Below, piece by piece: positions 1 to 64,000 of a stretch of 64,000 nucleotides of DNA. Position 1 is the first letter of the stretch, and each line of letters starts with the position of its first letter. The position numbers and the translations under genes were made by a program. Source of the DNA: a virus; the IMG/VR virus record IMGVR_UViG_3300026256_000121, positions 1 through 64,000 of that record. One strand, given 5' to 3'. Below the pieces are notes generated by a model, which was given only the letters and a program-made list of their open reading frames with translations, was not told where the DNA came from and ran no database searches.

Positions 1-528
1 TTAATGGATTGTGAGCATTGGGATAAGTGCGTTGCTATTGTAGAGAAGATGAAAACTAGTAAACAACCTTGGATTATCGAAGCTAAAAGCATTGTTCAAT
101 TCCCAGGTAAAGATATTAACTCTTATACTCAAGAACAAATAGACTATGTTGCAAATACTATTAAAAGAGTTCCAGACCCAAAGTACATATTAAAACATAT
201 TGATGATTTTAATGTATTTCAAAGTGTTGCTTTATTTAATGATGGTACTGCAACAACTATGAAGTCTGAAGATTATATTCATAACAAATGGAATTATTTT
301 AATGATTGGACTTGTCATGTACCTATAGAAAATTTAGTTATAGTATATGATGGTACTGTTACAGGATCATGTAATGCAAATATTTTTAAAGATGCAAAAA
401 TTAACATTTTTTCAGAAACATTTAAAGAAGAATTTGAAGAAAAATCATTTGATTTAAAACCAATTAAATGTCCATTTAAGGTTTGTAATTGTTTACCTGA
501 TACTCATATTACGAAGTATATTTCGTAA
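1..528 (+). CDS. Radical SAM/SPASM-like protein, C-terminal part (cut by window edge)
   Basis: The reading frame is open to the left edge, so only the C-terminal ~175 residues are present and the radical SAM core lies outside. It contains DWTCHV, a second cysteine in GSCNAN, and a terminal cysteine cluster (CPFKVCNC) ending in ITKYIS. The radical SAM protein at 509-1405 ends in the same layout (CTREWCTC then ITKYTS), so the two are paralogues. By family knowledge such C-terminal cysteines often bind an auxiliary iron-sulfur cluster; the substrate is unknown. It converges on 509-1405 and the last codons overlap. Confidence 0.6.
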   Translation, partial: LMDCEHWDKCVAIVEKMKTSKQPWIIEAKSIVQFPGKDINSYTQEQIDYVANTIKRVPDPKYILKHIDDFNVFQSVALFNDGTATTMKSEDYIHNKWNYFNDWTCHVPIENLVIVYDGTVTGSCNANIFKDAKINIFSETFKEEFEEKSFDLKPIKCPFKVCNCLPDTHITKYIS

Positions 529-529
529 T
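508..529. terminator. Bidirectional hairpin shared by two convergent gene ends
   Basis: ATTACGAA and TTCGTAAT form a perfect 8-bp stem around a 6-base loop (GTATAT). The hairpin contains the last codons and stop codons of both convergent radical SAM genes. It has no long T-tract, so factor-independent termination is only a possibility. Confidence 0.45.
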
Positions 530-1405
530 ATTAATATCTGCGGCGCAAGTACACCATTCCCTAGTACACGTAATAGATTCAGTAGGTTTTTTAAAACTAC
601 CTTTATAAATGTTACCCAAACTACCGCCTACTCTACAAGTAGCACGGTGTACATCACCATCCCAATTTATCATTAAACTTTCCAGACCTGCCTGGCAAGT
701 CCAGCCTTTAAATCCGTTTGTTTTATTGATAAGCAAGTCGTTTACATTACATTCAATAGTGTTATCAATCAATGTATTAGTTGGAGGATTGTGATTTTCG
801 GTCTTTAAAAAGTCCAATTCTTCCTTAGAATAGCGTTCCAAATCTTCAAAAATATCATGTGTTTCAGTCCAGCGTATAGGACGTAAAGCATAGGGTATTC
901 CTGCATTAGAAAGGCGTCTACAAGCGTCTATAACGTCGTTTAAGCGTTGGTTAATCATCATGACATGTACAAGTACCATCTTGTTTTTAGATGTATTATG
1001 TACGCTTATAATGGTCTCTAAAACACGCTCCCAATCGTACTCAAAATGCAAACTAAACACTATATGATCTAGATATTTTTGGAGCATATCAACATAAAAG
1101 TTTTTGGTTCTTGTACCATTTGTAGTTACATTAATCCAGCTAACTTTAGGACGAGCATAGTTTAATAAAGTAGTAATATCAGGATGAACAAATGGTTCTC
1201 CTCCTGTAAAACTAATTCTTACATTTTTGAGTTTAGATAATTCGTCTACAGTATTTTTAAGAATTTGAATATCAGTATGTTCGCTAACCATGTCATGAAT
1301 TTCTGCTGGGCAATACGAACAGTCATAATTGCATCGTTTGCCTAGGTTCCATTCAACCTTAATACTTTCTGCATAATGGGGATATTTGTTTTCTACCTTA
1401 AACAT
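509..1405 (-). CDS. Radical SAM protein with C-terminal cysteine cluster
   Basis: The cluster motif CNYDCSYC (C25, C29, C32) is the CxxxCxxC signature that holds the SAM-cleaving [4Fe-4S] cluster, and TGGEP follows near residue 68. Additional cysteines sit around residues 237-257 and at C280, C285 and C287, in a SPASM/twitch-like position that may bind an auxiliary cluster. It is the last gene of a minus-strand operon and overlaps the gene before it by 13 bases. Its C-terminus matches the convergent protein at 1-528. Substrate unknown; peptide or sugar modification would be guesses. Confidence 0.8.
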   Translation of the reverse strand: MFKVENKYPHYAESIKVEWNLGKRCNYDCSYCPAEIHDMVSEHTDIQILKNTVDELSKLKNVRISFTGGEPFVHPDITTLLNYARPKVSWINVTTNGTRTKNFYVDMLQKYLDHIVFSLHFEYDWERVLETIISVHNTSKNKMVLVHVMMINQRLNDVIDACRRLSNAGIPYALRPIRWTETHDIFEDLERYSKEELDFLKTENHNPPTNTLIDNTIECNVNDLLINKTNGFKGWTCQAGLESLMINWDGDVHRATCRVGGSLGNIYKGSFKKPTESITCTREWCTCAADINITKYTS

Positions 1406-2220
1406 TGTATAGTTCCAATTTTATTATACACTGAAAGAGTTTCTATAATATCTTTATATGATTTATGATTTAATCCACTTTTAATAAGATTAATTTTAGC
1501 AACAGGAATCATCCCAAAGCTATTCTTTTTAAACGTATAACCTTTTTTGTTAAGCCATAGTTTGATTTGAAGCTTTCTTAAAGTATGCATAACCCAATTA
1601 ACACTTCTACCAAATTTTATCATAAAATCAGAACTATAATGTGTTTGTGGTACATCTGTAGTATATTGATCTTTGTCTTTAAAAATGTCTAACATATTTT
1701 TACCTACATGACAATAGTTAATATATACACAACCAAATTGCCATTTAAATGTAAAATCGTCATAGTTTGCTAACTCTAATTTTTGTCTAGGCCTATCTTT
1801 AAATGTTACAACAATGGTAGCCGCATTGCCTCTTTTTTGTGATTCATATTCGTGAATTAAGATATTAAATTGTTCAACAGCTACTTTTATTTCTTTAGGT
1901 GCATTGTTAAACCATTGTGTACCTTCAGTAATATCACCTCGTAAGTCTTCAAAGTACGTATGCAATAAATTTAAATCAGTGCAGTTAGTTACAAATATAT
2001 CTATTACTCTATCATATCTATTGATAATTTCAATTTGTTTATTAATTAATTTAATATAATATCTTTTATCCTGCCCTGGCCAATCAGTAAATCTTGTATT
2101 CTCATAAAGTTCGTTATGATTATATAATTCCTTATACCACTTTTTAGCAATATTAGTATCATATGTATCGAAGTATACCCATTTACTATCTTTATTATTT
2201 TTAAATAGTATTCTAAACAT
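1393..2220 (-). CDS. Conserved-looking protein of unknown function (275 aa)
   Basis: I do not recognise the family. The protein is soluble, rich in aromatic and basic residues, with a central stretch around TFKDRPRQKLELANYDDF followed by WQFGCVYINYCHVGK, which looks like a compact conserved core. It lies between two radical SAM genes and overlaps both (8 bases upstream, 13 downstream), so the three are probably translated together. A role as substrate-binding partner of the neighbouring radical SAM enzymes is possible but unproven. Confidence 0.6.
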   Translation of the reverse strand: MFRILFKNNKDSKWVYFDTYDTNIAKKWYKELYNHNELYENTRFTDWPGQDKRYYIKLINKQIEIINRYDRVIDIFVTNCTDLNLLHTYFEDLRGDITEGTQWFNNAPKEIKVAVEQFNILIHEYESQKRGNAATIVVTFKDRPRQKLELANYDDFTFKWQFGCVYINYCHVGKNMLDIFKDKDQYTTDVPQTHYSSDFMIKFGRSVNWVMHTLRKLQIKLWLNKKGYTFKKNSFGMIPVAKINLIKSGLNHKSYKDIIETLSVYNKIGTIQCLR

Positions 2221-3487
2221 AATTAGCGAACTCAGGATTGATTACATCAAATGGTCCTTGATTTCTTCTAGAGTCTAATGTTTTATTAAATGCAATACAG
2301 TCTTGCCAATATTCTGATAAATCTTTTGCTTCTAAAAAGTTTATATTGTCAGTAATTTGTTGTTGTGTAATCTTTTTCAATATAGGATGTTTTTTTACTA
2401 ACTTATAGCTATCTATCTTAGTATACATATCATTTAGTTGTCTAATTACATCATCTTTTAAAGGTTTAGGTAAAACTTGAGCACTTAATACTCTAGGGTA
2501 TTGTACTCTATGGCTATAAAACACTATCTCCAGATCATTTAAAAAGTATTCAATAACCTTTGGTAGTTGTAATATATTATTAGCTTGAACAGTAAATGCA
2601 CCAACAACTCTACTTACATTTGGAAATTGTTTAATTGCGTTAACGTTCTCGACAACTTCTTTAAAGTTACCGCCACTACGAATGTATTCATATATTTTCC
2701 ATAACCCGTCAATACTAACATTAACAGCTACACTTTTAAATTTAGGCCAATAGTCATAGATAGTGCGACCCCCTTTAATTCCTAATACAGTTCCGTTTGT
2801 AGCATACTTAATTTCAATATTATCGCCATACGGGGCTAACATATCTAAAATTTTATAATGCATTGGGTCCATTAACGGTTCACCACCAGCAAATTCTACT
2901 CGTCTAAAGTGCGGTAATAGTTTTTCAAAACTTTCCCACCAATTAGGACTATTATCAAACAAGCCTACATAAGGTGCTTTAGTTAATCCTAAGTTTTCTA
3001 CAGCCTTGACAAGGTAGTTGTTTTCAGCTTTATAATGATGTACAATAGAGTTCCAATCTTTCCATTGTGTACTATCTAACGGATTGCACATACGACATTT
3101 TAAATTACACAAATTATTAATTTTAATTTCCATTGTAGGTAATTCAAATGGCATTGTGTAATCGTCATTTAGTGTTTCTAATGCGTCTGGATATAAATTA
3201 ATTCTAGACTCTGGAATAACATCACTAATATGTCGTTGGCGTAAACTTTCTACACCCTGGTCTTCTAAATCAAAGCAAGGTTTACATACTTCAGGACGTT
3301 CGTTGTTTAATACTTGTTTACGAACTTTACGCATTGTATCATTGTTCCATGCTTCTTCTAAAGTTTCGTTTTGTATCCAACCAATAGGTTGACTACGACA
3401 GCAAATTTTAATTGCGCCGTCTTCTCGTGTTGCCAACCCCGTAAAAGGGTGCATACAATATGTACATGATTTTTTAGTTGAGGTCAT
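2213..3487 (-). CDS. Radical SAM protein with N-terminal SPASM/twitch-like domain
   Basis: The N-terminus has paired cysteines (C8/C11, C29/C30, C68/C71) resembling a SPASM-type auxiliary cluster domain placed ahead of the core. The radical SAM motif CNLKCRMC follows at C127, C131, C134, with AGGEP near residue 200. The order is reversed relative to classical SPASM enzymes such as PqqE, but I have seen this arrangement in marine phage radical SAM proteins. It overlaps the QueC-like gene by 14 bases. The reaction is unknown. Confidence 0.8.
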   Translation of the reverse strand: MTSTKKSCTYCMHPFTGLATREDGAIKICCRSQPIGWIQNETLEEAWNNDTMRKVRKQVLNNERPEVCKPCFDLEDQGVESLRQRHISDVIPESRINLYPDALETLNDDYTMPFELPTMEIKINNLCNLKCRMCNPLDSTQWKDWNSIVHHYKAENNYLVKAVENLGLTKAPYVGLFDNSPNWWESFEKLLPHFRRVEFAGGEPLMDPMHYKILDMLAPYGDNIEIKYATNGTVLGIKGGRTIYDYWPKFKSVAVNVSIDGLWKIYEYIRSGGNFKEVVENVNAIKQFPNVSRVVGAFTVQANNILQLPKVIEYFLNDLEIVFYSHRVQYPRVLSAQVLPKPLKDDVIRQLNDMYTKIDSYKLVKKHPILKKITQQQITDNINFLEAKDLSEYWQDCIAFNKTLDSRRNQGPFDVINPEFANYV

Positions 3488-4250
3488 TTTGTTTTATAGC
3501 CCAGTTGCGTTCTTTACACCAAAAACATTTTCCGCATTCTGGAACAGCTTGTCCTGGAACGTAAGTTTTATAATCTAGGTCACCAAAGACTTCAGGATAA
3601 TGTGTTTTATCACCTTCGCAACTACGAGTAAGTATTAATAGTCCTCTAATATTATGATCGTAATATTGTTTAATAATCCAGTCTTTACGTGTATAGATAA
3701 AAGGATGACAAACTGTTACACCCATGTGTTCTCTAACTAAAGGTGTTAAGTCTTCGGAAGGGTCAATATCTCTATCGTCTAGCTTACCTTTAAAGTCTTC
3801 AATAGGATTTTTGTTTACGCCGGCAAACCAAGCATCTAATCCGTATCTAAATGCAATATATTCTGCATGAGAACGTAGAATAATTTGATTACCACTTTTT
3901 AGTTTACCATATTCATCTATAATAGTAGGCCCTTTATCTCCCCATTCTAAATCAGGCGGAATAAAGTTTTGATGCATAGTAAATCTATGATCTGGAAATC
4001 TTACTTCTAACCAGTTATATACAGCTAATGCATTATATTTTTGCCAAGGTCTTGTTTTCCACATTCTAATATTAGTTAAAATATGTATATTAGTTGTATG
4101 GGGAACATTTGAACAAATTAAATAAGCCAATAATGCACTATCGGCTCCGCCACTTAAACTAATGCCAATATTTCTCCAGTTAGTTAATACAGGAAATTCT
4201 ACGTCATCATACTTAACAATATTTTCTGCATATTTTGTATCTTTTAGCAT
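3474..4250 (-). CDS. QueC-like PP-loop ATPase (candidate preQ0 synthase)
   Basis: SLSGGADSA near residue 31 is the PP-loop that binds ATP and releases pyrophosphate. Near the C-terminus, TRSCEGD and later CGKCFWCKER reproduce the zinc-site layout of QueC, which converts carboxy-deazaguanine to preQ0 with ammonia; here an insertion of about 25 residues separates the first cysteine from the others. The frame extends to a TTG at 4286, but the ATG at 4250 is preferred because the longer start would read through a perfect palindrome. FolE, QueE, QueD-like and DpdA-like genes elsewhere in the window support the call. Alternative: a PP-loop enzyme serving the adjacent radical SAM operon. Confidence 0.65.
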   Translation of the reverse strand: MLKDTKYAENIVKYDDVEFPVLTNWRNIGISLSGGADSALLAYLICSNVPHTTNIHILTNIRMWKTRPWQKYNALAVYNWLEVRFPDHRFTMHQNFIPPDLEWGDKGPTIIDEYGKLKSGNQIILRSHAEYIAFRYGLDAWFAGVNKNPIEDFKGKLDDRDIDPSEDLTPLVREHMGVTVCHPFIYTRKDWIIKQYYDHNIRGLLILTRSCEGDKTHYPEVFGDLDYKTYVPGQAVPECGKCFWCKERNWAIKQNDLN

Positions 4251-4267
4251 AACAGTATTTACCGCAT

Positions 4268-4283
4268 TTAACTGGCCAGTTAA
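4268..4283. promoter_or_regulatory. Perfect 16-bp palindrome between divergent operons
   Basis: TTAACTGGCCAGTTAA is its own reverse complement. It lies in the 54-base gap between the ATG of the QueC-like gene (4250) and the start of the plus-strand operon (4305), where a dimeric regulator could control both. No regulator gene was recognised in the window. Confidence 0.5.
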
Positions 4284-4304
4284 CAATTTACGGTAAGTAT
4301 ATAT

Positions 4305-4979
4305 ATGCTTTTGAAAAACACATTTATCTATGCTGATGCACAGGAAATCCTTGATATATTACCGCAATTAGAAGAAGGAAAAAACGAATTATCCAAACCA
4401 ACTGGAAATTTTTTTTATGATCCTTGGGAATTGTTACCGCAATATAAAGGTACAGCGTTAGAAGTTTTGTATAACAAGTTGCCCGAAGCAGGCCAGGCAA
4501 GAGTTATGTTAATAAAAGAAGGTACGTGTTATTCTGAACATGCCGACATTGATGATCGATACCATTTAACATTAGATGCAGAAAGTAGTTATTTAATCGA
4601 TATGGACAATCGCATTATGAACGCAACTACAGTTGACGATACAATTTTTTTAATGGATGGTAGTATTATCCATTCAGCCGTTAATTTTGGTCATCTACCT
4701 AGAGCAGAACTAGTAGTAAGGAAACTACTAACGCACAATAAACTAAAAGATCCAGCTAGGATTAATTTAACAGTTCGATACGACGTATTTGATTTACGTT
4801 ACCGTTTTGATATGGTGTTTAGCCCGTGGCTGAATCGTGCAAACAAAAAAGGGATAATTGATAACTTTGAGCCGATTAGTGAAACAGAACTAAATCTGGA
4901 TCTAGAAAAAAAATATATTGATGAGTTTAAAACATTAATAGAGGTGTCGGAGTTAGACATGGAGTTAAAAATTGACTGA
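4305..4979 (+). CDS. Cupin / Asp-Asn beta-hydroxylase-like protein
   Basis: A double-stranded beta-helix pattern is visible: EHADIDDRYHLTL gives an HxD-type metal pair around residue 78, and GSIIHSAVNFG supplies the distal histidine about 50 residues later, followed by RAELVVR. This matches the 2-His-1-carboxylate iron site of aspartyl/asparaginyl hydroxylase-like and cupin enzymes. It is the first gene of the plus-strand accessory operon. The substrate is unknown, and the C-terminal 80 residues are not recognised. Confidence 0.55.
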   Translation: MLLKNTFIYADAQEILDILPQLEEGKNELSKPTGNFFYDPWELLPQYKGTALEVLYNKLPEAGQARVMLIKEGTCYSEHADIDDRYHLTLDAESSYLIDMDNRIMNATTVDDTIFLMDGSIIHSAVNFGHLPRAELVVRKLLTHNKLKDPARINLTVRYDVFDLRYRFDMVFSPWLNRANKKGIIDNFEPISETELNLDLEKKYIDEFKTLIEVSELDMELKID

Positions 4980-5550
4980 AACTAAATGGAAAGAATTCCG
5001 TAAAATTATTGACGGTAAATTAGAAAGAGGTAGTTTAGCATACGAAGCCTATCAAAGTGAAAATCAATACTTAATGCATTTCTCTAATGAGCTTATATTC
5101 CAGAAAGAAATAGAGCATATTGAGAGATTATCTGAAAAAGATTATGCACCAGATATAGATAAAATAGATATTGAAAACATGAAGATCTATCTTCCACACC
5201 ATGCCTGGTACAATAACTTAAACCATTTAATTCATGAAGGTAGAGCACCTGATAATTGGAGAGAACAAGTTAGTAGAATTATTGAAGACTTAGAACGTGG
5301 AAATATTTATAAATTAAATTTGTTTACACATTGTTTTTATTTAGAAGAAGGAAAAATGCATCTAATGGATCTTTATGGATGTGTATTCCCAGATCAAATT
5401 GTTATGTTTGATCATATTAATCCTATTTTATCAAAACGATCAAGAGACCTTTTTTTACAATTCAAAGAATTAAATGGTATAGTTGATATGAAGGAAGCAT
5501 ATAGATACAGCAAAATTAATAATGTGTGGGGATTAAATGAAGATAGTTAA
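4972..5550 (+). CDS. Kinase-fold-like protein (192 aa)
   Basis: The TTG start overlaps the previous stop, with GGAG upstream at good spacing. The second half (NIYKLNLFTHCFYLEEGKMH followed by LMDLYGC) resembles the catalytic loop plus metal-binding Asp region of small kinase-like proteins, but the canonical HxD and DFG residues are not intact. The protein at 8335-9042 shows a similar pattern, so the operon may hold two divergent copies. Activity is doubtful. Confidence 0.4.
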   Translation: MTETKWKEFRKIIDGKLERGSLAYEAYQSENQYLMHFSNELIFQKEIEHIERLSEKDYAPDIDKIDIENMKIYLPHHAWYNNLNHLIHEGRAPDNWREQVSRIIEDLERGNIYKLNLFTHCFYLEEGKMHLMDLYGCVFPDQIVMFDHINPILSKRSRDLFLQFKELNGIVDMKEAYRYSKINNVWGLNEDS

Positions 5551-6058
5551 TAAATGTACCCTTATTAATTGGAATCCGGTCTTAGAAGAAATTAGAGACA
5601 AGCCAGGTCTTAATGCTCCTCTTAGATTACCGATAGATGAACCAGAAGTACAAAAGATGATAGAAGATTTAAAAGACTATCCAGCAGAATCAATTGAATG
5701 GTTTAATTATTATCCCGGAGTAGATTTTAATGTTCGTGTAGTAAAGGAATTTAGTGATCTTGTAAACAAAGAATGCGTTCGTGCGTGGATTAGCAAAGTT
5801 AATCCAGGAAAAACAGCACCGTGGCATTGGGATTATGATGATAATGAAGAAGCATATTTAAAGAAGGGCGAGTTAGTTAGATATCATGCAAGTATAAGTA
5901 AACCTTCTCCAGGCCATGTGTTTATGTTAGGTGATGAATGTTTTTATAACGAAGCTCAAGGAACAATCCATGAATGGCCTAATTATAAGTTATACCATGC
6001 TGGAGCAAACTGTGGGAGCGAACCAAAGTTCCAATTTAACTTTCTAGGATATAGATAA
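5537..6058 (+). CDS. 2-oxoglutarate/Fe(II) oxygenase-like protein
   Basis: APWHWDYDD contains an HxD iron-binding pair near residues 98-100, and LYHAGANCG gives the distal histidine near residue 155. FQFNFLGYR at the end takes the place of the usual 2-oxoglutarate-binding strand. The layout fits the aspartyl/asparaginyl beta-hydroxylase-like branch. It overlaps the previous gene by 14 bases and abuts the aminotransferase-like gene (stop and start share a base). Substrate unknown. Confidence 0.6.
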   Translation: MKIVNKCTLINWNPVLEEIRDKPGLNAPLRLPIDEPEVQKMIEDLKDYPAESIEWFNYYPGVDFNVRVVKEFSDLVNKECVRAWISKVNPGKTAPWHWDYDDNEEAYLKKGELVRYHASISKPSPGHVFMLGDECFYNEAQGTIHEWPNYKLYHAGANCGSEPKFQFNFLGYR

Positions 6059-6966
6059 TGAATCTTATACAAGTTCCTGACACATATACAGAAGAACATA
6101 TCAACGCTGATAGGCTAGGAGGAATGGTCCCTTTATTTGATAAAAGAATAGAGGAATTAATACATAATTTAAAAACTAAGAATATTGAATTTTTAGATCA
6201 TACATTAATGACGTTAAAGGAAAACGTTGGTGAAGATTTATTTGAAAGATTTAAACATAATTTTACTAATCATATAACAGCATCTATGTATAACCATTTA
6301 ACTGGGTTTGATGCATTTGAAGAAGTAAATATTATTGCAGGCTGTACACAATTTTTTGATGACCTATATGTTATGAATAAAGAAATACAGGTTTTAAAAA
6401 ATGAATACAAATATCATGAATTAATAAATCCTAATTTACAATATAAAACAATTGAATCATTAAGAGCCAACGTTCCGTTAGTTATTAGTTTACCTTTTAG
6501 TTTTCACGGTCAAGAACATCCAGAGATGAATAAAATTTTAGAAGTATGTTTGCAAAGACATATACCGTTGCATATTGATTCAGCATGGATTCCTGCTAGT
6601 AAAGATATCTGTTTTAATTATGATCATCCTGCTATACATTCTTTTGCTATAAGCATGAGTAAAGGATATGGTACTGCTGGTTGGAATCGTATAGGAATAC
6701 GTTGGAAAAGAAAACGTAATGGTAGTGATACTATTAATATATTAAAAGATTATCATCAAATAACTACATACCCTGTAGCAGTTGGATTGTATTTTTTAGA
6801 TAACTTATTACCAGATCATTTGTGGTCTACACATAAAGATCGTAATGAAAAGATTTGTAAAGACTTTGGTTTAACACAAACTAAAGCAATTCATATGGCC
6901 CGAAAGGGCGAAATTAATTATGGGCTTTCGCCTTTAATTAGATATTTGGAGTATAATCATGATTAG
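6058..6966 (+). CDS. PLP-dependent aminotransferase-like protein (fold type I)
   Basis: PLHIDSAWIPA carries the aspartate that pairs with the PLP ring nitrogen, and SFAISMSKGYGTAGW carries the Schiff-base lysine followed by the glycine/arginine stretch typical of aspartate and histidinol-phosphate aminotransferases. At 302 residues it is shorter than the usual 350-400, with a reduced N-terminal part. It lies between two oxygenase-like genes, so an amino-acid or amino-sugar side chain may be the common substrate; that is inference. Confidence 0.65.
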   Translation: MNLIQVPDTYTEEHINADRLGGMVPLFDKRIEELIHNLKTKNIEFLDHTLMTLKENVGEDLFERFKHNFTNHITASMYNHLTGFDAFEEVNIIAGCTQFFDDLYVMNKEIQVLKNEYKYHELINPNLQYKTIESLRANVPLVISLPFSFHGQEHPEMNKILEVCLQRHIPLHIDSAWIPASKDICFNYDHPAIHSFAISMSKGYGTAGWNRIGIRWKRKRNGSDTINILKDYHQITTYPVAVGLYFLDNLLPDHLWSTHKDRNEKICKDFGLTQTKAIHMARKGEINYGLSPLIRYLEYNHD

Positions 6967-7768
6967 AGGAATTGGTGGGCAACCATATATTGCATTAGAT
7001 AATTATTTAGATGTAGACGGGTTTAAAGAATTACACCCAGAAATTTGCAAAGGATTTGCTTTAGCAAGGGACTATGCAAAAGAAGGCACATGGATGAAGC
7101 CTGGGTTTACGTTTGACGACATGAGCTATATTATAGATTGGAAACCTATATACAAAGCATTTGCGGAATATGAAGCATTACCTGATAACGATCCTATTAA
7201 GGTTCAAGGTGCAGAGTTATTTCCAAAAGATTTTAAAGATTATAAACAAAGAAATTTATTTACAAGATATTTAAAATCAGCCTTAGGAGCAAACGATCCT
7301 TACATATATTATTTTCTTTGGGAAGAAGGCGACTGGCACAAACGCAATGCCAAACGTACTCCTACACCAGAACAACAATATTTTCCTGGTGTTGTAAAGT
7401 GGGTTACAGAATTAATTGAAAAAAATGTTATTACACAAATAGGACGAGTTATATTTTTTCATTGTGAACATGGTGGTAAAGCATTTGAACACAGAGACCT
7501 AGATGGCTCTAAAGGTACCGAACAAGGCTTTAGTCCACATAACAATGAGTTTATTCATATAAGGTATAGAACTAAAAGAGGCTTCTATATATGGGATCCT
7601 GAAGCAAAAAACAAAACATACATTAATGCCAATGCGGCATTTTGGAATGATCAAGATTGGCATGGTGGTGATGTCAGCAACGAACAAGAATATAGCTTAC
7701 GAATTGACTGTGTGTTCACAGACAAGTTCAGAAAGCAGATAGGTATAGCTCACCTAGAGCATTACTAA
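6959..7768 (+). CDS. 2-oxoglutarate/Fe(II) oxygenase-like protein
   Basis: AFEHRDLDG supplies an HxD pair near residue 180, DQDWHGGDVSN the distal histidine near residue 239, and YSLRIDC the arginine that usually binds the 2-oxoglutarate carboxylate. All three elements of the iron-dependent oxygenase site are therefore in order and at plausible spacing. It overlaps the aminotransferase-like gene by 8 bases. Substrate unknown. Confidence 0.65.
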   Translation: MIRGIGGQPYIALDNYLDVDGFKELHPEICKGFALARDYAKEGTWMKPGFTFDDMSYIIDWKPIYKAFAEYEALPDNDPIKVQGAELFPKDFKDYKQRNLFTRYLKSALGANDPYIYYFLWEEGDWHKRNAKRTPTPEQQYFPGVVKWVTELIEKNVITQIGRVIFFHCEHGGKAFEHRDLDGSKGTEQGFSPHNNEFIHIRYRTKRGFYIWDPEAKNKTYINANAAFWNDQDWHGGDVSNEQEYSLRIDCVFTDKFRKQIGIAHLEHY

Positions 7769-7769
7769 T

Positions 7770-8342
7770 ATGGCTTTTAAGTTAATACCATACTCGGATA
7801 CATTAGACCTTACTGAATTTTACGCAACCGCACAACAAAAAGGATTTGTTAATAACAATTCTAAAAAGATGTTAGTTGATTCTTTAGCTAAAGAAGATAG
7901 GTTTCAAGTTTGGATGTTAATGTGGAAAGAAAAAGTTATAGGTTGTACAGCGGCACATTCGTTCCCTGAAATGGGACCTGATAGTTATCGTATTGCTTGT
8001 CGTATATGTACATTTACAGATCAATTGCCTAAAGAATATAAAGGATTACGTGGTACTGATACAATAAGAAATCATCAAACTACTACACAACAATTTTTTC
8101 AACCTGCAGGTATTAAATGGGCAGGTCCTAATAAGAATTACTATGTAACAACAAATGAAAATGCAGAAGGTACCCAACGATTAGTACATAAAATTGTTGC
8201 TCCTACGTTAGAAGAAACAGGAGTATATACAAAGGCAAGAGTATTAGAGTACAGAGGTACACGCCAAACTGTATGGCGGGTTAATGCTGATATATATTTT
8301 AAACAATTACAGACTGCAAAAAAATGGCCAACTTATGAGTAA
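7770..8342 (+). CDS. GNAT acetyltransferase-like protein
   Basis: The centre (VWMLMWKEKVIGCTAAHSFP, then YRIACRICTFTDQLP) resembles the beta-strand core of GNAT N-acetyltransferases, with ARVLEYRGTRQTVWRVNADI at the end as a late strand. The acetyl-CoA loop (Q/RxxGxG/A) is not clearly seen. It starts one base after the upstream stop and overlaps the next gene. The call is tentative. Confidence 0.4.
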   Translation: MAFKLIPYSDTLDLTEFYATAQQKGFVNNNSKKMLVDSLAKEDRFQVWMLMWKEKVIGCTAAHSFPEMGPDSYRIACRICTFTDQLPKEYKGLRGTDTIRNHQTTTQQFFQPAGIKWAGPNKNYYVTTNENAEGTQRLVHKIVAPTLEETGVYTKARVLEYRGTRQTVWRVNADIYFKQLQTAKKWPTYE

Positions 8343-9042
8343 ATATAATTATTATTATAATAACGTCCCTGGAAAAGGATTATGTAGAAATAATTTAGTC
8401 TATACAAGCCTTATGAATGAGGATCAAACTGAGTTTATACAATGGTATTATAATGATACTGAATATCATAAAGGACATAATCAAGTAGTTGATCCTGTAT
8501 TAATGAATCAAAAATGGGAACGAGAACTTGTATTTTTACAGTTTATGGAAGTAGAAGCACCTAACTTAATTCCCAAAATTATTACTATTAATAATGAAGA
8601 ACGTAAAATTAAATTAGCAGTTGACGGCCCAGATTTTTGGGAACAATCAAGCTGTTCAGTAAATGGGTTTGATGAAACCTGTCCGGATTGGCAAGATCAA
8701 ATGTTAGATATTATTGCTAAACACGCCGAGCTTGGTCTTTATAAATTTAGTTTACACCCTAGTAGTTATTTTGTCGTAAATGGTATATTAAAAAGTATAA
8801 ATTATTTCTTTTGTTATTCAGAAGAAGAACCACAGATTGCTGTTAAAGATGTGTTAAGTCATATTAGCGAAGATAGGAAGCAAAAATTATTTCCTGCAAT
8901 GGCTAATTTGGGCATTAGCTTTGAACAGCCAGAGGAGTTTTTTAATTTGCAAATGTTATGTTTTGAAAGTTTTAGGGAAGATTATCCTAGAGAGTTTATA
9001 GAAGAAGCAAAGGAAATCTATGTGCGAGATAGCAGATTATGA
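8335..9042 (+). CDS. Kinase-fold-like protein (235 aa)
   Basis: The ATG at 8335 (MSKYNYYY), overlapping the previous stop, is preferred over an upstream ATG deep in the preceding gene. WERELVFLQFME then KIITINNEERKIKLAV resembles the N-lobe of small kinases, and LGLYKFSLHPSSYFVVNG resembles a degenerate catalytic loop. It shares this style with 4972-5550. Canonical catalytic residues are not clear, so it may be a pseudokinase or unrelated. Confidence 0.4.
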   Translation: MSKYNYYYNNVPGKGLCRNNLVYTSLMNEDQTEFIQWYYNDTEYHKGHNQVVDPVLMNQKWERELVFLQFMEVEAPNLIPKIITINNEERKIKLAVDGPDFWEQSSCSVNGFDETCPDWQDQMLDIIAKHAELGLYKFSLHPSSYFVVNGILKSINYFFCYSEEEPQIAVKDVLSHISEDRKQKLFPAMANLGISFEQPEEFFNLQMLCFESFREDYPREFIEEAKEIYVRDSRL

Positions 9043-9782
9043 GTTTTGAAACGAAGTTAAGAGTAATACATATATTAAATCATTTAGCAATTGTTCCCGC
9101 AATATATTATGGTGAATGGTGGATGTTTCTTGCGGCTCTAGGTTGGTGGAGCGTAATTGGTTGCGTTGGGATATCTGCAGGATTTCATAGATACTTGTCG
9201 CACAAGGCTTATAAAACACATCCTTGGTTTGAAAAGATAAGTTTATTTCTAGGATCTTTAGCGATGGGTGGATCACCATTAGCATGGGCAGGAGCTCATA
9301 GAATGCATCATGCATATACAGATAAAGAATTAGATCCTCACTCCCCAATACAAAAAGATTGGTGGAAAATATATATTCATTATTGGGGACGTATACAAGT
9401 AGATAAACGTTTTATTGCTGACTTACTAAAAAATAAAACAGTTATGTGGATTCATAGGCATTACTTTAGTATTATAACTTTCTGGGCATTAGGGTTAACA
9501 TTAATAGATCCTTTATTGCTTATCTTTGGATTTTGTATTCCTGCTGTATATGCCTTTCATGCATATGGTCAAATAAATGCTTGGTGTCATATGTTTGGAT
9601 ATCGTACATATAATACAAAAGATCATAGTTATAATAATTTTTTAGCAAATCTTATAACATGGGGTGAAGGGTGGCATAACAATCATCACAATAAACCAAC
9701 TAAATGGCAATTTGGCGAACGCTGGTGGGAGTTTGACCCAGCCGCAACTTTGATTAAGTTAGTAAAAAAGGATAAACTATGA
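9039..9782 (+). CDS. Delta-9-type fatty-acid desaturase
   Basis: Three histidine boxes are present in order: HRYLSH, HRMHH and HNNHH, which hold the di-iron centre of membrane acyl desaturases. Hydrophobic segments flank them (around residues 10-45 and 145-185). The length, 247 residues, is slightly short for the family. It would introduce a double bond into a membrane acyl chain, using electrons from a ferredoxin-type donor; a ferredoxin is encoded at 57656-57997. It overlaps both neighbouring genes by 4 bases. Confidence 0.9.
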   Translation: MSFETKLRVIHILNHLAIVPAIYYGEWWMFLAALGWWSVIGCVGISAGFHRYLSHKAYKTHPWFEKISLFLGSLAMGGSPLAWAGAHRMHHAYTDKELDPHSPIQKDWWKIYIHYWGRIQVDKRFIADLLKNKTVMWIHRHYFSIITFWALGLTLIDPLLLIFGFCIPAVYAFHAYGQINAWCHMFGYRTYNTKDHSYNNFLANLITWGEGWHNNHHNKPTKWQFGERWWEFDPAATLIKLVKKDKL

Positions 9783-10435
9783 CTTTAGCACCACTAACTG
9801 GGTCCTTCTTTATAATTCTAAGGGAAGGGTTCGAGGCGATGCTAATCGCTATGTTAATCTTTACCTATTTAAAGAAGTTCCACGCACAAGGTAAAGAGAA
9901 ATACGTATGGTACGGCATCATAAGTGGTATCGCACTATCAATAGTCATTGCAATGGGATTCAAATACATTGCTGGACTAACACACGAACACGAAGAATGG
10001 TTTGAAGGAGTCACAATGCTCACCGCGGCGGGTGTATTGGCATATCTGTCAATATGGTGCCACGGGGCCAAGAATCACTTTCAAGAGGATATACAGTCGA
10101 AACTCAAACCATTAGACAAAGAAATAACGCTTGGAGCAAGTTTGGCATTGTCTTTTGCCGTTTTTATTGCTATACTACGTGAAGGTTTTGAGATTGTATT
10201 ATTCTATGTGGCACTTATTTCATCTAGTGTAGACTCAGGCTTTGAGATACTTTTAGGTGGTGGACTTGGTGTTGCTGGTTTAATAGGTCTTTTTATTATA
10301 ATGCGAAAGAGTATGGATAAAGTTCCCACAGATACAATATTTCAATGCAGTAAATACCTGTTTATAATTGGGTCAATTTATTTTGCTTATTTAGGAGGCT
10401 CAGAAGTTTACGAACTATTAACTGAAACTCACTAA
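9779..10435 (+). CDS. FTR1-family iron permease
   Basis: Two REGFE motifs (ILREGFEAML near residue 14 and ILREGFEIVL near 129) are the hallmark iron-binding repeats of the FTR1/EfeU family. About six membrane segments can be read in 218 residues, slightly fewer than full-length members. The first ~350 bases look visibly richer in G and C than the neighbours, which suggests recent acquisition. Its oxygenase, desaturase and radical SAM neighbours all need iron, so iron supply to these enzymes is a reasonable inference. Confidence 0.85.
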   Translation: MTLAPLTGSFFIILREGFEAMLIAMLIFTYLKKFHAQGKEKYVWYGIISGIALSIVIAMGFKYIAGLTHEHEEWFEGVTMLTAAGVLAYLSIWCHGAKNHFQEDIQSKLKPLDKEITLGASLALSFAVFIAILREGFEIVLFYVALISSSVDSGFEILLGGGLGVAGLIGLFIIMRKSMDKVPTDTIFQCSKYLFIIGSIYFAYLGGSEVYELLTETH

Positions 10436-10444
10436 GGAGAAATT

Positions 10445-10795
10445 ATGCTTGAGGGACATTTCGCACACCCATCAGATGTAGCAGAAGCACAAGAGCAAAA
10501 GAAGAAAGATACCTTAATGATTTATTGTCCATCGTGCCAAGGTCGAGTAGATGTACCAATTGAACACGATGGACAAGACGGAAGACACCATCAAGGGATT
10601 AATTTATTGCCTGCAATTGCAGTAAATATGAAATGGAACAAGATGGATGCCGTTTGTAAAAAGTGTTTATTAGTTTTAGATATCGACCCGATTCTACAAG
10701 ATAGACAAAGGGTCGAATTGAAAGTTAGAATTGATTGTTCAAATATGTCTAGGGGACATATGGATTATTATGATGATGATAAATATAGCTACTAG
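10445..10795 (+). CDS. Zinc-ribbon protein
   Basis: YCPSCQGRV and VCKKCLLVLDID provide two CxxC pairs about 45 residues apart, the layout of a zinc ribbon. A histidine-rich patch (DGRHHQG) lies between them and the tail is acidic (YYDDDKYSY). AAGGAGA precedes the ATG. It sits between the FTR1 permease and a radical SAM gene; a metal-handling role is possible but not shown. Confidence 0.55.
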   Translation: MLEGHFAHPSDVAEAQEQKKKDTLMIYCPSCQGRVDVPIEHDGQDGRHHQGINLLPAIAVNMKWNKMDAVCKKCLLVLDIDPILQDRQRVELKVRIDCSNMSRGHMDYYDDDKYSY

Positions 10796-10804
10796 GGTAA
10801 TTAA

Positions 10805-11887
10805 ATGAAAGATCGAGAAACATTAAGTTTATGTCATACGTGTTATAGACACATACCAGCTGACCGTGTTACTAAAGATAATGGAGTTTATCTTATTAAA
10901 ACGTGTCCCGAACATGGTCATATGGAAGAATGTATTGAAAAGGATGTTGAATTTTACAATAGTTTAATATATAATAGAGTTACTACTGGAAAGAATACTA
11001 TAGATGAAGATCATGATAGTAATTATGAAAATTGTATTTTATTTGAAGTAACTGATCGTTGTAATTTAGAATGTCCTCATTGTTATCTACAACCCGATAA
11101 TAAAATAATAGATAAATCTTTTGACCATATCTTTAAAATGATAACGGAGCAAACACGATCTACTATGGATACTGTATTCCTTTCAGGTGCTGAATGTACA
11201 GTACGTAAAGATTTACCTGAATTAATTAAAGCTATTACAGACAGAGGAAATGATGTTTGTATTATGACTAATGGTGTTAAACTTTCCAAAAGAAATTATG
11301 TTAAGTCACTTGTAGACGCTGGCCTTAAAATGGCTGTTCTAAGTTTAAACCATGAGTCTTATCAAGGTAAAGTAGTACATGGAAAGCAAGTAGCTGGTAT
11401 AGATATTTGTAATGAAGAAGGTATGTGTGTAGAGAAAATATTTTATACAGTAGAACATATAGACCAAGTAGACGATGTAATGGAAGAAATACAAGCTATG
11501 GGTCTAAAAAATCACCCAAGAACTGAATATAGAATTAGAGCTGGTTCAGATATAGGTAGAACTCCAGATGAACCTAGATTCTTTTTAAGTGATCACGTAA
11601 AACTTATAAAAAGTATTGCTGATAAAAAAGGATGGACTTGGGAGAAAATACCAGGAGACGATAATTTATATCATTATATGGTTAAGATTAACGGTCTTGT
11701 TCATAGAATTATTCAATGGTGTGATGCTAGAACTATTGATATGGAACAATTAAAATGTGGACCTTATGCTTATTTTGTTCCGGGAAAACCTGTAAGTAAC
11801 TTTTTACATCAAATCATCTTACGTGATGCACATATTAATAATGGGTTACCATTATTAGATACTGTACCTGATCGTTATATAGCTTAA
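10805..11887 (+). CDS. Radical SAM protein of MJ0619/Tes type
   Basis: The N-terminal domain (LCHTCYRHIPA, then IKTCPEHGH) is characteristic of the radical SAM group that includes the archaeal pterin methylase MJ0619 and tetraether lipid synthase Tes. The core motif CNLECPHC follows near residue 87, with SGAECT in the place of GGEPT. At 360 residues it is shorter than archaeal members. Being downstream of a desaturase makes a lipid substrate thinkable, and the deazaguanine/pterin enzymes elsewhere make a pterin thinkable; neither is shown. It ends overlapping the convergent tail-fibre gene by 4 bases. Confidence 0.7.
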   Translation: MKDRETLSLCHTCYRHIPADRVTKDNGVYLIKTCPEHGHMEECIEKDVEFYNSLIYNRVTTGKNTIDEDHDSNYENCILFEVTDRCNLECPHCYLQPDNKIIDKSFDHIFKMITEQTRSTMDTVFLSGAECTVRKDLPELIKAITDRGNDVCIMTNGVKLSKRNYVKSLVDAGLKMAVLSLNHESYQGKVVHGKQVAGIDICNEEGMCVEKIFYTVEHIDQVDDVMEEIQAMGLKNHPRTEYRIRAGSDIGRTPDEPRFFLSDHVKLIKSIADKKGWTWEKIPGDDNLYHYMVKINGLVHRIIQWCDARTIDMEQLKCGPYAYFVPGKPVSNFLHQIILRDAHINNGLPLLDTVPDRYIA

Positions 11888-13242
11888 TGTAAGTCGACCC
11901 AAGCCACGCCAGTGCGTCCTTGGAATTTAGAATCAGTAGTATTGTAGATTATCATACCATCTGTTGGTGTTAATGCATCTCTTTCAACTGTAGTTAAGTT
12001 ACCAATTTTCATATAACCAGTTACTTGTGCATTACCTGTAACGTCTAAGTTTGTATCAGAGTTTGCAACTAGTGTTCCACCAACACAAAGTCTTCCACCA
12101 CTGTCAACTGATATACCAGCCCAAGTTCCACCATTGTCTGGTGTTGATATAATGAAAATCTTACCTGGTACTGCACCGTTTGAAACTGTTGCACCATCTT
12201 CAACAGAAAATTGAACTAGACTTGATACTGTGTCTTCGTTAGTGCCGTCGTGTCCGTGTACTTTAATTGATGTTAGCTCGTCGCCTGCCTGTAAAGCTGT
12301 TTTAGTTGCTAGGTCGCCTCTTGAAACTTTGTAAACTATACCTGTAGATTGTGTTCCAGTTGATAAACTTTCTACTTGAAGAAATTTACCTGCCGCCGAA
12401 CCTGCTTTAAAAATAAGTCCTTGAGTTTCTATATCAGTATCTTTACCAATAGTTAAATATCTACCAATTCCTGCTTGTGATGTAATATCAAGAACGCCTT
12501 CACTAAATGTAAGTGTTCCGTTACTAAGTGTTCCGTTAATTCCGTCTACTAATACAGTTGAGTCATCACCAAATACAGTACCTTGAACATCGCCTACTAT
12601 ACTTCCTACGAAACTACTAGCTTGTACTACTCCACTAAATGTACCTTGTCCAGCAACAACGGCTTTTGATGTTGCATTATAAAAATAGCTATCATCAACG
12701 GCTTTAACATCACCTTTAAGAATACCTGTAGCATTTAAGGCTCCAGTTGCTCTATTAAGTAAAACTGTACTATCGTCTCCGACAATATTTGCATTAACAC
12801 TTGGGGAAATTATATCATCAGTAACATGAACAGTATTAGCCCAAATTTGATTAAATTTGTTAGTGCTAGATCCAAGATTTCTTGCACCGTCAACATCAGG
12901 AAGAACATGGCTTTCTACTTTAGCTAAAAAACTAACAGTATCGCTAGGTGCATCACCTATAATAAGGTTGCCGCCTAATGTTAAATTTCCATCTGCTGTA
13001 ATATTGCCTGTTGCTGTAATACTACCAGTAATATTAATATTACCAGTACCTGTTAAGTCGTAATTATTTAGATCAACGTTAGAACCAAAAGCCGTACCAG
13101 CAGTATCAACTGGATTACCACCTACAGTAGTTCCATCACCTATATACAGTCTTTTAGTATCTGTAGTATAGACTAATTCACCGTCAGCAGGCGTAATTAA
13201 GCCTCGTTCGCTGTTTGTACCTCTTCTTAGTCTTAAAGCCAT
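11884..13242 (-). CDS. Tail-fibre protein with major-tropism-determinant-like N-terminus
   Basis: The first 45 residues (LRRGTNSERG, PADGELVYTTDTKRLYIGDG) match the N-terminal domain seen in phage tail fibres and the major tropism determinant. The rest is a Gly/Thr/Ser/Asn-rich repetitive beta region (for example NITGSITATGNITADGNL), typical of trimeric fibres. The C-terminus (TDGMIIYNTTDSKFQGRTG) is a common fibre-tip element. A late-type promoter box lies 29 bases upstream. Confidence 0.85.
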   Translation of the reverse strand: MALRLRRGTNSERGLITPADGELVYTTDTKRLYIGDGTTVGGNPVDTAGTAFGSNVDLNNYDLTGTGNINITGSITATGNITADGNLTLGGNLIIGDAPSDTVSFLAKVESHVLPDVDGARNLGSSTNKFNQIWANTVHVTDDIISPSVNANIVGDDSTVLLNRATGALNATGILKGDVKAVDDSYFYNATSKAVVAGQGTFSGVVQASSFVGSIVGDVQGTVFGDDSTVLVDGINGTLSNGTLTFSEGVLDITSQAGIGRYLTIGKDTDIETQGLIFKAGSAAGKFLQVESLSTGTQSTGIVYKVSRGDLATKTALQAGDELTSIKVHGHDGTNEDTVSSLVQFSVEDGATVSNGAVPGKIFIISTPDNGGTWAGISVDSGGRLCVGGTLVANSDTNLDVTGNAQVTGYMKIGNLTTVERDALTPTDGMIIYNTTDSKFQGRTGVAWVDLH

Positions 13243-13270
13243 TCTTTTTAACTCCTGGATATCTTATATG

Positions 13271-13278
13271 TATTTATC
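13271..13278 (-). promoter_or_regulatory. T4-late-like promoter box GATAAATA
   Basis: On the minus strand GATAAATA lies 29 bases before the tail-fibre start codon, matching the T4 late core (TATAAATA). Confidence 0.55.
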
Positions 13279-13290
13279 CTGAATACAATT

Positions 13291-13608
13291 TTATTTATTC
13301 TTCTTTAAGAACTTACTTGTACGTTTTTGTATGTCTTTTTTAACTTGTTCTACATCTACTCTAAAATCAACGTGTTTGATAGTAGCATCGTAGGTTGAAA
13401 ACAAATCTTTCAGTATCTTTTCAAGATATCCTACAGGATTAGGATTCTGTCTATCTTTAATAAGTACATCCCATACCTTGCCATTCCCGAATTTAACTCT
13501 GACAGAATGCAGATATTCAATCGGGATAGCTTTAATATCAAGGTCTTTAAAAACCTCTGGCCACTTATTAATAACTTCTTGTGGTAGCCTCTTCTTAGGC
13601 CTTACCAC
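13291..13608 (-). CDS. Conserved phage protein of unknown function (105 aa)
   Basis: A small basic protein beginning MVRPKKRLPQEVINKWPEVF. I recall similar proteins next to the 205-residue neighbour in cyanophage genomes, always unnamed. It overlaps that gene (13595-14212) by 14 bases. A virion or assembly role would fit the late promoters flanking this group, but no motif shows it. Confidence 0.6.
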   Translation of the reverse strand: MVRPKKRLPQEVINKWPEVFKDLDIKAIPIEYLHSVRVKFGNGKVWDVLIKDRQNPNPVGYLEKILKDLFSTYDATIKHVDFRVDVEQVKKDIQKRTSKFLKKNK

Positions 13609-14212
13609 GCGAGCCGGCCTTTTTGCTAGGGCTCAACTTATCTGCTTGTTTACGTAGCTCAGTTGCTTCTTTAAACAGAGAGTCAGCGTCTTTACGCATC
13701 TTATTAGCTAAATCTTCATCAGATAATGCTTGTTCTTTAGTAGATGTAGCATCGTCATTAGTAGCCATTTTAGGTGCTGGTGCTGTGCTTTGATCTGTAA
13801 CAGATCCTACTTCTTCTACTGATGATCCACCTACTGCTAAGTCTTTAACTTGTACACCTTTTTGCTGAGCAATCGTTTCGTTTAACTCATTTAGTGATAG
13901 TGTAGTAGTTGTATTAGGTGTCATCTCAATGTTAGAAGTACTAACTTTAGTTAAGAATCCGCCTGTATGAAAACGTGCTAACATAATGCTACCATCACCT
14001 AGTGGTGTACGTTGCATAGCATCTGCTAATTCTTCAGCATTCTGTCCGGCATTGCTTTCAATTAATTTAATTAAGAGATCATGATCTTCGTCTCTTAAAG
14101 TCTCTGTTGGACAAACCAAACATGACTCTGGCTCGTCAGGTAAAGTACGGAATACTACCGCAACCTTACGTTTTGTATCTTTTATGCGACCAATATGTTT
14201 TAAGTCAGCCAT
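13595..14212 (-). CDS. Conserved marine-phage protein (205 aa), possible structural role
   Basis: The first 115 residues (start MADLKHIGRI, then ESNAGQNAEELADAM and TTTTLSLNELNETIAQQ) look like a protein I remember from T4-like cyanophages, where it has no named function. The C-terminal third is an Asp/Lys/Ala-rich helical tail. It is 3 bases from the next gene upstream. The virion assignment rests only on position. Confidence 0.6.
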   Translation of the reverse strand: MADLKHIGRIKDTKRKVAVVFRTLPDEPESCLVCPTETLRDEDHDLLIKLIESNAGQNAEELADAMQRTPLGDGSIMLARFHTGGFLTKVSTSNIEMTPNTTTTLSLNELNETIAQQKGVQVKDLAVGGSSVEEVGSVTDQSTAPAPKMATNDDATSTKEQALSDEDLANKMRKDADSLFKEATELRKQADKLSPSKKAGSRGKA

Positions 14213-14215
14213 AAT

Positions 14216-14560
14216 TTATTCTCCTGGTGTAGCTGGAACAGGATTTACAGGTGCATCACCTTGTGCCGCTACTTGTTGATTTTGAATACTAGTTAGAAAT
14301 GTATCTAGTTTAGTATACGTTTTTCCAATTGCTTCCATTTCGTTCGGCTTAAATGCTCCACGAGTCTGAGCAACTTCAATGATAGTCTTCAACACACCTA
14401 GATCTTGAACAGTAAGTTCAGGATTACCTGTTGGAGCCCCGTCGGGTCCTGGTGCCGCTGAAGTGTTTGGAACGCTGGCAGGTCCTGGTGCTGATGGTGC
14501 CTTTTGAGGTGGCGTTGCATCAGTACCTTCTGGTGCCATTGCTTGTTTTCCGTCTGACAT
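14216..14560 (-). CDS. Pro/Ala/Gly-rich protein of unknown function (114 aa)
   Basis: The first half is low-complexity Pro/Ala/Gly sequence. The second half (LTVQDLGVLKTIIEVAQTRG, then FKPNEMEAIGKTYTKLD) looks like a compact helical domain that I recall in marine phages. It starts a three-gene group behind a late-type box at 14604-14611. No function can be assigned. Confidence 0.55.
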   Translation of the reverse strand: MSDGKQAMAPEGTDATPPQKAPSAPGPASVPNTSAAPGPDGAPTGNPELTVQDLGVLKTIIEVAQTRGAFKPNEMEAIGKTYTKLDTFLTSIQNQQVAAQGDAPVNPVPATPGE

Positions 14561-14603
14561 ATATGTTCTCCTTTTTAGTATCTATATAGTTATATACGTA
14601 CAT

Positions 14604-14611
14604 TATTTATT
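14604..14611 (-). promoter_or_regulatory. T4-late-like promoter box AATAAATA with GTATATAAC
   Basis: AATAAATA on the minus strand is followed six bases later by GTATATAAC, 44 bases before the start at 14560. The same two-part arrangement occurs at 18228, 18262 and 51942. Confidence 0.5.
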
Positions 14612-14891
14612 AGTATTTTAAAAGTGGACACGCCAACATGAAATAAGAAAGCTCTTTTGGATCTTCAAATCCCAAGTGGACCATTGATGTAATAGTATTC
14701 TCTTTGTCCAAATCTATCTTTTTACCAATAAAAAATCTACTTTTTAAGTTCTTTAGAATCCACTTTCGAATAGCGTCTTCCAAATTGTAGTTTTGCTTTA
14801 AAGTTATGTACTCAAAATGTGGTGGGGCCACTGATAATTCTCTAATACCGAAGTAGTTTAAGGCGTTAGGTATACCTGTTTTTGTTAACAT
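14610..14891 (-). CDS. Conserved phage protein of unknown function (93 aa)
   Basis: A short protein with start MLTKTGIPNALNYFGIREL and a hydrophobic C-terminus (ELSYFMLACPLLKY). I have seen similar unnamed proteins in T4-like marine phages. It follows the VWA-metallopeptidase gene by 20 bases with TGAGGAGA as ribosome-binding site. Function unknown. Confidence 0.55.
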   Translation of the reverse strand: MLTKTGIPNALNYFGIRELSVAPPHFEYITLKQNYNLEDAIRKWILKNLKSRFFIGKKIDLDKENTITSMVHLGFEDPKELSYFMLACPLLKY

Positions 14892-14911
14892 AATCTCCTC
14901 AGTTACGCCGT

Positions 14912-16195
14912 TTATTCTTCGTAATGTGCTGTTACACCAAACGGTGCTTTTAAATTTTTATCGTGATGCCCGTGAATAATAAAAACTGTTTCACAGTAAT
15001 TTTCATCACCCCATTTTTCCCAGGGATAACCATCAGTAAACATTATAAAACGTTTTGGATTAATCCCTTCTTCCTCCATATATTTCCAGTTTGCCATGAA
15101 GTCTGTTCCACCGCCACCTATGATCTGATAGTCTTCTAGTTCTTGACCATTGTCAGCAGTAAAATCTTGTTCGTTATATACCTTAGTATCAAAGCACCAT
15201 AACTTAATTTTGTAATCTTGATATTCTTGCATAATCCCTTGTACTTCGCTTAAGAATATTTCAGCTTGTTTATTACCAATTGATCCACTCATATCAATTC
15301 CAATACAAATATCAATAGTTGTATCAAAGTTCATACCTGGAAGAATTGCTCCAGTATGCCATCCTTTACGTGACGGACGTTGGAAAGAGTAATCATTTCT
15401 GATAGTACTTTGGATTTGCTGGCGTAGTAGCTCTCTCCAATTCATTTTAGGTTCAGTAAGTTCCTTAATAAATCTTTCAACTTCTTTTGGAATGTTACCT
15501 GCACCAGCCGCCTGTGCCGCCCCTAGCATACTTTCTTTTACTTCGTCACGTATCTTACGAAGCTCATCTTTAGAATAGCTTGGAGCACTACCTTTTTTAC
15601 CTTGTTTTTTGTCTTTTTTACTATTGCCGTCTTGACTATCTTTATCCCAATCAATATGCTCGTCAAGTAATTTACCTAATTTTTCAAGGTCTTCTTCATC
15701 ATATTTTTTGAAAAGCTCATCATAAACTGCTTCACTAGTCCAACCTTCATATTTAAAATCTTGGAAAATTGGAATCTCTTTAGGTTTGCTACCAATAGCA
15801 TCTCTAACTAGAGTATTGTTAACAATATAATCTGATGCAATATTATGGATTTGAGGATCTCTATCTTCACGTCTTGTCATATGATCAAAAACACAATGAA
15901 GAATTTCATGAGCAATAACAAACTCAATTTCTTTGTTTGTCATTTTAGCGAAAAACTGTGAGTTATAAAATAAATGTCTACCGTCAGTTGCGGCAGTAGG
16001 ACACCAATCATCACATTCTTTAATAATAAGTCTTGTAGCCATATTACCAAAAAATGGATGTCTTAAAAGTAGTCCAATTCGTGCAACAATAATTTTGTCC
16101 AAAACTTCAGCTCGAAGATCTTTTAATTCTTCTGGTGAAAGTTTAACTTCTTCTGTTTTTGGTTTTTCTAAAATTTCTGTAGTCATTTGTGCCAT
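14912..16195 (-). CDS. VWA-like metallopeptidase-domain protein
   Basis: HEILH (in FVIAHEILHCVFDHM) is an HExxH zinc site in the N-terminal half, as in the putative metallopeptidase domain fused to VWA-like domains. The C-terminal half has a MIDAS-type pattern: DMSGSIG, then GGGGTDF and FTDGYP. Proteins of this design pair with MoxR AAA+ ATPases, and one is encoded immediately upstream (16293-17387). The pair probably remodels or matures a protein or metal-enzyme target. It has its own sigma-70-type promoter. Confidence 0.8.
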   Translation of the reverse strand: MAQMTTEILEKPKTEEVKLSPEELKDLRAEVLDKIIVARIGLLLRHPFFGNMATRLIIKECDDWCPTAATDGRHLFYNSQFFAKMTNKEIEFVIAHEILHCVFDHMTRREDRDPQIHNIASDYIVNNTLVRDAIGSKPKEIPIFQDFKYEGWTSEAVYDELFKKYDEEDLEKLGKLLDEHIDWDKDSQDGNSKKDKKQGKKGSAPSYSKDELRKIRDEVKESMLGAAQAAGAGNIPKEVERFIKELTEPKMNWRELLRQQIQSTIRNDYSFQRPSRKGWHTGAILPGMNFDTTIDICIGIDMSGSIGNKQAEIFLSEVQGIMQEYQDYKIKLWCFDTKVYNEQDFTADNGQELEDYQIIGGGGTDFMANWKYMEEEGINPKRFIMFTDGYPWEKWGDENYCETVFIIHGHHDKNLKAPFGVTAHYEE

Positions 16196-16219
16196 TCCTC
16201 AATTTCTTATTATATGTAT

Positions 16220-16248
16220 ATTATACTATATTTAATGTTCATTGTCAA
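16220..16248 (-). promoter_or_regulatory. Consensus sigma-70 promoter (TTGACA-17-TATAAT)
   Basis: The -35 TTGACA (16243-16248) and -10 TATAAT (16220-16225) are both perfect and exactly 17 bases apart, in front of the VWA-metallopeptidase gene. Confidence 0.85.
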
Positions 16249-16257
16249 CCGAAATCT

Positions 16258-16280
16258 GGAAGGGGATTAAATCCCCCTCC
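16258..16280 (-). terminator. Strong hairpin after the MoxR gene
   Basis: GGAGGGGGATT and AATCCCCTTCC pair along about 10 bp with one G-T wobble. It lies 13 bases after the MoxR stop and just before the next promoter. No T-tract follows, so it may be a processing or stability hairpin rather than a true terminator. Confidence 0.5.
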
Positions 16281-16292
16281 AAATAGCGCCTA

Positions 16293-17387
16293 TTAGGCCG
16301 ACGCCTCGCCTTGTGCGGCTTTAATATATTTGCCAAAACGTTCATGGAACTCATCAAAGCAATCAACTTCATCTGGATCGATTGGAAGTTGATATTGTGT
16401 AAGAGCCAATTTAATACCCATAACTACTAATTCAGTATCAAAATTGTCCATTGCGAACCTTAAGAAGTTATTAACTTTATCATCAAACTTCTTATCGTTC
16501 TTATCACTTGCTTCTTTAAGCTCGTAGCACAAAGAGACTGTTAAGGAATACATGGCACTGATTTCTTTAGTCTCTAACTTCTTAACCTTAGCAGTAAGTA
16601 TATCGCTAGGATTAGGAAGGTCTGCGGCCACTCGTCTATGAGCCATAAACTTAACGGCAAGTCCTTCGCCGACTGCACCACTAACTAAATCTGTAGTGGT
16701 ATTTTCATCGTCATCATCTTCCAAAAGTTCGGAAACAAACGACCATGAACGGGGTGTAGCAAATGAACGACTCGGTGATTTTGGATCAAAATCGTATAAG
16801 TCCTTCTTGCTAAATGTCAAATAACCAACAACATCTTGATGCTGATTGTTCTTAACAGCCCACTCAAACCAATCATCAAAATCCACTTTAATTTCTAAGT
16901 GAACAAAACGGTTGGCTAACGGAGCAGGCATTCTATAAGTAACACCTTTATCAGCTTCTCTGTTACCTGCGGCAACAATCAAAACGTTATCTGGAAGTGT
17001 ATAAGTACCAACCTTACGATTAAGAATTAATTGGTAAGCCGCGGCTTGTACTGCCGGTGGTGCTGAATTCATTTCATCCAAAAACACAATAATCTGTTTA
17101 TGCTTTTTCGCCATTTTCTCATCTGGCAATTCGCTTGGTGGTGCCCAAACCATTGTACCTTGTTTAGAATCAAAATATGGAATACCTTTAATATCTGTAG
17201 GTTCCCATAAACTTAGACGTATGTCAATAACATGGGCTTCTATGCTATCACCAATTTGCCTAACTATGTCTGATTTTCCAATGCCTGGGGGACCCCAAAT
17301 AAAGATTGGACGTTTCTTTTTAAATGCTCGAATAATACTTGCTTTTGCACTATTCGGACTTACTTGTCTTACTGCTAGATTTTCCAT
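16293..17387 (-). CDS. MoxR-family AAA+ ATPase
   Basis: Walker A is GPPGIGKSD near residue 33, Walker B is IIVFLDEMNSAPP, and AAGNREAD is sensor 1. The order and the 364-residue length fit MoxR chaperone-like ATPases, which act with VWA-domain partners; that partner follows directly (14912-16195). The C-terminal 100 residues form the usual lid plus an unassigned extension. A TTGACC-17-TATAAT promoter with phased A-tracts stands upstream. Confidence 0.85.
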   Translation of the reverse strand: MENLAVRQVSPNSAKASIIRAFKKKRPIFIWGPPGIGKSDIVRQIGDSIEAHVIDIRLSLWEPTDIKGIPYFDSKQGTMVWAPPSELPDEKMAKKHKQIIVFLDEMNSAPPAVQAAAYQLILNRKVGTYTLPDNVLIVAAGNREADKGVTYRMPAPLANRFVHLEIKVDFDDWFEWAVKNNQHQDVVGYLTFSKKDLYDFDPKSPSRSFATPRSWSFVSELLEDDDDENTTTDLVSGAVGEGLAVKFMAHRRVAADLPNPSDILTAKVKKLETKEISAMYSLTVSLCYELKEASDKNDKKFDDKVNNFLRFAMDNFDTELVVMGIKLALTQYQLPIDPDEVDCFDEFHERFGKYIKAAQGEASA

Positions 17388-17438
17388 TTTGTACTCCTTG
17401 TTTGCCTTTTAATGTTCAGTGCCTTATTGTTATATACT

Positions 17439-17467
17439 ATTATACGTTCATAATCGTCAAAGGTCAA
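17439..17467 (-). promoter_or_regulatory. Sigma-70-type promoter (TTGACC-17-TATAAT)
   Basis: The -35 TTGACC (17462-17467) and -10 TATAAT (17439-17444) are 17 bases apart, upstream of the MoxR gene. Confidence 0.8.
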
Positions 17468-17478
17468 CCAGAATCTGC

Positions 17479-17507
17479 AAAAAAGATGAAAAAAAGTGCG
17501 AAAAAAA
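17479..17507 (-). promoter_or_regulatory. Phased A-tracts upstream of the MoxR promoter (UP-element-like)
   Basis: Three A-tracts (17479-17484, 17489-17495, 17501-17507) recur at about one helical turn, 12-45 bases upstream of the -35 box. Such tracts bend DNA and can bind the RNA polymerase alpha subunit. Confidence 0.5.
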
Positions 17508-17518
17508 GTGTAGTAATA

Positions 17519-17914
17519 TCAAGGACTTAGTGAGCTATTTGCCCGATTTAGAGCTTTAGTAAGTCCGTATTTCCTTAAATCTCCGGAGAAAAGATGCAGT
17601 TCGAGTGCCTTCTTTTCGTTCAGTACTATAATACCTTGGTTAGTAAGGTAGTAAGGACAGTCAATAAACTTGTCTAAGAAGATTACAACTTGAGTCGTAA
17701 CTTTAAAATCCTTAGGAAACGGAACATTATAATTAGATAACTCTAAAGTTTCGGATAAAAAATTAAATCCGTCTTCTGTTAATCGTAATCCACCTGATAT
17801 TTTGGATCGAGTATTCTGCCACCATAATGGCATATACTCTTTTAATGTATTTTCATTAATTGATATGTTGGCTTGTTTTAAGAACACCTTAGTGTAGGTT
17901 TCTTTTAAGTTCAT
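17519..17914 (-). CDS. Conserved T4-like marine phage protein (131 aa)
   Basis: The stretches PLWWQNTRSKISGGLRLTED and ELHLFSGDLRKYGLTKAL are familiar from cyanophage hypothetical proteins. No enzymatic motif is visible. It overlaps the gene upstream by 4 bases, with which it is co-transcribed from the late-type box at 18228-18235. Confidence 0.6.
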   Translation of the reverse strand: MNLKETYTKVFLKQANISINENTLKEYMPLWWQNTRSKISGGLRLTEDGFNFLSETLELSNYNVPFPKDFKVTTQVVIFLDKFIDCPYYLTNQGIIVLNEKKALELHLFSGDLRKYGLTKALNRANSSLSP

Positions 17915-18201
17915 TTTTCTGTTACTACTTCACCAGTTATTAATTTTACAACTGTAAAGTCTTTAGTATTAAAAAGATCGTTTAGTTTTTTAGCAAGATT
18001 ATGTGCATGGCCTGGGTTACTAAAACTAACCTTTTTATATTTTGGCCCAGGATAGTTTGTTAGCACATTTGATGATTTTAAATTAAATGGTTTGTTAGTA
18101 TAAAATACAGCCCAGATGGCTTCTGCATTTAATACTTGTTCTGAGCGGTATGTTTTTTTATTAACATGCTCTAAAATTATTTCGGGTTTAGGTCTACTCA
18201 T
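17911..18201 (-). CDS. Protein of unknown function (96 aa)
   Basis: A small basic protein starting MSRPKPEIILEHVNKKTYRS. NAEAIWAVFYTNKPFNLKS in the middle looks like a folded strand-helix core. It overlaps the next gene by 4 bases. Not recognised further. Confidence 0.5.
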   Translation of the reverse strand: MSRPKPEIILEHVNKKTYRSEQVLNAEAIWAVFYTNKPFNLKSSNVLTNYPGPKYKKVSFSNPGHAHNLAKKLNDLFNTKDFTVVKLITGEVVTEK

Positions 18202-18227
18202 ATCTTTATCCTGTTATATACTACTAT

Positions 18228-18235
18228 TATTTATC
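18228..18235 (-). promoter_or_regulatory. T4-late-like promoter box GATAAATA with GTATATAAC
   Basis: GATAAATA on the minus strand is followed six bases later by GTATATAAC, then an AGGA ribosome-binding site and the start at 18201. Confidence 0.6.
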
Positions 18236-18261
18236 TAAAAATAACAGTTATATACGCAGTT

Positions 18262-18269
18262 TATTTATG
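18262..18269 (-). promoter_or_regulatory. Second late-like box CATAAATA with GTATATAAC
   Basis: This lies 34 bases upstream of the box at 18228 and has the same spacing to GTATATAAC, so the two look like tandem late promoters. Confidence 0.5.
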
Positions 18270-18291
18270 AGTATATTAGCTTATTTCCAGC

Positions 18292-18534
18292 TTATTTCCA
18301 GCTATTACCACCATCCATTGTAATATTTACAACTTCTTCGGTTTTATTAGATTGATCTACTAGCTTTTCTAAGTCTCCGTGTAATCTAGACATTACACTT
18401 GCTAATGTGAAAGCGAGGTTCTTAGCTTCTTTTAATTCTATCTTTACTTCAATTGCTTTAGAATTATCAGCAATTTTTACCTTATCAATAAATTGTTGTA
18501 AAGGAATAGTGTTTAATGGTTTAACGGTTTGCAC
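18292..18534 (-). CDS. Protein of unknown function (80 aa), helical
   Basis: The sequence is predicted helical (IELKEAKNLAFTLASVMSRL, then HGDLEKLVDQ). It overlaps the upstream 170-residue gene by 14 bases. I recall similar small proteins in marine T4-like phages; no function. Confidence 0.5.
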   Translation of the reverse strand: MQTVKPLNTIPLQQFIDKVKIADNSKAIEVKIELKEAKNLAFTLASVMSRLHGDLEKLVDQSNKTEEVVNITMDGGNSWK

Positions 18535-19033
18535 GGCTTAACTCCTGACGCATTTCTAATCCAGTTTTAAAAGGTCCGCGATATTCGTATTTTTCTAAAG
18601 TAACTTGTTTTGGACATAAACTTTTAACCCAACCTTTTTCAAAATGAATTATAAAGTATCCTGCACAATACAAGCTCTTAGATTTTTTACTTTTTGTAAA
18701 TAGTGCAAATTTTCTTTTTAGATCGTACATTGCATTATAAGGAACAGTACTAGTAACTAGTCCATAAATTTCTTTTGAAACTGTTTTATTAGCATCACTT
18801 ATAGTAGCATTACTCCAAAGAATTTCTCCACCAATACCTTTTTTAAGATCTTTTAAACAACTGTAATATTCAGTTCTTGTCCTGCAACCTACTCCTTCAC
18901 ATGGTCGCTGACAATAATACATATAATGGTTATTCTCGTCTTTGGATAATGTACCAATCTTGTTTCCTTGATTTGCATCTTCAATTATCCAAAACTTATT
19001 TTTTAATATTTCTTTTGCTTTTATGTTAGTCAT
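18521..19033 (-). CDS. Protein of unknown function (170 aa)
   Basis: Starts MTNIKAKEILKNKFWIIED. It has several cysteines (YYCQRPCEGVGCRTR and SLYCAG) but not in a clear metal-site spacing. It overlaps the flap-nuclease gene by 4 bases, placing it in the same replication-linked operon from the 20047-20075 promoter. Confidence 0.5.
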   Translation of the reverse strand: MTNIKAKEILKNKFWIIEDANQGNKIGTLSKDENNHYMYYCQRPCEGVGCRTRTEYYSCLKDLKKGIGGEILWSNATISDANKTVSKEIYGLVTSTVPYNAMYDLKRKFALFTKSKKSKSLYCAGYFIIHFEKGWVKSLCPKQVTLEKYEYRGPFKTGLEMRQELSRANR

Positions 19034-20013
19034 ACAGGATACCTTGCTTGTAATGGCTCAGCATAAGCCTGAGCATTATCAGTTATTCTTTGCATATCGT
19101 ATATTGCACAGAATTTCATTAGCCGCAATCCCACTTGCGGTATATTTTTGGGTTGTGCATTTTCTATAATCGTATTAAAGATCTTGTCTTTAATATTTTG
19201 TGGTTGTGCAGATAAGTCACATAGTTCTACATTACGATTATAATCGTCTAATACTCGATGTTCTACACCTTCGTGATCGGCCCATCTTTGTAGCATTAAG
19301 TTATTCCAGTTGTAGCCTTTTGTGTCTTTATCGTTAAATGCTTCTGTTAAGCCTACTTTGTTACGTGTACCTTTAACTCTTACCCCGGGATAAGCACTAA
19401 ACACATTATCACTTGTATCACCTCTCATGCATTTTTCAAACAATAACCATTCTGGGTTAGGTGCAAGTTTTTCTTGTTTAGTCTTTTTATCTATAATCTT
19501 TTTACCTTTATCATCAAAGTATCCTTCATGTGTAATAGTTGTATTAGAAACTCCGTTATACTGAATTACCTTAGGTGATATTAGTTGTGCAAAATCACCA
19601 TCAGTTGATATAATTACATGATTATCATCTGGATGATGTTGTACCCAACCTGCAATTAGATCATCTGCTTCTAATTCGTCATGTTGCAAGACTGTACAAT
19701 TAGTTTTTTCTATAATAAAGTCTTTAAAACTATCAAATGTTTCCCAGAAAACTTTTTCTTCTTCTTGTTGTGCTTCTGTTAAAGCATCACGAGCCGCTTG
19801 TCTATTTCGTTTATAAGGAGCGTAGACGTCCTTGCGCCAACTACGGCCTTCTAAGCAAAATACAATATGATCCGCATCAAAGTTGTTCCATGCTTTTTTT
19901 AGACTATTAAAGGTTATATGAAAAGCCATTCCTACTTTCATATCAAGATCGCCACGTACTACATGACGAGCTCTAAAGAATGTATTTGCTGTATCAACTA
20001 GAACATATTTCAT
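19030..20013 (-). CDS. 5'-3' exonuclease / flap endonuclease (T4 RNase H-like)
   Basis: Acidic clusters of the FEN/PIN family are visible: VDTANTFFRAR at residues 5-15, FCLEGRSWRKDVYAPYKRNR near 52-71, ELEADDLIAGW near 114, and STDGDFAQLI near 140. A helix-hairpin-helix-like part follows (GDTSDNVFSAYPGV). It would remove RNA primers and flaps at the replication fork. The length (327) is close to T4 RNase H (305). It has its own sigma-70-type promoter. Confidence 0.85.
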   Translation of the reverse strand: MKYVLVDTANTFFRARHVVRGDLDMKVGMAFHITFNSLKKAWNNFDADHIVFCLEGRSWRKDVYAPYKRNRQAARDALTEAQQEEEKVFWETFDSFKDFIIEKTNCTVLQHDELEADDLIAGWVQHHPDDNHVIISTDGDFAQLISPKVIQYNGVSNTTITHEGYFDDKGKKIIDKKTKQEKLAPNPEWLLFEKCMRGDTSDNVFSAYPGVRVKGTRNKVGLTEAFNDKDTKGYNWNNLMLQRWADHEGVEHRVLDDYNRNVELCDLSAQPQNIKDKIFNTIIENAQPKNIPQVGLRLMKFCAIYDMQRITDNAQAYAEPLQARYPV

Positions 20014-20046
20014 TGTGTATATTTCACCTTATCTTTATTTTTTAAT

Positions 20047-20075
20047 AGTATAACGCATTTATTATTGTTTGTCAA
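20047..20075 (-). promoter_or_regulatory. Sigma-70-type promoter (TTGACA-17-TATACT)
   Basis: The -35 TTGACA (20070-20075) and -10 TATACT (20047-20052) are 17 bases apart, in front of the flap-nuclease gene. Confidence 0.8.
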
Positions 20076-20076
20076 C

Positions 20077-20571
20077 CTAAATAATTTGAGCAAACTTTTC
20101 CGTTTCATAGTCAGCACTACTCCAACTATCTTCGTCAGCACCTGGCCCTATCATAGTTAACTCACGTTTAACAAACATCTCATATGGATGCCAAGTTCTA
20201 TGACTACTTCTATTGTGGATTTTTATAGCTTCCATGCCTACTTCTTTTTCACTTAATAAACATACACCATAATGAAATCCTGTATATATTAGTTTTGTAA
20301 TATCGTTCTTAATACAATAACGGTTTAATTTCGATAGTGTTTTCATATGAGGATAATTTGAAAATGTAGATATAGTATCATCATCGTCATTTATAACAAT
20401 AAACTTATGATGACAAGGTCTTAAGTAGTAGTTTATACGTTGACTCATACGTACCATTTCTGCACCTAACCAAGGAAACATTTGATCAGCTTCCCAGCCC
20501 ATACGTTGTACAGGGTGCATAACTAACCATAAGCCATTTTCTTGTAGATCTTCTAGTTTCTTAGACTTCAT
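20077..20571 (-). CDS. Possible isochorismatase-fold protein (164 aa)
   Basis: ITKLIYTGFHYGVCLL resembles the strand carrying the cysteine nucleophile of isochorismatase-like hydrolases, and LWLVMHPVQRM could be the first strand, though the usual catalytic Asp is replaced by His. The family call is weak. An AATAAATA box lies only 4 bases upstream of the ATG. Confidence 0.35.
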   Translation of the reverse strand: MKSKKLEDLQENGLWLVMHPVQRMGWEADQMFPWLGAEMVRMSQRINYYLRPCHHKFIVINDDDDTISTFSNYPHMKTLSKLNRYCIKNDITKLIYTGFHYGVCLLSEKEVGMEAIKIHNRSSHRTWHPYEMFVKRELTMIGPGADEDSWSSADYETEKFAQII

Positions 20572-20580
20572 TTATATTTA

Positions 20581-20952
20581 TTAAGATACTTCACTTTTAC
20601 CGTCTTTATTAACATTGCCTACATTAATATATCCAGCACCTCGTGATGTATCTTGACCTTGATCTTTAAGAATATTTCTTGCAACATCTTTAAACCAGCC
20701 GTCAACAATTTGTTCGTTTGTTTCACCCGTGTATCCGGCATCTAATAGTTGTTCAATAAATTCATTGTTCCAATCAAGTTCAAAGAATCCATTTTTAATA
20801 TCTTTTTCATTTACATGAGTATCTAAAACTGCTACCCAAGGCTTCTTAGCTTTTTGAGCCGCTTTCTTTTCAGCCATTAACAACTCAAGCCTTGATTTTT
20901 CTTTAGGTTTATTTGTTGTTTTGGACATTAAGTTTTTTAGTTTATCTAACAT
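20581..20952 (-). CDS. Conserved T4-like marine phage protein (123 aa)
   Basis: The core KKPWVAVLDTHVNEKDI, NGFFELDWNNEFIEQLLDAG and GWFKDVARNIL is familiar from unnamed proteins in cyanophages and related phages. The N-terminus is a lysine-rich helix. No catalytic motif is visible. It follows queE by about 50 bases. Confidence 0.6.
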   Translation of the reverse strand: MLDKLKNLMSKTTNKPKEKSRLELLMAEKKAAQKAKKPWVAVLDTHVNEKDIKNGFFELDWNNEFIEQLLDAGYTGETNEQIVDGWFKDVARNILKDQGQDTSRGAGYINVGNVNKDGKSEVS

Positions 20953-21003
20953 AGTTATATTCCTGATTCTCTAAGTTTATTAAGCTCAATTTCTGTCTTA
21001 AGT

Positions 21004-21870
21004 TTAGGTTCCCCAACTGTTTCCGAAGATGTCGACGTGTAGTCTCGGGGTATACCTCCATCCCCTCCCCATGGCAAGGGTGGCAACGGTTTTGGCGTTT
21101 TCTTGATACTCTTCATAGCATCCACCCACCGCCATACAGTATACTGGACATTCCACTTTAGCATCTCTATACTCGGCAACCGCTTTTTCAACTTCGTCGA
21201 CGTCGACTTTATCAGCAACCACAAATTTAAGATACAAGTGAGTATTGGGTACAGTATAATATGAATTAGCAATTTCAGGCTTGATAGCATCACTCCATAG
21301 CTCGCCACTGACACTAAGTTTCGGAGAGCAAGACCAAGTTGTATGAAATCTAGCTTTAGTTGAGATGTAGTCTTTGAAATCATCTCTAAGTTCTTGCGTT
21401 GTGTTCGTTTCAAATGTAACATTTTTTAAATCCTCCATTCGAGGATGTTCAAATAGCTCGATGTACATCCTTTGCCAACCAAGCAATGGTTCACCCCCTG
21501 TTATTACTAGGTGGATATCTTGCCCATTATCGCAAGTCCATTTGCCTTCTGGTGTAAGAGAAAGTAATTCTTCAACTAGCTCATCTAGTTGATAATCCGT
21601 AGTAAACTTCTTAAATCTAGGATCCCATGATGCATAACTATCACAACCTGTATGCACTAATGGCAAATCTTTCAATACTTTGTACTTATCCGGGTTTTCC
21701 TGGTGGTCCTTAGCAATTAGATCATAGTCATTCGCCAATTCACCACGTGGCATACCAAAACCACGGCATTTAAAATTACAACCAAACATACGTAAAAATA
21801 CCGACGGTACACCAACAAATCTACCCTCGCCTTGTACACTATAGAATGATTCGCATACTCTAGCCTTCAT
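21004..21870 (-). CDS. queE: 7-carboxy-7-deazaguanine synthase QueE, with split cysteine motif
   Basis: SVQGEGRFVG at residues 11-20 and FLRMFGCNFKC identify QueE, the radical SAM enzyme converting 6-carboxy-tetrahydropterin to carboxy-deazaguanine. VITGGEPLLGWQ near residue 130 and the end PRLHVDIFGNSWG also fit. The cluster motif is unusual: C31 and C35 keep the CxxxC spacing, but the third cysteine is missing there (F38). It appears as C76 in HTGCDSYASWD, which matches the canonical WCDTxYxW, after an insertion of about 38 residues. This explains the larger size (288 against about 220). folE lies just upstream. Confidence 0.85.
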   Translation of the reverse strand: MKARVCESFYSVQGEGRFVGVPSVFLRMFGCNFKCRGFGMPRGELANDYDLIAKDHQENPDKYKVLKDLPLVHTGCDSYASWDPRFKKFTTDYQLDELVEELLSLTPEGKWTCDNGQDIHLVITGGEPLLGWQRMYIELFEHPRMEDLKNVTFETNTTQELRDDFKDYISTKARFHTTWSCSPKLSVSGELWSDAIKPEIANSYYTVPNTHLYLKFVVADKVDVDEVEKAVAEYRDAKVECPVYCMAVGGCYEEYQENAKTVATLAMGRGWRYTPRLHVDIFGNSWGT

Positions 21871-22018
21871 ATATCTTCTCCCTTATAACAGCCTTATCGT
21901 AGCCTAATCTGGACATCTCGTCCAAAAACTTTTCTTCTGTCCAAGCCCCATACTCAAACATTTGTATTGCTTTGTCCACTTTACGATCCCAAAACTCTCT
22001 GACAGGTGATACACTCAT
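21860..22018 (-). CDS. Small protein between folE and queE (52 aa)
   Basis: The ATG overlaps the folE stop (ATGA), and the frame ends 11 bases inside queE, so translation of the three genes appears coupled. The peptide is charged and aromatic, starting MSVSPVREFWDRKVDKAI and containing FEYGAWTEEKFLDEMSRLG. It is not recognised. Its place inside the deazaguanine operon suggests an accessory role in that pathway. Confidence 0.6.
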   Translation of the reverse strand: MSVSPVREFWDRKVDKAIQMFEYGAWTEEKFLDEMSRLGYDKAVIREKIYEG

Positions 22019-22695
22019 TTTGAATGTCCTTTCATGCTTAAACAGATGTCATAAAATTCTTGTTTTAGTGCTGGATCTTCGCTAAATGCACCAAGCATAA
22101 TAGCAGTAGTCATATCACTCTCGTGTTCTTTAACTCCACGTTGTGTCATGCAATGATGTTCTGCTTTTACTACTACTGCTACATTAGGTGTTTTTGCAAA
22201 CCTAACTAATTCGTTTGCAATCTCAGTCGTCATTTCTTCTTGTATTTGTGGGCGTTCTGCAATATGGTGTACTAGTCTATTAAACTTACTAAGACCAATA
22301 ACTTCTTCTTCAGGTACAATACCTATCCATGCATTACCTACAATATTCTGAAAATGGTGGGCACAAGTGGACCTAATACTTATAGGCCCACTCGTGTACA
22401 GTGATTTGTAACCCATATTTGGAAAACTAGTAATAGCAGGTCTAGGTTTAAATCTGCCAGAAAATATTTCTCTGACATACATCTTTGCTACTCGTCTAGC
22501 AGTATCGTTGGTATTATGATCGTGTTCAGTATCAATTACTAGTGCGTCTAATACATCACGAAATGCCTCTGCGACTTCATCTTGCAGTAAAGCTATTTCT
22601 CCTTCGTGTACAAACTTACTAATGTTATCGTTGGAATGAAACCGTTCACCTGCTTTTACTAGACGTTGTCTTATTATATCACTTATCTTTTCCAA
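22015..22695 (-). CDS. folE: GTP cyclohydrolase I (FolE)
   Basis: STCAHHFQNIVGNAWIGIVP and VVKAEHHCMTQRGVKEHES carry the zinc-binding Cys/His residues and active site of FolE, which makes dihydroneopterin triphosphate from GTP, the first step to preQ0. The length of 226 is typical. The start is TTG at 22695 with CGGAGAA upstream. It heads the operon folE - 52-aa ORF - queE behind a perfect sigma-70 promoter. Confidence 0.95.
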   Translation of the reverse strand: MEKISDIIRQRLVKAGERFHSNDNISKFVHEGEIALLQDEVAEAFRDVLDALVIDTEHDHNTNDTARRVAKMYVREIFSGRFKPRPAITSFPNMGYKSLYTSGPISIRSTCAHHFQNIVGNAWIGIVPEEEVIGLSKFNRLVHHIAERPQIQEEMTTEIANELVRFAKTPNVAVVVKAEHHCMTQRGVKEHESDMTTAIMLGAFSEDPALKQEFYDICLSMKGHSK

Positions 22696-22743
22696 ATCTG
22701 TTCTCCGATGTTAAGGCAGTGGATTGCCATTAATTAATATACT

Positions 22744-22772
22744 ATTATACTGTATATTTAGGTTATTGTCAA
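22744..22772 (-). promoter_or_regulatory. Consensus sigma-70 promoter (TTGACA-17-TATAAT)
   Basis: The -35 TTGACA (22767-22772) and -10 TATAAT (22744-22749) are perfect and 17 bases apart. It drives folE and queE. Confidence 0.85.
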
Positions 22773-22777
22773 GTACT

Positions 22778-22975
22778 TTAAAAATGTTTGTTAGCCATTT
22801 CTAGCATATCATTATACTTGGCAATGTTTTCCATCTCAGTACCAATAGTACCGATTACATCCGGATGGTCTCCTACTCCAGTAGGATTGGTAAGTAATAC
22901 CTCAACATTCGCTACTGACTTGGCAATATTACCCTCCATTTGCGCCTTAAAGGCGTTTAAGAGTTTATCTCGCAT
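22778..22975 (-). CDS. Conserved small phage protein (65 aa)
   Basis: The stretch NVEVLLTNPTGVGDHPDVIG with a helical C-terminus (IAKYNDMLEMANKHF) is one I remember from cyanophage small hypothetical proteins. It abuts the SGNH-like gene, whose stop shares a base with this start. Function unknown. Confidence 0.6.
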   Translation of the reverse strand: MRDKLLNAFKAQMEGNIAKSVANVEVLLTNPTGVGDHPDVIGTIGTEMENIAKYNDMLEMANKHF

Positions 22976-23853
22976 TATACTTCTCCTTTTTTAAATTGCG
23001 ATGGTAGATATTCTAAAGCAATCATGCGGTGAATTTCTTCATTTAAATGTTCACCATCCTTGGTATGCTTCGAAACATCAATCTGTTTATTCTGTAAAAA
23101 CCAATCGTTTACAGAATCTTTTGCAACTTGCATAGTATCAAATGTATAAAAGTCGTTCATTTGAGGTGGTATCCAAGTTAAGTCATTTAGTCCGAACAGC
23201 TTTAGTTCGGCTCCGTATTCTTTACAAAGAGTTTGTAAAATATACATTTCTTTAAACCATTCTCGTTGGTTCTTTAAACTGTAAATTTCCATCCAAGTTT
23301 TTACTTGCATATATGAAGTATCTCTTAAGTCCGGAGTCTTCCAATGAAAGGATGGTTTCGTTTCTATTTCTAATTCTGGTTTCTTTTGCATATCAATTGC
23401 ATGGACTTGTAACGGCATATCAAATGCTTTAAACAATGATAAGTTACGTTCTTGTTTTGACATGTGTTTACTCCAACAATCGATCTTTCCTTTTGTTGTT
23501 TCTTTAAAAAATAAATCTTCTAATTGAATAATGTTCTCATAGTCCGGTGGTTCTACCCAAGTAACTCTAAAACGATTCCAGTATGTGTTTTGTACTATAA
23601 CTTCTTTAATATCATCATATTTTCTAAAAAGGAAAGTTAACCACTCGCTATATTCCCACCAACCGTTAGAAGGGTTTGCAAATATAACACCGTCAGCGTC
23701 TTTACTATTAATATAATATTCAGCCCAGTTGTTATCATTCCATCTACCTGAGAATGGCCAAGTTTCATAATTTAATGGTGTATTATCATCAGCAGGCATA
23801 TTAGCTATATGATATCCACAAGTATGACTACAACCTAGTGCGGCAATTCTCAT
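22975..23853 (-). CDS. SGNH/GDSL-hydrolase-like protein
   Basis: MRIAALGCSHTCGYH places a serine (GCSHT) where the block I nucleophile of SGNH hydrolases sits, and DGEHLNEEIHRMIALEYL near the C-terminus gives the DxxH pair of block V. These are the first and last parts of an esterase-type catalytic triad. The middle is aromatic-rich and unassigned. It overlaps the HIT-family gene by 4 bases. Substrate unknown. Confidence 0.55.
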   Translation of the reverse strand: MRIAALGCSHTCGYHIANMPADDNTPLNYETWPFSGRWNDNNWAEYYINSKDADGVIFANPSNGWWEYSEWLTFLFRKYDDIKEVIVQNTYWNRFRVTWVEPPDYENIIQLEDLFFKETTKGKIDCWSKHMSKQERNLSLFKAFDMPLQVHAIDMQKKPELEIETKPSFHWKTPDLRDTSYMQVKTWMEIYSLKNQREWFKEMYILQTLCKEYGAELKLFGLNDLTWIPPQMNDFYTFDTMQVAKDSVNDWFLQNKQIDVSKHTKDGEHLNEEIHRMIALEYLPSQFKKGEV

Positions 23854-24242
23854 TCAAACAACCTCATTTGTTGGGGGTCTGGTTCGTGTTTCTTATAATT
23901 GCCTTTTTCTGGAATAGCATGGCGTACACCACCTGTTGGGTCTTTCATATCTGATTTACGTCTAGGAATTAAATGAATGTGCGGATAGTCAATTGTTTGT
24001 CCAGCGGCTTCTCCACAATTCTGACCAATATTAAAAGCATCACAATAACCTCTTTCTACCCAATCATATCCCCATTGGTAAGCGGCCTTGTAAGCCTTTT
24101 CTAATCCTGGCCAGTCACGTGTCTTAGGCACGATAAGGACATGGCCTTCAGTAACAGGATATTTGTCTTTATATACAATAAAGTGTCGTGTATCAATTAC
24201 AACTTCTCCAGATTTATACCACGGCGTTTCAGTTAATTCCAT
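23850..24242 (-). CDS. HIT-family protein
   Basis: GHVLIVPKTRDWPG and YPHIHLIPRRK match the HIT-family core of nucleotide hydrolases and transferases. Compared with HxHxHxx, the first histidine appears to be tyrosine. The ATG at 24242 is preferred because GAGGAG lies just upstream; a longer frame to 24260 has none. It probably hydrolyses a nucleoside phosphate bond; exact substrate unknown. Confidence 0.75.
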   Translation of the reverse strand: MELTETPWYKSGEVVIDTRHFIVYKDKYPVTEGHVLIVPKTRDWPGLEKAYKAAYQWGYDWVERGYCDAFNIGQNCGEAAGQTIDYPHIHLIPRRKSDMKDPTGGVRHAIPEKGNYKKHEPDPQQMRLFE

Positions 24243-24244
24243 TG

Positions 24245-24463
24245 TTACTCCTCTTCCCACTCAAGTACACTCATCATTGAATGTAATCGTTTACGGGCTT
24301 CATTACGATTAAGTGCTGGTACCCATGCAGTACCTTTATTTTGTTGTACTTCTAACATTATATCATTATGTGAATCATCTTTAGTAAATGAAATCACATC
24401 ACTTGTTTTAAACTTTAAAACGAAAACTTCTTTCTTTTTAGTAAATTGTACAACATTAGTCAT
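24245..24463 (-). CDS. Protein of unknown function (72 aa)
   Basis: A small basic protein (MTNVVQFTKKKEVFVLKFK). The ATG at 24463 with GGAAG upstream is preferred to one 18 bases earlier. It overlaps the phosphoribosyltransferase stop by 8 bases. Not recognised. Confidence 0.5.
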   Translation of the reverse strand: MTNVVQFTKKKEVFVLKFKTSDVISFTKDDSHNDIMLEVQQNKGTAWVPALNRNEARKRLHSMMSVLEWEEE

Positions 24464-24938
24464 CTTTATAACTTCCAACATTCTCCCATGGATATACTAA
24501 CCATACATCTTCTTCAGCTTTGTTTACTTCATGAGCCCAATACTTAACTTCCTCAAACTCACTTGATAAATTTTCAGTTAAAACTGCAAAGCGAACATTG
24601 TCCATATTATCATTAATACACCAATCATGTTTAATCCATTTAAATGTAGCACCTGTATCATTAATGTCGTCTACTACTAAAATATTTTTTCTTTTTGCAA
24701 CAGCATCTTCAGCCATCCATGTATTAGATTCATTTTTTCTTTTATGATCACGTAATGCAACTTTTAATGATTCGCATCTAATATCTAACATATTACTTAA
24801 TATAGCCGCAGGTATGTTTCCACCTCTTGTAATACCTACAATGTAATCAGGTATCCATTTATCTTTGTACATACCAAGCACAATTTGTTTGCACATATTT
24901 TCTATGTTAGTCCAACTGTAGTAATGTTTTTTAATCAT
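24456..24938 (-). CDS. Phosphoribosyltransferase
   Basis: NILVVDDINDTGATFKWI is the PRPP-binding loop of type I phosphoribosyltransferases, and VGITRGGNIPAAILSN is the preceding pyrophosphate loop. The length of 160 is near that of xanthine and hypoxanthine phosphoribosyltransferases. A purine-salvage or nucleotide-recycling role is likely; the base cannot be told. Confidence 0.8.
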   Translation of the reverse strand: MIKKHYYSWTNIENMCKQIVLGMYKDKWIPDYIVGITRGGNIPAAILSNMLDIRCESLKVALRDHKRKNESNTWMAEDAVAKRKNILVVDDINDTGATFKWIKHDWCINDNMDNVRFAVLTENLSSEFEEVKYWAHEVNKAEEDVWLVYPWENVGSYKDD

Positions 24939-24947
24939 TTATAATCC

Positions 24948-25649
24948 TTAACAATGAGCAATTGGATCATGAGTTAATGATGCCATTTGTTCTAATCTAT
25001 TTTTAGGTTCTTGTTTCTTGCATTTTACAATCTTTATTTTATCGTTTGGTGTACGACCTTCTATTCCATTACCTGGATATTTTAAAGGTGTTTTAAGCCA
25101 CTCGTCTCTTCGCTTGTTCATCACCTCTTGTGACACAAACTTTAATGTAGGTGTAAAACGTTGTCTACCTCGTAACCCTGTTGCTGTATGCGACATTGTA
25201 CCTGGGAACGTCATAATACGTCCTGGAATCGGTGCTATACTATGAATAATCTTTTTAGGATCTATTAAAATTTTAGTTTCACCTCCTTCATTAATATCCC
25301 AAAAAGTTTGTGGATAAAGTAATAGTGTCATTGCTTTTGGGTCACTATCATCAATATGATAGTATGCGTTTTCGCTAGGTGCAAAGATATTGCAAGAAGA
25401 TTTAAAAAGAGCTAGTCCGTTAAGTTCTGGACAATGTTCTTCACAAAACTTCCATAACAATTTAAAAGTTTCTGTATGTGTTATTCCTTCACAAGCCAGT
25501 CCTGTTGGAACAGGATTTTCTTTATTATCATATGCTCCAAAACTAAAAAGTAAACTTGAATTTTCTACTTCTAGTTCTCTAATTTTTTCAATAGAAAATA
25601 CATCATCATATACTGTAACTTGGTCGTTTATATATTTATTTACAATCAT
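24948..25649 (-). CDS. 2-oxoglutarate/Fe(II) oxygenase, prolyl-4-hydroxylase-like
   Basis: YYHIDDSDPKAMTLLLYP gives the HxD pair and following strand, NEGGETKI the next conserved strand, and SHTATGLRGRQRFTPTLKFV the distal histidine and basic residue for 2-oxoglutarate. All parts of the prolyl-4-hydroxylase-type core are present. The target is unknown. It overlaps the cupin-like gene downstream by 4 bases. Confidence 0.75.
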   Translation of the reverse strand: MIVNKYINDQVTVYDDVFSIEKIRELEVENSSLLFSFGAYDNKENPVPTGLACEGITHTETFKLLWKFCEEHCPELNGLALFKSSCNIFAPSENAYYHIDDSDPKAMTLLLYPQTFWDINEGGETKILIDPKKIIHSIAPIPGRIMTFPGTMSHTATGLRGRQRFTPTLKFVSQEVMNKRRDEWLKTPLKYPGNGIEGRTPNDKIKIVKCKKQEPKNRLEQMASLTHDPIAHC

Positions 25650-26086
25650 AAGTCGTATTTTTCCTTTAAGTACTTGTCATTATGTATCCAAGTATATCTA
25701 CCTTTTATTGCTTTTATGAATCCCCATTCTCGTTGCTGTTTGCCCATAATAAACAATGACCAACACGGAATTTCATTTCCGTCTTTATCTCGTTGTAATT
25801 CAAGACGGTGTAAATCAGTTGCTTTAGATCTACGAAAGTGTCCTGGACCACGCCAAAATTTACCTTCAGGTGTATGTTCGTAATATCCACCTTTTAAAAT
25901 TAATGTAGAATAATTCCATGGATGATCATGTAAATCGTCTACATCACTTTTTAAAATTTTATGTAATGTTACATTAAACGGGAACTTCTTTCGATCTTTC
26001 AAGAACAAGTAATACCGAATCAAATAGTCTTTTTTATGATTACGGTCGTATATAATTCTTTTTCTATTTTTAAACCACTTAATCAT
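25646..26086 (-). CDS. Cupin-like protein
   Basis: LHDHPWNYSTLILKGGYYEH resembles cupin motif 1 (HxHxx...E) and a second histidine follows in KATDLHRLEL. The protein is 146 residues, one cupin domain with a basic N-terminus. It sits between a prolyl-hydroxylase-like gene and an unknown gene, with 4-base overlaps on both sides. Function unassigned. Confidence 0.55.
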   Translation of the reverse strand: MIKWFKNRKRIIYDRNHKKDYLIRYYLFLKDRKKFPFNVTLHKILKSDVDDLHDHPWNYSTLILKGGYYEHTPEGKFWRGPGHFRRSKATDLHRLELQRDKDGNEIPCWSLFIMGKQQREWGFIKAIKGRYTWIHNDKYLKEKYDL

Positions 26087-26430
26087 TCGTCGCCTTCATA
26101 TGTGTAATCATCTTTAACTAAGTTATATACAGTCATAAATTTTTCATATTGTACTTTAAGACCAGGGTACTTAGTAATCATATCTTTAATAACTACTTCC
26201 GATGGCCAATCAAACATCTTTCTAGTCCATTCAGTACCTAATGGATCATCATTTAAGTTTATACTAATAGGTGAACTATTATTATATGTAACAGTACTAG
26301 ATGGATTATCAACCATTGTAGTACTATCAAATGAAATAGTATACTCGTTATCAATTGAAGCTATGGAAGGCTTAGTATCATATGATATGTTAATAGGTGT
26401 TTTTGGTAAGATTTTTGTATCAATTGTCAT
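26083..26430 (-). CDS. Protein of unknown function (115 aa)
   Basis: The N-terminal half is Ser/Thr/Asn-rich, and the C-terminal half (KMFDWPSEVVIKDMITKYPG, then KFMTVYNLVKDDY) is helical. It overlaps the glycosyltransferase gene by 11 bases. Not recognised. Confidence 0.5.
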   Translation of the reverse strand: MTIDTKILPKTPINISYDTKPSIASIDNEYTISFDSTTMVDNPSSTVTYNNSSPISINLNDDPLGTEWTRKMFDWPSEVVIKDMITKYPGLKVQYEKFMTVYNLVKDDYTYEGDE

Positions 26431-27481
26431 TACATATTTCCTTATAAAGTTTTTTACCGCTAAAATAATCTGTTTTCAATTTAGCAACCTGCTTTTGTAT
26501 TAAAGGAAGATACTTATCGTAATTTTCAATATAGTCAATAATTCTTTCTCTAACTTCTGCTTTATGGTGCGTATAAGATTTAAATGTTGTAGTCCATTCT
26601 GATGGATATTTAAATGCTGGTAGTCCCATTTCTTTATAACTTAATCGATCTGGAACCATTGGAATTGTATCAACCAATGCACCTTCATACCAACTAATAC
26701 CTAATGTTTCTTGTAAGTTAGCACTAAACACAATTTTAGCACGACCTAACAAGTTGTGATATTCATTTTTTGTAAGTTGTTGATCTTGACATACAATGAA
26801 TTCATAATCAGGTAATTCTGTTTTTAATTCTCTAAATATATCTGGTTGCTTTTCTGGTGCGATTCTATGTGGAAAAAGAATTAAATTTTCTTTAGGCATA
26901 TTTTTATAACTATCTAAACTATGTGCTAGATATTCCATAGGCCAACCTACACGATGTGTTTTTGTTTTATCAACATCATGAAATGTATTTAAAAACATAT
27001 CGATATGAAAATCTGTAGCAAAAAAGTTATCGTTATAACATTCATACATACTTTTTTCAGCATGTCTAACCCAAGGTCTATCGCCAATCAATCTGCCTAA
27101 AAAGTCTGCCGGGTCATAACTACCCGCATGCCAAAGACCACCAATGCGAATATTAATACCTAATAGTTCTGCCATATAACGCAGTTGTATAACTGTAGGA
27201 TTCCAAGCATCAGTATAAAGGAAATAATCATTATCTTTAACTTTTCCTGCACAAAACATTTCGCCTATTGTTTCTAATTGTTTACTTTTATAAACATTAG
27301 TCCCACCAAAATTAAGAAAGGCCCCAGGCGTTGTAGCCTGAGGGGTCTCTCCACCGGAAATAACTTCCACAGTAATATCATTTGCACCAGTAGAATTTTG
27401 AAGTTGTACGGGAAGATGTTCTTTCCATTGTTTTGTATAACGTGTATCAACTGCTTCAATATCTACTATAAAAATTGTCAT
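26420..27481 (-). CDS. GT-B type glycosyltransferase
   Basis: The second half has the GT4/GT1-like layout: ENLILFPHRIAPEKQPDIFR (nucleotide-sugar strand with basic residues), FSANLQETLGISWYEGALVD (the E-x7-E region that contacts the donor), then PMVPDRLSYKEM. The N-terminal half is divergent. Acceptor unknown; DNA, lipopolysaccharide or a virion protein are all possible. It lies in the same region as the DNA-modification genes. Confidence 0.7.
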   Translation of the reverse strand: MTIFIVDIEAVDTRYTKQWKEHLPVQLQNSTGANDITVEVISGGETPQATTPGAFLNFGGTNVYKSKQLETIGEMFCAGKVKDNDYFLYTDAWNPTVIQLRYMAELLGINIRIGGLWHAGSYDPADFLGRLIGDRPWVRHAEKSMYECYNDNFFATDFHIDMFLNTFHDVDKTKTHRVGWPMEYLAHSLDSYKNMPKENLILFPHRIAPEKQPDIFRELKTELPDYEFIVCQDQQLTKNEYHNLLGRAKIVFSANLQETLGISWYEGALVDTIPMVPDRLSYKEMGLPAFKYPSEWTTTFKSYTHHKAEVRERIIDYIENYDKYLPLIQKQVAKLKTDYFSGKKLYKEICNDN

Positions 27482-27483
27482 GC

Positions 27484-27705
27484 TTATGATTTCCTATGGT
27501 TATGTTTATTCCTTCGTTGACGGCTTCTAGCCGCTCTTTCTCTTCGAGCTTTTTCAGGATCTAAAAATGCCTGCCAAACTCTTGACTTTTTGTTATATAA
27601 ATCGCGTTCGTCGAACTTATATCCTTCAAAGCGACAAAAGTCTCTTAACTTATCTAGATCATCAAAGATCTGTACTACGTCGGGTCGATTCGCAAAATAG
27701 CCCAC
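27484..27705 (-). CDS. Small basic conserved phage protein (73 aa)
   Basis: RFEGYKFDERDLYNKKSRVW followed by an Arg-rich tail (RRERAARSRQRRNKHNHRKS) suggests nucleic-acid binding. I recall similar small proteins in T4-like cyanophages. Function unknown. Confidence 0.55.
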   Translation of the reverse strand: MGYFANRPDVVQIFDDLDKLRDFCRFEGYKFDERDLYNKKSRVWQAFLDPEKARRERAARSRQRRNKHNHRKS

Positions 27706-27722
27706 AATGTGTTCTCCTTCAT

Positions 27723-28103
27723 TTAGCTATGTGCATATTGAACATGGCAACCATTTTCACCATCTTCAGAAATGTCAATGTGTACTTCTCTACCTGGATA
27801 ACGGTCAGCTACTTTTTCATATAAGTCGTCCGCCATCATCTCACAAGATTTGTAGTCTACATCTAGTTCCCCTTCATATAGTTCCTCCAACCATCTTTTA
27901 AATTGTATAAATTCAATATCCCGATCATCATGGAATACTGTAATTGCTATTTTAAAATGAAAAATATGTCTGTGTGGATATCCTAAAAAGGATACATCAA
28001 ACTTATCTCCCGTTGCTAATTTTGGATCATCAAGTGCCGCCGGATACTTATGTATCCCTTCTTTGCGGAATGTAACCCAGATCATACGTTTTGATGTTCG
28101 CAT
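27723..28103 (-). CDS. queD: QueD-like 6-carboxy-tetrahydropterin synthase
   Basis: The tunnelling fold of 6-pyruvoyl-tetrahydropterin synthase/QueD is suggested by GIHKYPAA (first zinc His), GYPHRHIFHFKIAITVF (HxH zinc pair), KSCEMMADDLYEKVADRYPG and ISEDGENGCHVQY (late catalytic Glu region). QueD makes 6-carboxy-tetrahydropterin, the QueE substrate. The frame opens to an ATG at 28139, but the promoter -10 box ends one base before it. The in-frame ATG at 28103 therefore seems likelier; 28130 is another option. Confidence 0.7.
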   Translation of the reverse strand: MRTSKRMIWVTFRKEGIHKYPAALDDPKLATGDKFDVSFLGYPHRHIFHFKIAITVFHDDRDIEFIQFKRWLEELYEGELDVDYKSCEMMADDLYEKVADRYPGREVHIDISEDGENGCHVQYAHS

Positions 28104-28139
28104 AATTTTTTCTTTGCCTATTGTGTCCATTGTACTCAT

Positions 28140-28168
28140 AGTATACTACCTTTTTGTTTCTGTGTCAA
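28140..28168 (-). promoter_or_regulatory. Sigma-70-type promoter (TTGACA-17-TATACT)
   Basis: The -35 TTGACA (28163-28168) and -10 TATACT (28140-28145) are 17 bases apart, immediately before the queD-like frame, so transcription would start inside its longest open frame. Confidence 0.75.
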
Positions 28169-28697
28169 CCTTTACAGGTTCGTCTTTTGAGTACGAATCC
28201 CAACCTGTAAATTTTTTACGATCCATCAAATCATGTACTTGGTGTATCCAAACACCAGGATTGCTATGATTAAAGTCTGTATCATCGAGTTTAATACAAG
28301 CATTATAATTTAAATGATGAATATCTGGTAATTTTATGCTAATCTGTGAAATAAATTTATCTTCTGAATTCCAATCATTATCAAGTACCCATTCATGATA
28401 TTTAATATCATAATCTAAGGTTACCCAATAATTTTTTTCTAGTAAAGGATTTATAATCTTATTCCACAACTCTACTTCTCCCGGATGTCGTTGCATAAGA
28501 TCTATATGAAAACTTTGGTTCGCACCCAAATAAATGTGTTGAGAACCGAAATGCTCAGCCTGATCAATAATTTCGTCTACGGGTTGAGGACCAACTACAA
28601 ATAATGTATCCATATCATATGCTGGAGTTTTTTCTACTTCAAACCCAGTAAAATATGTTACATCTGTTTTTGTACCGCTTGTATATATACGTTCCAT
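28146..28697 (-). CDS. Conserved T4-like marine phage protein (183 aa)
   Basis: DTLFVVGPQPVDEIIDQAEH, HIYLGANQSFHIDL and PGVWIHQVHDLMDRK recall an unnamed family in T4-like cyanophages. No active-site motif is seen. Its 3' end carries the queD-like promoter. Adjacent placement suggests a link to the deazaguanine pathway, but that is only positional. Confidence 0.55.
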   Translation of the reverse strand: MERIYTSGTKTDVTYFTGFEVEKTPAYDMDTLFVVGPQPVDEIIDQAEHFGSQHIYLGANQSFHIDLMQRHPGEVELWNKIINPLLEKNYWVTLDYDIKYHEWVLDNDWNSEDKFISQISIKLPDIHHLNYNACIKLDDTDFNHSNPGVWIHQVHDLMDRKKFTGWDSYSKDEPVKVDTETKR

Positions 28698-28990
28698 TAT
28701 CTTCCCATTTCAGGATCTTCTTGTACTTGATGATCTACAGAAGTAATCTTTTTAAAGTCGGGTTTTTCTGCACAACCAATATGCGTCAATTCAACTTTCC
28801 AGTCTTTTCTAAGCATATTTTGTACAGCATCTAATCCACGTGACCTAATAGTTTCCTCCCAATCAAGAACAAATTCAGTACATTCGGGTTTTGAATCGAA
28901 GTGTCGTGAAAGAACATTCACAATTTCATCTCGTTGTGTACCATCTGGTTCAGTTAGTGTGAATGCTAAGAGTAGCATAAATGTCTTCAT
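28697..28990 (-). CDS. Protein of unknown function (97 aa) with short hydrophobic N-terminus
   Basis: MKTFMLLLAFTL at the start could be a short export signal, but there is no clear cleavage site or lipobox. Two cysteines (PECTEF and IGCAEK) might form a disulfide. It starts an operon behind the 29042-29069 promoter. Confidence 0.45.
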   Translation of the reverse strand: MKTFMLLLAFTLTEPDGTQRDEIVNVLSRHFDSKPECTEFVLDWEETIRSRGLDAVQNMLRKDWKVELTHIGCAEKPDFKKITSVDHQVQEDPEMGR

Positions 28991-29041
28991 TGTCTTGTCC
29001 TTTTGTTTGCCTAAGTGTTTTTATACCTTTACTATTCTATA

Positions 29042-29069
29042 ATTATAACAGAAAACAGCAATAAGTCAA
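29042..29069 (-). promoter_or_regulatory. Sigma-70-type promoter (TTGACT-16-TATAAT)
   Basis: The -35 TTGACT (29064-29069) and -10 TATAAT (29042-29047) are 16 bases apart. AAATAATGC just upstream of the -35 is shared with the 31570 promoter. Confidence 0.75.
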
Positions 29070-29072
29070 GCA

Positions 29073-29270
29073 TTATTTTTTCATGAATTTTGCCAATTTT
29101 TCTATTTGATCTTTGACCTTAAGTTTTAATTTTTTATGCCTTTTTATTAATTCTTTTGTTTGCCAACCTCTGTAGGCGTTTTCTTCACGTTCGTTTTCCA
29201 TTTGTTCTACTTTGTTATGTAGATAACGGTGTTCGTTCTCTAATCTCTTCTGTTCCTTGCTCTTGTTCAT
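29073..29270 (-). CDS. YdcH/DUF465-like small coiled-coil protein (65 aa)
   Basis: EHRYLHNKVEQMENERE and LIKRHKKLKLKVKDQIEKL fit the DUF465 (YdcH) pattern of a short two-helix coiled coil. A longer frame reaches 29420 but lies inside the upstream gene; the ATG at 29270 is preferred. It overlaps the DpdA-like gene by 56 bases in another frame. Function unknown. Confidence 0.5.
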   Translation of the reverse strand: MNKSKEQKRLENEHRYLHNKVEQMENEREENAYRGWQTKELIKRHKKLKLKVKDQIEKLAKFMKK

Positions 29271-30801
29271 TTTCAAGTTCCTCCAACTTGCTTTCTTGTA
29301 ACTCGGGTTCATTATCAGAATCATCTTCAGTACTGTTAATGTCATCACCTTCATAAAAAAGATTCTTATAAAATGTACTTGAGTTAATAGTCTTTTTACC
29401 CGTTGCACCTCTAGTACCAATAATAGATAACCAAAATCGATTATATTCTTCTATTACTGCATTTGCTTCATCTTTGTTACTAGTTGCAAATATTGCCTCA
29501 ACGACATCTTTGAAATAAGTCCTATCAAATTTTTCTTCAACTAACATTTTAGGAATTACACCATTGTCATATTGTCTATTTGCTTCTTGTACAGCATTAA
29601 TATGATGCCAAACGTTATGCCCCATTTGAATTGCATAACTAAATGAATCCCAACTAGTTTTTCCTTCTTTACCTATCTTATTTAGGTCCCCGGGCTTATA
29701 ATAACATATATCTGAAACTTTTAATCCGTCCGTTATAGGAGAATCTTCAAAGTTTTTAAATATACCATCTTGTAATACTGCATCTTTAAATAAACGAGAA
29801 TCTGTAGCATATTTCTTATCATCAACACTCGGCACCATTCGATACACCCATTTAGATCTATCTTCTGTTTCTGTTTGAATATAAACTTGTCCATTTGCAG
29901 TTGCTAAGAAAGGACTTGCACAATCAAATGTAACTGTAAAGTTTGGATTATGATATTTACGAACTGCTCGTTGTACGTCAGTTAGTAAGGCCGCCCATTC
30001 AAGTTTAGATGTACCTAAGAAGTGCATGAAGTCATGTTTACCTGTTTCTAATAGTCCATCAAAACGTAATGCTACAAGTCTTTTTAATACTAGGTGTATG
30101 TCACACATATTTTGACCACCCATCGACCAACCTTTAAAATGATCGCTATATTTTTTAGGATCACAATAGTCTTTCATTTGCTGATACCAATCTTCTGCAT
30201 CAGCATGGTTTTCGCCTTGTAAAACATTTAAGAATTTACAATTACCATTTTGTTCTTTCATAAAGTAATCGTTATTAATGCGTGTAGCATTAACGGCATC
30301 TTGATAATTGTCAATTCCTGTTGCTTTTGCTCCTGCTGGAGAACGTGATACCCAAGCTGGAATATCTAAAATCATTCCATAGTCCATATACTCATCCATC
30401 CAAGCAAGAACTTGTTCACGTTTCTTTTTAGCTTTAGGACAGTTAGGATCTTTCCAATCGCCTTCCCAAACACCTTTACCAATTTGGAAACCACCTGAGT
30501 CACCAAGTAGCCAACTATTATCACGATCCCTATTACGAATCATATCTTCTTTAGGTGAATGTTTGTTTATATCTAATTCGGCATGACCTGCACTATATAA
30601 ACTCCAATGATAGTTGAATAAACCCTTTTGTGGATTTAACCAATTCATACTCTCTACATCATTTGGAAAGTTAGAAGGGATTCTAGTTTTATCAACATAC
30701 TCCCCGTGGCGTTGTTTTCCTATATAGGTTGCGAAAAAGCCACTTAATGCTGGAAGAAAAACTGCATAATCTTTTTGTGCTTTTGTTAGATCTTTGTTCA
30801 T
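29215..30801 (-). CDS. dpdA: DpdA-like DNA 7-deazaguanine transglycosylase
   Basis: TGT-fold motifs are in order: LGDSGGFQIG (catalytic and binding Asp region, near residue 98), GWSMGGQN (near 223), HFLGTSKLEWAALL, and VTFDCASPF carrying the second Asp of the TGT active site. TGT enzymes exchange guanine for 7-deazaguanine; the phage DpdA branch acts on DNA. The length of 528 exceeds bacterial Tgt (about 375), and the acidic C-terminus is an extra. FolE, QueD-like, QueE and QueC-like genes supply the base. No clear CxCxxC zinc site was noted. Confidence 0.8.
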   Translation of the reverse strand: MNKDLTKAQKDYAVFLPALSGFFATYIGKQRHGEYVDKTRIPSNFPNDVESMNWLNPQKGLFNYHWSLYSAGHAELDINKHSPKEDMIRNRDRDNSWLLGDSGGFQIGKGVWEGDWKDPNCPKAKKKREQVLAWMDEYMDYGMILDIPAWVSRSPAGAKATGIDNYQDAVNATRINNDYFMKEQNGNCKFLNVLQGENHADAEDWYQQMKDYCDPKKYSDHFKGWSMGGQNMCDIHLVLKRLVALRFDGLLETGKHDFMHFLGTSKLEWAALLTDVQRAVRKYHNPNFTVTFDCASPFLATANGQVYIQTETEDRSKWVYRMVPSVDDKKYATDSRLFKDAVLQDGIFKNFEDSPITDGLKVSDICYYKPGDLNKIGKEGKTSWDSFSYAIQMGHNVWHHINAVQEANRQYDNGVIPKMLVEEKFDRTYFKDVVEAIFATSNKDEANAVIEEYNRFWLSIIGTRGATGKKTINSSTFYKNLFYEGDDINSTEDDSDNEPELQESKLEELENEQEQGTEEIRERTPLST

Positions 30802-30809
30802 ATTAACCC

Positions 30810-31544
30810 CTATTTAGATTGTGCTGGCAAAATATAATCGTATTCAGCTAATCCAGAATCAACTGTAATTTGCATAGCACCTTGATCGGAAATTTTCATT
30901 ATTTGCTTTCCGTCGAGACTTAGGATTGCTTGTACTTGTGCTACAGGCCAACTCCAAGAATGTTTTAATTCAGTTTCAATGCCTGTATGTTGAAATACAA
31001 AGTCACCTGAATGAGTTGAATGATCACCAAAGTAAAATACTAAAGTCTTGTCTACAGTTTTTACTGTGAAAACAGTTTCTTCAGCATGTGCGGCACTTTG
31101 TAGTTTCATTCTATTAATCGATGCCATAGTTGGTTCAAACTCAACTTCCCATGTTGCACCTTTAAACTTTACAGATTTAAGTTTCTCATTAATAATTTCG
31201 CTATTCATAAAACGATAATCGTTTTTGAAATCACCTGCTTCATTTTCAAAGTGTATATGTGTTGGAATTGTAACACCGTTTCTATCTGCTTTCTCCACAG
31301 ATAGTTTTGCATTTTTTTGATATTCTGGATTCTTTAAATGCAAAGCTAACTTATCTAAGTTAGGCATACCAAATGTTTCGTTAAATTCAGTAACTGGTGC
31401 TTTAGTTTTAGATGAAAGAATTACTGATCGATCTTCAGCCATACTTTCAATTGTTGTTGATGTTGCATCACCTGTAACTTTAATTAGATTTAAAAAACCT
31501 AACGAATGTGTATGTGCAACAATGTCTTGTAAGATATCTTTCAT
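30810..31544 (-). CDS. DNA polymerase sliding clamp (T4 gp45-like)
   Basis: The length of 244 is close to T4 gp45 (228), and the pattern fits phage clamps: VTEFNETFGMPNLDKLALHL in the first domain and SGDFVFQHTG in the second. It would be loaded by the clamp loader (58033-58953) and tether the family-B polymerase. It has its own promoter at 31570-31598. Confidence 0.8.
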   Translation of the reverse strand: MKDILQDIVAHTHSLGFLNLIKVTGDATSTTIESMAEDRSVILSSKTKAPVTEFNETFGMPNLDKLALHLKNPEYQKNAKLSVEKADRNGVTIPTHIHFENEAGDFKNDYRFMNSEIINEKLKSVKFKGATWEVEFEPTMASINRMKLQSAAHAEETVFTVKTVDKTLVFYFGDHSTHSGDFVFQHTGIETELKHSWSWPVAQVQAILSLDGKQIMKISDQGAMQITVDSGLAEYDYILPAQSK

Positions 31545-31569
31545 AAATTCATTTCTCCATTTAAATTAT

Positions 31570-31598
31570 ATTATACTTAAAAATTATTAAAAAGTCAA
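31570..31598 (-). promoter_or_regulatory. Sigma-70-type promoter (TTGACT-17-TATAAT)
   Basis: The -35 TTGACT (31593-31598) and -10 TATAAT (31570-31575) are 17 bases apart. The TGA inside the -35 is the stop codon of the epimerase gene upstream. Confidence 0.8.
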
Positions 31599-32332
31599 GC
31601 ATTATTTGCCATGTTTAACTCATCAAAGTACTCAAAAATATTAATACTAGGTTTCCAACCTATTTCTATTAATTTACTAATGTCGGCTTGATTATCAAGT
31701 CGTTCATGTTTATCACCAATTTTTTCTTTAGGAGTTAATCCTATATGATTAGTAATGTCTTTTATTGGATAGGATTGTCCTGTGCCTAGGTCAAATACCC
31801 CAGTTAATGGATGAGTCATTAGCAACATAAGTGCATCACAAACGTCTGTAACATGAATAAAATCTCTTTTGTGGTTGCTATTGATAAATTGTATATCTTT
31901 TCTTAAGAGCTTTGGAATAAACATATCTGGTCGAGGTTCCTGGTCTCCATTGTATATAGTCGTAAAACGTAGGCCTAATGCATGATCTGGGGCAATGCCT
32001 TCAATAGTTTTTTTTGATAATGCATAAGGATTCCTCCAAGGTTCTTTAGCAGTACTAGAACTTGCGTAGATAATTCGAGTATTTGGAAATGCTTCAAATA
32101 ATCTATGTGATGCCATTACGTTGTGTTCGAAGTATTCTTTAGGGTTATCTATACTTTTTCTAACTCCACTTTTACCAGCTAGATGAAATATAACATCAAC
32201 ATCATAATCTAAATTACAGTTTCGTAGATCTTGACCATCTAGTAAATCAATAGTTTTTACATCATGATTAAATAAATGGTTTTGTAATTCTTGTCCGACC
32301 ATTCCCGAACTTCCTGTTATTAATATTCTCAT
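31595..32332 (-). CDS. NAD-dependent epimerase/dehydratase-like protein
   Basis: ITGSSGMVGQELQNHL is the Rossmann GxxGxxG loop at the N-terminus. ASSSTAKEPWRNPYALSK carries the catalytic Ser/Tyr/Lys (YxxxK) of short-chain sugar epimerases. At 245 residues it is shorter than usual (about 310). With the nucleotidyltransferase next door it may make or modify a nucleotide sugar. Confidence 0.8.
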   Translation of the reverse strand: MRILITGSSGMVGQELQNHLFNHDVKTIDLLDGQDLRNCNLDYDVDVIFHLAGKSGVRKSIDNPKEYFEHNVMASHRLFEAFPNTRIIYASSSTAKEPWRNPYALSKKTIEGIAPDHALGLRFTTIYNGDQEPRPDMFIPKLLRKDIQFINSNHKRDFIHVTDVCDALMLLMTHPLTGVFDLGTGQSYPIKDITNHIGLTPKEKIGDKHERLDNQADISKLIEIGWKPSINIFEYFDELNMANNA

Positions 32333-32754
32333 ACTTTACCAATCATTCGTTCTTGGAACCGTTCTCTTAAACCACTACTAGAAAATCTATGATTGCGTTG
32401 ATTATAATGATGTTCTATTCCTAAACGTTCACCTGTTGCTTTACCACTAAAGTCTTTGCCTTCATATTCTACACCTAATATTCGTACATTAATATTATTG
32501 TAAAGTTCTAATATATCGTCAATATCTTTTTCTCGTACATACGGAATAATTTCATCAACATACTTTACACCCTTTAATTGAGTATACCTTTCAACTACAG
32601 TTTGAATTGGTTTATTTTTTCCTGGTCTCTCCATTGAAGGATCTATTTGTAACCCGCATATAAGATAATCACATTGATCTTTTGCTTCACGTAACATAGC
32701 AATATGACCAGCATGTAATAAATCAAATGTAGAAAAAGTTATACCTACTTTCAT
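32329..32754 (-). CDS. Cytidylyltransferase-like nucleotidyltransferase
   Basis: ITFSTFDLLHAGHIAMLREA contains the HxGH motif of the cytidylyltransferase superfamily, as in glycerol-3-phosphate cytidylyltransferase. SSSGLRERF near the end matches the (I/S)STxxR/K substrate motif. The length of 141 is typical. It overlaps the epimerase by 4 bases; activated sugar or alcohol synthesis is the likely role. Confidence 0.8.
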   Translation of the reverse strand: MKVGITFSTFDLLHAGHIAMLREAKDQCDYLICGLQIDPSMERPGKNKPIQTVVERYTQLKGVKYVDEIIPYVREKDIDDILELYNNINVRILGVEYEGKDFSGKATGERLGIEHHYNQRNHRFSSSGLRERFQERMIGKV

Positions 32755-33281
32755 TTTTTAATTCCAAAGTGCTTATATGTTTGTTGTACGCATTTAGCTT
32801 GATAGTAACAATCTGCTAAGGCGTTGTGTGCGTCGCTCTGTATTGCTTTACGAGGGTCTTTAGGCATCATTGCAAACAATGTACGACTATCGCGAATTTG
32901 CCAAAAGTTCCAAGGAATAGGAATTTGTAAATTCTTATATAGATTTTCTAAGATAGCATAATCAAATAGTGGACCTTGGCACCACAAATAATCTAAGCCT
33001 ACACACCATTTATTTAGGCTTTTAGTTAATTCTTTTAAGCCAACTCTATCTCCGTCACCAAGAGCTTCTTCACGTATGCTTTCGTCTTGTTTGCCCCACC
33101 AATCTAAAGTGCTTTGGTCGATAGTACGACCTATCTCTGTTTGATCGTCTACATTAACACGTAAGTATAGACCATCGGATGGTTCGACATTAGTGTAAGG
33201 ATCAAACTTAATTGCTCCTAAAGTTAGTATTACTGTATCAGGACTAGTACCTAATGTTTCTAAATCTATCATTCCATGCAT
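32751..33281 (-). CDS. DnaQ-like 3'-5' exonuclease
   Basis: MIDLETLGTSPDTVILTLGA has the DxE motif of the DEDD exonuclease family. CQGPLFDYAILENLY gives the second Asp, and SDAHNALADCYYQA the last His/Asp pair. The protein resembles short phage exonucleases related to RecE/ExoVIII-like nucleases. It follows the DNA polymerase, sharing one base, and may proofread or degrade host DNA or RNA. Confidence 0.8.
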   Translation of the reverse strand: MHGMIDLETLGTSPDTVILTLGAIKFDPYTNVEPSDGLYLRVNVDDQTEIGRTIDQSTLDWWGKQDESIREEALGDGDRVGLKELTKSLNKWCVGLDYLWCQGPLFDYAILENLYKNLQIPIPWNFWQIRDSRTLFAMMPKDPRKAIQSDAHNALADCYYQAKCVQQTYKHFGIKK

Positions 33282-35956
33282 TATTCATTACCTCCAAAGT
33301 CAAATAGCGAACCAAATGTGTTATTTTGTAATGTACTTTGGATATCCCAATCAAGTACTCCGATTAAGTTGCTTAGTTTGTTATCTATAATAGTTGATTC
33401 CATAGCATCGTTGTCAAATGGAAGTTCTTTAAACCAATCAGGTAATCGTAATTCGTCTGTTGGATATGCAACACTTGTATACCCTAATGGATTTTGTTTT
33501 AATTTACAAACAATAACTTTCATACCATCTACAATTTCCTGACTATACTTGTCTCCGTTCATGCGTTTTAACGTATTCCAATTAATACTTGCTCGAACGT
33601 GTCCGGGCATATTTGCTTTACCTTCTTTTTCTTCTTTACGTCTATAATCTCCAATTTTATTTGCACGTTTCGGAGAACCTTTTTCATATCCAGGACGTAA
33701 TTTAAATTCTGTTCTAAATTCTGTAATACGTTTTAATACTTCAGCTTCTGTTTGATTAGTTAATACCATAAGCAATAGTTCACTTAAGAAGTTTTGCATA
33801 AACTCAGGTGTATCAGAACGTTTTAAGTCTAAACCCATTGCTTTTACTTTACCAGGCTTGTCATTTGTATCTTTACGTTCACCTTCTTCATCGTAAATTA
33901 GTGCCGCATATCTTTTCTTAGTAATATATAATCCACTTTCTGCAACAATTTCTCTACCTGCGGCAATAACATCTGCACGAGTTTTCGGACAATGAAAAGC
34001 CTTGCTCATAAATTCTATAAAGGTTTTATTAACTTCACCTGCTACTTGGTCGTATAATTTAATAACACTTTCTTTATCCCAAGGTATATCTTTGTTTTCT
34101 ATTTCTTTTTTCAAAACAGGAAACGCAGAAAAGTATACAGAATCTGTATCACCATAAATTACTGCATCACCAACGTGATCGTATTCGCCTGTGATTACTT
34201 TATTACATTCAGCACTCATATGTTTTGCAATTTGCCTACCAGTAAGTGTAGTTGATTGACCAATACGTTTGTCAAAGAATCTACAACCAGGATTTAGTAT
34301 TGCACCATATAAACTATTTAGGTTAATCTTCTTAACAAGTTGTCGTTTATCCCAGAATGCTATTTCTATTTTATTACCAGCTTCAATGGCTTTCCCCTTC
34401 ATTGCTTGTAATTCTTTACGTTCTGCATACCAACGTTTTAGCAATCCAGGAATAACACCGTCAAATTCAGTTGTTAAAATAGTTCCATTAGCAGATAACA
34501 TCCACGGATTTCGCGAATTAAAAATAACATTATATACTTCGGCCGCACTCATTAGTTGTTCGTCACCATTTTCCCAATCAACAGTAATATCAACATCTTT
34601 GCGTTGCTCCATTACAGCATCATACTCTAGTGTACCAAATCGTCCTTCCCAAGCACCTGCAAACGATTTTTTCTGTAGTGTCATTGCTTCTTCAACCATT
34701 GCATCTGTATCAGATGGTCTTAGTTGTCCTACTATAGTTGCAGGATCCATATTCAATGCTCTAATAACAGATGGATATAGTGAATTTAAGTCCATTGAAC
34801 CAATCCACTTATGTAAACCTTTCTTAGGAAATGCAACATAGGCACCAGCGGCTGGTTCACTACCTGGTTCACGTTTAATTCTATTAGGAACTTGTAGACC
34901 TCTGCCATGAGCTTCGTTAATAATTGCTTGTTCTGTAACTGCAACGGCACCCATTGTAGTCTGTAGCAAAACAGTATTTGCGTGTGCTAGTTCATTTGAT
35001 AAATCAATAAACTTTAGTTTTTGGTCCAGCTTGTCCAGTAATGCAACATCTTGTCTGTTGTATTCAATGAATGTCTTGAAGTCATTGTTATAAAGTTGAT
35101 CGAGCGTACCTTCGTAAACAGTTTTTTGCTCACCGATCTCAGTTTCGCCAATAGCATCAAGTCTGTATGTGTGTCTTTCTTCATACGTATATTTACGATA
35201 TAATTCTAAACTATCTAAATGTACTCTACCTATTAAGTCATAGGTTTCAGCTTTTTTACCGTATTTTTCGTATTCACGTTTCTTAGGCAATTGTCCCCAA
35301 AGACAAAAACGTCTTGTATCATCTTTGCTTAATACTCTGCTTACTCTATTAACTGTATATGGAATATCATATCCTTCGCTATTCCAACCAGTAAGAATAT
35401 CAGCATCTTCGATTAAGTCAAGAAATGTTTTTAACATATCTCCTTCTTTTTCGAATAAATGTGTATTAGGGAATTCCTTTGTTTGTTCTTTAGCTTCTTC
35501 CATTGTAAGTGTTTTCGGAGGAACTGCTAAAGTAACAAGAGTATTCATCCATTGTAGATGTACACTAATTGCAGTTATAGGCATAAACGGCTCACTAGGA
35601 TCAGCAAAGCCACGTTCAGGATCAAAATCTGTTTCAATATCAAAAAATGCTACATTAAGTTTCGGAGCATCAACGTTAAGATAGTTTTCGCTTAAACATT
35701 GAAAGATAGGATTAATATCACTTTCAAATAATTGTTTTGTATTGTTAATTGCAAGTTCTTTACGGAAGTCTTTAGTAGACTTTGAAACAATTCTATTTAA
35801 AGGATCACCATAAATGCTTTTATACTTGCCACGTGGGTCTTTGTAAAAGAATGTATACTTAATAGGGTATTCAGTAAAATGCCTTTTACCTTCTTTGCGT
35901 TCTACAACACGAAGAATATCTGCATTTCTATCAAATAGAGCATCAACGTAACTCAT
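33281..35956 (-). CDS. Family-B DNA polymerase (T4 gp43-like)
   Basis: The exonuclease motif FFDIETDF is near residue 109; polymerase motifs A (MDLNSLYPSVI, near 387), B (KINLNSLYGAI, near 543) and C (IYGDTDSVY, near 598) are intact. The length of 891 nearly equals T4 gp43 (898). It is the replicative polymerase with proofreading. AGGAG precedes the start. Confidence 0.97.
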   Translation of the reverse strand: MSYVDALFDRNADILRVVERKEGKRHFTEYPIKYTFFYKDPRGKYKSIYGDPLNRIVSKSTKDFRKELAINNTKQLFESDINPIFQCLSENYLNVDAPKLNVAFFDIETDFDPERGFADPSEPFMPITAISVHLQWMNTLVTLAVPPKTLTMEEAKEQTKEFPNTHLFEKEGDMLKTFLDLIEDADILTGWNSEGYDIPYTVNRVSRVLSKDDTRRFCLWGQLPKKREYEKYGKKAETYDLIGRVHLDSLELYRKYTYEERHTYRLDAIGETEIGEQKTVYEGTLDQLYNNDFKTFIEYNRQDVALLDKLDQKLKFIDLSNELAHANTVLLQTTMGAVAVTEQAIINEAHGRGLQVPNRIKREPGSEPAAGAYVAFPKKGLHKWIGSMDLNSLYPSVIRALNMDPATIVGQLRPSDTDAMVEEAMTLQKKSFAGAWEGRFGTLEYDAVMEQRKDVDITVDWENGDEQLMSAAEVYNVIFNSRNPWMLSANGTILTTEFDGVIPGLLKRWYAERKELQAMKGKAIEAGNKIEIAFWDKRQLVKKINLNSLYGAILNPGCRFFDKRIGQSTTLTGRQIAKHMSAECNKVITGEYDHVGDAVIYGDTDSVYFSAFPVLKKEIENKDIPWDKESVIKLYDQVAGEVNKTFIEFMSKAFHCPKTRADVIAAGREIVAESGLYITKKRYAALIYDEEGERKDTNDKPGKVKAMGLDLKRSDTPEFMQNFLSELLLMVLTNQTEAEVLKRITEFRTEFKLRPGYEKGSPKRANKIGDYRRKEEKEGKANMPGHVRASINWNTLKRMNGDKYSQEIVDGMKVIVCKLKQNPLGYTSVAYPTDELRLPDWFKELPFDNDAMESTIIDNKLSNLIGVLDWDIQSTLQNNTFGSLFDFGGNE

Positions 35957-35967
35957 TTAATACTCCT

Positions 35968-36288
35968 TTATCTACGTAGGCCCTTAGGACCGTGCCAAAA
36001 ATAATCATTATCACTTGTTGCCTTATCATCTATCCATAAATCGTAATGTGGTTTGCATGTTTTTACAGAAGTAAACTTTACTCCCCAGCCTTTTAATTGT
36101 TCTTTAGTAAACTCTATCCAATCTATTCCAGACTTTGCACCCCTGGCTGTCCAGTAATGTATTTCATCGCCTTTATCAAATAGTTCATTTAAATACTCTA
36201 TTCTAGCTTGTTTAGGTTTACTTTCTTTATATTTGTTACCATCAGTATAACATATTGTACCGTCTATGTCTACCATATAGATTGTCAT
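35968..36288 (-). CDS. HAD-family phosphatase-like protein
   Basis: YMVDIDGTICYTDG is HAD motif I (DxDGT), HYWTARGAKSG is motif II, and DLWIDDKATSDND is motif IV. The ATG at 36288 is preferred over a frame starting at 36339, which runs deep into the upstream gene. The size (106 residues) and pattern match small capless phosphatases near nucleotide-sugar genes in phages. Substrate unknown. Confidence 0.7.
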   Translation of the reverse strand: MTIYMVDIDGTICYTDGNKYKESKPKQARIEYLNELFDKGDEIHYWTARGAKSGIDWIEFTKEQLKGWGVKFTSVKTCKPHYDLWIDDKATSDNDYFWHGPKGLRR

Positions 36289-36563
36289 AAAAATAATTTC
36301 CAAAGTGCTATAGCATTCATAAGAGTAAACCATGAACACAATATAATAACAAATGCCGCTCGTCTAATGACTGCACTTATAATACCAAAAATTGATCCAA
36401 TAAAGTACATTGGTATAAAAATCTTGGTTGCTGGATCTAGTACAGTAAATGTAAGAATTGCACTTGCACTAATTAATAAACTTGCCTCAATCATTTCACA
36501 ATAAAATGCTGTAGGACTTAATCTATAAGATTCTTTAAAAAAGTTTTGTATTCGAAATATCAC
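36285..36563 (-). CDS. Small membrane protein (92 aa)
   Basis: Two to three hydrophobic segments are visible (LLISASAILTFTVL, IFIPMYFIGSIFGIISAVI, AFVIILCSWFTLMNAIAL). There is no signal peptide. It overlaps both neighbours by 4 bases. It might be a holin-like or inner-membrane protein, but it lies among replication genes, not the lysis module. Confidence 0.5.
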   Translation of the reverse strand: MIFRIQNFFKESYRLSPTAFYCEMIEASLLISASAILTFTVLDPATKIFIPMYFIGSIFGIISAVIRRAAFVIILCSWFTLMNAIALWKLFL

Positions 36564-36823
36564 AGTTTGTCTTTGCCAACCGTAGCAACTAAAGTTTCTA
36601 AGTCGTCAAATGCATCAGCAGTCGCTAACCAATCTCCTTTATGAGCAATTTTAATTGCTTTAGTAATAAGAGATGGTTTCATATCTAATTCTTCTGCTAC
36701 TGCTTTGACAGTATCTTTTAGTCCGGCATTAAGATCTTCAATTTCTTGTAGAACTGTTGCGCCTTCATTTACTAGTCTTGTTAATTTGTCTTTCTCTTCG
36801 GGGCCGTATGTGCGGTCACTCAT
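36560..36823 (-). CDS. Protein of unknown function (87 aa), helical
   Basis: The sequence is predicted helical, with EEKDKLTRLVNEGATVLQE and LNAGLKDTVKAVAEELDM; similar small proteins (T4 DsbA-like or late-transcription adaptors) exist, but I cannot identify it. TGGAGG precedes the ATG. It is first in the operon leading to the HAD protein and the DNA polymerase. Confidence 0.5.
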   Translation of the reverse strand: MSDRTYGPEEKDKLTRLVNEGATVLQEIEDLNAGLKDTVKAVAEELDMKPSLITKAIKIAHKGDWLATADAFDDLETLVATVGKDKL

Positions 36824-36847
36824 GTTTTACCTCCAGGTTATTAGTAT

Positions 36848-36876
36848 ATTATACTTGTTTTCTTGTCTAATGTCAA
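36848..36876 (-). promoter_or_regulatory. Consensus sigma-70 promoter (TTGACA-17-TATAAT)
   Basis: The -35 TTGACA (36871-36876) and -10 TATAAT (36848-36853) are perfect and 17 bases apart. The TGA in the -35 is the stop codon of the upstream oxygenase gene. It drives the operon containing the DNA polymerase. Confidence 0.85.
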
Positions 36877-37445
36877 GTGTTTTCTGCAATTTTTTTTGGA
36901 TTAGCTTTCTCTAATTTATATGCAATATTTCCAGCTATACAAATTCTATTATGATCGCATTCGTGTTTTGGTACAGAATGTGATATTGGTCCAGGAAAAA
37001 TTATAACTAATCCTGTATTTGGTTTGATGGCTTTTCCTGCTCCTGGAAATACCAATGGAGCACATTTTGGACAAGCATCAACATAATATACGAAACCCCA
37101 TTGTGCTGGCCAATGAGCATGAGGGTTAGTATAGTCGCCTGTTTTATAATTAACACCCCAGCAATCAACACAATAAAGTTTTGTTGTGTCTTTTGGTGCA
37201 GACGGTGTGTCGCTTAGTTTTAAAGTTTCAATTACCCAATCAATTATAGGAATAAAGTCTTTATTTGAAAACATGTCCCACGATGTCATGTTCGCTTGAA
37301 CATTTGTTCTTCTGTACTGTTTATCGCCTTCTTGTTTAATAAGTTGGGTGAGATGTTCTTTCACTTCTGTTGCTTTTGAGTATACATTAGTATACACATC
37401 AAATTGTTCAGTAAATGATAGTTGTTCTATTCTAAAATCTTGCAT
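36873..37445 (-). CDS. 2-oxoglutarate/Fe(II) oxygenase-like protein
   Basis: NPHAHWPAQWGFVYYVD supplies an HxH first metal pair, SHSVPKHE the distal histidine, and NRICIAGNIAY the basic residue for 2-oxoglutarate. The arrangement matches short phage oxygenases related to the TIGR02466-like group. A cysteine pair, CPKC, lies between. The target is unknown. Confidence 0.65.
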   Translation of the reverse strand: MQDFRIEQLSFTEQFDVYTNVYSKATEVKEHLTQLIKQEGDKQYRRTNVQANMTSWDMFSNKDFIPIIDWVIETLKLSDTPSAPKDTTKLYCVDCWGVNYKTGDYTNPHAHWPAQWGFVYYVDACPKCAPLVFPGAGKAIKPNTGLVIIFPGPISHSVPKHECDHNRICIAGNIAYKLEKANPKKIAENT

Positions 37446-37490
37446 AACAATACTTATGTACTGCTAAGGTTCTTAGATATGCCTTCCGGC

Positions 37491-38255
37491 TTATTGCCCG
37501 GCGTTAGCTTGTTTCATTAATAGTTTAAATTTAGAAAATAATTGAGGATCTTGCATCATCTTTTGAATGCTTTGTGTATAAGGTGCTATTGCTTTTATTA
37601 AATTAGGAGGTAATGTACTTCCTGAGGCAACTTTATCCATTCCTTTAGCAACCATACCGCCACTTGCTGAACCGCCAGCTACACTTTTTAGTGCTGTGGC
37701 TCTTTGTGCAACTTTTTGTGTTGCTTTTTGGTCTGGTTTTCCTGCTGGTTGTCCTGGTGGAATTTCTTGTGCTGGTGTTTGTGCTTGTTGTTGTTTAAAA
37801 CCTTGTGCCGCCTGTTGTGCTACACCTTTAACTTTATCAACACCTTGTCCAACTGCCGCGCCTGCCTGTTGTGCAATTGCTCCAACTCCGCCTGCGGCGT
37901 CAACAGCTTGTCCAACGGCTTTGGCTCCTTGAGCAATTCCACGTCCAGCCGCTTTGGCTCCTTGACCAGCCGCCTTAGCTCCTGCTTTAGCTCCTTTAAC
38001 AGCTAACTTACCAGCCGCCTTAGCTCCTGCTTTAGCTCCTTTAACAGCTAACTTGCCTCCAGCCTTTGCCGCTTTGGCTCCTACTTTACCAACACCTTTT
38101 GCTACTGCTCCTGCACCCTTCGCCGCCATTCTTCCTATGCCAGCAAGTGCAGGTAATATTTCATTTATTTCTTCGTCAGACATACCTTCAGTAATATAAC
38201 CATACTTCTTCCCAAAATTGATTAGAGCATCTCTTTCAAATTGATGAAATCTCAT
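37491..38255 (-). CDS. Ala/Lys/Gly-rich histone-like protein, candidate internal head protein
   Basis: After an amphipathic N-terminus (MRFHQFERDALINFGKKYG) comes ITEG, which fits the T4 prohead-protease rule (I/L-x-E before A/G). The middle is a long Ala/Lys/Gly repeat similar to histone H1 tails, with a perfect 15-residue tandem repeat. The C-terminal ~60 residues look folded. Packaging inside the head and binding of DNA are inferred. Confidence 0.6.
   Translation of the reverse strand: MRFHQFERDALINFGKKYGYITEGMSDEEINEILPALAGIGRMAAKGAGAVAKGVGKVGAKAAKAGGKLAVKGAKAGAKAAGKLAVKGAKAGAKAAGQGAKAAGRGIAQGAKAVGQAVDAAGGVGAIAQQAGAAVGQGVDKVKGVAQQAAQGFKQQQAQTPAQEIPPGQPAGKPDQKATQKVAQRATALKSVAGGSASGGMVAKGMDKVASGSTLPPNLIKAIAPYTQSIQKMMQDPQLFSKFKLLMKQANAGQ
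37965..38054 (-). repeat. Perfect tandem duplication of 45 bp
   Basis: Positions 37965-38009 and 38010-38054 are identical and adjacent. Each encodes KLAVKGAKAGAKAAG in the histone-like protein, and the length keeps the frame. Confidence 0.9.
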
Positions 38256-38366
38256 TTACTTTTTCCAGAATTTAAATTTAGTAAGAAGTTCTTGCAAGTC
38301 TTCAAATTTTTCGTTTATATACCAACCTGCTACGAATCCTATAATAAAGCCAATTGTTAAAAACAT
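38256..38366 (-). CDS. Small membrane peptide (36 aa)
   Basis: ATG at 38366; the sequence is MFLTIGFIIGFVAGWYINEK followed by a charged helix ending FWKK. One membrane segment is clear. The ATG lies 2 bases before the stop of the upstream 96-residue gene and the stop is 3 bases ahead of the next start. Function unknown. Confidence 0.55.
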   Translation of the reverse strand: MFLTIGFIIGFVAGWYINEKFEDLQELLTKFKFWKK

Positions 38367-38657
38367 CTAGCCCTCCAGCTTTTTAAGTTGTTTTTGTAAT
38401 ATTAGTATTTGTTTTTTTAATAATGCGTTTTGTTTTTCTAAATCAACTTCTTTTGTCTTATCATCTTTAGGCTCTGCGGCTTTGCCAGTCCAGCCTGCTT
38501 TTGTTGGTCCTGCTATATCAGTACCAGTAGCTGGTTCTACAGTCATATCTCTTCCAGAGGCTTTACCGAGGCCTTTATTAAATTTATCAAACCCAGCTCC
38601 TGCACCTTTTTTAAAAGCGTCCCAGCCCGGTCCTTCAATAAGATCTCTAATTTTCAT
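38367..38657 (-). CDS. Candidate internal head protein (96 aa)
   Basis: The N-terminus MKIRDLIEGPGWDAFKKGAG has LIE before G, a match to the T4 gp21 cleavage rule after a short amphipathic leader. A Gly/Lys-rich region and a C-terminal coiled coil (LLKKQILILQKQLKKLE) follow. It overlaps the upstream gene by 11 bases. Function unknown. Confidence 0.5.
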   Translation of the reverse strand: MKIRDLIEGPGWDAFKKGAGAGFDKFNKGLGKASGRDMTVEPATGTDIAGPTKAGWTGKAAEPKDDKTKEVDLEKQNALLKKQILILQKQLKKLEG

Positions 38658-39603
38658 TTTTTTTCGCTTCTAATTTAGTTTGTAGTTGGTCTTTATATGT
38701 TTCGTTTTTAACCCTATCTACATAGTGAGAACTCATCTTACCATAACCGTGTCTCCACGCCATTTGTTTTAGAGTTTTTTCATCTTTACCTTTAAAATGA
38801 CTTGCTAATTCTTTGTCAGACATGTCAGCGTATTTCTGTTTGTTCTTAATAACGCTTGTTGGCATTCCACCTTCGTTAGTTCTTTTTAAAACTTTTTGTA
38901 CATCTGGATGGCTTGATAACCCTTTTGCAAGTTTTTCAATAGCCTTAACTGCACCTGAATAGTTACCTTGTTTGTATCTAGGGTCATTTGCAATTCCGTA
39001 TGCTTGTTTGATTTGTTGTGAAGTAAACTTAGTTTCTTCTTTAACTTTTTTCTTTTTATGAGTTTTACCACAACTTTCACAGATTTCTTTACCACAGCTA
39101 CAATTACATGTAGACTCTGATACTTCGTCAAATTTTGTTTGGTAATCTAAATGATGGAAAACAGTACCAAGATAGTCAGATGCTTTAGTAATTTTAGCTG
39201 ATACCCAACCGTCTAATCCTTCTGCTTCACTCATACCTTTAAGCATGTCATGAAGTTTAATAGAATATTTTGCGGCTTTATATAACTCGCCTCTAGCGAG
39301 TTGGATTTCATGATCTTGCTCAACTTTATGAGCTAAGTCACCTAAGTTTTCTTGAACTTCTTCTTTATCTTCTACTGGTTTTAATGTTTCTTTAACTACA
39401 TCAAAACTAGTTGGTACTTTACCTGTCATTCTCTTTAAAATTCCACGGCCAACTTCTTTTGGATCCTTACCTGCTGGTACATTAACTATAATAGAGTTAG
39501 GCACCTCACCACCAGTATTTGGTGGCATTTTAATATTTTTTATTCTAACAACCATATCCTCTTCTAATTCAACTTCTTGTTTTATAATTTCTTTTTCTCG
39601 CAT
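38647..39603 (-). CDS. Virion-associated candidate with Cys-rich segment and shared helical module
   Basis: The ATG at 39603 has AAGGAT upstream and is preferred over a longer frame to 39645. A cysteine-rich stretch (CNCSCGKEICESCGKTH) precedes a ~50-residue module (YGIANDPRYKQGNYSGAVKA, then LSSHPDVQKVLKR) that also occurs in the 770-residue neighbour. The rest is charged and helical. Zinc binding is likely; its function is unknown. Confidence 0.55.
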   Translation of the reverse strand: MREKEIIKQEVELEEDMVVRIKNIKMPPNTGGEVPNSIIVNVPAGKDPKEVGRGILKRMTGKVPTSFDVVKETLKPVEDKEEVQENLGDLAHKVEQDHEIQLARGELYKAAKYSIKLHDMLKGMSEAEGLDGWVSAKITKASDYLGTVFHHLDYQTKFDEVSESTCNCSCGKEICESCGKTHKKKKVKEETKFTSQQIKQAYGIANDPRYKQGNYSGAVKAIEKLAKGLSSHPDVQKVLKRTNEGGMPTSVIKNKQKYADMSDKELASHFKGKDEKTLKQMAWRHGYGKMSSHYVDRVKNETYKDQLQTKLEAKKNEN

Positions 39604-39622
39604 AGTATTATCCTTACTGTAT

Positions 39623-41935
39623 TTAGCGTTTAACTGCGCCGCCACCCATTAAATTATTACTCATGTCTAATGCATTTACGGCTGTACCATCAGCCTTCTT
39701 TTTTTGTGGTGCCTTAGGAGCTCCAAATTTACCTTTTTTTGCAGGTTTATGTTTAGCAATTACAGGATTAGCCACAGTTGCGATATTGCCTGCACTTGTT
39801 GATCCAGCTGTAGCTGTTTCGCCTATTTCTTTCATACCATCATATATTTGTGATTCATAATTTTCAGCGTTTTCTTTATCATAATTAACTTTCCACGTTG
39901 CTAATTCTCTATATCTACGTCTTACTTCATCAGCAAGTTCCGGATCGCTTTTCATATAGCGTTCTAAACTATAAAGAGTTTTCATTTTTTCTCTATAGTC
40001 TTCTAAATCTGTAACGCCAAATTTTTCTTCAGACATAAATGCTTCCTTTTTATCTTTTGATAATGTTTTTGCTTCTTCTTCATCATCGTCATCATATTCA
40101 CGTCCTGGAACATTTGTTAGATCACGTGCGGCAGTACCAAATTCTTTTTCATCATCATCTGTCCAGTCGTCATCTTCTGGATCTCTATTACTAGGATGAT
40201 CTGGCCAATTCATTTCATCATTTGATGGATCAATACGTCCCCAATATTGGTGTTCGCTTGAGTAGTCTTTAGTTGAATCATAAAATTCGTGGTCTTGAAC
40301 TCTATCACTATTTTTGCCATCTAGCCATTTATCAAATGCTTCGTCATAATTTTTTGCAGGTACTTTATAGATGTGCATTTCTGTTGGTGTATCAGTAATC
40401 ATATGCGTACCTTCTGCATCGGCATCATAATCATCTGGATCTAACCAGTTACGTCCGATCGGATTTGATTTGTGCCACATTGATGAATATGCTTTATGCG
40501 ATTTTGAATCAAGATCTTCGTTTGCTCTTTTTAATGCGTTAGCAACGTCTGGATGTTTTGATAATCCTTTTTTAAGTTTTTCAATAGTATTTGATGCTCC
40601 AGTGTAATTGCCATCTTTATATCTTTTATCAAAAGCAATACCTTTTGCTTGTTTAATTTCTTTATCAGTTGGTTTTTCTTTATCTTCTTTAATTGCATTA
40701 CAATCACAATGAGGACAATCTGGTGGACAATGACATTCGCTAACTGGCACACCACAACAGGCTTCAGGACACATTTTTTCTTTTGCTTCACCTATATCCC
40801 ATGGATGTTTCCAATCACGTCTTTTAGTAGCTTTACCTAATGCATCTGTAGGATGTTCAAGATCTAGTTCATCGCGGTTCATATACTTTGTGTCACCGTT
40901 TTGAAATTCTACTTTATATACTCCAGCTTTAGGATCAGCTTGTATTATTTTTACTCTACGTCCTTTAATTGTTCTTACAACTGTTCCAACTCGATCGTCA
41001 ATAAATTCTTTAATGCTTTCGCCGTTTGATCTTGTTTTATATACGTTATGTATTTTGTCAATTGCGTCTGGCCAACCGTCTACAATAACTCTTGCCATGC
41101 TTTCAGCTTTGAACTTATCTCCATCTAATACGTGTTGAGCCATTTCTAACCCATAGCCTAAATGAGCTTGGGCGACTCCTAAAAGTCTTGCTGGAGCATT
41201 TTCATCACTTTCGTCTTGTATATCTTCTTGTGGTTGTGCTTCGGGGTCGTCTTCATCTTGTATATAGTCATAAAGTTTTTTACCACCGTATAAGATTGCA
41301 ATAATTGCCGTTGCCGGTAACGCCCATTTTACTGCCACTTGTGCAAGTGCTTTGATAGTTTCATTATCAAGCATATCACCTACAAGTTCTTTGATGTGAT
41401 CAAATAATTCATCTACTTCAGTATAAATTTTTGCACCTACGCCTAATATTGTAGCTTTAATAGGATGTTTAAGAATTTGTTTTCCTACGCCTTTTGCTAC
41501 ACTTCCAGCACCTTTGGCAATCTTTGGTGCTACTTTTATTGCACCTTTACCTGCCGCTTCTGCACCTTTTTGAATAAGTGGTTTGGCATTTTTTGCTATA
41601 TTAGCCGCCGCACCTGCTCCGCTCTGAGCTCCTTTTTTAATTATTTCTTTTGCACCCTTTTTTCCAAGGAATCTAAGCACATGAGGAGCACCTATTCTAA
41701 CAGCGGTTGCTAATGCTGGTATTAATAATGGTAAGAAAGCAAGTTCAGTTAAGTGCTGAACATCTTCATTTGTGAATTCGTCTTTGTATTTTGCTTTGCG
41801 TGGAATTTCTTTAGTTTTATCACCATGAGATCCAGCGGCACCACTCTTTTTAAGATCTTGCATTTGTTTCCAGTTAGGATCGCGGGGTTTTACTACTCTG
41901 CCATCCTTGTATTTTTTAAGCTCGTTAAATCTCAT
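39623..41935 (-). CDS. Large multidomain candidate internal/virion protein (770 aa)
   Basis: N-terminus MRFNELKKYKDGRVV is followed near residue 64 by LTELAFLPLL (LTE could be a prohead-protease site), an Ala/Lys/Gly-rich region resembling the histone-like protein, and a hydrophobic segment (WALPATAIIAILYGG). A cysteine/histidine cluster (CPEACCGVPVSECHCPPDC) precedes the module shared with 38647-39603. The C-terminal part is acidic and low in complexity. A late-type box lies 19 bases upstream. Function unknown. Confidence 0.6.
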   Translation of the reverse strand: MRFNELKKYKDGRVVKPRDPNWKQMQDLKKSGAAGSHGDKTKEIPRKAKYKDEFTNEDVQHLTELAFLPLLIPALATAVRIGAPHVLRFLGKKGAKEIIKKGAQSGAGAAANIAKNAKPLIQKGAEAAGKGAIKVAPKIAKGAGSVAKGVGKQILKHPIKATILGVGAKIYTEVDELFDHIKELVGDMLDNETIKALAQVAVKWALPATAIIAILYGGKKLYDYIQDEDDPEAQPQEDIQDESDENAPARLLGVAQAHLGYGLEMAQHVLDGDKFKAESMARVIVDGWPDAIDKIHNVYKTRSNGESIKEFIDDRVGTVVRTIKGRRVKIIQADPKAGVYKVEFQNGDTKYMNRDELDLEHPTDALGKATKRRDWKHPWDIGEAKEKMCPEACCGVPVSECHCPPDCPHCDCNAIKEDKEKPTDKEIKQAKGIAFDKRYKDGNYTGASNTIEKLKKGLSKHPDVANALKRANEDLDSKSHKAYSSMWHKSNPIGRNWLDPDDYDADAEGTHMITDTPTEMHIYKVPAKNYDEAFDKWLDGKNSDRVQDHEFYDSTKDYSSEHQYWGRIDPSNDEMNWPDHPSNRDPEDDDWTDDDEKEFGTAARDLTNVPGREYDDDDEEEAKTLSKDKKEAFMSEEKFGVTDLEDYREKMKTLYSLERYMKSDPELADEVRRRYRELATWKVNYDKENAENYESQIYDGMKEIGETATAGSTSAGNIATVANPVIAKHKPAKKGKFGAPKAPQKKKADGTAVNALDMSNNLMGGGAVKR

Positions 41936-41953
41936 AGTTTTTCCTAGCTTTAG

Positions 41954-41961
41954 TATTTATG
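41954..41961 (-). promoter_or_regulatory. T4-late-like promoter box CATAAATA
   Basis: On the minus strand the box lies 19 bases before the ATG of the 770-residue gene and overlaps the stop codon of the gene upstream. Confidence 0.5.
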
Positions 41962-43447
41962 CTTTTGCTAGTTTCGTAGCTGTAGCATACATAACTGCTT
42001 TAGCGTCATCACCATAGCGTTTTGCGAAGCCTTTTTTGTCTTTTTTCATACCTTTAACAATACGTTCTTTGTCTTTTTCTTGACCTTTTGTAAGCTCACG
42101 CTCTGTAGCTGGATTTCGTCCTTTTCTAGCCAACTGTCTTGGAGAATTATCTATATCATGTATAGTATAATTTTTACCGTCCCAATCAACATCCTGTCCT
42201 GACAGGAGTTCGTAAATTTTCTTTAGTAATTTTGGGTCGTATTCTGATTTGCCATATCCTTTTTGTGGCTGTCTAACTTTATCAGCAACAAAGTCTTTAA
42301 AATCGCTGTATTTCATTTTTAAATCACCTTCAATAATAGTAGATTCTTTAAAATGTTGTTGTAAGTTTTTAGCAGTTCTTTCAAACTTATGGTCTTTATG
42401 TTTAAAGCCCACTCCACCAGCACCTTCCCATTTAGCAACATTTTGCCCAAAGTCATCAATTAAGATGTTTGGTGTTCCATCTTTTTGTACAGCATATTGT
42501 TTTTTATTAGTTGTAATAATAACATCATCGGGTGGAAATGCTTTTAAATTCTTTTGCACCCATTCTCTTTTACTAGGCTCAACTCTATGATCGTCTGCCA
42601 TCGGTGCAGAAAGAATTATGTAACTTCCTTTAATTTGTTTAATAATGCCTAATAGATTATCGGCATTAGATGTTGGTTTTAGTTTAGTCCAAAAGTCTGG
42701 AGTATTTCTAATTTTATCAAGTCCTACATTTACATTCGAAATGTCTTTCCAAGTTTTAACTCCCATTAATTTAGTCCAAGCACTAAAGAAATCTACAAGT
42801 ACTCCATCCATGTCTACATAAATTTTGCTGTTACTTGATAAACCTTTAGCTTCTTTTTCTTGTAGGTTATCTGGAACATCAAATTGCCATACTTTACCCT
42901 TACCAGTTGTTCTTATTGCCGCGGTAAGTCTTGTATTACCACCTACAAGCTCTAACCATCCATCACTATAACTTGCAACAATAGGTAATTCAATTTTACC
43001 TGTTTGTAATTGTTGTACTACTCTTTTTTTCCGTACAGGATCTATTTTATCCCAATCTTTTACGTTACCAGCTTCAGTATTTTTAATCTTTTTAACTGTT
43101 TCAGCATCATAGTCTACTACTTTACCTTTTTTAGCAAGAGCAATCCATTTATCTTTACCTATATTTTTAAATTCCTTGTAACGTTTTGCTTCGCCCCATT
43201 CATTATCAAAGTTAGGGTCAGTATATGCAATAGAGTTTTTTGATTCTGACATTCCTAAATTAAAAAGTGTATTAGGGTTAGTATTTTTGTATGCTTTATC
43301 GTGCATAAAGTAGCCAGGACGGCCATCTTTGTCAACTTTGTTTCCGAATTTAGCGGCTTGTTTTTTAATTTCGTCAGGGCCTACGTCAGATGTTTGATTC
43401 TGCTTTGTAATTCTGCCGACACCTTCGTATAACTGACGTAATTTCAT
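41957..43447 (-). CDS. ParB-like / HAD nucleotidase fusion, candidate internal head protein (496 aa)
   Basis: The ATG at 43447 overlaps the previous stop (TAATG); a TTG 12 bases earlier is less likely. The N-terminus MKLRQLYEGVG has LYE before G, a prohead-protease-like site. Residues ~130-200 resemble a ParB-like fold (ASYSDGWLELVGGNTRLTAA), and residues ~205-370 a HAD 5'(3')-nucleotidase (IYVDMDGVLVDFFSAW, NILIDDFGQNVAKWEGAGG). The C-terminus (KRYGDDAKAVMYATATKLA) is a tail I recall from many marine phage proteins. Confidence 0.65.
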   Translation of the reverse strand: MKLRQLYEGVGRITKQNQTSDVGPDEIKKQAAKFGNKVDKDGRPGYFMHDKAYKNTNPNTLFNLGMSESKNSIAYTDPNFDNEWGEAKRYKEFKNIGKDKWIALAKKGKVVDYDAETVKKIKNTEAGNVKDWDKIDPVRKKRVVQQLQTGKIELPIVASYSDGWLELVGGNTRLTAAIRTTGKGKVWQFDVPDNLQEKEAKGLSSNSKIYVDMDGVLVDFFSAWTKLMGVKTWKDISNVNVGLDKIRNTPDFWTKLKPTSNADNLLGIIKQIKGSYIILSAPMADDHRVEPSKREWVQKNLKAFPPDDVIITTNKKQYAVQKDGTPNILIDDFGQNVAKWEGAGGVGFKHKDHKFERTAKNLQQHFKESTIIEGDLKMKYSDFKDFVADKVRQPQKGYGKSEYDPKLLKKIYELLSGQDVDWDGKNYTIHDIDNSPRQLARKGRNPATERELTKGQEKDKERIVKGMKKDKKGFAKRYGDDAKAVMYATATKLAKA

Positions 43448-44049
43448 TATGCCGCCCAAACATGAGTTGCACCACGTTGTTTTCCAATACGTGCAATTTT
43501 ATTCATCATCATTATTACTTCATTAAAGTAACCTTCACGTTTGCCGCCACCAATCATTGTAGCACCGCCGCCACTTTTATCTACTGTAGTAGGTTCCTCT
43601 GCTGAACGTTTGCCTATATGTCGTTTTAACCATTGAGTAGTGAATGCAATGAACTCGTCTATAGGGACATTAGAGTCCGGATCTCCAAATCCAAGCTCGT
43701 CAAACACTTCACGCATATTTGAATTAGACAAATTTAAATCTAGTTCTGGATCGTAATCAGGATTTTCAGGTGGTTCTTCATCACCATACATATACTTGTC
43801 TGAATTTTTATAAAAGTCATCACCATAACGGCTTCCTGAATCAGTATCGCTAGTCCAGTAACCTTTTTCTTTGTCTTTATGACCTGCGGCAAAGCTCATA
43901 CTTTCATTAGCTTTATTATTGCCTTTGTTTTTAAAGTCAAATCTGTTATTTGGACCAATACCTTTTTTATGTATTAAACCTTGTGGCTTAATTGTTTGAG
44001 GCATTATTATCCATTCTTGTTTGTAACCTAAAACTTCAGTTATTTTCAT
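43447..44049 (-). CDS. Protein of unknown function (200 aa), head-block member
   Basis: Starts MKITEVLGYKQEW, resembling the other short amphipathic N-termini in this block. The middle is charged and Asp/Asn-rich, and the C-terminal third is helical with EVIMMMNKIARIGKQRG. It overlaps both neighbours by one or four bases. Function unknown. Confidence 0.5.
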   Translation of the reverse strand: MKITEVLGYKQEWIIMPQTIKPQGLIHKKGIGPNNRFDFKNKGNNKANESMSFAAGHKDKEKGYWTSDTDSGSRYGDDFYKNSDKYMYGDEEPPENPDYDPELDLNLSNSNMREVFDELGFGDPDSNVPIDEFIAFTTQWLKRHIGKRSAEEPTTVDKSGGGATMIGGGKREGYFNEVIMMMNKIARIGKQRGATHVWAA

Positions 44050-44264
44050 TTTTTACGCCCCCTAAATGGTACGTTACTTGCAACCATGAAAGGTCTACTA
44101 AACCAAAGTTTGAACCAATCTTCTGTACCTGGTTTAATACCTTGTTCTTTTTCTTTTTTCTTTAATGCCGCGGCAGTTATACTAGGATTCTCGTCTATTT
44201 TGTATTCAGAGTATCCTTGAAACTCGTTAACCCCTGCTAATTGTTTTAATCTTTCTATATCCAT
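44046..44264 (-). CDS. Small phage protein (72 aa) with MDIERLKQLAG start
   Basis: MDIERLKQLAGVNEFQ is an N-terminus I recall from small marine phage proteins; it resembles a packaging leader, but no clear cleavage site follows. The C-terminus is basic (FRGRKK). It overlaps the next gene by 4 bases (ATGA). Confidence 0.5.
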   Translation of the reverse strand: MDIERLKQLAGVNEFQGYSEYKIDENPSITAAALKKKEKEQGIKPGTEDWFKLWFSRPFMVASNVPFRGRKK

Positions 44265-44265
44265 T

Positions 44266-44439
44266 TTACTTTTTATCTATTCCACAATATTTACTTGCTT
44301 CGTCTACTTTGCCCATGCTAATTTTATGAAATGTTTTCATAATGTTTTTATGCTTTACGTTATTCGGACATGAACATTGCCATTGATACATCGCTTCGCA
44401 TTTTACACAATATCTAGACTTTAGTTTACTGATTAGAAT
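44266..44439 (-). CDS. Candidate small zinc-ribbon ORF with non-ATG start
   Basis: The frame fills the gap between 44264 and the gene upstream. It encodes SRYCVKCEAMYQWQCSCPNN and a basic helical tail with a further Cys near the end. AAGGAG lies just before, but only ATT (44439) or ATC (44433) are available as full-length starts; the first ATG would lose the CxxC. The cysteine pattern makes it worth listing. Confidence 0.4.
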   Translation of the reverse strand: MLISKLKSRYCVKCEAMYQWQCSCPNNVKHKNIMKTFHKISMGKVDEASKYCGIDKK

Positions 44440-45442
44440 CTCCTTCTATTCGGGTTACGTTACTTGCGTCAAAGATTAATAAACCTTCAACAGCTTTATC
44501 ACTAACTACTCCATCATATCCTGCTTCTTTTAAGTCCATTGTTAGTATTGCTGAGTACATTTTATCTCCAGTATACTCCCAAGGTTTAAGTCCCATTTTT
44601 GCTTTGATATCTGCTACTTCGTCGCTTTGATAATCAGCTATTTTTAACCCTGGCTTTACTTTATACTTAACAATCTCACCATCAGCACCATGATGTATTG
44701 AAAATGCATTCGCGGCAGACTCAGTCCATGTAAGATAAACTCCTCTACCTAATGCACCTAGTCCTAAACCTTTGCCCCCTTTACCTTCTCCTCGGTAAAA
44801 TACGCCGTCTTCTTTCTTATATAAATGTGGATAAAAATCTGCTTCTGATTCTATTACTTGTATAGCTTCGCCTTGTATTCCTAATCCAGCACGAACTTTA
44901 TTGTATAACATTTTTCCTACTTTAGGATCTTTGCTACAAACACCAGATCTAAATGATTCAATGTCTCCGTCAACTGCCGCTTGTTTCATTTTACTAGCAC
45001 TCATACCTTCAGCACCTTCGGCATCTGGATCTCGTTGTCCTGCACTTATAACATTTATGGAATTAAATTGATAATCATCGCCACCGTTGTATTTGTTTAG
45101 TAATGTATCAAAAGATTCTACACGATCGTCACCAGCTACGTAGATAAGATCAGTATATTTTCTACTGTAAAGAAATTTGCAACAATCAATAATAGTTCTA
45201 ACACTATCATGCCCGATAGTAATTCCATTGCCGAAACATTTACGAGCAAAAAAAACTTTTTCTGCAAATGATAAAGGATCTGTTTTAGGTTTTTGTGTAT
45301 GACTTAAAAATAGGAAAGGATCGCCTGGCTGACTTGTAATTACATCAACTAATTTAGCGTGTCCAATTGTAGGAGGATTCATTCGCCCGAAGGCAAATAC
45401 AGCCGTTTTCCCGTCAGCTTCAGTAAGTTGTCGTAAGAGCAT
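44426..45442 (-). CDS. NMN-adenylyltransferase-like / ADP-ribosyltransferase-like fusion
   Basis: Residues ~10-200: AFGRMNPPTIGHAKLV is the HxGH nucleotidyltransferase motif and GMSASKMKQAA the C-terminal substrate motif, as in NMN adenylyltransferases. Residues ~205-338: VFYRGEGKGGKGLGLGALG, GRGVYLTWTESAANAF and AGYDGVVSDKAVEGLLIFD match ADP-ribosyltransferase (ART) folds. The N-terminus MLLRQLTEADG has LTE before A, like a prohead-protease site; T4 Alt is an ART with such a leader. A packaged, injected NAD-active protein is inferred. Confidence 0.65.
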   Translation of the reverse strand: MLLRQLTEADGKTAVFAFGRMNPPTIGHAKLVDVITSQPGDPFLFLSHTQKPKTDPLSFAEKVFFARKCFGNGITIGHDSVRTIIDCCKFLYSRKYTDLIYVAGDDRVESFDTLLNKYNGGDDYQFNSINVISAGQRDPDAEGAEGMSASKMKQAAVDGDIESFRSGVCSKDPKVGKMLYNKVRAGLGIQGEAIQVIESEADFYPHLYKKEDGVFYRGEGKGGKGLGLGALGRGVYLTWTESAANAFSIHHGADGEIVKYKVKPGLKIADYQSDEVADIKAKMGLKPWEYTGDKMYSAILTMDLKEAGYDGVVSDKAVEGLLIFDASNVTRIEGDSNQ

Positions 45443-45786
45443 TAATAATCACCTTTTTCAATTAGCTCCATTTCTTCGCCATAGATTTTTTCAATTAACG
45501 CATCAATTTCTTCGCTTTGCATCAAATCCTCTGGACGTTTAGGAATACTATATTTTGCACAATAGTGATTAATACCTTTGTTTACCATAGGCAATATTGC
45601 CTTTTTTGTATCAATTGGATTGCCTTGTTTTAGACGATCTTGCATATTAGCAATAGTTGGATAATACTGTTTACGATAAAACATAGGGTCGTTCTTCATA
45701 TGGACATGAAGGTCACTTACAACATCAAACCCTAAGTTAGGTTTGCTTTCATCGTTATGATCATCTATAAATTCATTAATTTTCAT
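45442..45786 (-). CDS. Protein of unknown function (114 aa), head-block member
   Basis: Starts MKINEFIDDHNDESK, in the style of the other leaders. The rest is helical (VDALIEKIYGEEMELIEKGD-like C-terminus, shortened here). It shares one base with the NMNAT-ART gene and follows the Cys-rich peptide by 2 bases, so all three are co-transcribed from 45923-45930. Confidence 0.45.
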   Translation of the reverse strand: MKINEFIDDHNDESKPNLGFDVVSDLHVHMKNDPMFYRKQYYPTIANMQDRLKQGNPIDTKKAILPMVNKGINHYCAKYSIPKRPEDLMQSEEIDALIEKIYGEEMELIEKGDY

Positions 45787-45788
45787 AG

Positions 45789-45899
45789 TTATTCTTCTTC
45801 TTCTGTTCTAGTACAGCATTCGCAACGCATTGTTGCAGTACACTCACAGGGATCGCAAGTACATTTTTTGTCCTTGCATTGGTCATTATTACAAGCCAT
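45789..45899 (-). CDS. Cysteine-rich metallothionein-like peptide (36 aa)
   Basis: Nine of 36 residues are cysteine: positions 3, 8, 13, 15, 18, 20, 26, 28 and 29, with CTCDPCEC and CECC clusters, and a Glu-rich tail. ATAGGAGG lies 7 bases before the ATG, and a late-type box (45923-45930) precedes it. The arrangement resembles metallothioneins, which bind zinc or copper in thiolate clusters. It is the first gene of the NMNAT-ART operon. Confidence 0.65.
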   Translation of the reverse strand: MACNNDQCKDKKCTCDPCECTATMRCECCTRTEEEE

Positions 45900-45922
45900 G
45901 ATGAAACCTCCTATGTATAGAG

Positions 45923-45930
45923 TATTTATC
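45923..45930 (-). promoter_or_regulatory. T4-late-like promoter box GATAAATA
   Basis: GATAAATA on the minus strand, 24 bases before the Cys-rich peptide ATG, followed by TATACATAGGAGG. Confidence 0.6.
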
Positions 45931-45941
45931 AGACTTTAAGG

Positions 45942-46211
45942 CTAGACAGAAATTTCGATATCGAAGTGATTATAACCTAAATCAAATAGTTTATGAGCAA
46001 TACGCTCAGCTACTACAGTAGATTCAGAATCTTTGAGGTTTTTGTGTGTTTCTACAGTTAATATAACGCCACCTTGTTCAGTTTCACCTATTTCGTAATT
46101 TGTTTCATCTTCAAGTAATGCTTCGTCGGCACATTCGAGGATTGAATCAACTACAACCTCGTCTACATCTTCTGGTTTCTTTTCCCATACTATATTAATA
46201 AAGTGCTTCAT
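45942..46211 (-). CDS. Protein of unknown function (89 aa), acidic
   Basis: An acidic alpha/beta-looking protein: EDVDEVVVDSILECADEALL and GGVILTVETHKNLKDSEST. It follows the structural gene 46221-46562 by 9 bases. Not recognised. Confidence 0.45.
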   Translation of the reverse strand: MKHFINIVWEKKPEDVDEVVVDSILECADEALLEDETNYEIGETEQGGVILTVETHKNLKDSESTVVAERIAHKLFDLGYNHFDIEISV

Positions 46212-46220
46212 ATTACTATC

Positions 46221-46562
46221 CTAATGATTTAATAGTACAGATGTTACTGTACCTGCTGTATATGTTACTGATACTCTAACATATACAAAATTACCGGTAA
46301 AATTCTTAAAATGACTATTGTTTGATGTACTTACTTCTGTACCTACAATATCACCCCAATCAGCTTCAACTGGTGTTGTTGCTAATGTACCTTGCATCTT
46401 AATTGTACCATTAAAGTTGACTAAATTATACTGAACAGTATGAAATCCATCTGCTCTGCCATAATATCCGTCACCTTTATATGCAGTTCCGTTGACAGTC
46501 ACTGAAGTGCTATCACCTGGGTGTACATTTTGGGTTAAAATTGTTTCGCTTGTACTGGACAT
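46221..46562 (-). CDS. Beta-rich virion structural candidate (113 aa)
   Basis: DGYYGRADGFHTVQYNLVNF and GTIKMQGTLATTPVEADWGD are familiar from unnamed structural proteins in marine T4-like phages. The composition is Thr/Val/Gly-rich, beta-type. A GATAAATA box ends only 5 bases before the ATG, with no ribosome-binding site, so a leaderless transcript is possible. Confidence 0.55.
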   Translation of the reverse strand: MSSTSETILTQNVHPGDSTSVTVNGTAYKGDGYYGRADGFHTVQYNLVNFNGTIKMQGTLATTPVEADWGDIVGTEVSTSNNSHFKNFTGNFVYVRVSVTYTAGTVTSVLLNH

Positions 46563-46566
46563 ACTG

Positions 46567-47238
46567 TTATTTATCTACATCTTGCTTTAGAACTATTCTG
46601 TCTACCCTGGTAATATTGCCTGATAAGAAAAGCATTGCAAGGGTTAAAACCTTCTCATCACGCAGATACAAGTATTTGCCATTTACATATCCTTTTTGAG
46701 ATAATCGAGACATAAGCCCTGGACTAACACGGATTTTATCACCATTCTCTTTTGCCCAGTTATAAAAATTATAGTCTATTGAGTTCCCTCCAAGAGTTAC
46801 TTTAAATTCGTACTCAAACGGAGTATTTTTAATAATGATATTCTTATTTTTTAAAAGTAGATCAGCAGTATTATCTGCTGGCTCATAAAAGTCGCTAACA
46901 CGATGAAGTTTTTTACTTACGTGTTTAAGCCATGTATCGTCATTTGAAAAAAGGCCAACTTTACGCTGTTCACAGCGTACCATAAAAGATGATGCACTTT
47001 CAAGTTCACTAAGTAATATTTTTAAATCGTGTAAGTCATCTTGAGTAACATCAATATGCCGCATCGATGGCATATATCGAAGAGTTTCTTTTTCTTCTAA
47101 TTTAAATTGTAAATCGTCGATGACTGTTCTAGCATGACTAAAATTTTTATTACGAAAGATAAACCCTAATGGATTAACAACACCTAATTTATAAAGGTAT
47201 TTGTCATAAAATAGTTTAGTTGTTTCGTGTCGTATCAT
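46567..47238 (-). CDS. Protein of unknown function (223 aa)
   Basis: Starts MIRHETTKLFYDKYLYKLG; mixed alpha/beta, basic, no motif recognised. Parts such as EYEFKVTLGGNSIDYNFYNW and YVNGKYLYLRDEKVLTLAML look like a folded core. Its stop codon lies within the GATAAATA box of the next gene. A late-gene regulator or nucleic-acid binding role cannot be excluded. Confidence 0.5.
   Translation of the reverse strand: MIRHETTKLFYDKYLYKLGVVNPLGFIFRNKNFSHARTVIDDLQFKLEEKETLRYMPSMRHIDVTQDDLHDLKILLSELESASSFMVRCEQRKVGLFSNDDTWLKHVSKKLHRVSDFYEPADNTADLLLKNKNIIIKNTPFEYEFKVTLGGNSIDYNFYNWAKENGDKIRVSPGLMSRLSQKGYVNGKYLYLRDEKVLTLAMLFLSGNITRVDRIVLKQDVDK
46568..46575 (-). promoter_or_regulatory. T4-late-like promoter box GATAAATA, leaderless spacing
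   Basis: It lies immediately before the ATG at 46562; a start site 6-7 bases downstream would coincide with the ATG. Confidence 0.4.
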
Positions 47239-47252
47239 AACCGCCTTCTATA

Positions 47253-49499
47253 TCAATGGACGGTTGCTTTCACGTCCTTGGTATTAGTATTTAAGACAAA
47301 TTCTTCGTCTTTTACATCAATTGTTACAATTCCGCCTGCTTTTAATTCACCGAATAATAATAGTCTAGATAAAGGACGTTTAATGTCGTTATCAATAACA
47401 CGTTGTAAAGGTCTTGCACCCATTTTCTTATTAAACCCTTTATCTACTAATACATCAATAGCTTCGTCGGAAATAGTAATGTCAACATTTTTATCAGTTA
47501 ACATTTTCTTTAACTCTACTAAAAACTTACCAACTATTTTTATCATAGTATTTTTATCTAGTTTATCAAAAGTTATAACACCATCTAATCTATTTCTAAA
47601 TTCTGGCGGAAAAAATTTCTTAAGTTCAGTATCTTCAAATTCGCCTTCGTCATTTCCAAAGCCAATTAATGACCTTTCTGATTCTGCGGCTCCTAAGTTA
47701 GTTGTTAGAATTAAAACAATATTTCTACAATCAGCAGTTTTACCATTACTACCTGTTATAAATCCATTGTCCATTATTTGCAATAGTAACGAGCTAACAT
47801 CTGGATGTGATTTTTCAATTTCGTCTAGTAGTAAAACACAATTAGGAGTTTCCTGTAATGCAGTTATAAGCATTCCAGCATTTTCTTCAAATCCTACGTA
47901 TCCTGGAGGCGAACCAATTAGTTTAGAAACAGAGTGCTTCTCTTGATACTCTGACATGTCAAATCTAATAAGTTTTACACCAAGTTGTTTAGCAAGTTGT
48001 CTTGCAGTTTCTGTTTTACCTATGCCTGTTGGACCCATAAACACAAAAGAACCAATTGGTTTACGTTCTTCTTTAAGTCCTGCTTGTGCAACTAGTATTT
48101 TATCAACTACGTTTGTAATAGCATCATCTTGACCATAAATTTCACCTTTAAGGTTCTTTTCTAAATTAGCAAGATTACTAGTTTCTTTTTCCTTAATTTG
48201 TTCTTCAGGAAGATTAACCATTTTTGCTAATTCAAATTGAATTTCTTCTTCATTTATAACTCTATCTTCAGGATCGTTAAGGTTAAACCTAGAACAAGCA
48301 CAATCAAGTAAGTCAATAGCTTTATCAGGTAATTTTTTATCTGTTTGGTACTTAACACTTAATTTAATAGCCGCATCAACAGCCTCTTCTGTAATAGTAG
48401 TATTGTGAAATTCTTCATAGTATTTCTTAATGCCAAGTAAAATATCTTTTGCAACTTCTTTGCTAGGTTCATCGATTGTAACTCTAGCAAACCTACGCAT
48501 TAATGCTCTGTCATTTTCAAAATATTTACGGTATTCTTCCCATGTAGTAGATGCAACTACTTTAATATTGCCTTTAGTTAATATAGGTTTTAGCATATTT
48601 GCAAGATCGTTTGAACTACTACTACCTGCCGCACCTGCTCCGCTTATCATATGTGCTTCGTCGATAAACATAATAGTCTTTCCACGTTTCTTTAATGCAG
48701 ATATTACAAGTTTAAATCGTTCTTCAAAATCACCTCTATACTTACTACCAGCTAACATAGATCCTATGTCTAAGTTATAAACATTATACTCTTGTAGGAA
48801 CTTTGGACATTCTTTCTTGACAATTTTCCAAGCAAGTCCTTCTGCAATAGCAGTTTTACCTACACCAGGATCACCTACAAGTAAACAATTATTTTTAGTT
48901 CTACGTCCAAGGGCTAATGCAATAGTATCCAACTCATCACGTCTACCAACTACAGGATCAATTTTTCCTGAGTCAACTTCTTGATTTAAATTAGTAGTAA
49001 ATGAACGTAATGCCCTACTAGCCAGGCCTTGTGTTTCTTCATCTTCATATGTTGCTTCTAGTTCATTATTTAAATAATCTGAAAATTTAGTTTTGTCGAT
49101 ATTTGCTTTAGAAATATGAAAATATGCCCAAGTTTTTTGTTCATTCATCATACTAAGGAATACATCTGCTATTTCAATTAATTGACGTCCACTAAACAGT
49201 ACCTGAGTAAATGCTCTATTAAGAACACGTTCAACAGCGTGTGTTTTTTTAGGTTTGTATTTTTTACCTTGGACTTCAACAGTTTCAATTGATGTTAAAT
49301 TATTTTTTAGATAATGCTCAATATTCTTTTTAATTAGTTCATGATCAGTGCCAAATCCTTCTAAGATTTTTGAGAAACTTTCTTCACAAAGCATAGCAAA
49401 GAGTAAATGCTCTATAGTTACATACTCGTGTTTTAGCTTTTTCGAAACCTCAACAGCCTTATCAAAAACTAATTGTAATTTTTCGCTTGGTTCAACCAT
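47253..49499 (-). CDS. clpA: ClpA-like AAA+ unfoldase
   Basis: The Clp N-domain (TIEHLLFAMLCEESF) is followed by two AAA+ modules: GDPGVGKTAIAEG at residues 208-220 and GPTGIGKTETARQ near 490. The length of 748 matches E. coli ClpA (758). SLIGFG in the second module sits where the ClpP-binding IGL/IGF loop lies, so it probably docks on host ClpP. No clpP was seen here. It overlaps the deformylase gene by one base. It probably directs host or phage proteins to degradation. Confidence 0.92.
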   Translation of the reverse strand: MVEPSEKLQLVFDKAVEVSKKLKHEYVTIEHLLFAMLCEESFSKILEGFGTDHELIKKNIEHYLKNNLTSIETVEVQGKKYKPKKTHAVERVLNRAFTQVLFSGRQLIEIADVFLSMMNEQKTWAYFHISKANIDKTKFSDYLNNELEATYEDEETQGLASRALRSFTTNLNQEVDSGKIDPVVGRRDELDTIALALGRRTKNNCLLVGDPGVGKTAIAEGLAWKIVKKECPKFLQEYNVYNLDIGSMLAGSKYRGDFEERFKLVISALKKRGKTIMFIDEAHMISGAGAAGSSSSNDLANMLKPILTKGNIKVVASTTWEEYRKYFENDRALMRRFARVTIDEPSKEVAKDILLGIKKYYEEFHNTTITEEAVDAAIKLSVKYQTDKKLPDKAIDLLDCACSRFNLNDPEDRVINEEEIQFELAKMVNLPEEQIKEKETSNLANLEKNLKGEIYGQDDAITNVVDKILVAQAGLKEERKPIGSFVFMGPTGIGKTETARQLAKQLGVKLIRFDMSEYQEKHSVSKLIGSPPGYVGFEENAGMLITALQETPNCVLLLDEIEKSHPDVSSLLLQIMDNGFITGSNGKTADCRNIVLILTTNLGAAESERSLIGFGNDEGEFEDTELKKFFPPEFRNRLDGVITFDKLDKNTMIKIVGKFLVELKKMLTDKNVDITISDEAIDVLVDKGFNKKMGARPLQRVIDNDIKRPLSRLLLFGELKAGGIVTIDVKDEEFVLNTNTKDVKATVH

Positions 49500-50035
49500 T
49501 AAATGACCCTTCTTTTATGTAATTGATCGTATTTTTTTATATACTTGCTTCTTTTCTTTCTAGCCATTTCTAGTCTAAGTTTACTTACTCTATCAATAAA
49601 ATTAATTCCGTATAGGTGATCGTATTCATGCCCAAAGATTCTAGCATTCCAACCTGTTAACTCTATTGTACACTCTTTTCCTGCAATGTCAAGACAGTCT
49701 ACAACCAATCCGTATGGTCTTTTTACTTTTATATATAAAAAAGGAAAACTTAAACATCCTTCTTCGCCTATAAGTGTTTCTTGTGATACATGAGTAATTT
49801 TAGGATTAATTATAGCAAATCCTTTATTATCTTCATATCCTTTTAAGTCTGTAGGCTTTATAACAAATATTTGTGCATCAAGTTCTACTTGATTAGCCGA
49901 TAATCCAATACCTTGCTCTTTATCCATGATTTCTACCATTTCCTTTTCAATAGAAGGTGCATCATGTTCATCAAAATTAAAAGGCTTTACAGTTTTTTCT
50001 AACCAATCATTTGGTGCGTGAATTAATTTCATCAT
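49499..50035 (-). CDS. def: Peptide deformylase
   Basis: All three motifs are present: GIGLSANQV (motif 1), EEGCLSFP (motif 2, metal Cys) and GHEYDHLYG (HExxH-type motif 3). It removes the formyl group from nascent proteins. Marine phages often carry short deformylases; this one (178 residues) is close to bacterial length. It overlaps dnaJ by 29 bases. Confidence 0.95.
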   Translation of the reverse strand: MMKLIHAPNDWLEKTVKPFNFDEHDAPSIEKEMVEIMDKEQGIGLSANQVELDAQIFVIKPTDLKGYEDNKGFAIINPKITHVSQETLIGEEGCLSFPFLYIKVKRPYGLVVDCLDIAGKECTIELTGWNARIFGHEYDHLYGINFIDRVSKLRLEMARKKRSKYIKKYDQLHKRRVI

Positions 50036-50903
50036 TTATTTTTCTTATTTTTTCTCTTATTATTTCGTTATCAACTTTTGGTGTTACAGCATTAATTTTA
50101 ATAAAAAGTGCGCCGGTTTGCCCACTCCTGTGATCTGGCAATCCTTGTTCGTGTATACTAAAAGTTGTTCCTGCATTTGCTCCTGCTGGTACTGTTACAT
50201 TTAAAGTTTTACCATGAATAGTATCAATTGTTATATTAGTACCTAAGATAAGATCTAGTACACTAACATTTTTATTTACATATAAATTAATTCCATCTAC
50301 ATCATATATGGCATGTTTTCTTACACGTATTTTAACATGAAGATCCCCCGGTTGTCTACCTGGAGCATACTCATTTGCACCCATTCCGGGAAAATTTACT
50401 ATGTCACCGTTTCTAATACCTCGAGGTATATCAATATTAACTGTTTGTTCTGAACCGTTAGCTGTTCTAAATGTTGCAATTAAACTTTTACCATTTACAA
50501 TATCTTCTAACTCAAGATCTGCGGCTATTGTTATATTTTGATTTCGTTGATGTGCTCGTTGGCCAGGACCAAAGCCGTTTCCAAAAAATGGTTCACCTTG
50601 TCCAAAGAAAGAATTAAATATATCTTCTACATTTATATTTCCGTTAGGGCCTCTAGTATGAAAATGATATTCTTGCTGGCGAGGACGATGTTGATGTGGA
50701 TGTGGATCAGTACTACCAAATTGATCATACATCTGCTTTTTTTGAGGGTCTTTTAATGTATCGTATGCTTCGTTGATTTTTTTAAATTGTTCTTCTGACC
50801 CGCCACGATCGGGGTGATGAGTCATTGCTTTCTTTTTAAAAGCTTCTTTTAAATCACTTTTACTTGCGTTACGGTTAACACCTAGTATGTCGTAGAAATT
50901 CAT
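50007..50903 (-). CDS. dnaJ: DnaJ/CbpA-type Hsp40 co-chaperone
   Basis: The J domain covers residues ~1-65 with THHPDRGG (HPD). A Gly/Phe-poor linker (PHPHQHRPRQQEYHFHTRGP) and two beta-rich CTD domains follow (ADLELEDIVNGKSLIA, NVTVPAGANAGT). The CxxCxGxG zinc repeats are absent, as in CbpA. It would stimulate host DnaK; together with ClpA and Def it forms a proteostasis cluster. Confidence 0.92.
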   Translation of the reverse strand: MNFYDILGVNRNASKSDLKEAFKKKAMTHHPDRGGSEEQFKKINEAYDTLKDPQKKQMYDQFGSTDPHPHQHRPRQQEYHFHTRGPNGNINVEDIFNSFFGQGEPFFGNGFGPGQRAHQRNQNITIAADLELEDIVNGKSLIATFRTANGSEQTVNIDIPRGIRNGDIVNFPGMGANEYAPGRQPGDLHVKIRVRKHAIYDVDGINLYVNKNVSVLDLILGTNITIDTIHGKTLNVTVPAGANAGTTFSIHEQGLPDHRSGQTGALFIKINAVTPKVDNEIIREKIRKINDEINSRTK

Positions 50904-50930
50904 ACTATTACTTATCGTGTATTAAGATGA

Positions 50931-51263
50931 TTACTTAGTCTTACTGGATCCTGTATACAAACCAAACCAAGCCGCGCCGGCACCAACTACAATAGAAATT
51001 AAACCTGATTGTTCCATAGTAGGTTTTGGTAAAGCTAGATACCAATGCACACATTGATACAATAATATAATATAAGTTGTAATAAAAATACGTGGAAAGA
51101 TTCTCCACTGGTCAAATGCTTTTGCTAAATGAATCCATCGTTGATAAGGATTAGGTCCTATGTCTTTAAGTTGTGAATCAACTTCAAGTTCAACTACTAC
51201 TTTTTTACTTGTAGTTGTCTTGTCAGCTGGTACAGGTATCTTGTCTACTTTAGGATTACTCAC
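50931..51263 (-). CDS. Holin candidate, two membrane segments (110 aa)
   Basis: The N-terminal half is charged. Then come two hydrophobic segments (IFPRIFITTYIILLYQCVHW and SGLISIVVGAGAAWFGLYTG) with a short basic tail (SSKTK), a topology seen in class II holins. It begins the lysis-type region that also holds spanins and endolysin. Identity is inferred from topology and context. Confidence 0.5.
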   Translation of the reverse strand: MSNPKVDKIPVPADKTTTSKKVVVELEVDSQLKDIGPNPYQRWIHLAKAFDQWRIFPRIFITTYIILLYQCVHWYLALPKPTMEQSGLISIVVGAGAAWFGLYTGSSKTK

Positions 51264-51667
51264 TTCTTTCCTCCATTCTTAAGTTTGTGTATCTCTTCAC
51301 GATTCTTGTGAATCGAACTTGTATTTTGATGTGGAGTCGAATCAAAAATTACTTTTTCTAATTTAAGAAACGGTATTCTATCATTAGGTACGTAACGCCA
51401 TATATAATCACCGTCCCATTCACCGCCTTTTTTAGTAATTCCAAAAACAGTTTCTGTCATTCCAATTTTAACAATAAGAGCTCTCTCACCGTCAAGTACA
51501 ACTTTATCACCTTCTCTAAATTGAGGGTTATATTTAAATGCTATACCTTTAGCAAGTTTAGTTGCTACATCTTTAAACCATATTGCTATCATGATAGAGA
51601 TTAAAACGCCTATCCACGGCATCAATACATCTGTCAGCTGTATGGACAGGTCACTTAATTCGTTCAT
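51260..51667 (-). CDS. MscS-like single-domain membrane protein
   Basis: One hydrophobic segment (LTDVLMPWIGVLISIMIAIW) is followed by NPQFREGDKVVLDGERALIV and KIGMTETVFG, which resemble the last helix and beta domain of the small mechanosensitive channel MscS. At 135 residues it keeps only part of the channel. It overlaps the holin candidate by 4 bases. It could assist membrane permeabilisation or osmotic control. Confidence 0.55.
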   Translation of the reverse strand: MNELSDLSIQLTDVLMPWIGVLISIMIAIWFKDVATKLAKGIAFKYNPQFREGDKVVLDGERALIVKIGMTETVFGITKKGGEWDGDYIWRYVPNDRIPFLKLEKVIFDSTPHQNTSSIHKNREEIHKLKNGGKK

Positions 51668-51916
51668 CTATTTTCTCTTTTCAAGTTTGCTAAGACGGCC
51701 TTCTAAATCCTTTAGCTTTTCTTGTAGTTTTGGAAACTTTACCATCTGTTTTTCTTCGTCTGTGATTAATTTAATATCATAGCGTTTAGCGGCCCAAGTA
51801 TATAATTTATCTACTTTATTGTAGAACCAAACTCCTACTTTAGTGTCACGGAACCAACTTTCGGTTGCCGCACCAATAATACTACCAGCTATTGCTTTTA
51901 TTAAAAAGAACCACAT
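51668..51916 (-). CDS. Small membrane-anchored coiled-coil protein (82 aa)
   Basis: The N-terminal segment FFLIKAIAGSIIGAA is hydrophobic, and the C-terminal third (KLQEKLKDLEGRLSKLEKRK) is a coiled coil. It immediately precedes the MscS-like gene. A late-type box with GTATATAAC and AAGGAG lies upstream. Confidence 0.45.
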   Translation of the reverse strand: MWFFLIKAIAGSIIGAATESWFRDTKVGVWFYNKVDKLYTWAAKRYDIKLITDEEKQMVKFPKLQEKLKDLEGRLSKLEKRK

Positions 51917-51941
51917 ATAATCTCCTTGTTATATACTACTA

Positions 51942-51949
51942 TATTTATC
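51942..51949 (-). promoter_or_regulatory. T4-late-like promoter box GATAAATA with GTATATAAC
   Basis: GATAAATA on the minus strand followed five bases later by GTATATAAC, 26 bases before the start at 51916; it would drive the distal lysis-region genes. Confidence 0.6.
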
Positions 51950-51989
51950 AGGAGATATGGATTTAAAACGGAGTGTCTATTTAGGTGGG

Positions 51990-52358
51990 TTATTCTTTAG
52001 GTAATTGTTCGTCTTTTTCGTAGTAATCTTGATATTTTTTAATAATTTCGCGTTGTTTAATAATATATGCTCTAATTTGTGCGAAGTTTTTTGTAAGTGA
52101 TTCATACCCTTCATCAGTTAGACCGAAAACGACAGGATCATCTCCGCCTTTTTTAATCTTATCTAATACTTCCTCAGCATTATCAGAATTAACAATATAC
52201 CATTTTAGTTCTTCTACTTTAAGTGGTTCTGGAAGAGTTAACGCTAACGGTTCACGTTTAACTTCAGTTTTAAAAATATCTAATTTTTGTACACTACTAC
52301 AGCCGTTTAAAAATACAGCTACTAAAATAACGAGTAAAAAGTTTTTAATGTTTAACAT
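51990..52358 (-). CDS. Outer-membrane lipoprotein, o-spanin (Rz1-like) candidate
   Basis: The signal sequence ends in the lipobox LNGC (FLLVILVAVFLNGCSS), so residue ~20 should be acylated. The mature part is Pro-containing, then helical (GLTDEGYESLTKNFAQIRAY). With the inner-membrane coiled-coil protein upstream it forms a plausible two-component spanin. I recall similar proteins in T4-like cyanophages. Confidence 0.65.
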   Translation of the reverse strand: MLNIKNFLLVILVAVFLNGCSSVQKLDIFKTEVKREPLALTLPEPLKVEELKWYIVNSDNAEEVLDKIKKGGDDPVVFGLTDEGYESLTKNFAQIRAYIIKQREIIKKYQDYYEKDEQLPKE

Positions 52359-52367
52359 AATTTTTTC

Positions 52368-52862
52368 CTATTGATATGGCACATAATTTGGATTCGCTAT
52401 AGATGGACAATCCGGATTAATTTGTGACTTTTTAGTTGCCGCAATTTCCTTCTCTGTTAGCGGAGATCCAGTAGCAATTTCAATGCATCTGTTAGCATTA
52501 GTATTAAGTTTGTTTATAGTTTTATCTACTAATTTAGGCTTTTGTTCTGCAAGGTTACCAAGATCACGTTTTTTACCTGATGCATTTAATTTATTAAATC
52601 TATCATTTAATGCTAATTTTTCTTTAGTAAGTTGTTGATTAGTGTGTTCTAGTTCTGCCTTAATTTTATTAATAGCTTCCCAATCAGCTTTCATTTGGGC
52701 AATTACGGCTTTTTGTGAATCAACACTTTCTATTAGTTTTGAATTATTTGCTTCACTTACTTCTAAGTCAGCTTTAAGTGTTTTTACATACATAAATCCA
52801 CCTCCAGCACCAGCTAAAAGCATTAATACTAATACTACTTTAATACCGCTAATTATTCCCAT
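52368..52862 (-). CDS. Inner-membrane i-spanin (Rz-like) candidate
   Basis: One membrane segment (IKVVLVLMLLAGAGGGFMYV) is followed by a long periplasmic coiled coil (residues ~28-100). The C-terminus contains two cysteines (NRCIEIATG and NPDCPS). The topology and length fit Rz-type i-spanins, and it is 9 bases upstream of the o-spanin candidate. It would fuse inner and outer membranes at lysis. Confidence 0.65.
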   Translation of the reverse strand: MGIISGIKVVLVLMLLAGAGGGFMYVKTLKADLEVSEANNSKLIESVDSQKAVIAQMKADWEAINKIKAELEHTNQQLTKEKLALNDRFNKLNASGKKRDLGNLAEQKPKLVDKTINKLNTNANRCIEIATGSPLTEKEIAATKKSQINPDCPSIANPNYVPYQ

Positions 52863-53091
52863 TTACCTTCTCCACAAGATCATAAAGATCCTGGACTGTA
52901 TTAACATCGCCTACAATATTTTCATCTATCTTAATTGAAAGTTTTTCTTCAATAGCTGTAATAAGTTCAATATAGTCAAAGTCATCACCGTCTAAATCAT
53001 CAATGATATGACTAGTAGCTTCTATGTTTTTATCAGCCCCATATTGTGCATGAAGTACTTCTAAAATTGCTTTTTGGTTATCTATGTTCAC
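52849..53091 (-). CDS. Acyl-carrier-protein-like protein lacking the attachment serine (80 aa)
   Basis: The GTG at 53091 overlaps the upstream stop (GTGA) with CGGAGAAG before it, giving an 80-residue protein of exact ACP size; a longer frame to 53142 is less likely. IIDDLDGDDFDYIELITAIE aligns with the ACP core, but the phosphopantetheine-bearing Ser of DSL is Asp (DDF), confirmed by codon GAC. The usual carrier function would be lost. It sits in the lysis module beside endolysin. Confidence 0.7.
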   Translation of the reverse strand: MNIDNQKAILEVLHAQYGADKNIEATSHIIDDLDGDDFDYIELITAIEEKLSIKIDENIVGDVNTVQDLYDLVEKVNGNN

Positions 53092-53252
53092 TGGCTTCTC
53101 CGATTGTTGTTTGTAATAAGACTGCATTTTGTACAAATACATGTTTTACAAATTTCTATTTCTACAGGAAGATTATCTCCGTCCTGCATTGTTTTTCTTA
53201 ATGGCGTCCCGCAATGGCTATCATGTCCACAATTTTTACAACCTACTGTCAT
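53088..53252 (-). CDS. Small zinc-finger-like protein (54 aa)
   Basis: The ATG at 53252 overlaps the endolysin stop. Two cysteine groups are present: CKNCGHDSHC near the N-terminus and CKTCICTKC near residues 35-43, a likely two-site or single treble-clef zinc fold. Its stop overlaps the ACP-like GTG start, so translation is coupled. Function unknown. Confidence 0.6.
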   Translation of the reverse strand: MTVGCKNCGHDSHCGTPLRKTMQDGDNLPVEIEICKTCICTKCSLITNNNRRSQ

Positions 53253-53758
53253 ATTAGTTTATTAGCAGATTGTGTTGTTTCAGTAACCCTACGAGTCCAT
53301 CCTCTCCCAAATGTTGCAAATGTTGTTAGTTTTTCATAGTATCCTTGTCTTGCTTCTTGATAGTTATGAATTGTTTTTTCTAATCCAACTTCTTCAACAT
53401 AATTCGCTACAGCTTTTAACGTATTTGGCCCAATGCCTCCGTCAGCAGTTGTACCTATCATTGTTTGTAAATACTTTGCCGCTCTACCAGGCCCAGCATT
53501 AACGCCAAAGTCAAATACACATAAATCTAAGCCATTTGGTAAATCATCACATTTAAGTCTACCCCAATAATTCTTTTCATATATTGGTGCAACATCTTCA
53601 ACTGTTAGGTCTTTCATATCCTTTGTACCACCCCATTCTTCGTATACTCTTTTCGTTACACCAAGATTAGTTTCGCCACCGGGGTCTTTAGGATGATTCA
53701 CATATCCGCCTTCATGATGTAAAATCACCTCTAGTGCATGTTTATAATTTGTTTGCAT
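53249..53758 (-). CDS. Endolysin, GH108-type muramidase
   Basis: ILHHEGGYVNHPKDPGGETN is the signature of GH108 lysozymes (zliS family); the Glu is catalytic. DFGVNAGPGRAAKYLQTMIG fits the peptidoglycan-binding DUF3380-type C-terminal part. The length of 169 is typical. AAGGAT precedes the ATG. It degrades host peptidoglycan. Confidence 0.93.
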   Translation of the reverse strand: MQTNYKHALEVILHHEGGYVNHPKDPGGETNLGVTKRVYEEWGGTKDMKDLTVEDVAPIYEKNYWGRLKCDDLPNGLDLCVFDFGVNAGPGRAAKYLQTMIGTTADGGIGPNTLKAVANYVEEVGLEKTIHNYQEARQGYYEKLTTFATFGRGWTRRVTETTQSANKLI

Positions 53759-53770
53759 GTTTAATCCTTG

Positions 53771-54481
53771 TTACTTTGTTAATACTAATGTATATCCTGT
53801 ATTCTCAATGAGGTATTTCTCACCGTATTTGGCAATATCATAATCGCCCAAATATTTAGTAAGGAATATAATTTCTGCAAAAGAATTGGCATCAAAAGAC
53901 TCTGTCATATTAGTCTGGATGTCTTTAGATTTACCAAATTCTTTAATTTTAAATTTTAATGGTTCAGCATATGATTTTCTAAATTTAATATTGTCTTGTA
54001 ATACTTCAACTGAATCCACATAACTGCGGTTAAAGAAATTTTTATAGTTATTTAAACTGTTCTCGTTTACATTAATTTCATATGCCATTGTATCTAAAGG
54101 AATAATTTCTGATAATGTTTCTGTGTCAGCATCTTGACTATCAAAACTCTTATAATATCTAAATCTAAGTTTATCAATATCAGCTAATTTTTTTACACCA
54201 TCAATTATTTCCATAATTTGTTCTGGAACATCTTTATTACGTTCAATCTCAACAAATACTTTATATGTACCGTCTGGTTGTTCTCCTGATGTTACATCAG
54301 AATCTAATACAAAATTATAACCTTTTTCTAAAAAGTTCATTAAGTCTATTGCTGGTTCTTGCGACTTGACTGAAAAACTTAAAGTTACAATATCTTTATC
54401 TTCACCCATTTTTGATTTAAATGAATCAATTTCAAAAATATCATAAACTAAATTTTTTAAATCGTGTGCTTGTAAACCCAT
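53771..54481 (-). CDS. Conserved phage protein of unknown function (236 aa)
   Basis: The start MGLQAHDLKNLVYDIFEIDS and the core VTLSFSVKSQEPAIDLMNFL, then FVLDSDVTSGEQPDG, look like a regular alpha/beta protein I recall in marine phages without a name. It shares one base with the gene upstream. A virion role is possible. Confidence 0.5.
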   Translation of the reverse strand: MGLQAHDLKNLVYDIFEIDSFKSKMGEDKDIVTLSFSVKSQEPAIDLMNFLEKGYNFVLDSDVTSGEQPDGTYKVFVEIERNKDVPEQIMEIIDGVKKLADIDKLRFRYYKSFDSQDADTETLSEIIPLDTMAYEINVNENSLNNYKNFFNRSYVDSVEVLQDNIKFRKSYAEPLKFKIKEFGKSKDIQTNMTESFDANSFAEIIFLTKYLGDYDIAKYGEKYLIENTGYTLVLTK

Positions 54482-55044
54482 TATACTTCACCCTCGACTG
54501 GTGCTGGTGCCGCCGCACCGGTTTCTTCTGCACCTGTTGGCGCCGCCGCTACTTCTTCACCCGGTTGTACTTCGCCATCAACGGCTGTCCCGGCATCCAC
54601 AGCTGGATCTGTAACAAAGTCTAATGCTTCTTTATAACCGCTATAGATGTTTATAATTAATTCTTTTGGCATTTGAATTTTAACTACCCAAACAGGATGT
54701 CTATCCAATTTACCTTTTTTAGTACCAGGACGTATATCACCTGGTTCTTGAATTTTACGAGGTTTAAGTATGCTAGTTTTTTCATAACTTACTTTACAGT
54801 CATAATCCATAAGTCTTTTACCACCCATTGGATCAGGCATTTTGTCTTTATCCCACATAAATTCGCAAACTACCCAATGTTTTTCAATATTAGGTCCTGA
54901 AGCTAATTCGCCATCTTCCCAGTTATCGTAAACATAGATATCTAATTCGTCAAGTACTCGTTCAAAGTCTTTAAGAACGCTAAAAGCGGTATCGCTTTCA
55001 TATATACTTTCTAGGTTTTTTACAATGTCCATCACGTCATGCAT
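54481..55044 (-). CDS. Protein of unknown function with acidic Ala/Pro-rich tail (187 aa)
   Basis: The ATG at 55044 with ACAGGAG upstream is preferred to the longer frame starting at 55086. The N-terminal 140 residues look folded (YVYDNWEDGELASGP, HWVVCEFMWDKDKMPDPMGG). The last ~50 residues are Ala/Glu/Pro/Gly-rich. A CTAAATA box lies upstream. Function unknown. Confidence 0.5.
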   Translation of the reverse strand: MHDVMDIVKNLESIYESDTAFSVLKDFERVLDELDIYVYDNWEDGELASGPNIEKHWVVCEFMWDKDKMPDPMGGKRLMDYDCKVSYEKTSILKPRKIQEPGDIRPGTKKGKLDRHPVWVVKIQMPKELIINIYSGYKEALDFVTDPAVDAGTAVDGEVQPGEEVAAAPTGAEETGAAAPAPVEGEV

Positions 55045-55203
55045 ATTAGAAGCTCCTGTACACTTATTTAGCTGAGTTGTGTCCATATAGTAGCAGTTTT
55101 GTTTCTCGATTCATGTGCTAAATATTTTAGTAAAGGTACAACTGAGTTGTGTCTAAGCTCAGAAGTGTGCTTTATGCGAATTCCACTCATAAAGGAGGAC
55201 TGC
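55045..55203. promoter_or_regulatory. Divergent control region between 54481-55044 and phoH
   Basis: CTAAATA boxes occur on both strands: minus near 55066-55072, plus near 55118-55124 within CTAAATATTTTAG. TGAGTTGTGTC is repeated in the same orientation (near 55072 and 55144), followed by CTGAG...CTCAG inverted halves. AAAGGAGG precedes phoH. No perfect sigma-70 pair was seen. Confidence 0.4.
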
Positions 55204-55914
55204 ATGAGTAATAAACGTCAAAAACGGCACTATCAAAGTGCTAGTAATATTATTAACTTTCAACCACAGAATAACAACATTAAAATACTACCTAGAAATA
55301 AAAATCAAGAATCATACATGCTAAAACTAATGGATCCTAAGAAAGACATAGTCTTCGGAATAGGCCCTGCAGGAACCGGAAAAACGCTTCTAGCTGTTCA
55401 GGTGGCTGTAAAATTATTTCAAGAAGGTGTTGTAGATAAGATTGTGGTTACTAGACCAGCAGTAAGTGTTGATGAAGATTTAGGCTTTTTACCAGGAACA
55501 TTAGAACAAAAAATGGCTCCTTGGACTATGCCTATATTTGATGTATTTCGAGAAAGTTATAATACAAGCCAAATTTCAGGCATGATTAACGAAAGTATAA
55601 TTGAAATTGCACCATTGGCGTATATGAGAGGCCGAACGTTTAAAAAGGCTTTTATAATTGCAGATGAGATGCAAAATGCTACAGTTAGTCAAATGAAAAT
55701 GCTATTAACACGTTTAGGATTAAAATCACAAATGGCTGTTACAGGCGATCTACACCAAGCAGATAGATTAGCAAGTAATGGGTTATTAGATTTTATCAAA
55801 CAGCTTGAAGGCTATAGACAAACTACACATCTTGATGTTGTAAGATTTCATCAAGGTGATATTGAACGCCACAATGCTGTGCGTGAAGTATTACAAGTTT
55901 ATGGAGATGAATAA
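55204..55914 (+). CDS. phoH: PhoH-like ATPase
   Basis: GIGPAGTGKTLLAVQVA is Walker A, and AFIIADEMQNATVSQMKMLL is Walker B, followed by MAVTGDLHQADRL (motif III), all typical of PhoH. The ATG at 55204 has a strong AAAGGAGG six bases upstream, so it is preferred over a frame starting at 55099. PhoH is common in marine phages; its action on RNA is presumed. It is on the opposite strand to its neighbours. Confidence 0.93.
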   Translation: MSNKRQKRHYQSASNIINFQPQNNNIKILPRNKNQESYMLKLMDPKKDIVFGIGPAGTGKTLLAVQVAVKLFQEGVVDKIVVTRPAVSVDEDLGFLPGTLEQKMAPWTMPIFDVFRESYNTSQISGMINESIIEIAPLAYMRGRTFKKAFIIADEMQNATVSQMKMLLTRLGLKSQMAVTGDLHQADRLASNGLLDFIKQLEGYRQTTHLDVVRFHQGDIERHNAVREVLQVYGDE

Positions 55915-55924
55915 AAAGACTTAA

Positions 55925-56674
55925 TTAATCAGTATCGCCTGGCAAATCTAAATCGTGTGCTTCTACGACATAGTTTTTCTTTTCGTGTTGCCAACGTTTC
56001 CAACCGGAAAATATAAGATTTCTTAGGCCTATAATAGAATTATGTCTATCGACTGTAGCAGGACGCATATCACCAGTCCGAGCAACAATTTTTTCTCGTT
56101 TAATAGGAATTACTTGTACTAACGGGTCACCTAGTTTAATACTAGTATGTTTAATTTCTTTTAACATAATATTAACTGGACTCATTAGAGCACCTAAGTC
56201 ATGATCTATGATACCAGGGACGGCATCATAGTTTCTATCTTCAAAGTACCACATAGGTTGATAAATTAAACTCCAACCATCAGGTGCATACATTTTCCAA
56301 GGGTTATCTAATTTAATTGGTGACCGTACTTTATATTGTGGTATAAAATTAGGGTTAAGTTGGTCTGGTGGATGAAACGCATGATTATATGTGGGATCAG
56401 AATAACGTACATCAGTAGCCATTCCGTCCTCTGTAGGATGAATTTCTATATCACACCAAGCAGGAATTACATAGCCTAATGCCATAAAATCTCCTACGCC
56501 AGGACAGGCTTTTACAGTTTTCTCACTATCAAGTGGAAATGGACATTTTTTTGTATAGACTTCTGTTTGTGTCCATGATTTAGGAATAAATTCTTTAGCT
56601 GGGCGTATAGGAGCATGTTTGCGTACAGCCCATCGTTCAGTTTCAAAGTATATATGTGTTTTTACTTTTTTCAT
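55925..56674 (-). CDS. Conserved phage protein (249 aa), DUF6065-like
   Basis: MKKVKTHIYFETERW, CPGVGDFMALGYVIPAWCDI, NPWKMYAPDGWSLIYQPMW and DPLVQVIPIKRE form a pattern I remember for a marine phage family of unknown function (I believe DUF6065). The ATG at 56674 overlaps the ThyX stop (ATGA) and has TGGAGG upstream; the longer frame to 56719 lies in thyX. Confidence 0.55.
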   Translation of the reverse strand: MKKVKTHIYFETERWAVRKHAPIRPAKEFIPKSWTQTEVYTKKCPFPLDSEKTVKACPGVGDFMALGYVIPAWCDIEIHPTEDGMATDVRYSDPTYNHAFHPPDQLNPNFIPQYKVRSPIKLDNPWKMYAPDGWSLIYQPMWYFEDRNYDAVPGIIDHDLGALMSPVNIMLKEIKHTSIKLGDPLVQVIPIKREKIVARTGDMRPATVDRHNSIIGLRNLIFSGWKRWQHEKKNYVVEAHDLDLPGDTD

Positions 56675-57333
56675 AATTCCTCCATTATAGGAAAAATACC
56701 AGCAATTACAGTTGCACATTCCTGAGCAATTTCCATGTGTTCTTTCTGAGTGCCATTAGCACTACGTAATTCAATATAATGTACCCAACTTCTAAGACTT
56801 CCATTCATATATAATCGTGTTTTAGTGTTACCTTCCGGCAATACTACCCTAGCTTGTTCTTTTGCAATGTTATGTTCAATAGCCCAGTCGTATGCAAGTT
56901 TAGAATGTTCAATAACTCTTTGTTGCATAGCATTCCATTGATCTTGTAGTAATTTATCTTCTACTTCAACTGAATTTTGTCTATTCTTTTCATCTTGTAA
57001 ACGTGCTTCTCTATGAATAAACATATCTCCCATTTCTTCAGGATTAGCATAACGTTGACTAAACTCTTGAAAACTAAAACTACGATGTCTTACAATTTGA
57101 TGTGCAATATCTCTAGTAGTATTAATTTCTAAACAAGCATTAACCATTTCTAATGGTGACCAATGTTTATGTTTAATCAAGTACTTAATAAGTTTTTCAC
57201 TAGTTTCAGAGTTAATTTGATTATTTGGATTGCTTACTTTAGCACAAAAGGCAATTAAGTCTTGTACGTTTTCTAATCCTTCTTCGAGAAAATCATCTGA
57301 TGGTTTTGAATATGAAACTAATTTTACATTCAT
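56671..57333 (-). CDS. thyX: Flavin-dependent thymidylate synthase ThyX
   Basis: RHRSFSFQEFSQRYA near residue 79 is the ThyX signature (RHRxxSxxxxSxR), and the C-terminal RLYMNGSLRSWVHYIELR binds dUMP. The length of 220 is typical. It makes dTMP from dUMP using flavin and methylenetetrahydrofolate, supplying DNA synthesis. It ends overlapping 55925-56674. Confidence 0.97.
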   Translation of the reverse strand: MNVKLVSYSKPSDDFLEEGLENVQDLIAFCAKVSNPNNQINSETSEKLIKYLIKHKHWSPLEMVNACLEINTTRDIAHQIVRHRSFSFQEFSQRYANPEEMGDMFIHREARLQDEKNRQNSVEVEDKLLQDQWNAMQQRVIEHSKLAYDWAIEHNIAKEQARVVLPEGNTKTRLYMNGSLRSWVHYIELRSANGTQKEHMEIAQECATVIAGIFPIMEEL

Positions 57334-57334
57334 G

Positions 57335-57652
57335 TTATCCTGTCCTTAGTATAATATGTACTCCAAATGGTGAAATACAAGGAGGACCTATGTCATCCTT
57401 TGTAATAGTTTTACAAGCATTAGAAAATTCAAACGCCATAGTTTCTTCTTCAAACCATCCTAAATCACCGCCCTGGTTTTTGCTCGGACAAGCACTATTT
57501 TCTCGTGCCGCCTGATCAAACGATATTTGTCCATTTTTTATCTTGTCTACTAATTCTTGTGCTTGGGTCATTGCTAGTGCAATTCCTCTGCTATGTGTAG
57601 GAGGATTAGCATCTTTATGACTCAATAAAATATGTGATGCTCTCATTCTCAT
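57335..57652 (-). CDS. Parvulin-type peptidyl-prolyl isomerase
   Basis: RASHILLSH at the N-terminus, SACPSKNQGGDLGWFEEETM in the middle and PFGVHIILR at the end are the PpiC/parvulin motifs. The 105-residue protein is a lone catalytic domain without signal or chaperone domains, so it is cytoplasmic. It lies next to thyX and the ferredoxin. Confidence 0.9.
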   Translation of the reverse strand: MRMRASHILLSHKDANPPTHSRGIALAMTQAQELVDKIKNGQISFDQAARENSACPSKNQGGDLGWFEEETMAFEFSNACKTITKDDIGPPCISPFGVHIILRTG

Positions 57653-57655
57653 ATA

Positions 57656-57997
57656 TTAATCTCCTTTGCCTGGAGCTTCATTAAAGTATTTCATTTTTCC
57701 TTTTACGCCTTCCCAGTCTTTAACATCAGCTGGTACGTCTTCTTCTCGTTTTTGCGTAATGTTAGGCCATATATTAGCATATTCTTGATTTAACTTTAAC
57801 CACTTATTATCTTCATCCATATTATCTGTAATAATTGCGTCTGCAGGACATTCTGGTTCGCATACACCACAATCAATACATTCATCAGGATGTATGACCA
57901 ACATATTTTCTCCCTCATAAAAACAGTCTACAGGACAAACTTCAACACAATCCATATGCTTACAGTTAATACAGTCATCATTTACAAGGTATGTCAT
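57656..57997 (-). CDS. 7Fe-type ferredoxin
   Basis: [18 protein letters not shown] and [12 protein letters not shown] give two iron-sulfur sites, a 3Fe-4S and a 4Fe-4S, as in FdxA-type ferredoxins with a ~50-residue C-terminal extension. The length of 113 matches alphaproteobacterial members. It may carry electrons to the desaturase or the radical SAM enzymes of this phage. Confidence 0.93.
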
Positions 57998-58032
57998 TGT
58001 TTGCTACTCAGTTCCTTATTTGCACTTATTTA

Positions 58033-58953
58033 CTATTCTTTAAGTCTGTTCAGCTTTATCATGGTTGCGGCTAAATTAATTTCGGGATCTACAACTAACG
58101 TATGATCCACTAACCCTTGTTTAATTATAATAACAGCTTGGTCTTGTTTATCTTCATTACCAAATAATTCTATGTTATCATAAAGCCAACGATATACATC
58201 TTCCATTTCTTCTGCTTTTGCAGATCCGCAAACTAGTTTTCTTGCTTCAGTTATTTTGCCTGCTTTAAATAACTCAACCATATCTAACTTCCAATCAGCA
58301 TCACCTTTATCCATCTCATTTGCGGCTAAAAGTGTACCATCAGTACTATTCATTTGTACCATATTAATACATTTACGTAAGTCAGGATATGTTGCTTTTA
58401 CATACGTATCAAGTGTGTCTAAGTCTGGAGTAATACCTTCTGTAATAAGAATTTCAGCTACACGAGCCGTAAACTCTGTTTGATCTATTCTAGCAATATG
58501 AAAACCTTGACAACGACTATGTAAAGCAGGGATAACACGGTTGGGGTAATTGCAAGTAAGAATAAACCTTGAAGTGGTGTGATATTCTTCCATAACTCCA
58601 CGTAATGCCGCTTGAGCGTTAGGGGAAAGGTAATCAGCTTCATCAAGTAATACAACTTTAAAATCTCCAAACGGTATCATTTGTACAAAGTTTACAATTT
58701 TATCACGAACATCTTCTACACTATTTGTTCTACTCGCATTAATTTCAAGAATGTCTAAGTCATTGAGATCAAGTTCGTTAAACAATAATTTTGCAAGTGT
58801 TGTTTTACCTATACCTGCGTTACCACTAAACAATAAGTGTGGAATTGTTTTTTCTTTAATCCAATTCTTAACTTGTGCTTTTTGATGTTCATCTCGAAAG
58901 ACATAACCATCTATAGTTTTTGGTCTATACTTTTCTACCCACAGCTCTTTCAT
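58033..58953 (-). CDS. Clamp-loader ATPase (T4 gp44-like)
   Basis: FSGNAGIGKTTLAKLLF is Walker A, KVVLLDEADYLSPNAQAALRG is Walker B with the RFC box (shown here in part), and ILTCNYPNRVIPALHSRCQ is sensor 1/SRC. The length of 306 is near T4 gp44 (319). It loads the sliding clamp at 30810-31544. It follows the small membrane gene by 18 bases. Confidence 0.95.
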   Translation of the reverse strand: MKELWVEKYRPKTIDGYVFRDEHQKAQVKNWIKEKTIPHLLFSGNAGIGKTTLAKLLFNELDLNDLDILEINASRTNSVEDVRDKIVNFVQMIPFGDFKVVLLDEADYLSPNAQAALRGVMEEYHTTSRFILTCNYPNRVIPALHSRCQGFHIARIDQTEFTARVAEILITEGITPDLDTLDTYVKATYPDLRKCINMVQMNSTDGTLLAANEMDKGDADWKLDMVELFKAGKITEARKLVCGSAKAEEMEDVYRWLYDNIELFGNEDKQDQAVIIIKQGLVDHTLVVDPEINLAATMIKLNRLKE

Positions 58954-58971
58954 TTTGACTCCATATTAATT

Positions 58972-59139
58972 CTAGTCACGTTTTTGAGTTCCTTCTTGCC
59001 CTGCGGCTACTAAGATTATAAAAATATATAAAAATGGCCAAGCCCATCCTACTAAATGTCCTGTAATATGTAAGATCATTAATGTAATACCTGTAGCACC
59101 GACGGTGCCAATGCTCATACGTTGTACTGGTAATTTCAC
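58972..59139 (-). CDS. Small membrane protein (55 aa), GTG start
   Basis: The GTG at 59139 has AAGGAGAG upstream; an overlapping ATG reads straight into a stop. The peptide has two membrane segments (IGTVGATGITLMILHITGHL and WAWPFLYIFIILVAAG). It is the first gene after a perfect promoter and precedes the clamp loader. Function unknown. Confidence 0.6.
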   Translation of the reverse strand: MKLPVQRMSIGTVGATGITLMILHITGHLVGWAWPFLYIFIILVAAGQEGTQKRD

Positions 59140-59160
59140 ATACTCTCCTTATTTTATTAT

Positions 59161-59189
59161 ATTATAGACTAAAATGTAGAAGATGTCAA
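59161..59189 (-). promoter_or_regulatory. Consensus sigma-70 promoter (TTGACA-17-TATAAT)
   Basis: The -35 TTGACA (59184-59189) and -10 TATAAT (59161-59166) are 17 bases apart, driving the small membrane protein and the clamp loader. Confidence 0.85.
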
Positions 59190-59192
59190 GTA

Positions 59193-59795
59193 TTATTTTT
59201 GAAGGGGTAATCCGTTAAAGATGAATCCAATTGTAGCTCGTGGACTAACATTTTTTGGCGGTAATCCTTTATGAAGGTAACTACTTGGAAATACTACGCA
59301 TCGACTCTTTTTCCAATCAACATTATGGGTTGGACCATTGTTACGATCTGACCAAAATTCTAAACCTGTATCGCCTTGTAAAAAATATACTAATGTGTGT
59401 GAAGGAATCCATCCAGGCATATTCATTTGAGTTGCATCATCAGGAGCATCAGGATGTAGTCCACCGTAATGTTCTTCTGTAGTTAAATTAATTTGTACTT
59501 GATTTAATTGTAAATCCTCTTGAAGGTTTTTAAAAAGATTTGTTTTTTTATGATGTATGATGGTCCAAAGTGCTTTAAGTTCCCAGGGCATGTCAACTAA
59601 AAACTTTGTATGATTAACTGTGGCTCCGTGTTGTATGTCACGAGTCCATTGTTCACTAAAAGTATTATAACCCTCATCGTACCCTAATCCCCGATGTCCA
59701 AATCTTAAAGGCATGTGAGGTATTACAGCTTCAATTTGATCTATTAACCAATCTGGTACTAAATCATCAAACACTAAAATATTATTTTTGTTCAT
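59193..59795 (-). CDS. 2-oxoglutarate/Fe(II) oxygenase (short paralogue)
   Basis: GGLHPDAPDD gives the HxD pair, YLHKGLPPKNVSPRATIGFI the distal His and 2-oxoglutarate Arg. It shares RFGHRGLG and the GLPPKNVSPR end with the next gene, so the two arose by tandem duplication. They overlap by 14 bases. Substrate unknown. Confidence 0.75.
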   Translation of the reverse strand: MNKNNILVFDDLVPDWLIDQIEAVIPHMPLRFGHRGLGYDEGYNTFSEQWTRDIQHGATVNHTKFLVDMPWELKALWTIIHHKKTNLFKNLQEDLQLNQVQINLTTEEHYGGLHPDAPDDATQMNMPGWIPSHTLVYFLQGDTGLEFWSDRNNGPTHNVDWKKSRCVVFPSSYLHKGLPPKNVSPRATIGFIFNGLPLQK

Positions 59796-60636
59796 TCGTA
59801 ACTCCCCAGTTATCTATATTATCTTGATTAAAAATAGAATGAATAATTCTACGTTCTCTTGCAAATGGTGTAGCTTCACCACTAATAATAAAAGCCATAG
59901 TTACACGTGGACTAACATTTTTTGGTGGTAATCCTTGGTGTATAAATTTACTAGGAAATATTACCATACGTCCATCTTTCCAATCAACAGTATGACATTT
60001 AAACGAATCCATTTTCCCTGGATGATTAGCAAAGTCATCGTCATACCATGTTCCGTCTTTTGTTCGTAGACCTTTATTTTTATATGCTAGTTCTCTTGTT
60101 TTTTCTATTTCAGCATGTACTTCTGCTTCTGTAACTGTACCTTGCGTTACTCCATGCGATAATTCTGCTATTTTAGGATTTACATGTTCAGGATTATTAG
60201 ACCAAAATTCTAAACCAGCATCACCTTGTAACATATAAAGCATCGTATACGCAGGTGCGTCTTCTTGAATGTCAACGTGTAATCCGCCGGAATGTTGTTT
60301 AGTTGTTAAGTTTAGTTGTATTTGATTTAGTTGAATGTTCCCAACATTTGGAGAAATTCTTTTTCTATTTTCGTTTAATACTGTCCATATAGCTGTTAAT
60401 TGCCAGGGAGCTTCATCTAAATTTTTATTAGCATTAGCGTCACCCCATTGCTCAGACCAGAACTGATATCCTTGATACGGACCAAGGCCTCGATGGCCGA
60501 AACCTAATGCAATGTGTGGAAGTGTTTTTACTGCTTCTTTGTGCAACCAACTTGGAACAATATCGTCTAAAACATATATGTCTTGAGCTATATTATAAGT
60601 CGCCGGACTTCCTATTTTCTGAGTGATAGACGTCAA
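59782..60636 (-). CDS. 2-oxoglutarate/Fe(II) oxygenase (long paralogue with insertion)
   Basis: GGLHVDIQED supplies HxD and FIHQGLPPKNVSPRVTMAF the distal His and Arg. Compared with its paralogue it carries an insertion of about 65-70 residues between the two halves of the site (from NPKIAELSHG to KMDSFKCH) and a ~25-residue C-terminal extension. It overlaps the MazG-like gene by 44 bases. Substrate unknown. Confidence 0.75.
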   Translation of the reverse strand: MTSITQKIGSPATYNIAQDIYVLDDIVPSWLHKEAVKTLPHIALGFGHRGLGPYQGYQFWSEQWGDANANKNLDEAPWQLTAIWTVLNENRKRISPNVGNIQLNQIQLNLTTKQHSGGLHVDIQEDAPAYTMLYMLQGDAGLEFWSNNPEHVNPKIAELSHGVTQGTVTEAEVHAEIEKTRELAYKNKGLRTKDGTWYDDDFANHPGKMDSFKCHTVDWKDGRMVIFPSKFIHQGLPPKNVSPRVTMAFIISGEATPFARERRIIHSIFNQDNIDNWGVTNEQK

Positions 60637-61000
60637 ATTCTCCTCCTGGATATCTGTCTTTTAATTTCTTAACATTTTCTGCAACTACTGAATTAGGATC
60701 AAGGCCAAGAGACCTACAAGCATTAGTCCAGTACCACATAATATCGCCCAATTCTCGTTTAAGATGAAATGCAGTTTCATCGTCAAGCGGTTTACCTTGG
60801 AATAGACATTTTTTAACAATTTCACTAAACTCACCTCCTTCACTTGATAAGCCAATTGATGCTGTTAATAATAATGGAATATTAACATCTGTTGTTTGTT
60901 CTAGTTCTTGAACTCTTCCGAAGAATGCTCCAGAAACATTACTTTCAACTGACGTAACTTTTTCTACAAATTCTTCATACCGCTTTAAGTCAATGTCCAA
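60593..61000 (-). CDS. mazG: MazG-like nucleoside triphosphate pyrophosphohydrolase
   Basis: SSEGGEFSEIVKKCLF and FHLKRELGDIMWYW reproduce the ExxE...ExxD metal site of the MazG/all-alpha NTP-PPase fold. It starts with TTG at 61000 behind AAGGAGG. Marine phage MazG proteins are thought to act on nucleotides or alarmones. A near-duplicate AAATTAGTTA segment lies upstream. Confidence 0.85.
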   Translation of the reverse strand: MDIDLKRYEEFVEKVTSVESNVSGAFFGRVQELEQTTDVNIPLLLTASIGLSSEGGEFSEIVKKCLFQGKPLDDETAFHLKRELGDIMWYWTNACRSLGLDPNSVVAENVKKLKDRYPGGEFDVYHSENRKSGDL

Positions 61001-61035
61001 CTTAACCTCCTTAGTAACTAATTTATTTAACTAAT

Positions 61036-61440
61036 TTATGTTATATCCCCAATCCATCCTGAATCGGGTTCTTCATGTTGCCACGCTAAAATACCATCGG
61101 TATCTACAGTACGCAGAATAACAACTTCATCTTCATCAGGTAACTCAACATTGTACCCTCTAGTCCACCTTCCGTGTTCTATAAGAAGCCAGTCACCTAC
61201 TTTATACTCTTCTTTATTTTCATGCCCTATAGCATAGATCTTACCCCATCTAGGCTTAATGCCATGATTTTTACCATCATCTGACATAATAATAAGTCCA
61301 GCTGTAGTTTTCATCTCACCAAAGTTCATTTCTCGAACAATAACTCGATCATGTAACGGTCTTATATTACCTTTAAAAACTGCAATAGACTTACTTGGCC
61401 CGCCAAGTTGGGAGGCCATATCGTAATTGTTTGGATCCAT
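61036..61440 (-). CDS. GroES-like co-chaperonin (gp31-type)
   Basis: NIRPLHDRVIVREMNFGEMK matches GroES/gp31, and TTAGLIIMSDDG matches the mobile-loop GGIxL region; WLLIEHGRWTRG and DEVVILRTVD follow. It is longer than GroES (134 against 97). Phages use such proteins with host GroEL to fold the capsid protein. Confidence 0.85.
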   Translation of the reverse strand: MDPNNYDMASQLGGPSKSIAVFKGNIRPLHDRVIVREMNFGEMKTTAGLIIMSDDGKNHGIKPRWGKIYAIGHENKEEYKVGDWLLIEHGRWTRGYNVELPDEDEVVILRTVDTDGILAWQHEEPDSGWIGDIT

Positions 61441-61443
61441 TTG

Positions 61444-61845
61444 TTAGTCACCCTTTTTCACAAAGTTACCATCGCTATCTTCAAGCCAATCCTCATCTTT
61501 TGCTTCTTCAACCTTAGCTTCTACCTTAGGTGCAACCTTAGGTTCTGCCTTTTTAGGCTTTGAAACTTTTTTAGGTACTACTGTTGGTTCTTTTTGCATT
61601 TCTGCAACACCAACACCAGCTTCTTCATTTGGAACTGCTTGTGGATGATCTCTATAATAATCACCCATAACTTCTTCACGTTTTTTAATGATTTTGCCGC
61701 CAGGGCCTAATTCATCACCGCGAGCATTAACACGAACATTACCTACTGCTGGTGTTAATTCATTTTTTTGGCGCAATAAATCCATATCAACAGCTTTACC
61801 TTGTAGTGATATGTGTTGTTTGCGACCTGTTTGACTATTTGCCAT
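61444..61845 (-). CDS. Lys/Ala-rich protein of unknown function (133 aa)
   Basis: The N-terminal 75 residues look ordered (AVGNVRVNARGDELGPGG), and the C-terminal part is a Lys/Pro/Val/Glu-rich linker ending SDGNFVKKGD. It starts behind a late-type box, so it is probably expressed late with GroES, 3 bases downstream. Confidence 0.5.
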   Translation of the reverse strand: MANSQTGRKQHISLQGKAVDMDLLRQKNELTPAVGNVRVNARGDELGPGGKIIKKREEVMGDYYRDHPQAVPNEEAGVGVAEMQKEPTVVPKKVSKPKKAEPKVAPKVEAKVEEAKDEDWLEDSDGNFVKKGD

Positions 61846-61867
61846 TATACTTCTCCTATTATGTACG

Positions 61868-61875
61868 TATTTATC
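61868..61875 (-). promoter_or_regulatory. T4-late-like promoter box GATAAATA
   Basis: GATAAATA on the minus strand, 23 bases before the start at 61845, followed by AGGAGA. Confidence 0.55.
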
Positions 61876-62389
61876 TCATGAACTCTTGCCAGGATAGCTG
61901 ATACTGGATCGGGTTAATCTTATGCACACCAATCAAGTATAATACATAACTTGCTACACTAGATCCACGTCCTACACCCCATACCATATTATTTTCTCTC
62001 ATAACATCTATCAAATATACAAGAAATCTTAATAAATTGAATAATCCTCTTTTTTCATACTCATGCATTTCTTCACGAACTCTTGCCATTTCTTTTGGCT
62101 CGTCTGGACATTTATCTAAAATATAATTATAGATATCTAATTTTTTATATTTTTCAGGCATAAACCAGTCTGATTGTAATGCTTCATCAAAATCTTTTTG
62201 TTCTACATCTATTGGAATATACTTTGTAAGAGTAGGAAGACCTTGTTCTTGCGATACTTTATTAAATTGGTCTATATCGTCACTAGGATCGCACAATACT
62301 ACATAACACTTTTCAGCATGACCTGTATAGATCATATCAATAAGGTCTTTGTTTGAGAATCGTGGTATTCCTAGGGAGTCTGTTTTCAT
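61871..62389 (-). CDS. Fragment-like DNA polymerase III alpha (DnaE) homologue
   Basis: GVGRGSSVASYVLYLIGV matches the GPGRGSAAGSLVAY stretch of the DnaE polymerase, just before the catalytic PDIDxDF segment, and MHEYEKRGLFNLLRFLVYLI matches the preceding helix. At about 172 residues it stops before the catalytic Asp residues, so it cannot polymerise. I recall such short proteins in some marine phages. The ATG at 62389 is one of two near options. It coexists with a complete family-B polymerase. Confidence 0.65.
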   Translation of the reverse strand: MKTDSLGIPRFSNKDLIDMIYTGHAEKCYVVLCDPSDDIDQFNKVSQEQGLPTLTKYIPIDVEQKDFDEALQSDWFMPEKYKKLDIYNYILDKCPDEPKEMARVREEMHEYEKRGLFNLLRFLVYLIDVMRENNMVWGVGRGSSVASYVLYLIGVHKINPIQYQLSWQEFMR

Positions 62390-62404
62390 AAGCATTTATA
62401 TATT

Positions 62405-62632
62405 TTAACTGATATTAATTAGATTGTCAAGATCTTTATTGTTCGAATCGTCCAATCTTGCTTTAACTTGGCGTTCACTAAGTTCTAATTTATAAGTGTC
62501 GATCAATAATGATATTTGATTTTGAGCTTCGGGGTTTCTAGTTTGAAAAAATTTCTTTGTTAATTCGGAAAGTGCTTCATCAATTTCTAAATCAGATTTC
62601 TGTGACAAATTATCTGCAAATGGATGATTCAT
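62405..62632 (-). CDS. Protein of unknown function (75 aa), helical
   Basis: The sequence is helical and charged (KSDLEIDEALSELTKKFFQT, then LIDTYKLELSERQVKARLD). It is located between the structural gene 62643-63209 and the DnaE fragment. Not recognised. Confidence 0.45.
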   Translation of the reverse strand: MNHPFADNLSQKSDLEIDEALSELTKKFFQTRNPEAQNQISLLIDTYKLELSERQVKARLDDSNNKDLDNLINIS

Positions 62633-62642
62633 TTATTACCTA

Positions 62643-63209
62643 TCAAGTAAAAGTACTAACGTAATGACCATATACTGTAGTGCCGCCGTCAGTAGTCCAA
62701 AAATCAAGTACCATAGGATTTACATTACTTCCGACAACAAACGGTGAAGGAAAACTAGCATCATACTTAATTACTCCGCCACCAGCAGTAGCCCATGTAA
62801 CTGTTCGAGCAGTACTATCACCTAGCGTATCTAACAACATTAATCTAATTTTACCAACTTTGCCTGTATCTGGCCAATCTGTAAAAGTTAGTGTAATATT
62901 ACCACCAATTGTAAATGTTTGATAATTACCATTTGTAAAACTAATATTTTGGGGAGCAACTACTGTTCCACCAGCATATACTTTTTCTGTATTAGCTGTT
63001 AAATTAGCACCTGTAACTTCGTTTCCTAGAAAGTCGTTATTTGCATTAAGTTTAGCCGTACTTGTTTGTAGAGTTTCAATCTCACTTTTAGCCGCAGTAA
63101 AGTTGTTCTTTATTGTGCTAAAATTATTACGAAATCCTTGACTATCATTATCCTGTCCTGCAATAGGATATGTAGAGTCAATGCTTGTGTTGTCAATATT
63201 ACTGGCCAT
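62643..63209 (-). CDS. Tail-fibre or fibre-tip-like structural protein
   Basis: DSTYPIAGQDNDSQGFRNNF at the N-terminus and repeats such as TVVAPQNISFTNGNYQTFT and GGVIKYDASFPSPF are typical of short phage fibre proteins. It has 188 residues. A GATAAATA box precedes it. Confidence 0.7.
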   Translation of the reverse strand: MASNIDNTSIDSTYPIAGQDNDSQGFRNNFSTIKNNFTAAKSEIETLQTSTAKLNANNDFLGNEVTGANLTANTEKVYAGGTVVAPQNISFTNGNYQTFTIGGNITLTFTDWPDTGKVGKIRLMLLDTLGDSTARTVTWATAGGGVIKYDASFPSPFVVGSNVNPMVLDFWTTDGGTTVYGHYVSTFT

Positions 63210-63231
63210 TATTATTCCTCTCTAGTATGTA

Positions 63232-63239
63232 TATTTATC
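63232..63239 (-). promoter_or_regulatory. T4-late-like promoter box GATAAATA
   Basis: GATAAATA on the minus strand, 23 bases before the start at 63209 with AGAGAGGA in between. Confidence 0.55.
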
Positions 63240-63243
63240 GCCT

Positions 63244-64000
63244 TTAAACATTAAAGGCATAGTTACCGAACGGAATATACTGCTCGGCGCTGTTATCTGT
63301 AGTAGTATCTATTATGTATCTATCAATCTCAAAGTCTAATACCTTAAAATTGAACCCGCTAGTAGTGATATTTAGTAATACTTTAGCACTAGTACCTGCT
63401 TTACAGTAGCATAATGGTATAGCTGTAACAAAACCTAATTCCTGTACTGTATTAGTTTGGGCAGTAGCCATCCATAATGGAAGAAAATTCCCTTCAGTTT
63501 TACCAACTGATGATAATTGATTCCGCATATTTGTAATGTTGTTAATATAACGAGTTTGATCATTAGTATCACTAATTTTAATAGCACTACTACTAACTTT
63601 AATTGGTGTATTTTTAGGTCTCCATCTAAACGGATCACTTGTAGTTGTAGCAATTTTTTGGGCACTTATAGTATTACCATTTTTTAGTTCTACCTGAATA
63701 ACCCCGTTTGCATCATAAATGACTGTTCCGGTTCTAGTAATAACTTCAAGATCGTTACCTAGTGCTACAACTTGGATTCGTTGTCCTTGAGAATTTAGTA
63801 TTTCAAATACTGCTACACCGGCTCCTTCTTTAGTAACATCATCCATTGTTTCAAACTCAACACTATCAACTGTAATTTTTTCTGAATTAGTAATAACATG
63901 TTTTGCTCTGACAGTCTTAGGACGATCTTCATATACTTTATCAAACGTTTCACGATCAAACATTTTTTCATTTATATCATATGGGTCATGTACTTCTACG
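63244..64000 (-). CDS. Large virion structural protein, C-terminal part (cut by window edge)
   Basis: An ATG at 63963 is available, but the frame stays open to the right edge (VEVHDPYDINEK before it), so this is probably the end of a longer protein. The pattern (AKHVITNSEKITVDSVEFET, GAGVAVFEILNSQGQRIQV, STDPFRWRP-like stretch) is beta-rich and resembles the end of a baseplate or tail-fibre protein I recall in marine T4-like phages. Confidence 0.55.
   Translation of the reverse strand, partial: VEVHDPYDINEKMFDRETFDKVYEDRPKTVRAKHVITNSEKITVDSVEFETMDDVTKEGAGVAVFEILNSQGQRIQVVALGNDLEVITRTGTVIYDANGVIQVELKNGNTISAQKIATTTSDPFRWRPKNTPIKVSSSAIKISDTNDQTRYINNITNMRNQLSSVGKTEGNFLPLWMATAQTNTVQELGFVTAIPLCYCKAGTSAKVLLNITTSGFNFKVLDFEIDRYIIDTTTDNSAEQYIPFGNYAFNV

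Follow-up and report, generated by a model that had tools for sequence, protein, structure and literature searches.

The locus analysed here raises the question of what use a marine virus of bacteria could have for an acyl carrier protein (ACP) that has no phosphopantetheine serine and is encoded among lysis genes. The window, i.e. the whole 64,000-nucleotide stretch of DNA analysed, is part of a 74,451-base IMG/VR virus record with T4-like genes. Our best reading places the protein in a family of ACPs that is specific to phages, whose members stay permanently unmodified and act by binding other proteins.

The ACP-like gene is interlocked with the lysis genes

The gene lies at the coordinates given in an original prediction made from the sequence alone (52849-53091), and we found it on the minus strand. 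Read along that strand, two virion structural genes are followed by a glycoside hydrolase 108 (GH108) endolysin gene, a Cys-rich ORF, the ACP-like ORF, the i-spanin gene and the o-spanin gene:

54481..55086 (-), virion structural protein, upstream neighbour (phrog_12928, 8.1e-27)
53771..54481 (-), virion structural protein, upstream neighbour, conserved in relatives (phrog_13138, 4.1e-30)
53249..53758 (-), endolysin, glycoside hydrolase 108 plus peptidoglycan-binding domain (PF05838, 3.9e-31; PF09374, 3e-7; phrog_315, 1.1e-53)
53088..53252 (-), small Cys-rich (Zn-ribbon-like) ORF, 54 aa
52849..53091 (-), serine-less ACP-like ORF, 80 aa, pI about 4.05, GTG start
52981..52983 (-), codon 37 (GAC, Asp) of the ACP-like ORF, the position of the phosphopantetheine Ser36 of E. 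coli ACP
52368..52862 (-), i-spanin, Rz-like (phrog_739, 1.7e-12)
51990..52358 (-), o-spanin-like lipoprotein, Rz1-like (phrog_812, 1e-12)

The Pfam and PHROG matches of the endolysin and of both spanins bear out the predicted location in the lysis region. The ACP-like reading frame runs from the GTG at 53091 to a TAG stop at 52851-52849, with a Shine-Dalgarno-like GGAG (53101-53098) six bases 5' of the start codon; the plus strand across 52849-53091 is interrupted by stops, and the open frame is that of the minus strand. On the upstream side, the TGA stop of the Cys-rich ORF shares bases with the ACP start codon in a GTGA overlap. On the downstream side, the i-spanin ATG lies 14 nt before the end of the ACP gene and its own GGAG (52873-52870) falls within the ACP ORF. 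The latter arrangement recurs in relatives: of 50 distinct junctions, 47 have an overlap of 1-26 nt between the ACP stop and the first start codon of the i-spanin gene, one has an overlap of 41 nt and two are exceptions.

Across the lysis cassettes of relatives the endolysin type is variable, and the Cys-rich ORF and the ACP gene are both optional. The Cys-rich ORF itself has no significant Pfam or PHROG family. ORFs of this kind, of 38-65 aa and with a DGD[GN] stretch, occupy the slot between endolysin and i-spanin in many relatives, with or without an ACP gene.

A predicted four-helix ACP with aspartate at the serine site

The window protein matches the PP-binding family PF00550 over residues 9-73 with 26 bits (curated cut-off 20.8) and PHROG 5934, ‘acyl carrier protein’, with 1.1e-10, and when the profile of its family was compared with solved bacterial ACPs, the Aquifex ACP was the best match (8.8e-21). 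An AlphaFold2 model, built from an input alignment of 17 sequences from the window and IMG/VR (pLDDT 85, pTM 0.72), places helices at residues 3-17, 37-51, 57-60 and 66-78, which is the ACP helix order. When this model was compared with the PDB using Foldseek, the best 50 matches listed were all ACP chains, alone or in complexes, with TM-scores of 0.7-0.85 for most and a maximum of 0.85; given the small size of the protein the E-values are modest, and it is the TM-scores and the sequence profile that carry weight. The ACP helices of the model, the ACP-only fold matches among those listed and the profile match to the Aquifex protein exclude a chance resemblance. The window ORF is a genuine ACP homologue with a predicted four-helix ACP fold, which confirms the ACP size and pattern that had been proposed for it.

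In comparison with AcpP (PF00550; E. coli, Aquifex 2ehs, Thermotoga 6lvu), the window protein is of similar length (80 vs 78 aa), has the same four-helix fold and D35/D38 loop, and is likewise acidic (pI about 4 for AcpP; 4.05 with a net charge of about -15 for the window protein). Unlike AcpP, it lacks the phosphopantetheine serine, and the marine group of relatives described below lacks the helix II centre (L42-V43-M44) and E47/E48. Where E. coli ACP has the motif DLGADSLD, the window protein has DLDGDDFD (longer alignment: E. coli DLGADSLDTVEL, window DLDGDDFDYIEL). The equivalent of Ser36 is Asp37, sitting between the invariant Asp36 and Asp39, and its GAC codon confirms the aspartate that had been noted at this site. 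A holo-ACP needs the serine of the DSL motif for its 4'-phosphopantetheine, and Asp37 stands in its place here. A reading of DLDGDDFD as an EF-hand was also considered and rejected, as the spacing of glycine and glutamate, judged by eye, is wrong.

The serine is absent from relatives in two genomic slots

The original prediction had suggested an alignment of phage ACPs at this position, in which serine in all relatives would mark the aspartate as a sequencing error. We observed the opposite, i.e. no serine among the relatives listed, in either of two genomic slots. Scans based on the ACP itself are unable to test for serine, since the altered motif is part of their patterns, and scans based on neighbouring genes were used in their place. 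For the lysis slot, loci were retrieved via the i-spanin gene, and since the profile included serine-bearing phage ACPs, copies with serine in this slot would have shown. An ACP-like ORF was present in 72 of the 160 lysis loci listed from this retrieval. In a further, ACP-independent retrieval with the upstream structural gene (54481..55086) as bait, a profile partly seeded with E. coli ACP matched serine-less members only. As some contigs were common to both retrievals, near-identical contigs included, distinct proteins were counted. The lysis slot holds at least 30 of these, with Asp (17), Glu (12) or Pro (1) at the site and with Ser in none of the 30 listed.

The second slot lies in the neck region, between a virion structural gene (phrog_11591) and a tail-sheath-stabiliser-like gene (examples of serine-less copies are L231:2435-2671, L233:2477-2692 and L402-L421, also L241). 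The neighbour scan of this slot found an ACP in 16 of the 62 loci listed, corresponding to at least 11 distinct proteins. Their site residues are Glu, Val, Asp, Asn, Pro or Ile, and Ser occurs in none of the 11 listed. Over both slots, at least 41 distinct serine-less relatives were thus retrieved via neighbouring genes.

The surroundings of the site are conserved. In a broader set of 55 distinct sequences, the equivalents of L32, D35 and D38 (E. coli numbering) are invariant, position 37 is hydrophobic throughout and position 41 is Glu or Asp throughout. In the marine group, whose members are metagenomic contigs throughout, the M44 equivalent is V, I, M, D, L, C or T, and the equivalents of E47/E48 are variable. 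The closest pairs have dN/dS values of mostly about 0.02-0.3, i.e. they are under purifying selection. PF00550 matches exactly once in each of 14 large virus contigs that bear a serine-less copy, whereas in a related 357-kb record (G022) the ACP bears the serine (L299:1468-1728, minus strand). By eye, this ACP gene is flanked by ribonucleotide reductase- and glutaredoxin-like genes, i.e. genes of nucleotide metabolism.

With the window protein as query, tblastn gave no match in cultured phages at E-values up to 10; masking of the acidic motif by the low-complexity filter may be the cause, and less acidic relatives did give matches. As to a cellular source, a motif-biased scan of 84,980 bacterial and archaeal genomes led to one confirmed relative, in a Patescibacteria MAG. 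Three ACP-like ORFs lie in tandem there (L290:4989-5767), two without the serine (GGDDID, FNDMD) and one with DSLD.

The residue distribution also bears on the suggestion that the aspartate mimics the modified form of ACP through its negative charge. Asp and Glu dominate the lysis slot, as this idea would have it, but Pro occurs there too, and Val, Ile, Asn and Pro occur in the neck slot. In the AlphaFold2 model, helix II begins with residue 37. The first position of a helix favours Asp, Glu and Pro in any protein, for structural reasons. The non-acidic residues in close kin and this helix-start preference weaken the charge-mimic idea, and we dropped it as a general rule in view of the residues found in the second slot; within the lysis clade, a role of Asp as a phosphate mimic is possible. 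The rule common to both slots is the absence of serine, not the presence of an acidic residue.

Serine loss in other phage ACPs

The ACPs of cultured phages mostly have the DSL motif: among 18 aligned phage proteins only that of phiMAM1 is without it (a Bibwit protein was set aside from this alignment as it is not an ACP). Serine-bearing ACPs were found in P-HM1/2, MED4-213, phiCbK, pf16, eugene/helene (Vibrio), R6L (Erythrobacter), Bajun (Brevundimonas), HRDY3 and the L299 locus. They are phage-borne homologues like the window protein, but they keep the serine and, in the contexts read, never lie in the lysis slot. In the cyanophages P-HM1/2 the serine-bearing ACP is accompanied by its own ACP synthase (PMC3037559), whereas the 74-kb virus record of the window (G000), which is possibly partial, contains no match to the AcpS-type transferase family (PF01648). 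In Pseudomonas phage HRDY3 (L209 789-1758), the gene for a free ACP with DSLD lies beside that of a 236-aa protein with a C-terminal fused ACP domain (MDSLDHIEM).

A different picture emerged for the Ackermannviridae, in which 269 records carry an ‘acyl carrier protein’. All nine members that we read across the identity range have Asp or Glu at the serine site, and phiMAM1 has Glu; the site motifs are GGDDLD, GGDELD, CDDLD and FDELD (L291-L298, L281, L199; e.g. Vi01_122c). These proteins (phrog_4154; Salmonella Vi01 Vi01_122c, PhiSH19, LIMEstone1, Ag3, Klebsiella May and Magnus) and gp092 of Serratia phiMAM1 resemble the window protein in their Asp or Glu. They differ from it in being longer (mostly 104-115 aa; 90 aa in phiMAM1), in lying outside the lysis region, adjacent to a vWFA gene (phiMAM1 excepted), and in having a helix II centre as in E. 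coli ACP. Judging from these motifs, the label ‘acyl carrier protein’ is probably misleading across about 269 Ackermannviridae phage records.

In a 64-row tree, the marine lysis and neck proteins form one supported clade (98/91) and the Ackermannviridae proteins fall in another, with many Asp-Glu exchanges within the lysis slot. The tree, which is weak and rests on few columns, requires about five changes between serine and non-serine, but the AU test does not reject a single clade of serine-less phage ACPs (p-AU 0.056). Independent losses of the serine among phage ACPs are therefore likely at most, and the loss in Ackermannviridae was probably separate from that in the marine group.

A probable protein ligand in place of a carrier

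The claim that the protein cannot carry acyl groups in the usual way is backed by the conserved loss of the serine and by the finding that S36T alone abolishes the function of E. coli ACP (PMC3340395); as the virus record is also without an AcpS match, a normal carrier role appears impossible. Besides the fold, the protein seems to have kept the acidic loop for docking where helix II begins, while without the serine it could not carry acyl groups and would be unmodified in the cell. Retention of the docking loop without the serine points to protein binding, and D35 and D38 of E. coli ACP are needed for binding IscS (PMC13343975). An ACP-like protein has thus probably been repurposed for binding other proteins instead of for fatty-acid carriage.

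As to what it binds, our leading proposal, to which we would give somewhat less than an even chance, is that this obligate-apo ACP acts late as a decoy on host ACP-dependent enzymes. This agrees with the suggestion in the original prediction that the protein imitates ACP to bind and block host lipid-synthesis enzymes, which is plausible. Translation of the gene would be linked to that of its neighbours in the lysis cassette, the Zn-ribbon gene on the upstream side and the i-spanin gene on the downstream side, and expression would fall late in infection. By occupying the site at which one or more host ACP-dependent enzymes bind ACP (acyltransferases that make phospholipid or lipid A are the most plausible targets), the decoy would slow envelope lipid synthesis during disruption of the envelope by the phage. 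We favour a decoy produced along with the lysis proteins because harm by unmodified ACP has precedents: apo-ACP inhibits glycerol-3-phosphate acyltransferase, more strongly than holo-ACP does (PMC3896788), and replacement of the active-site residue is toxic via accumulation of apo-ACP (PMC10607373). Against a decoy, SpoT and IscS do not bind serine-less or apo ACP (PMC3896788, PMC13343975). Furthermore, E. coli ACP loses several of its partnerships on mutation of M44, V43 or L42 (PMC3340395), and the middle of helix II is not conserved in the marine group. The gene is also an accessory one, missing from about half of otherwise similar lysis cassettes. More tentatively, we suggest that phages may repeatedly have converted ACP to an obligate-apo protein ligand, used as a decoy or adaptor on host ACP-dependent membrane lipid synthesis at lysis.

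The main rival, which we consider unlikely but take seriously, is that the protein is a structural or assembly adaptor, i.e. a small acidic docking subunit for phage virion or lysis proteins. Such a role requires neither an acyl group nor a host target, respiratory complex I and other large complexes contain ACP as a subunit without enzymatic function, and ACP chains within large complexes are among the PDB fold matches listed. The window gene adjoins both virion structural and lysis genes, the copies in L231, L233 and L241 lie between virion structural and tail-sheath-stabiliser-like genes, and the Ackermannviridae copy lies beside a vWFA protein, a ‘confirmed structural protein’ according to the LIMEstone1 record. 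An Ackermannviridae homologue was also detected in CsCl-purified Sajous1 virions, by a single spectrum that, according to its authors, may be contamination (PMC10892097). However, the gene is missing from about half of otherwise similar lysis cassettes, which marks it as an accessory gene, and from most relatives of the neck-slot gene; an accessory function fits this better than an assembly role does, and the accompanying endolysins are very different.

Hijacking of a host protein that is regulated by ACP without phosphopantetheine, like E. coli MukB, would direct the protein at, for example, chromosome handling and not at lipid synthesis, and we regard it as improbable. MukBEF is restricted to some gammaproteobacteria, and the gene context gives no pointer in this direction. 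On the other hand, apo- and holo-AcpP have the same stimulating effect on the MukB ATPase (PMC8602292), which indicates that serine-independent partners of ACP exist, and MukBEF-bound ACP (9gm6) is among the fold matches listed.

Regulation of lysis, with the protein binding the co-translated endolysin or i-spanin and delaying or localising it, is a longer shot. It would account for the conserved position and the translational overlap between the endolysin/Zn-ribbon and i-spanin genes, but the same protein family sits between neck and tail genes in relatives, unrelated endolysin types lie alongside it (GH108 here; phrog_181 in L002), and many cassettes with the same spanins have no ACP gene. 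Decay to a non-functional ACP or a sequencing error, to which the missing key residue might point, is hardly credible and is refuted by conservation: no serine in the 41 distinct neighbour-retrieved relatives listed, purifying selection in close pairs, an invariant flanking motif, and an open frame maintained along with its overlaps with both neighbours.

ACP is among the most connected of bacterial proteins. If an obligate-apo ACP does act as a decoy on host enzymes, phages could switch host membrane synthesis by protein contacts alone. Phage ‘acyl carrier protein’ genes that are counted as auxiliary fatty-acid metabolism may also not encode carriers; phrog_5934 and phrog_4154 are both filed under the auxiliary-metabolism category. 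A literature search of partial coverage found no description of serine-less phage ACPs, and such obligate-apo proteins would have been overlooked because annotation pipelines label them ‘acyl carrier protein’. The occurrence of serine loss both in marine T4-like viruses, in two slots, and in Ackermannviridae that can be grown in the laboratory (Vi01, LIMEstone kin) makes these ideas directly testable.

The window also encodes a fatty-acid desaturase-like protein (9039-9782), and a functional link between it and the ACP was rejected, as the two genes do not co-occur: the desaturase is found in none of 13 other records with a serine-less ACP, and several records without such an ACP have it. The desaturase-like ORF (PF00487) is followed by an FTR1 iron permease-like ORF, judged by eye (both within 9039-10435, plus strand). 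Radical-SAM or ATP-pyrophosphatase-like ORFs, again by eye, lie at 509-4286 (minus strand) and 10805-11887 (plus strand), in an apparent metabolic island.
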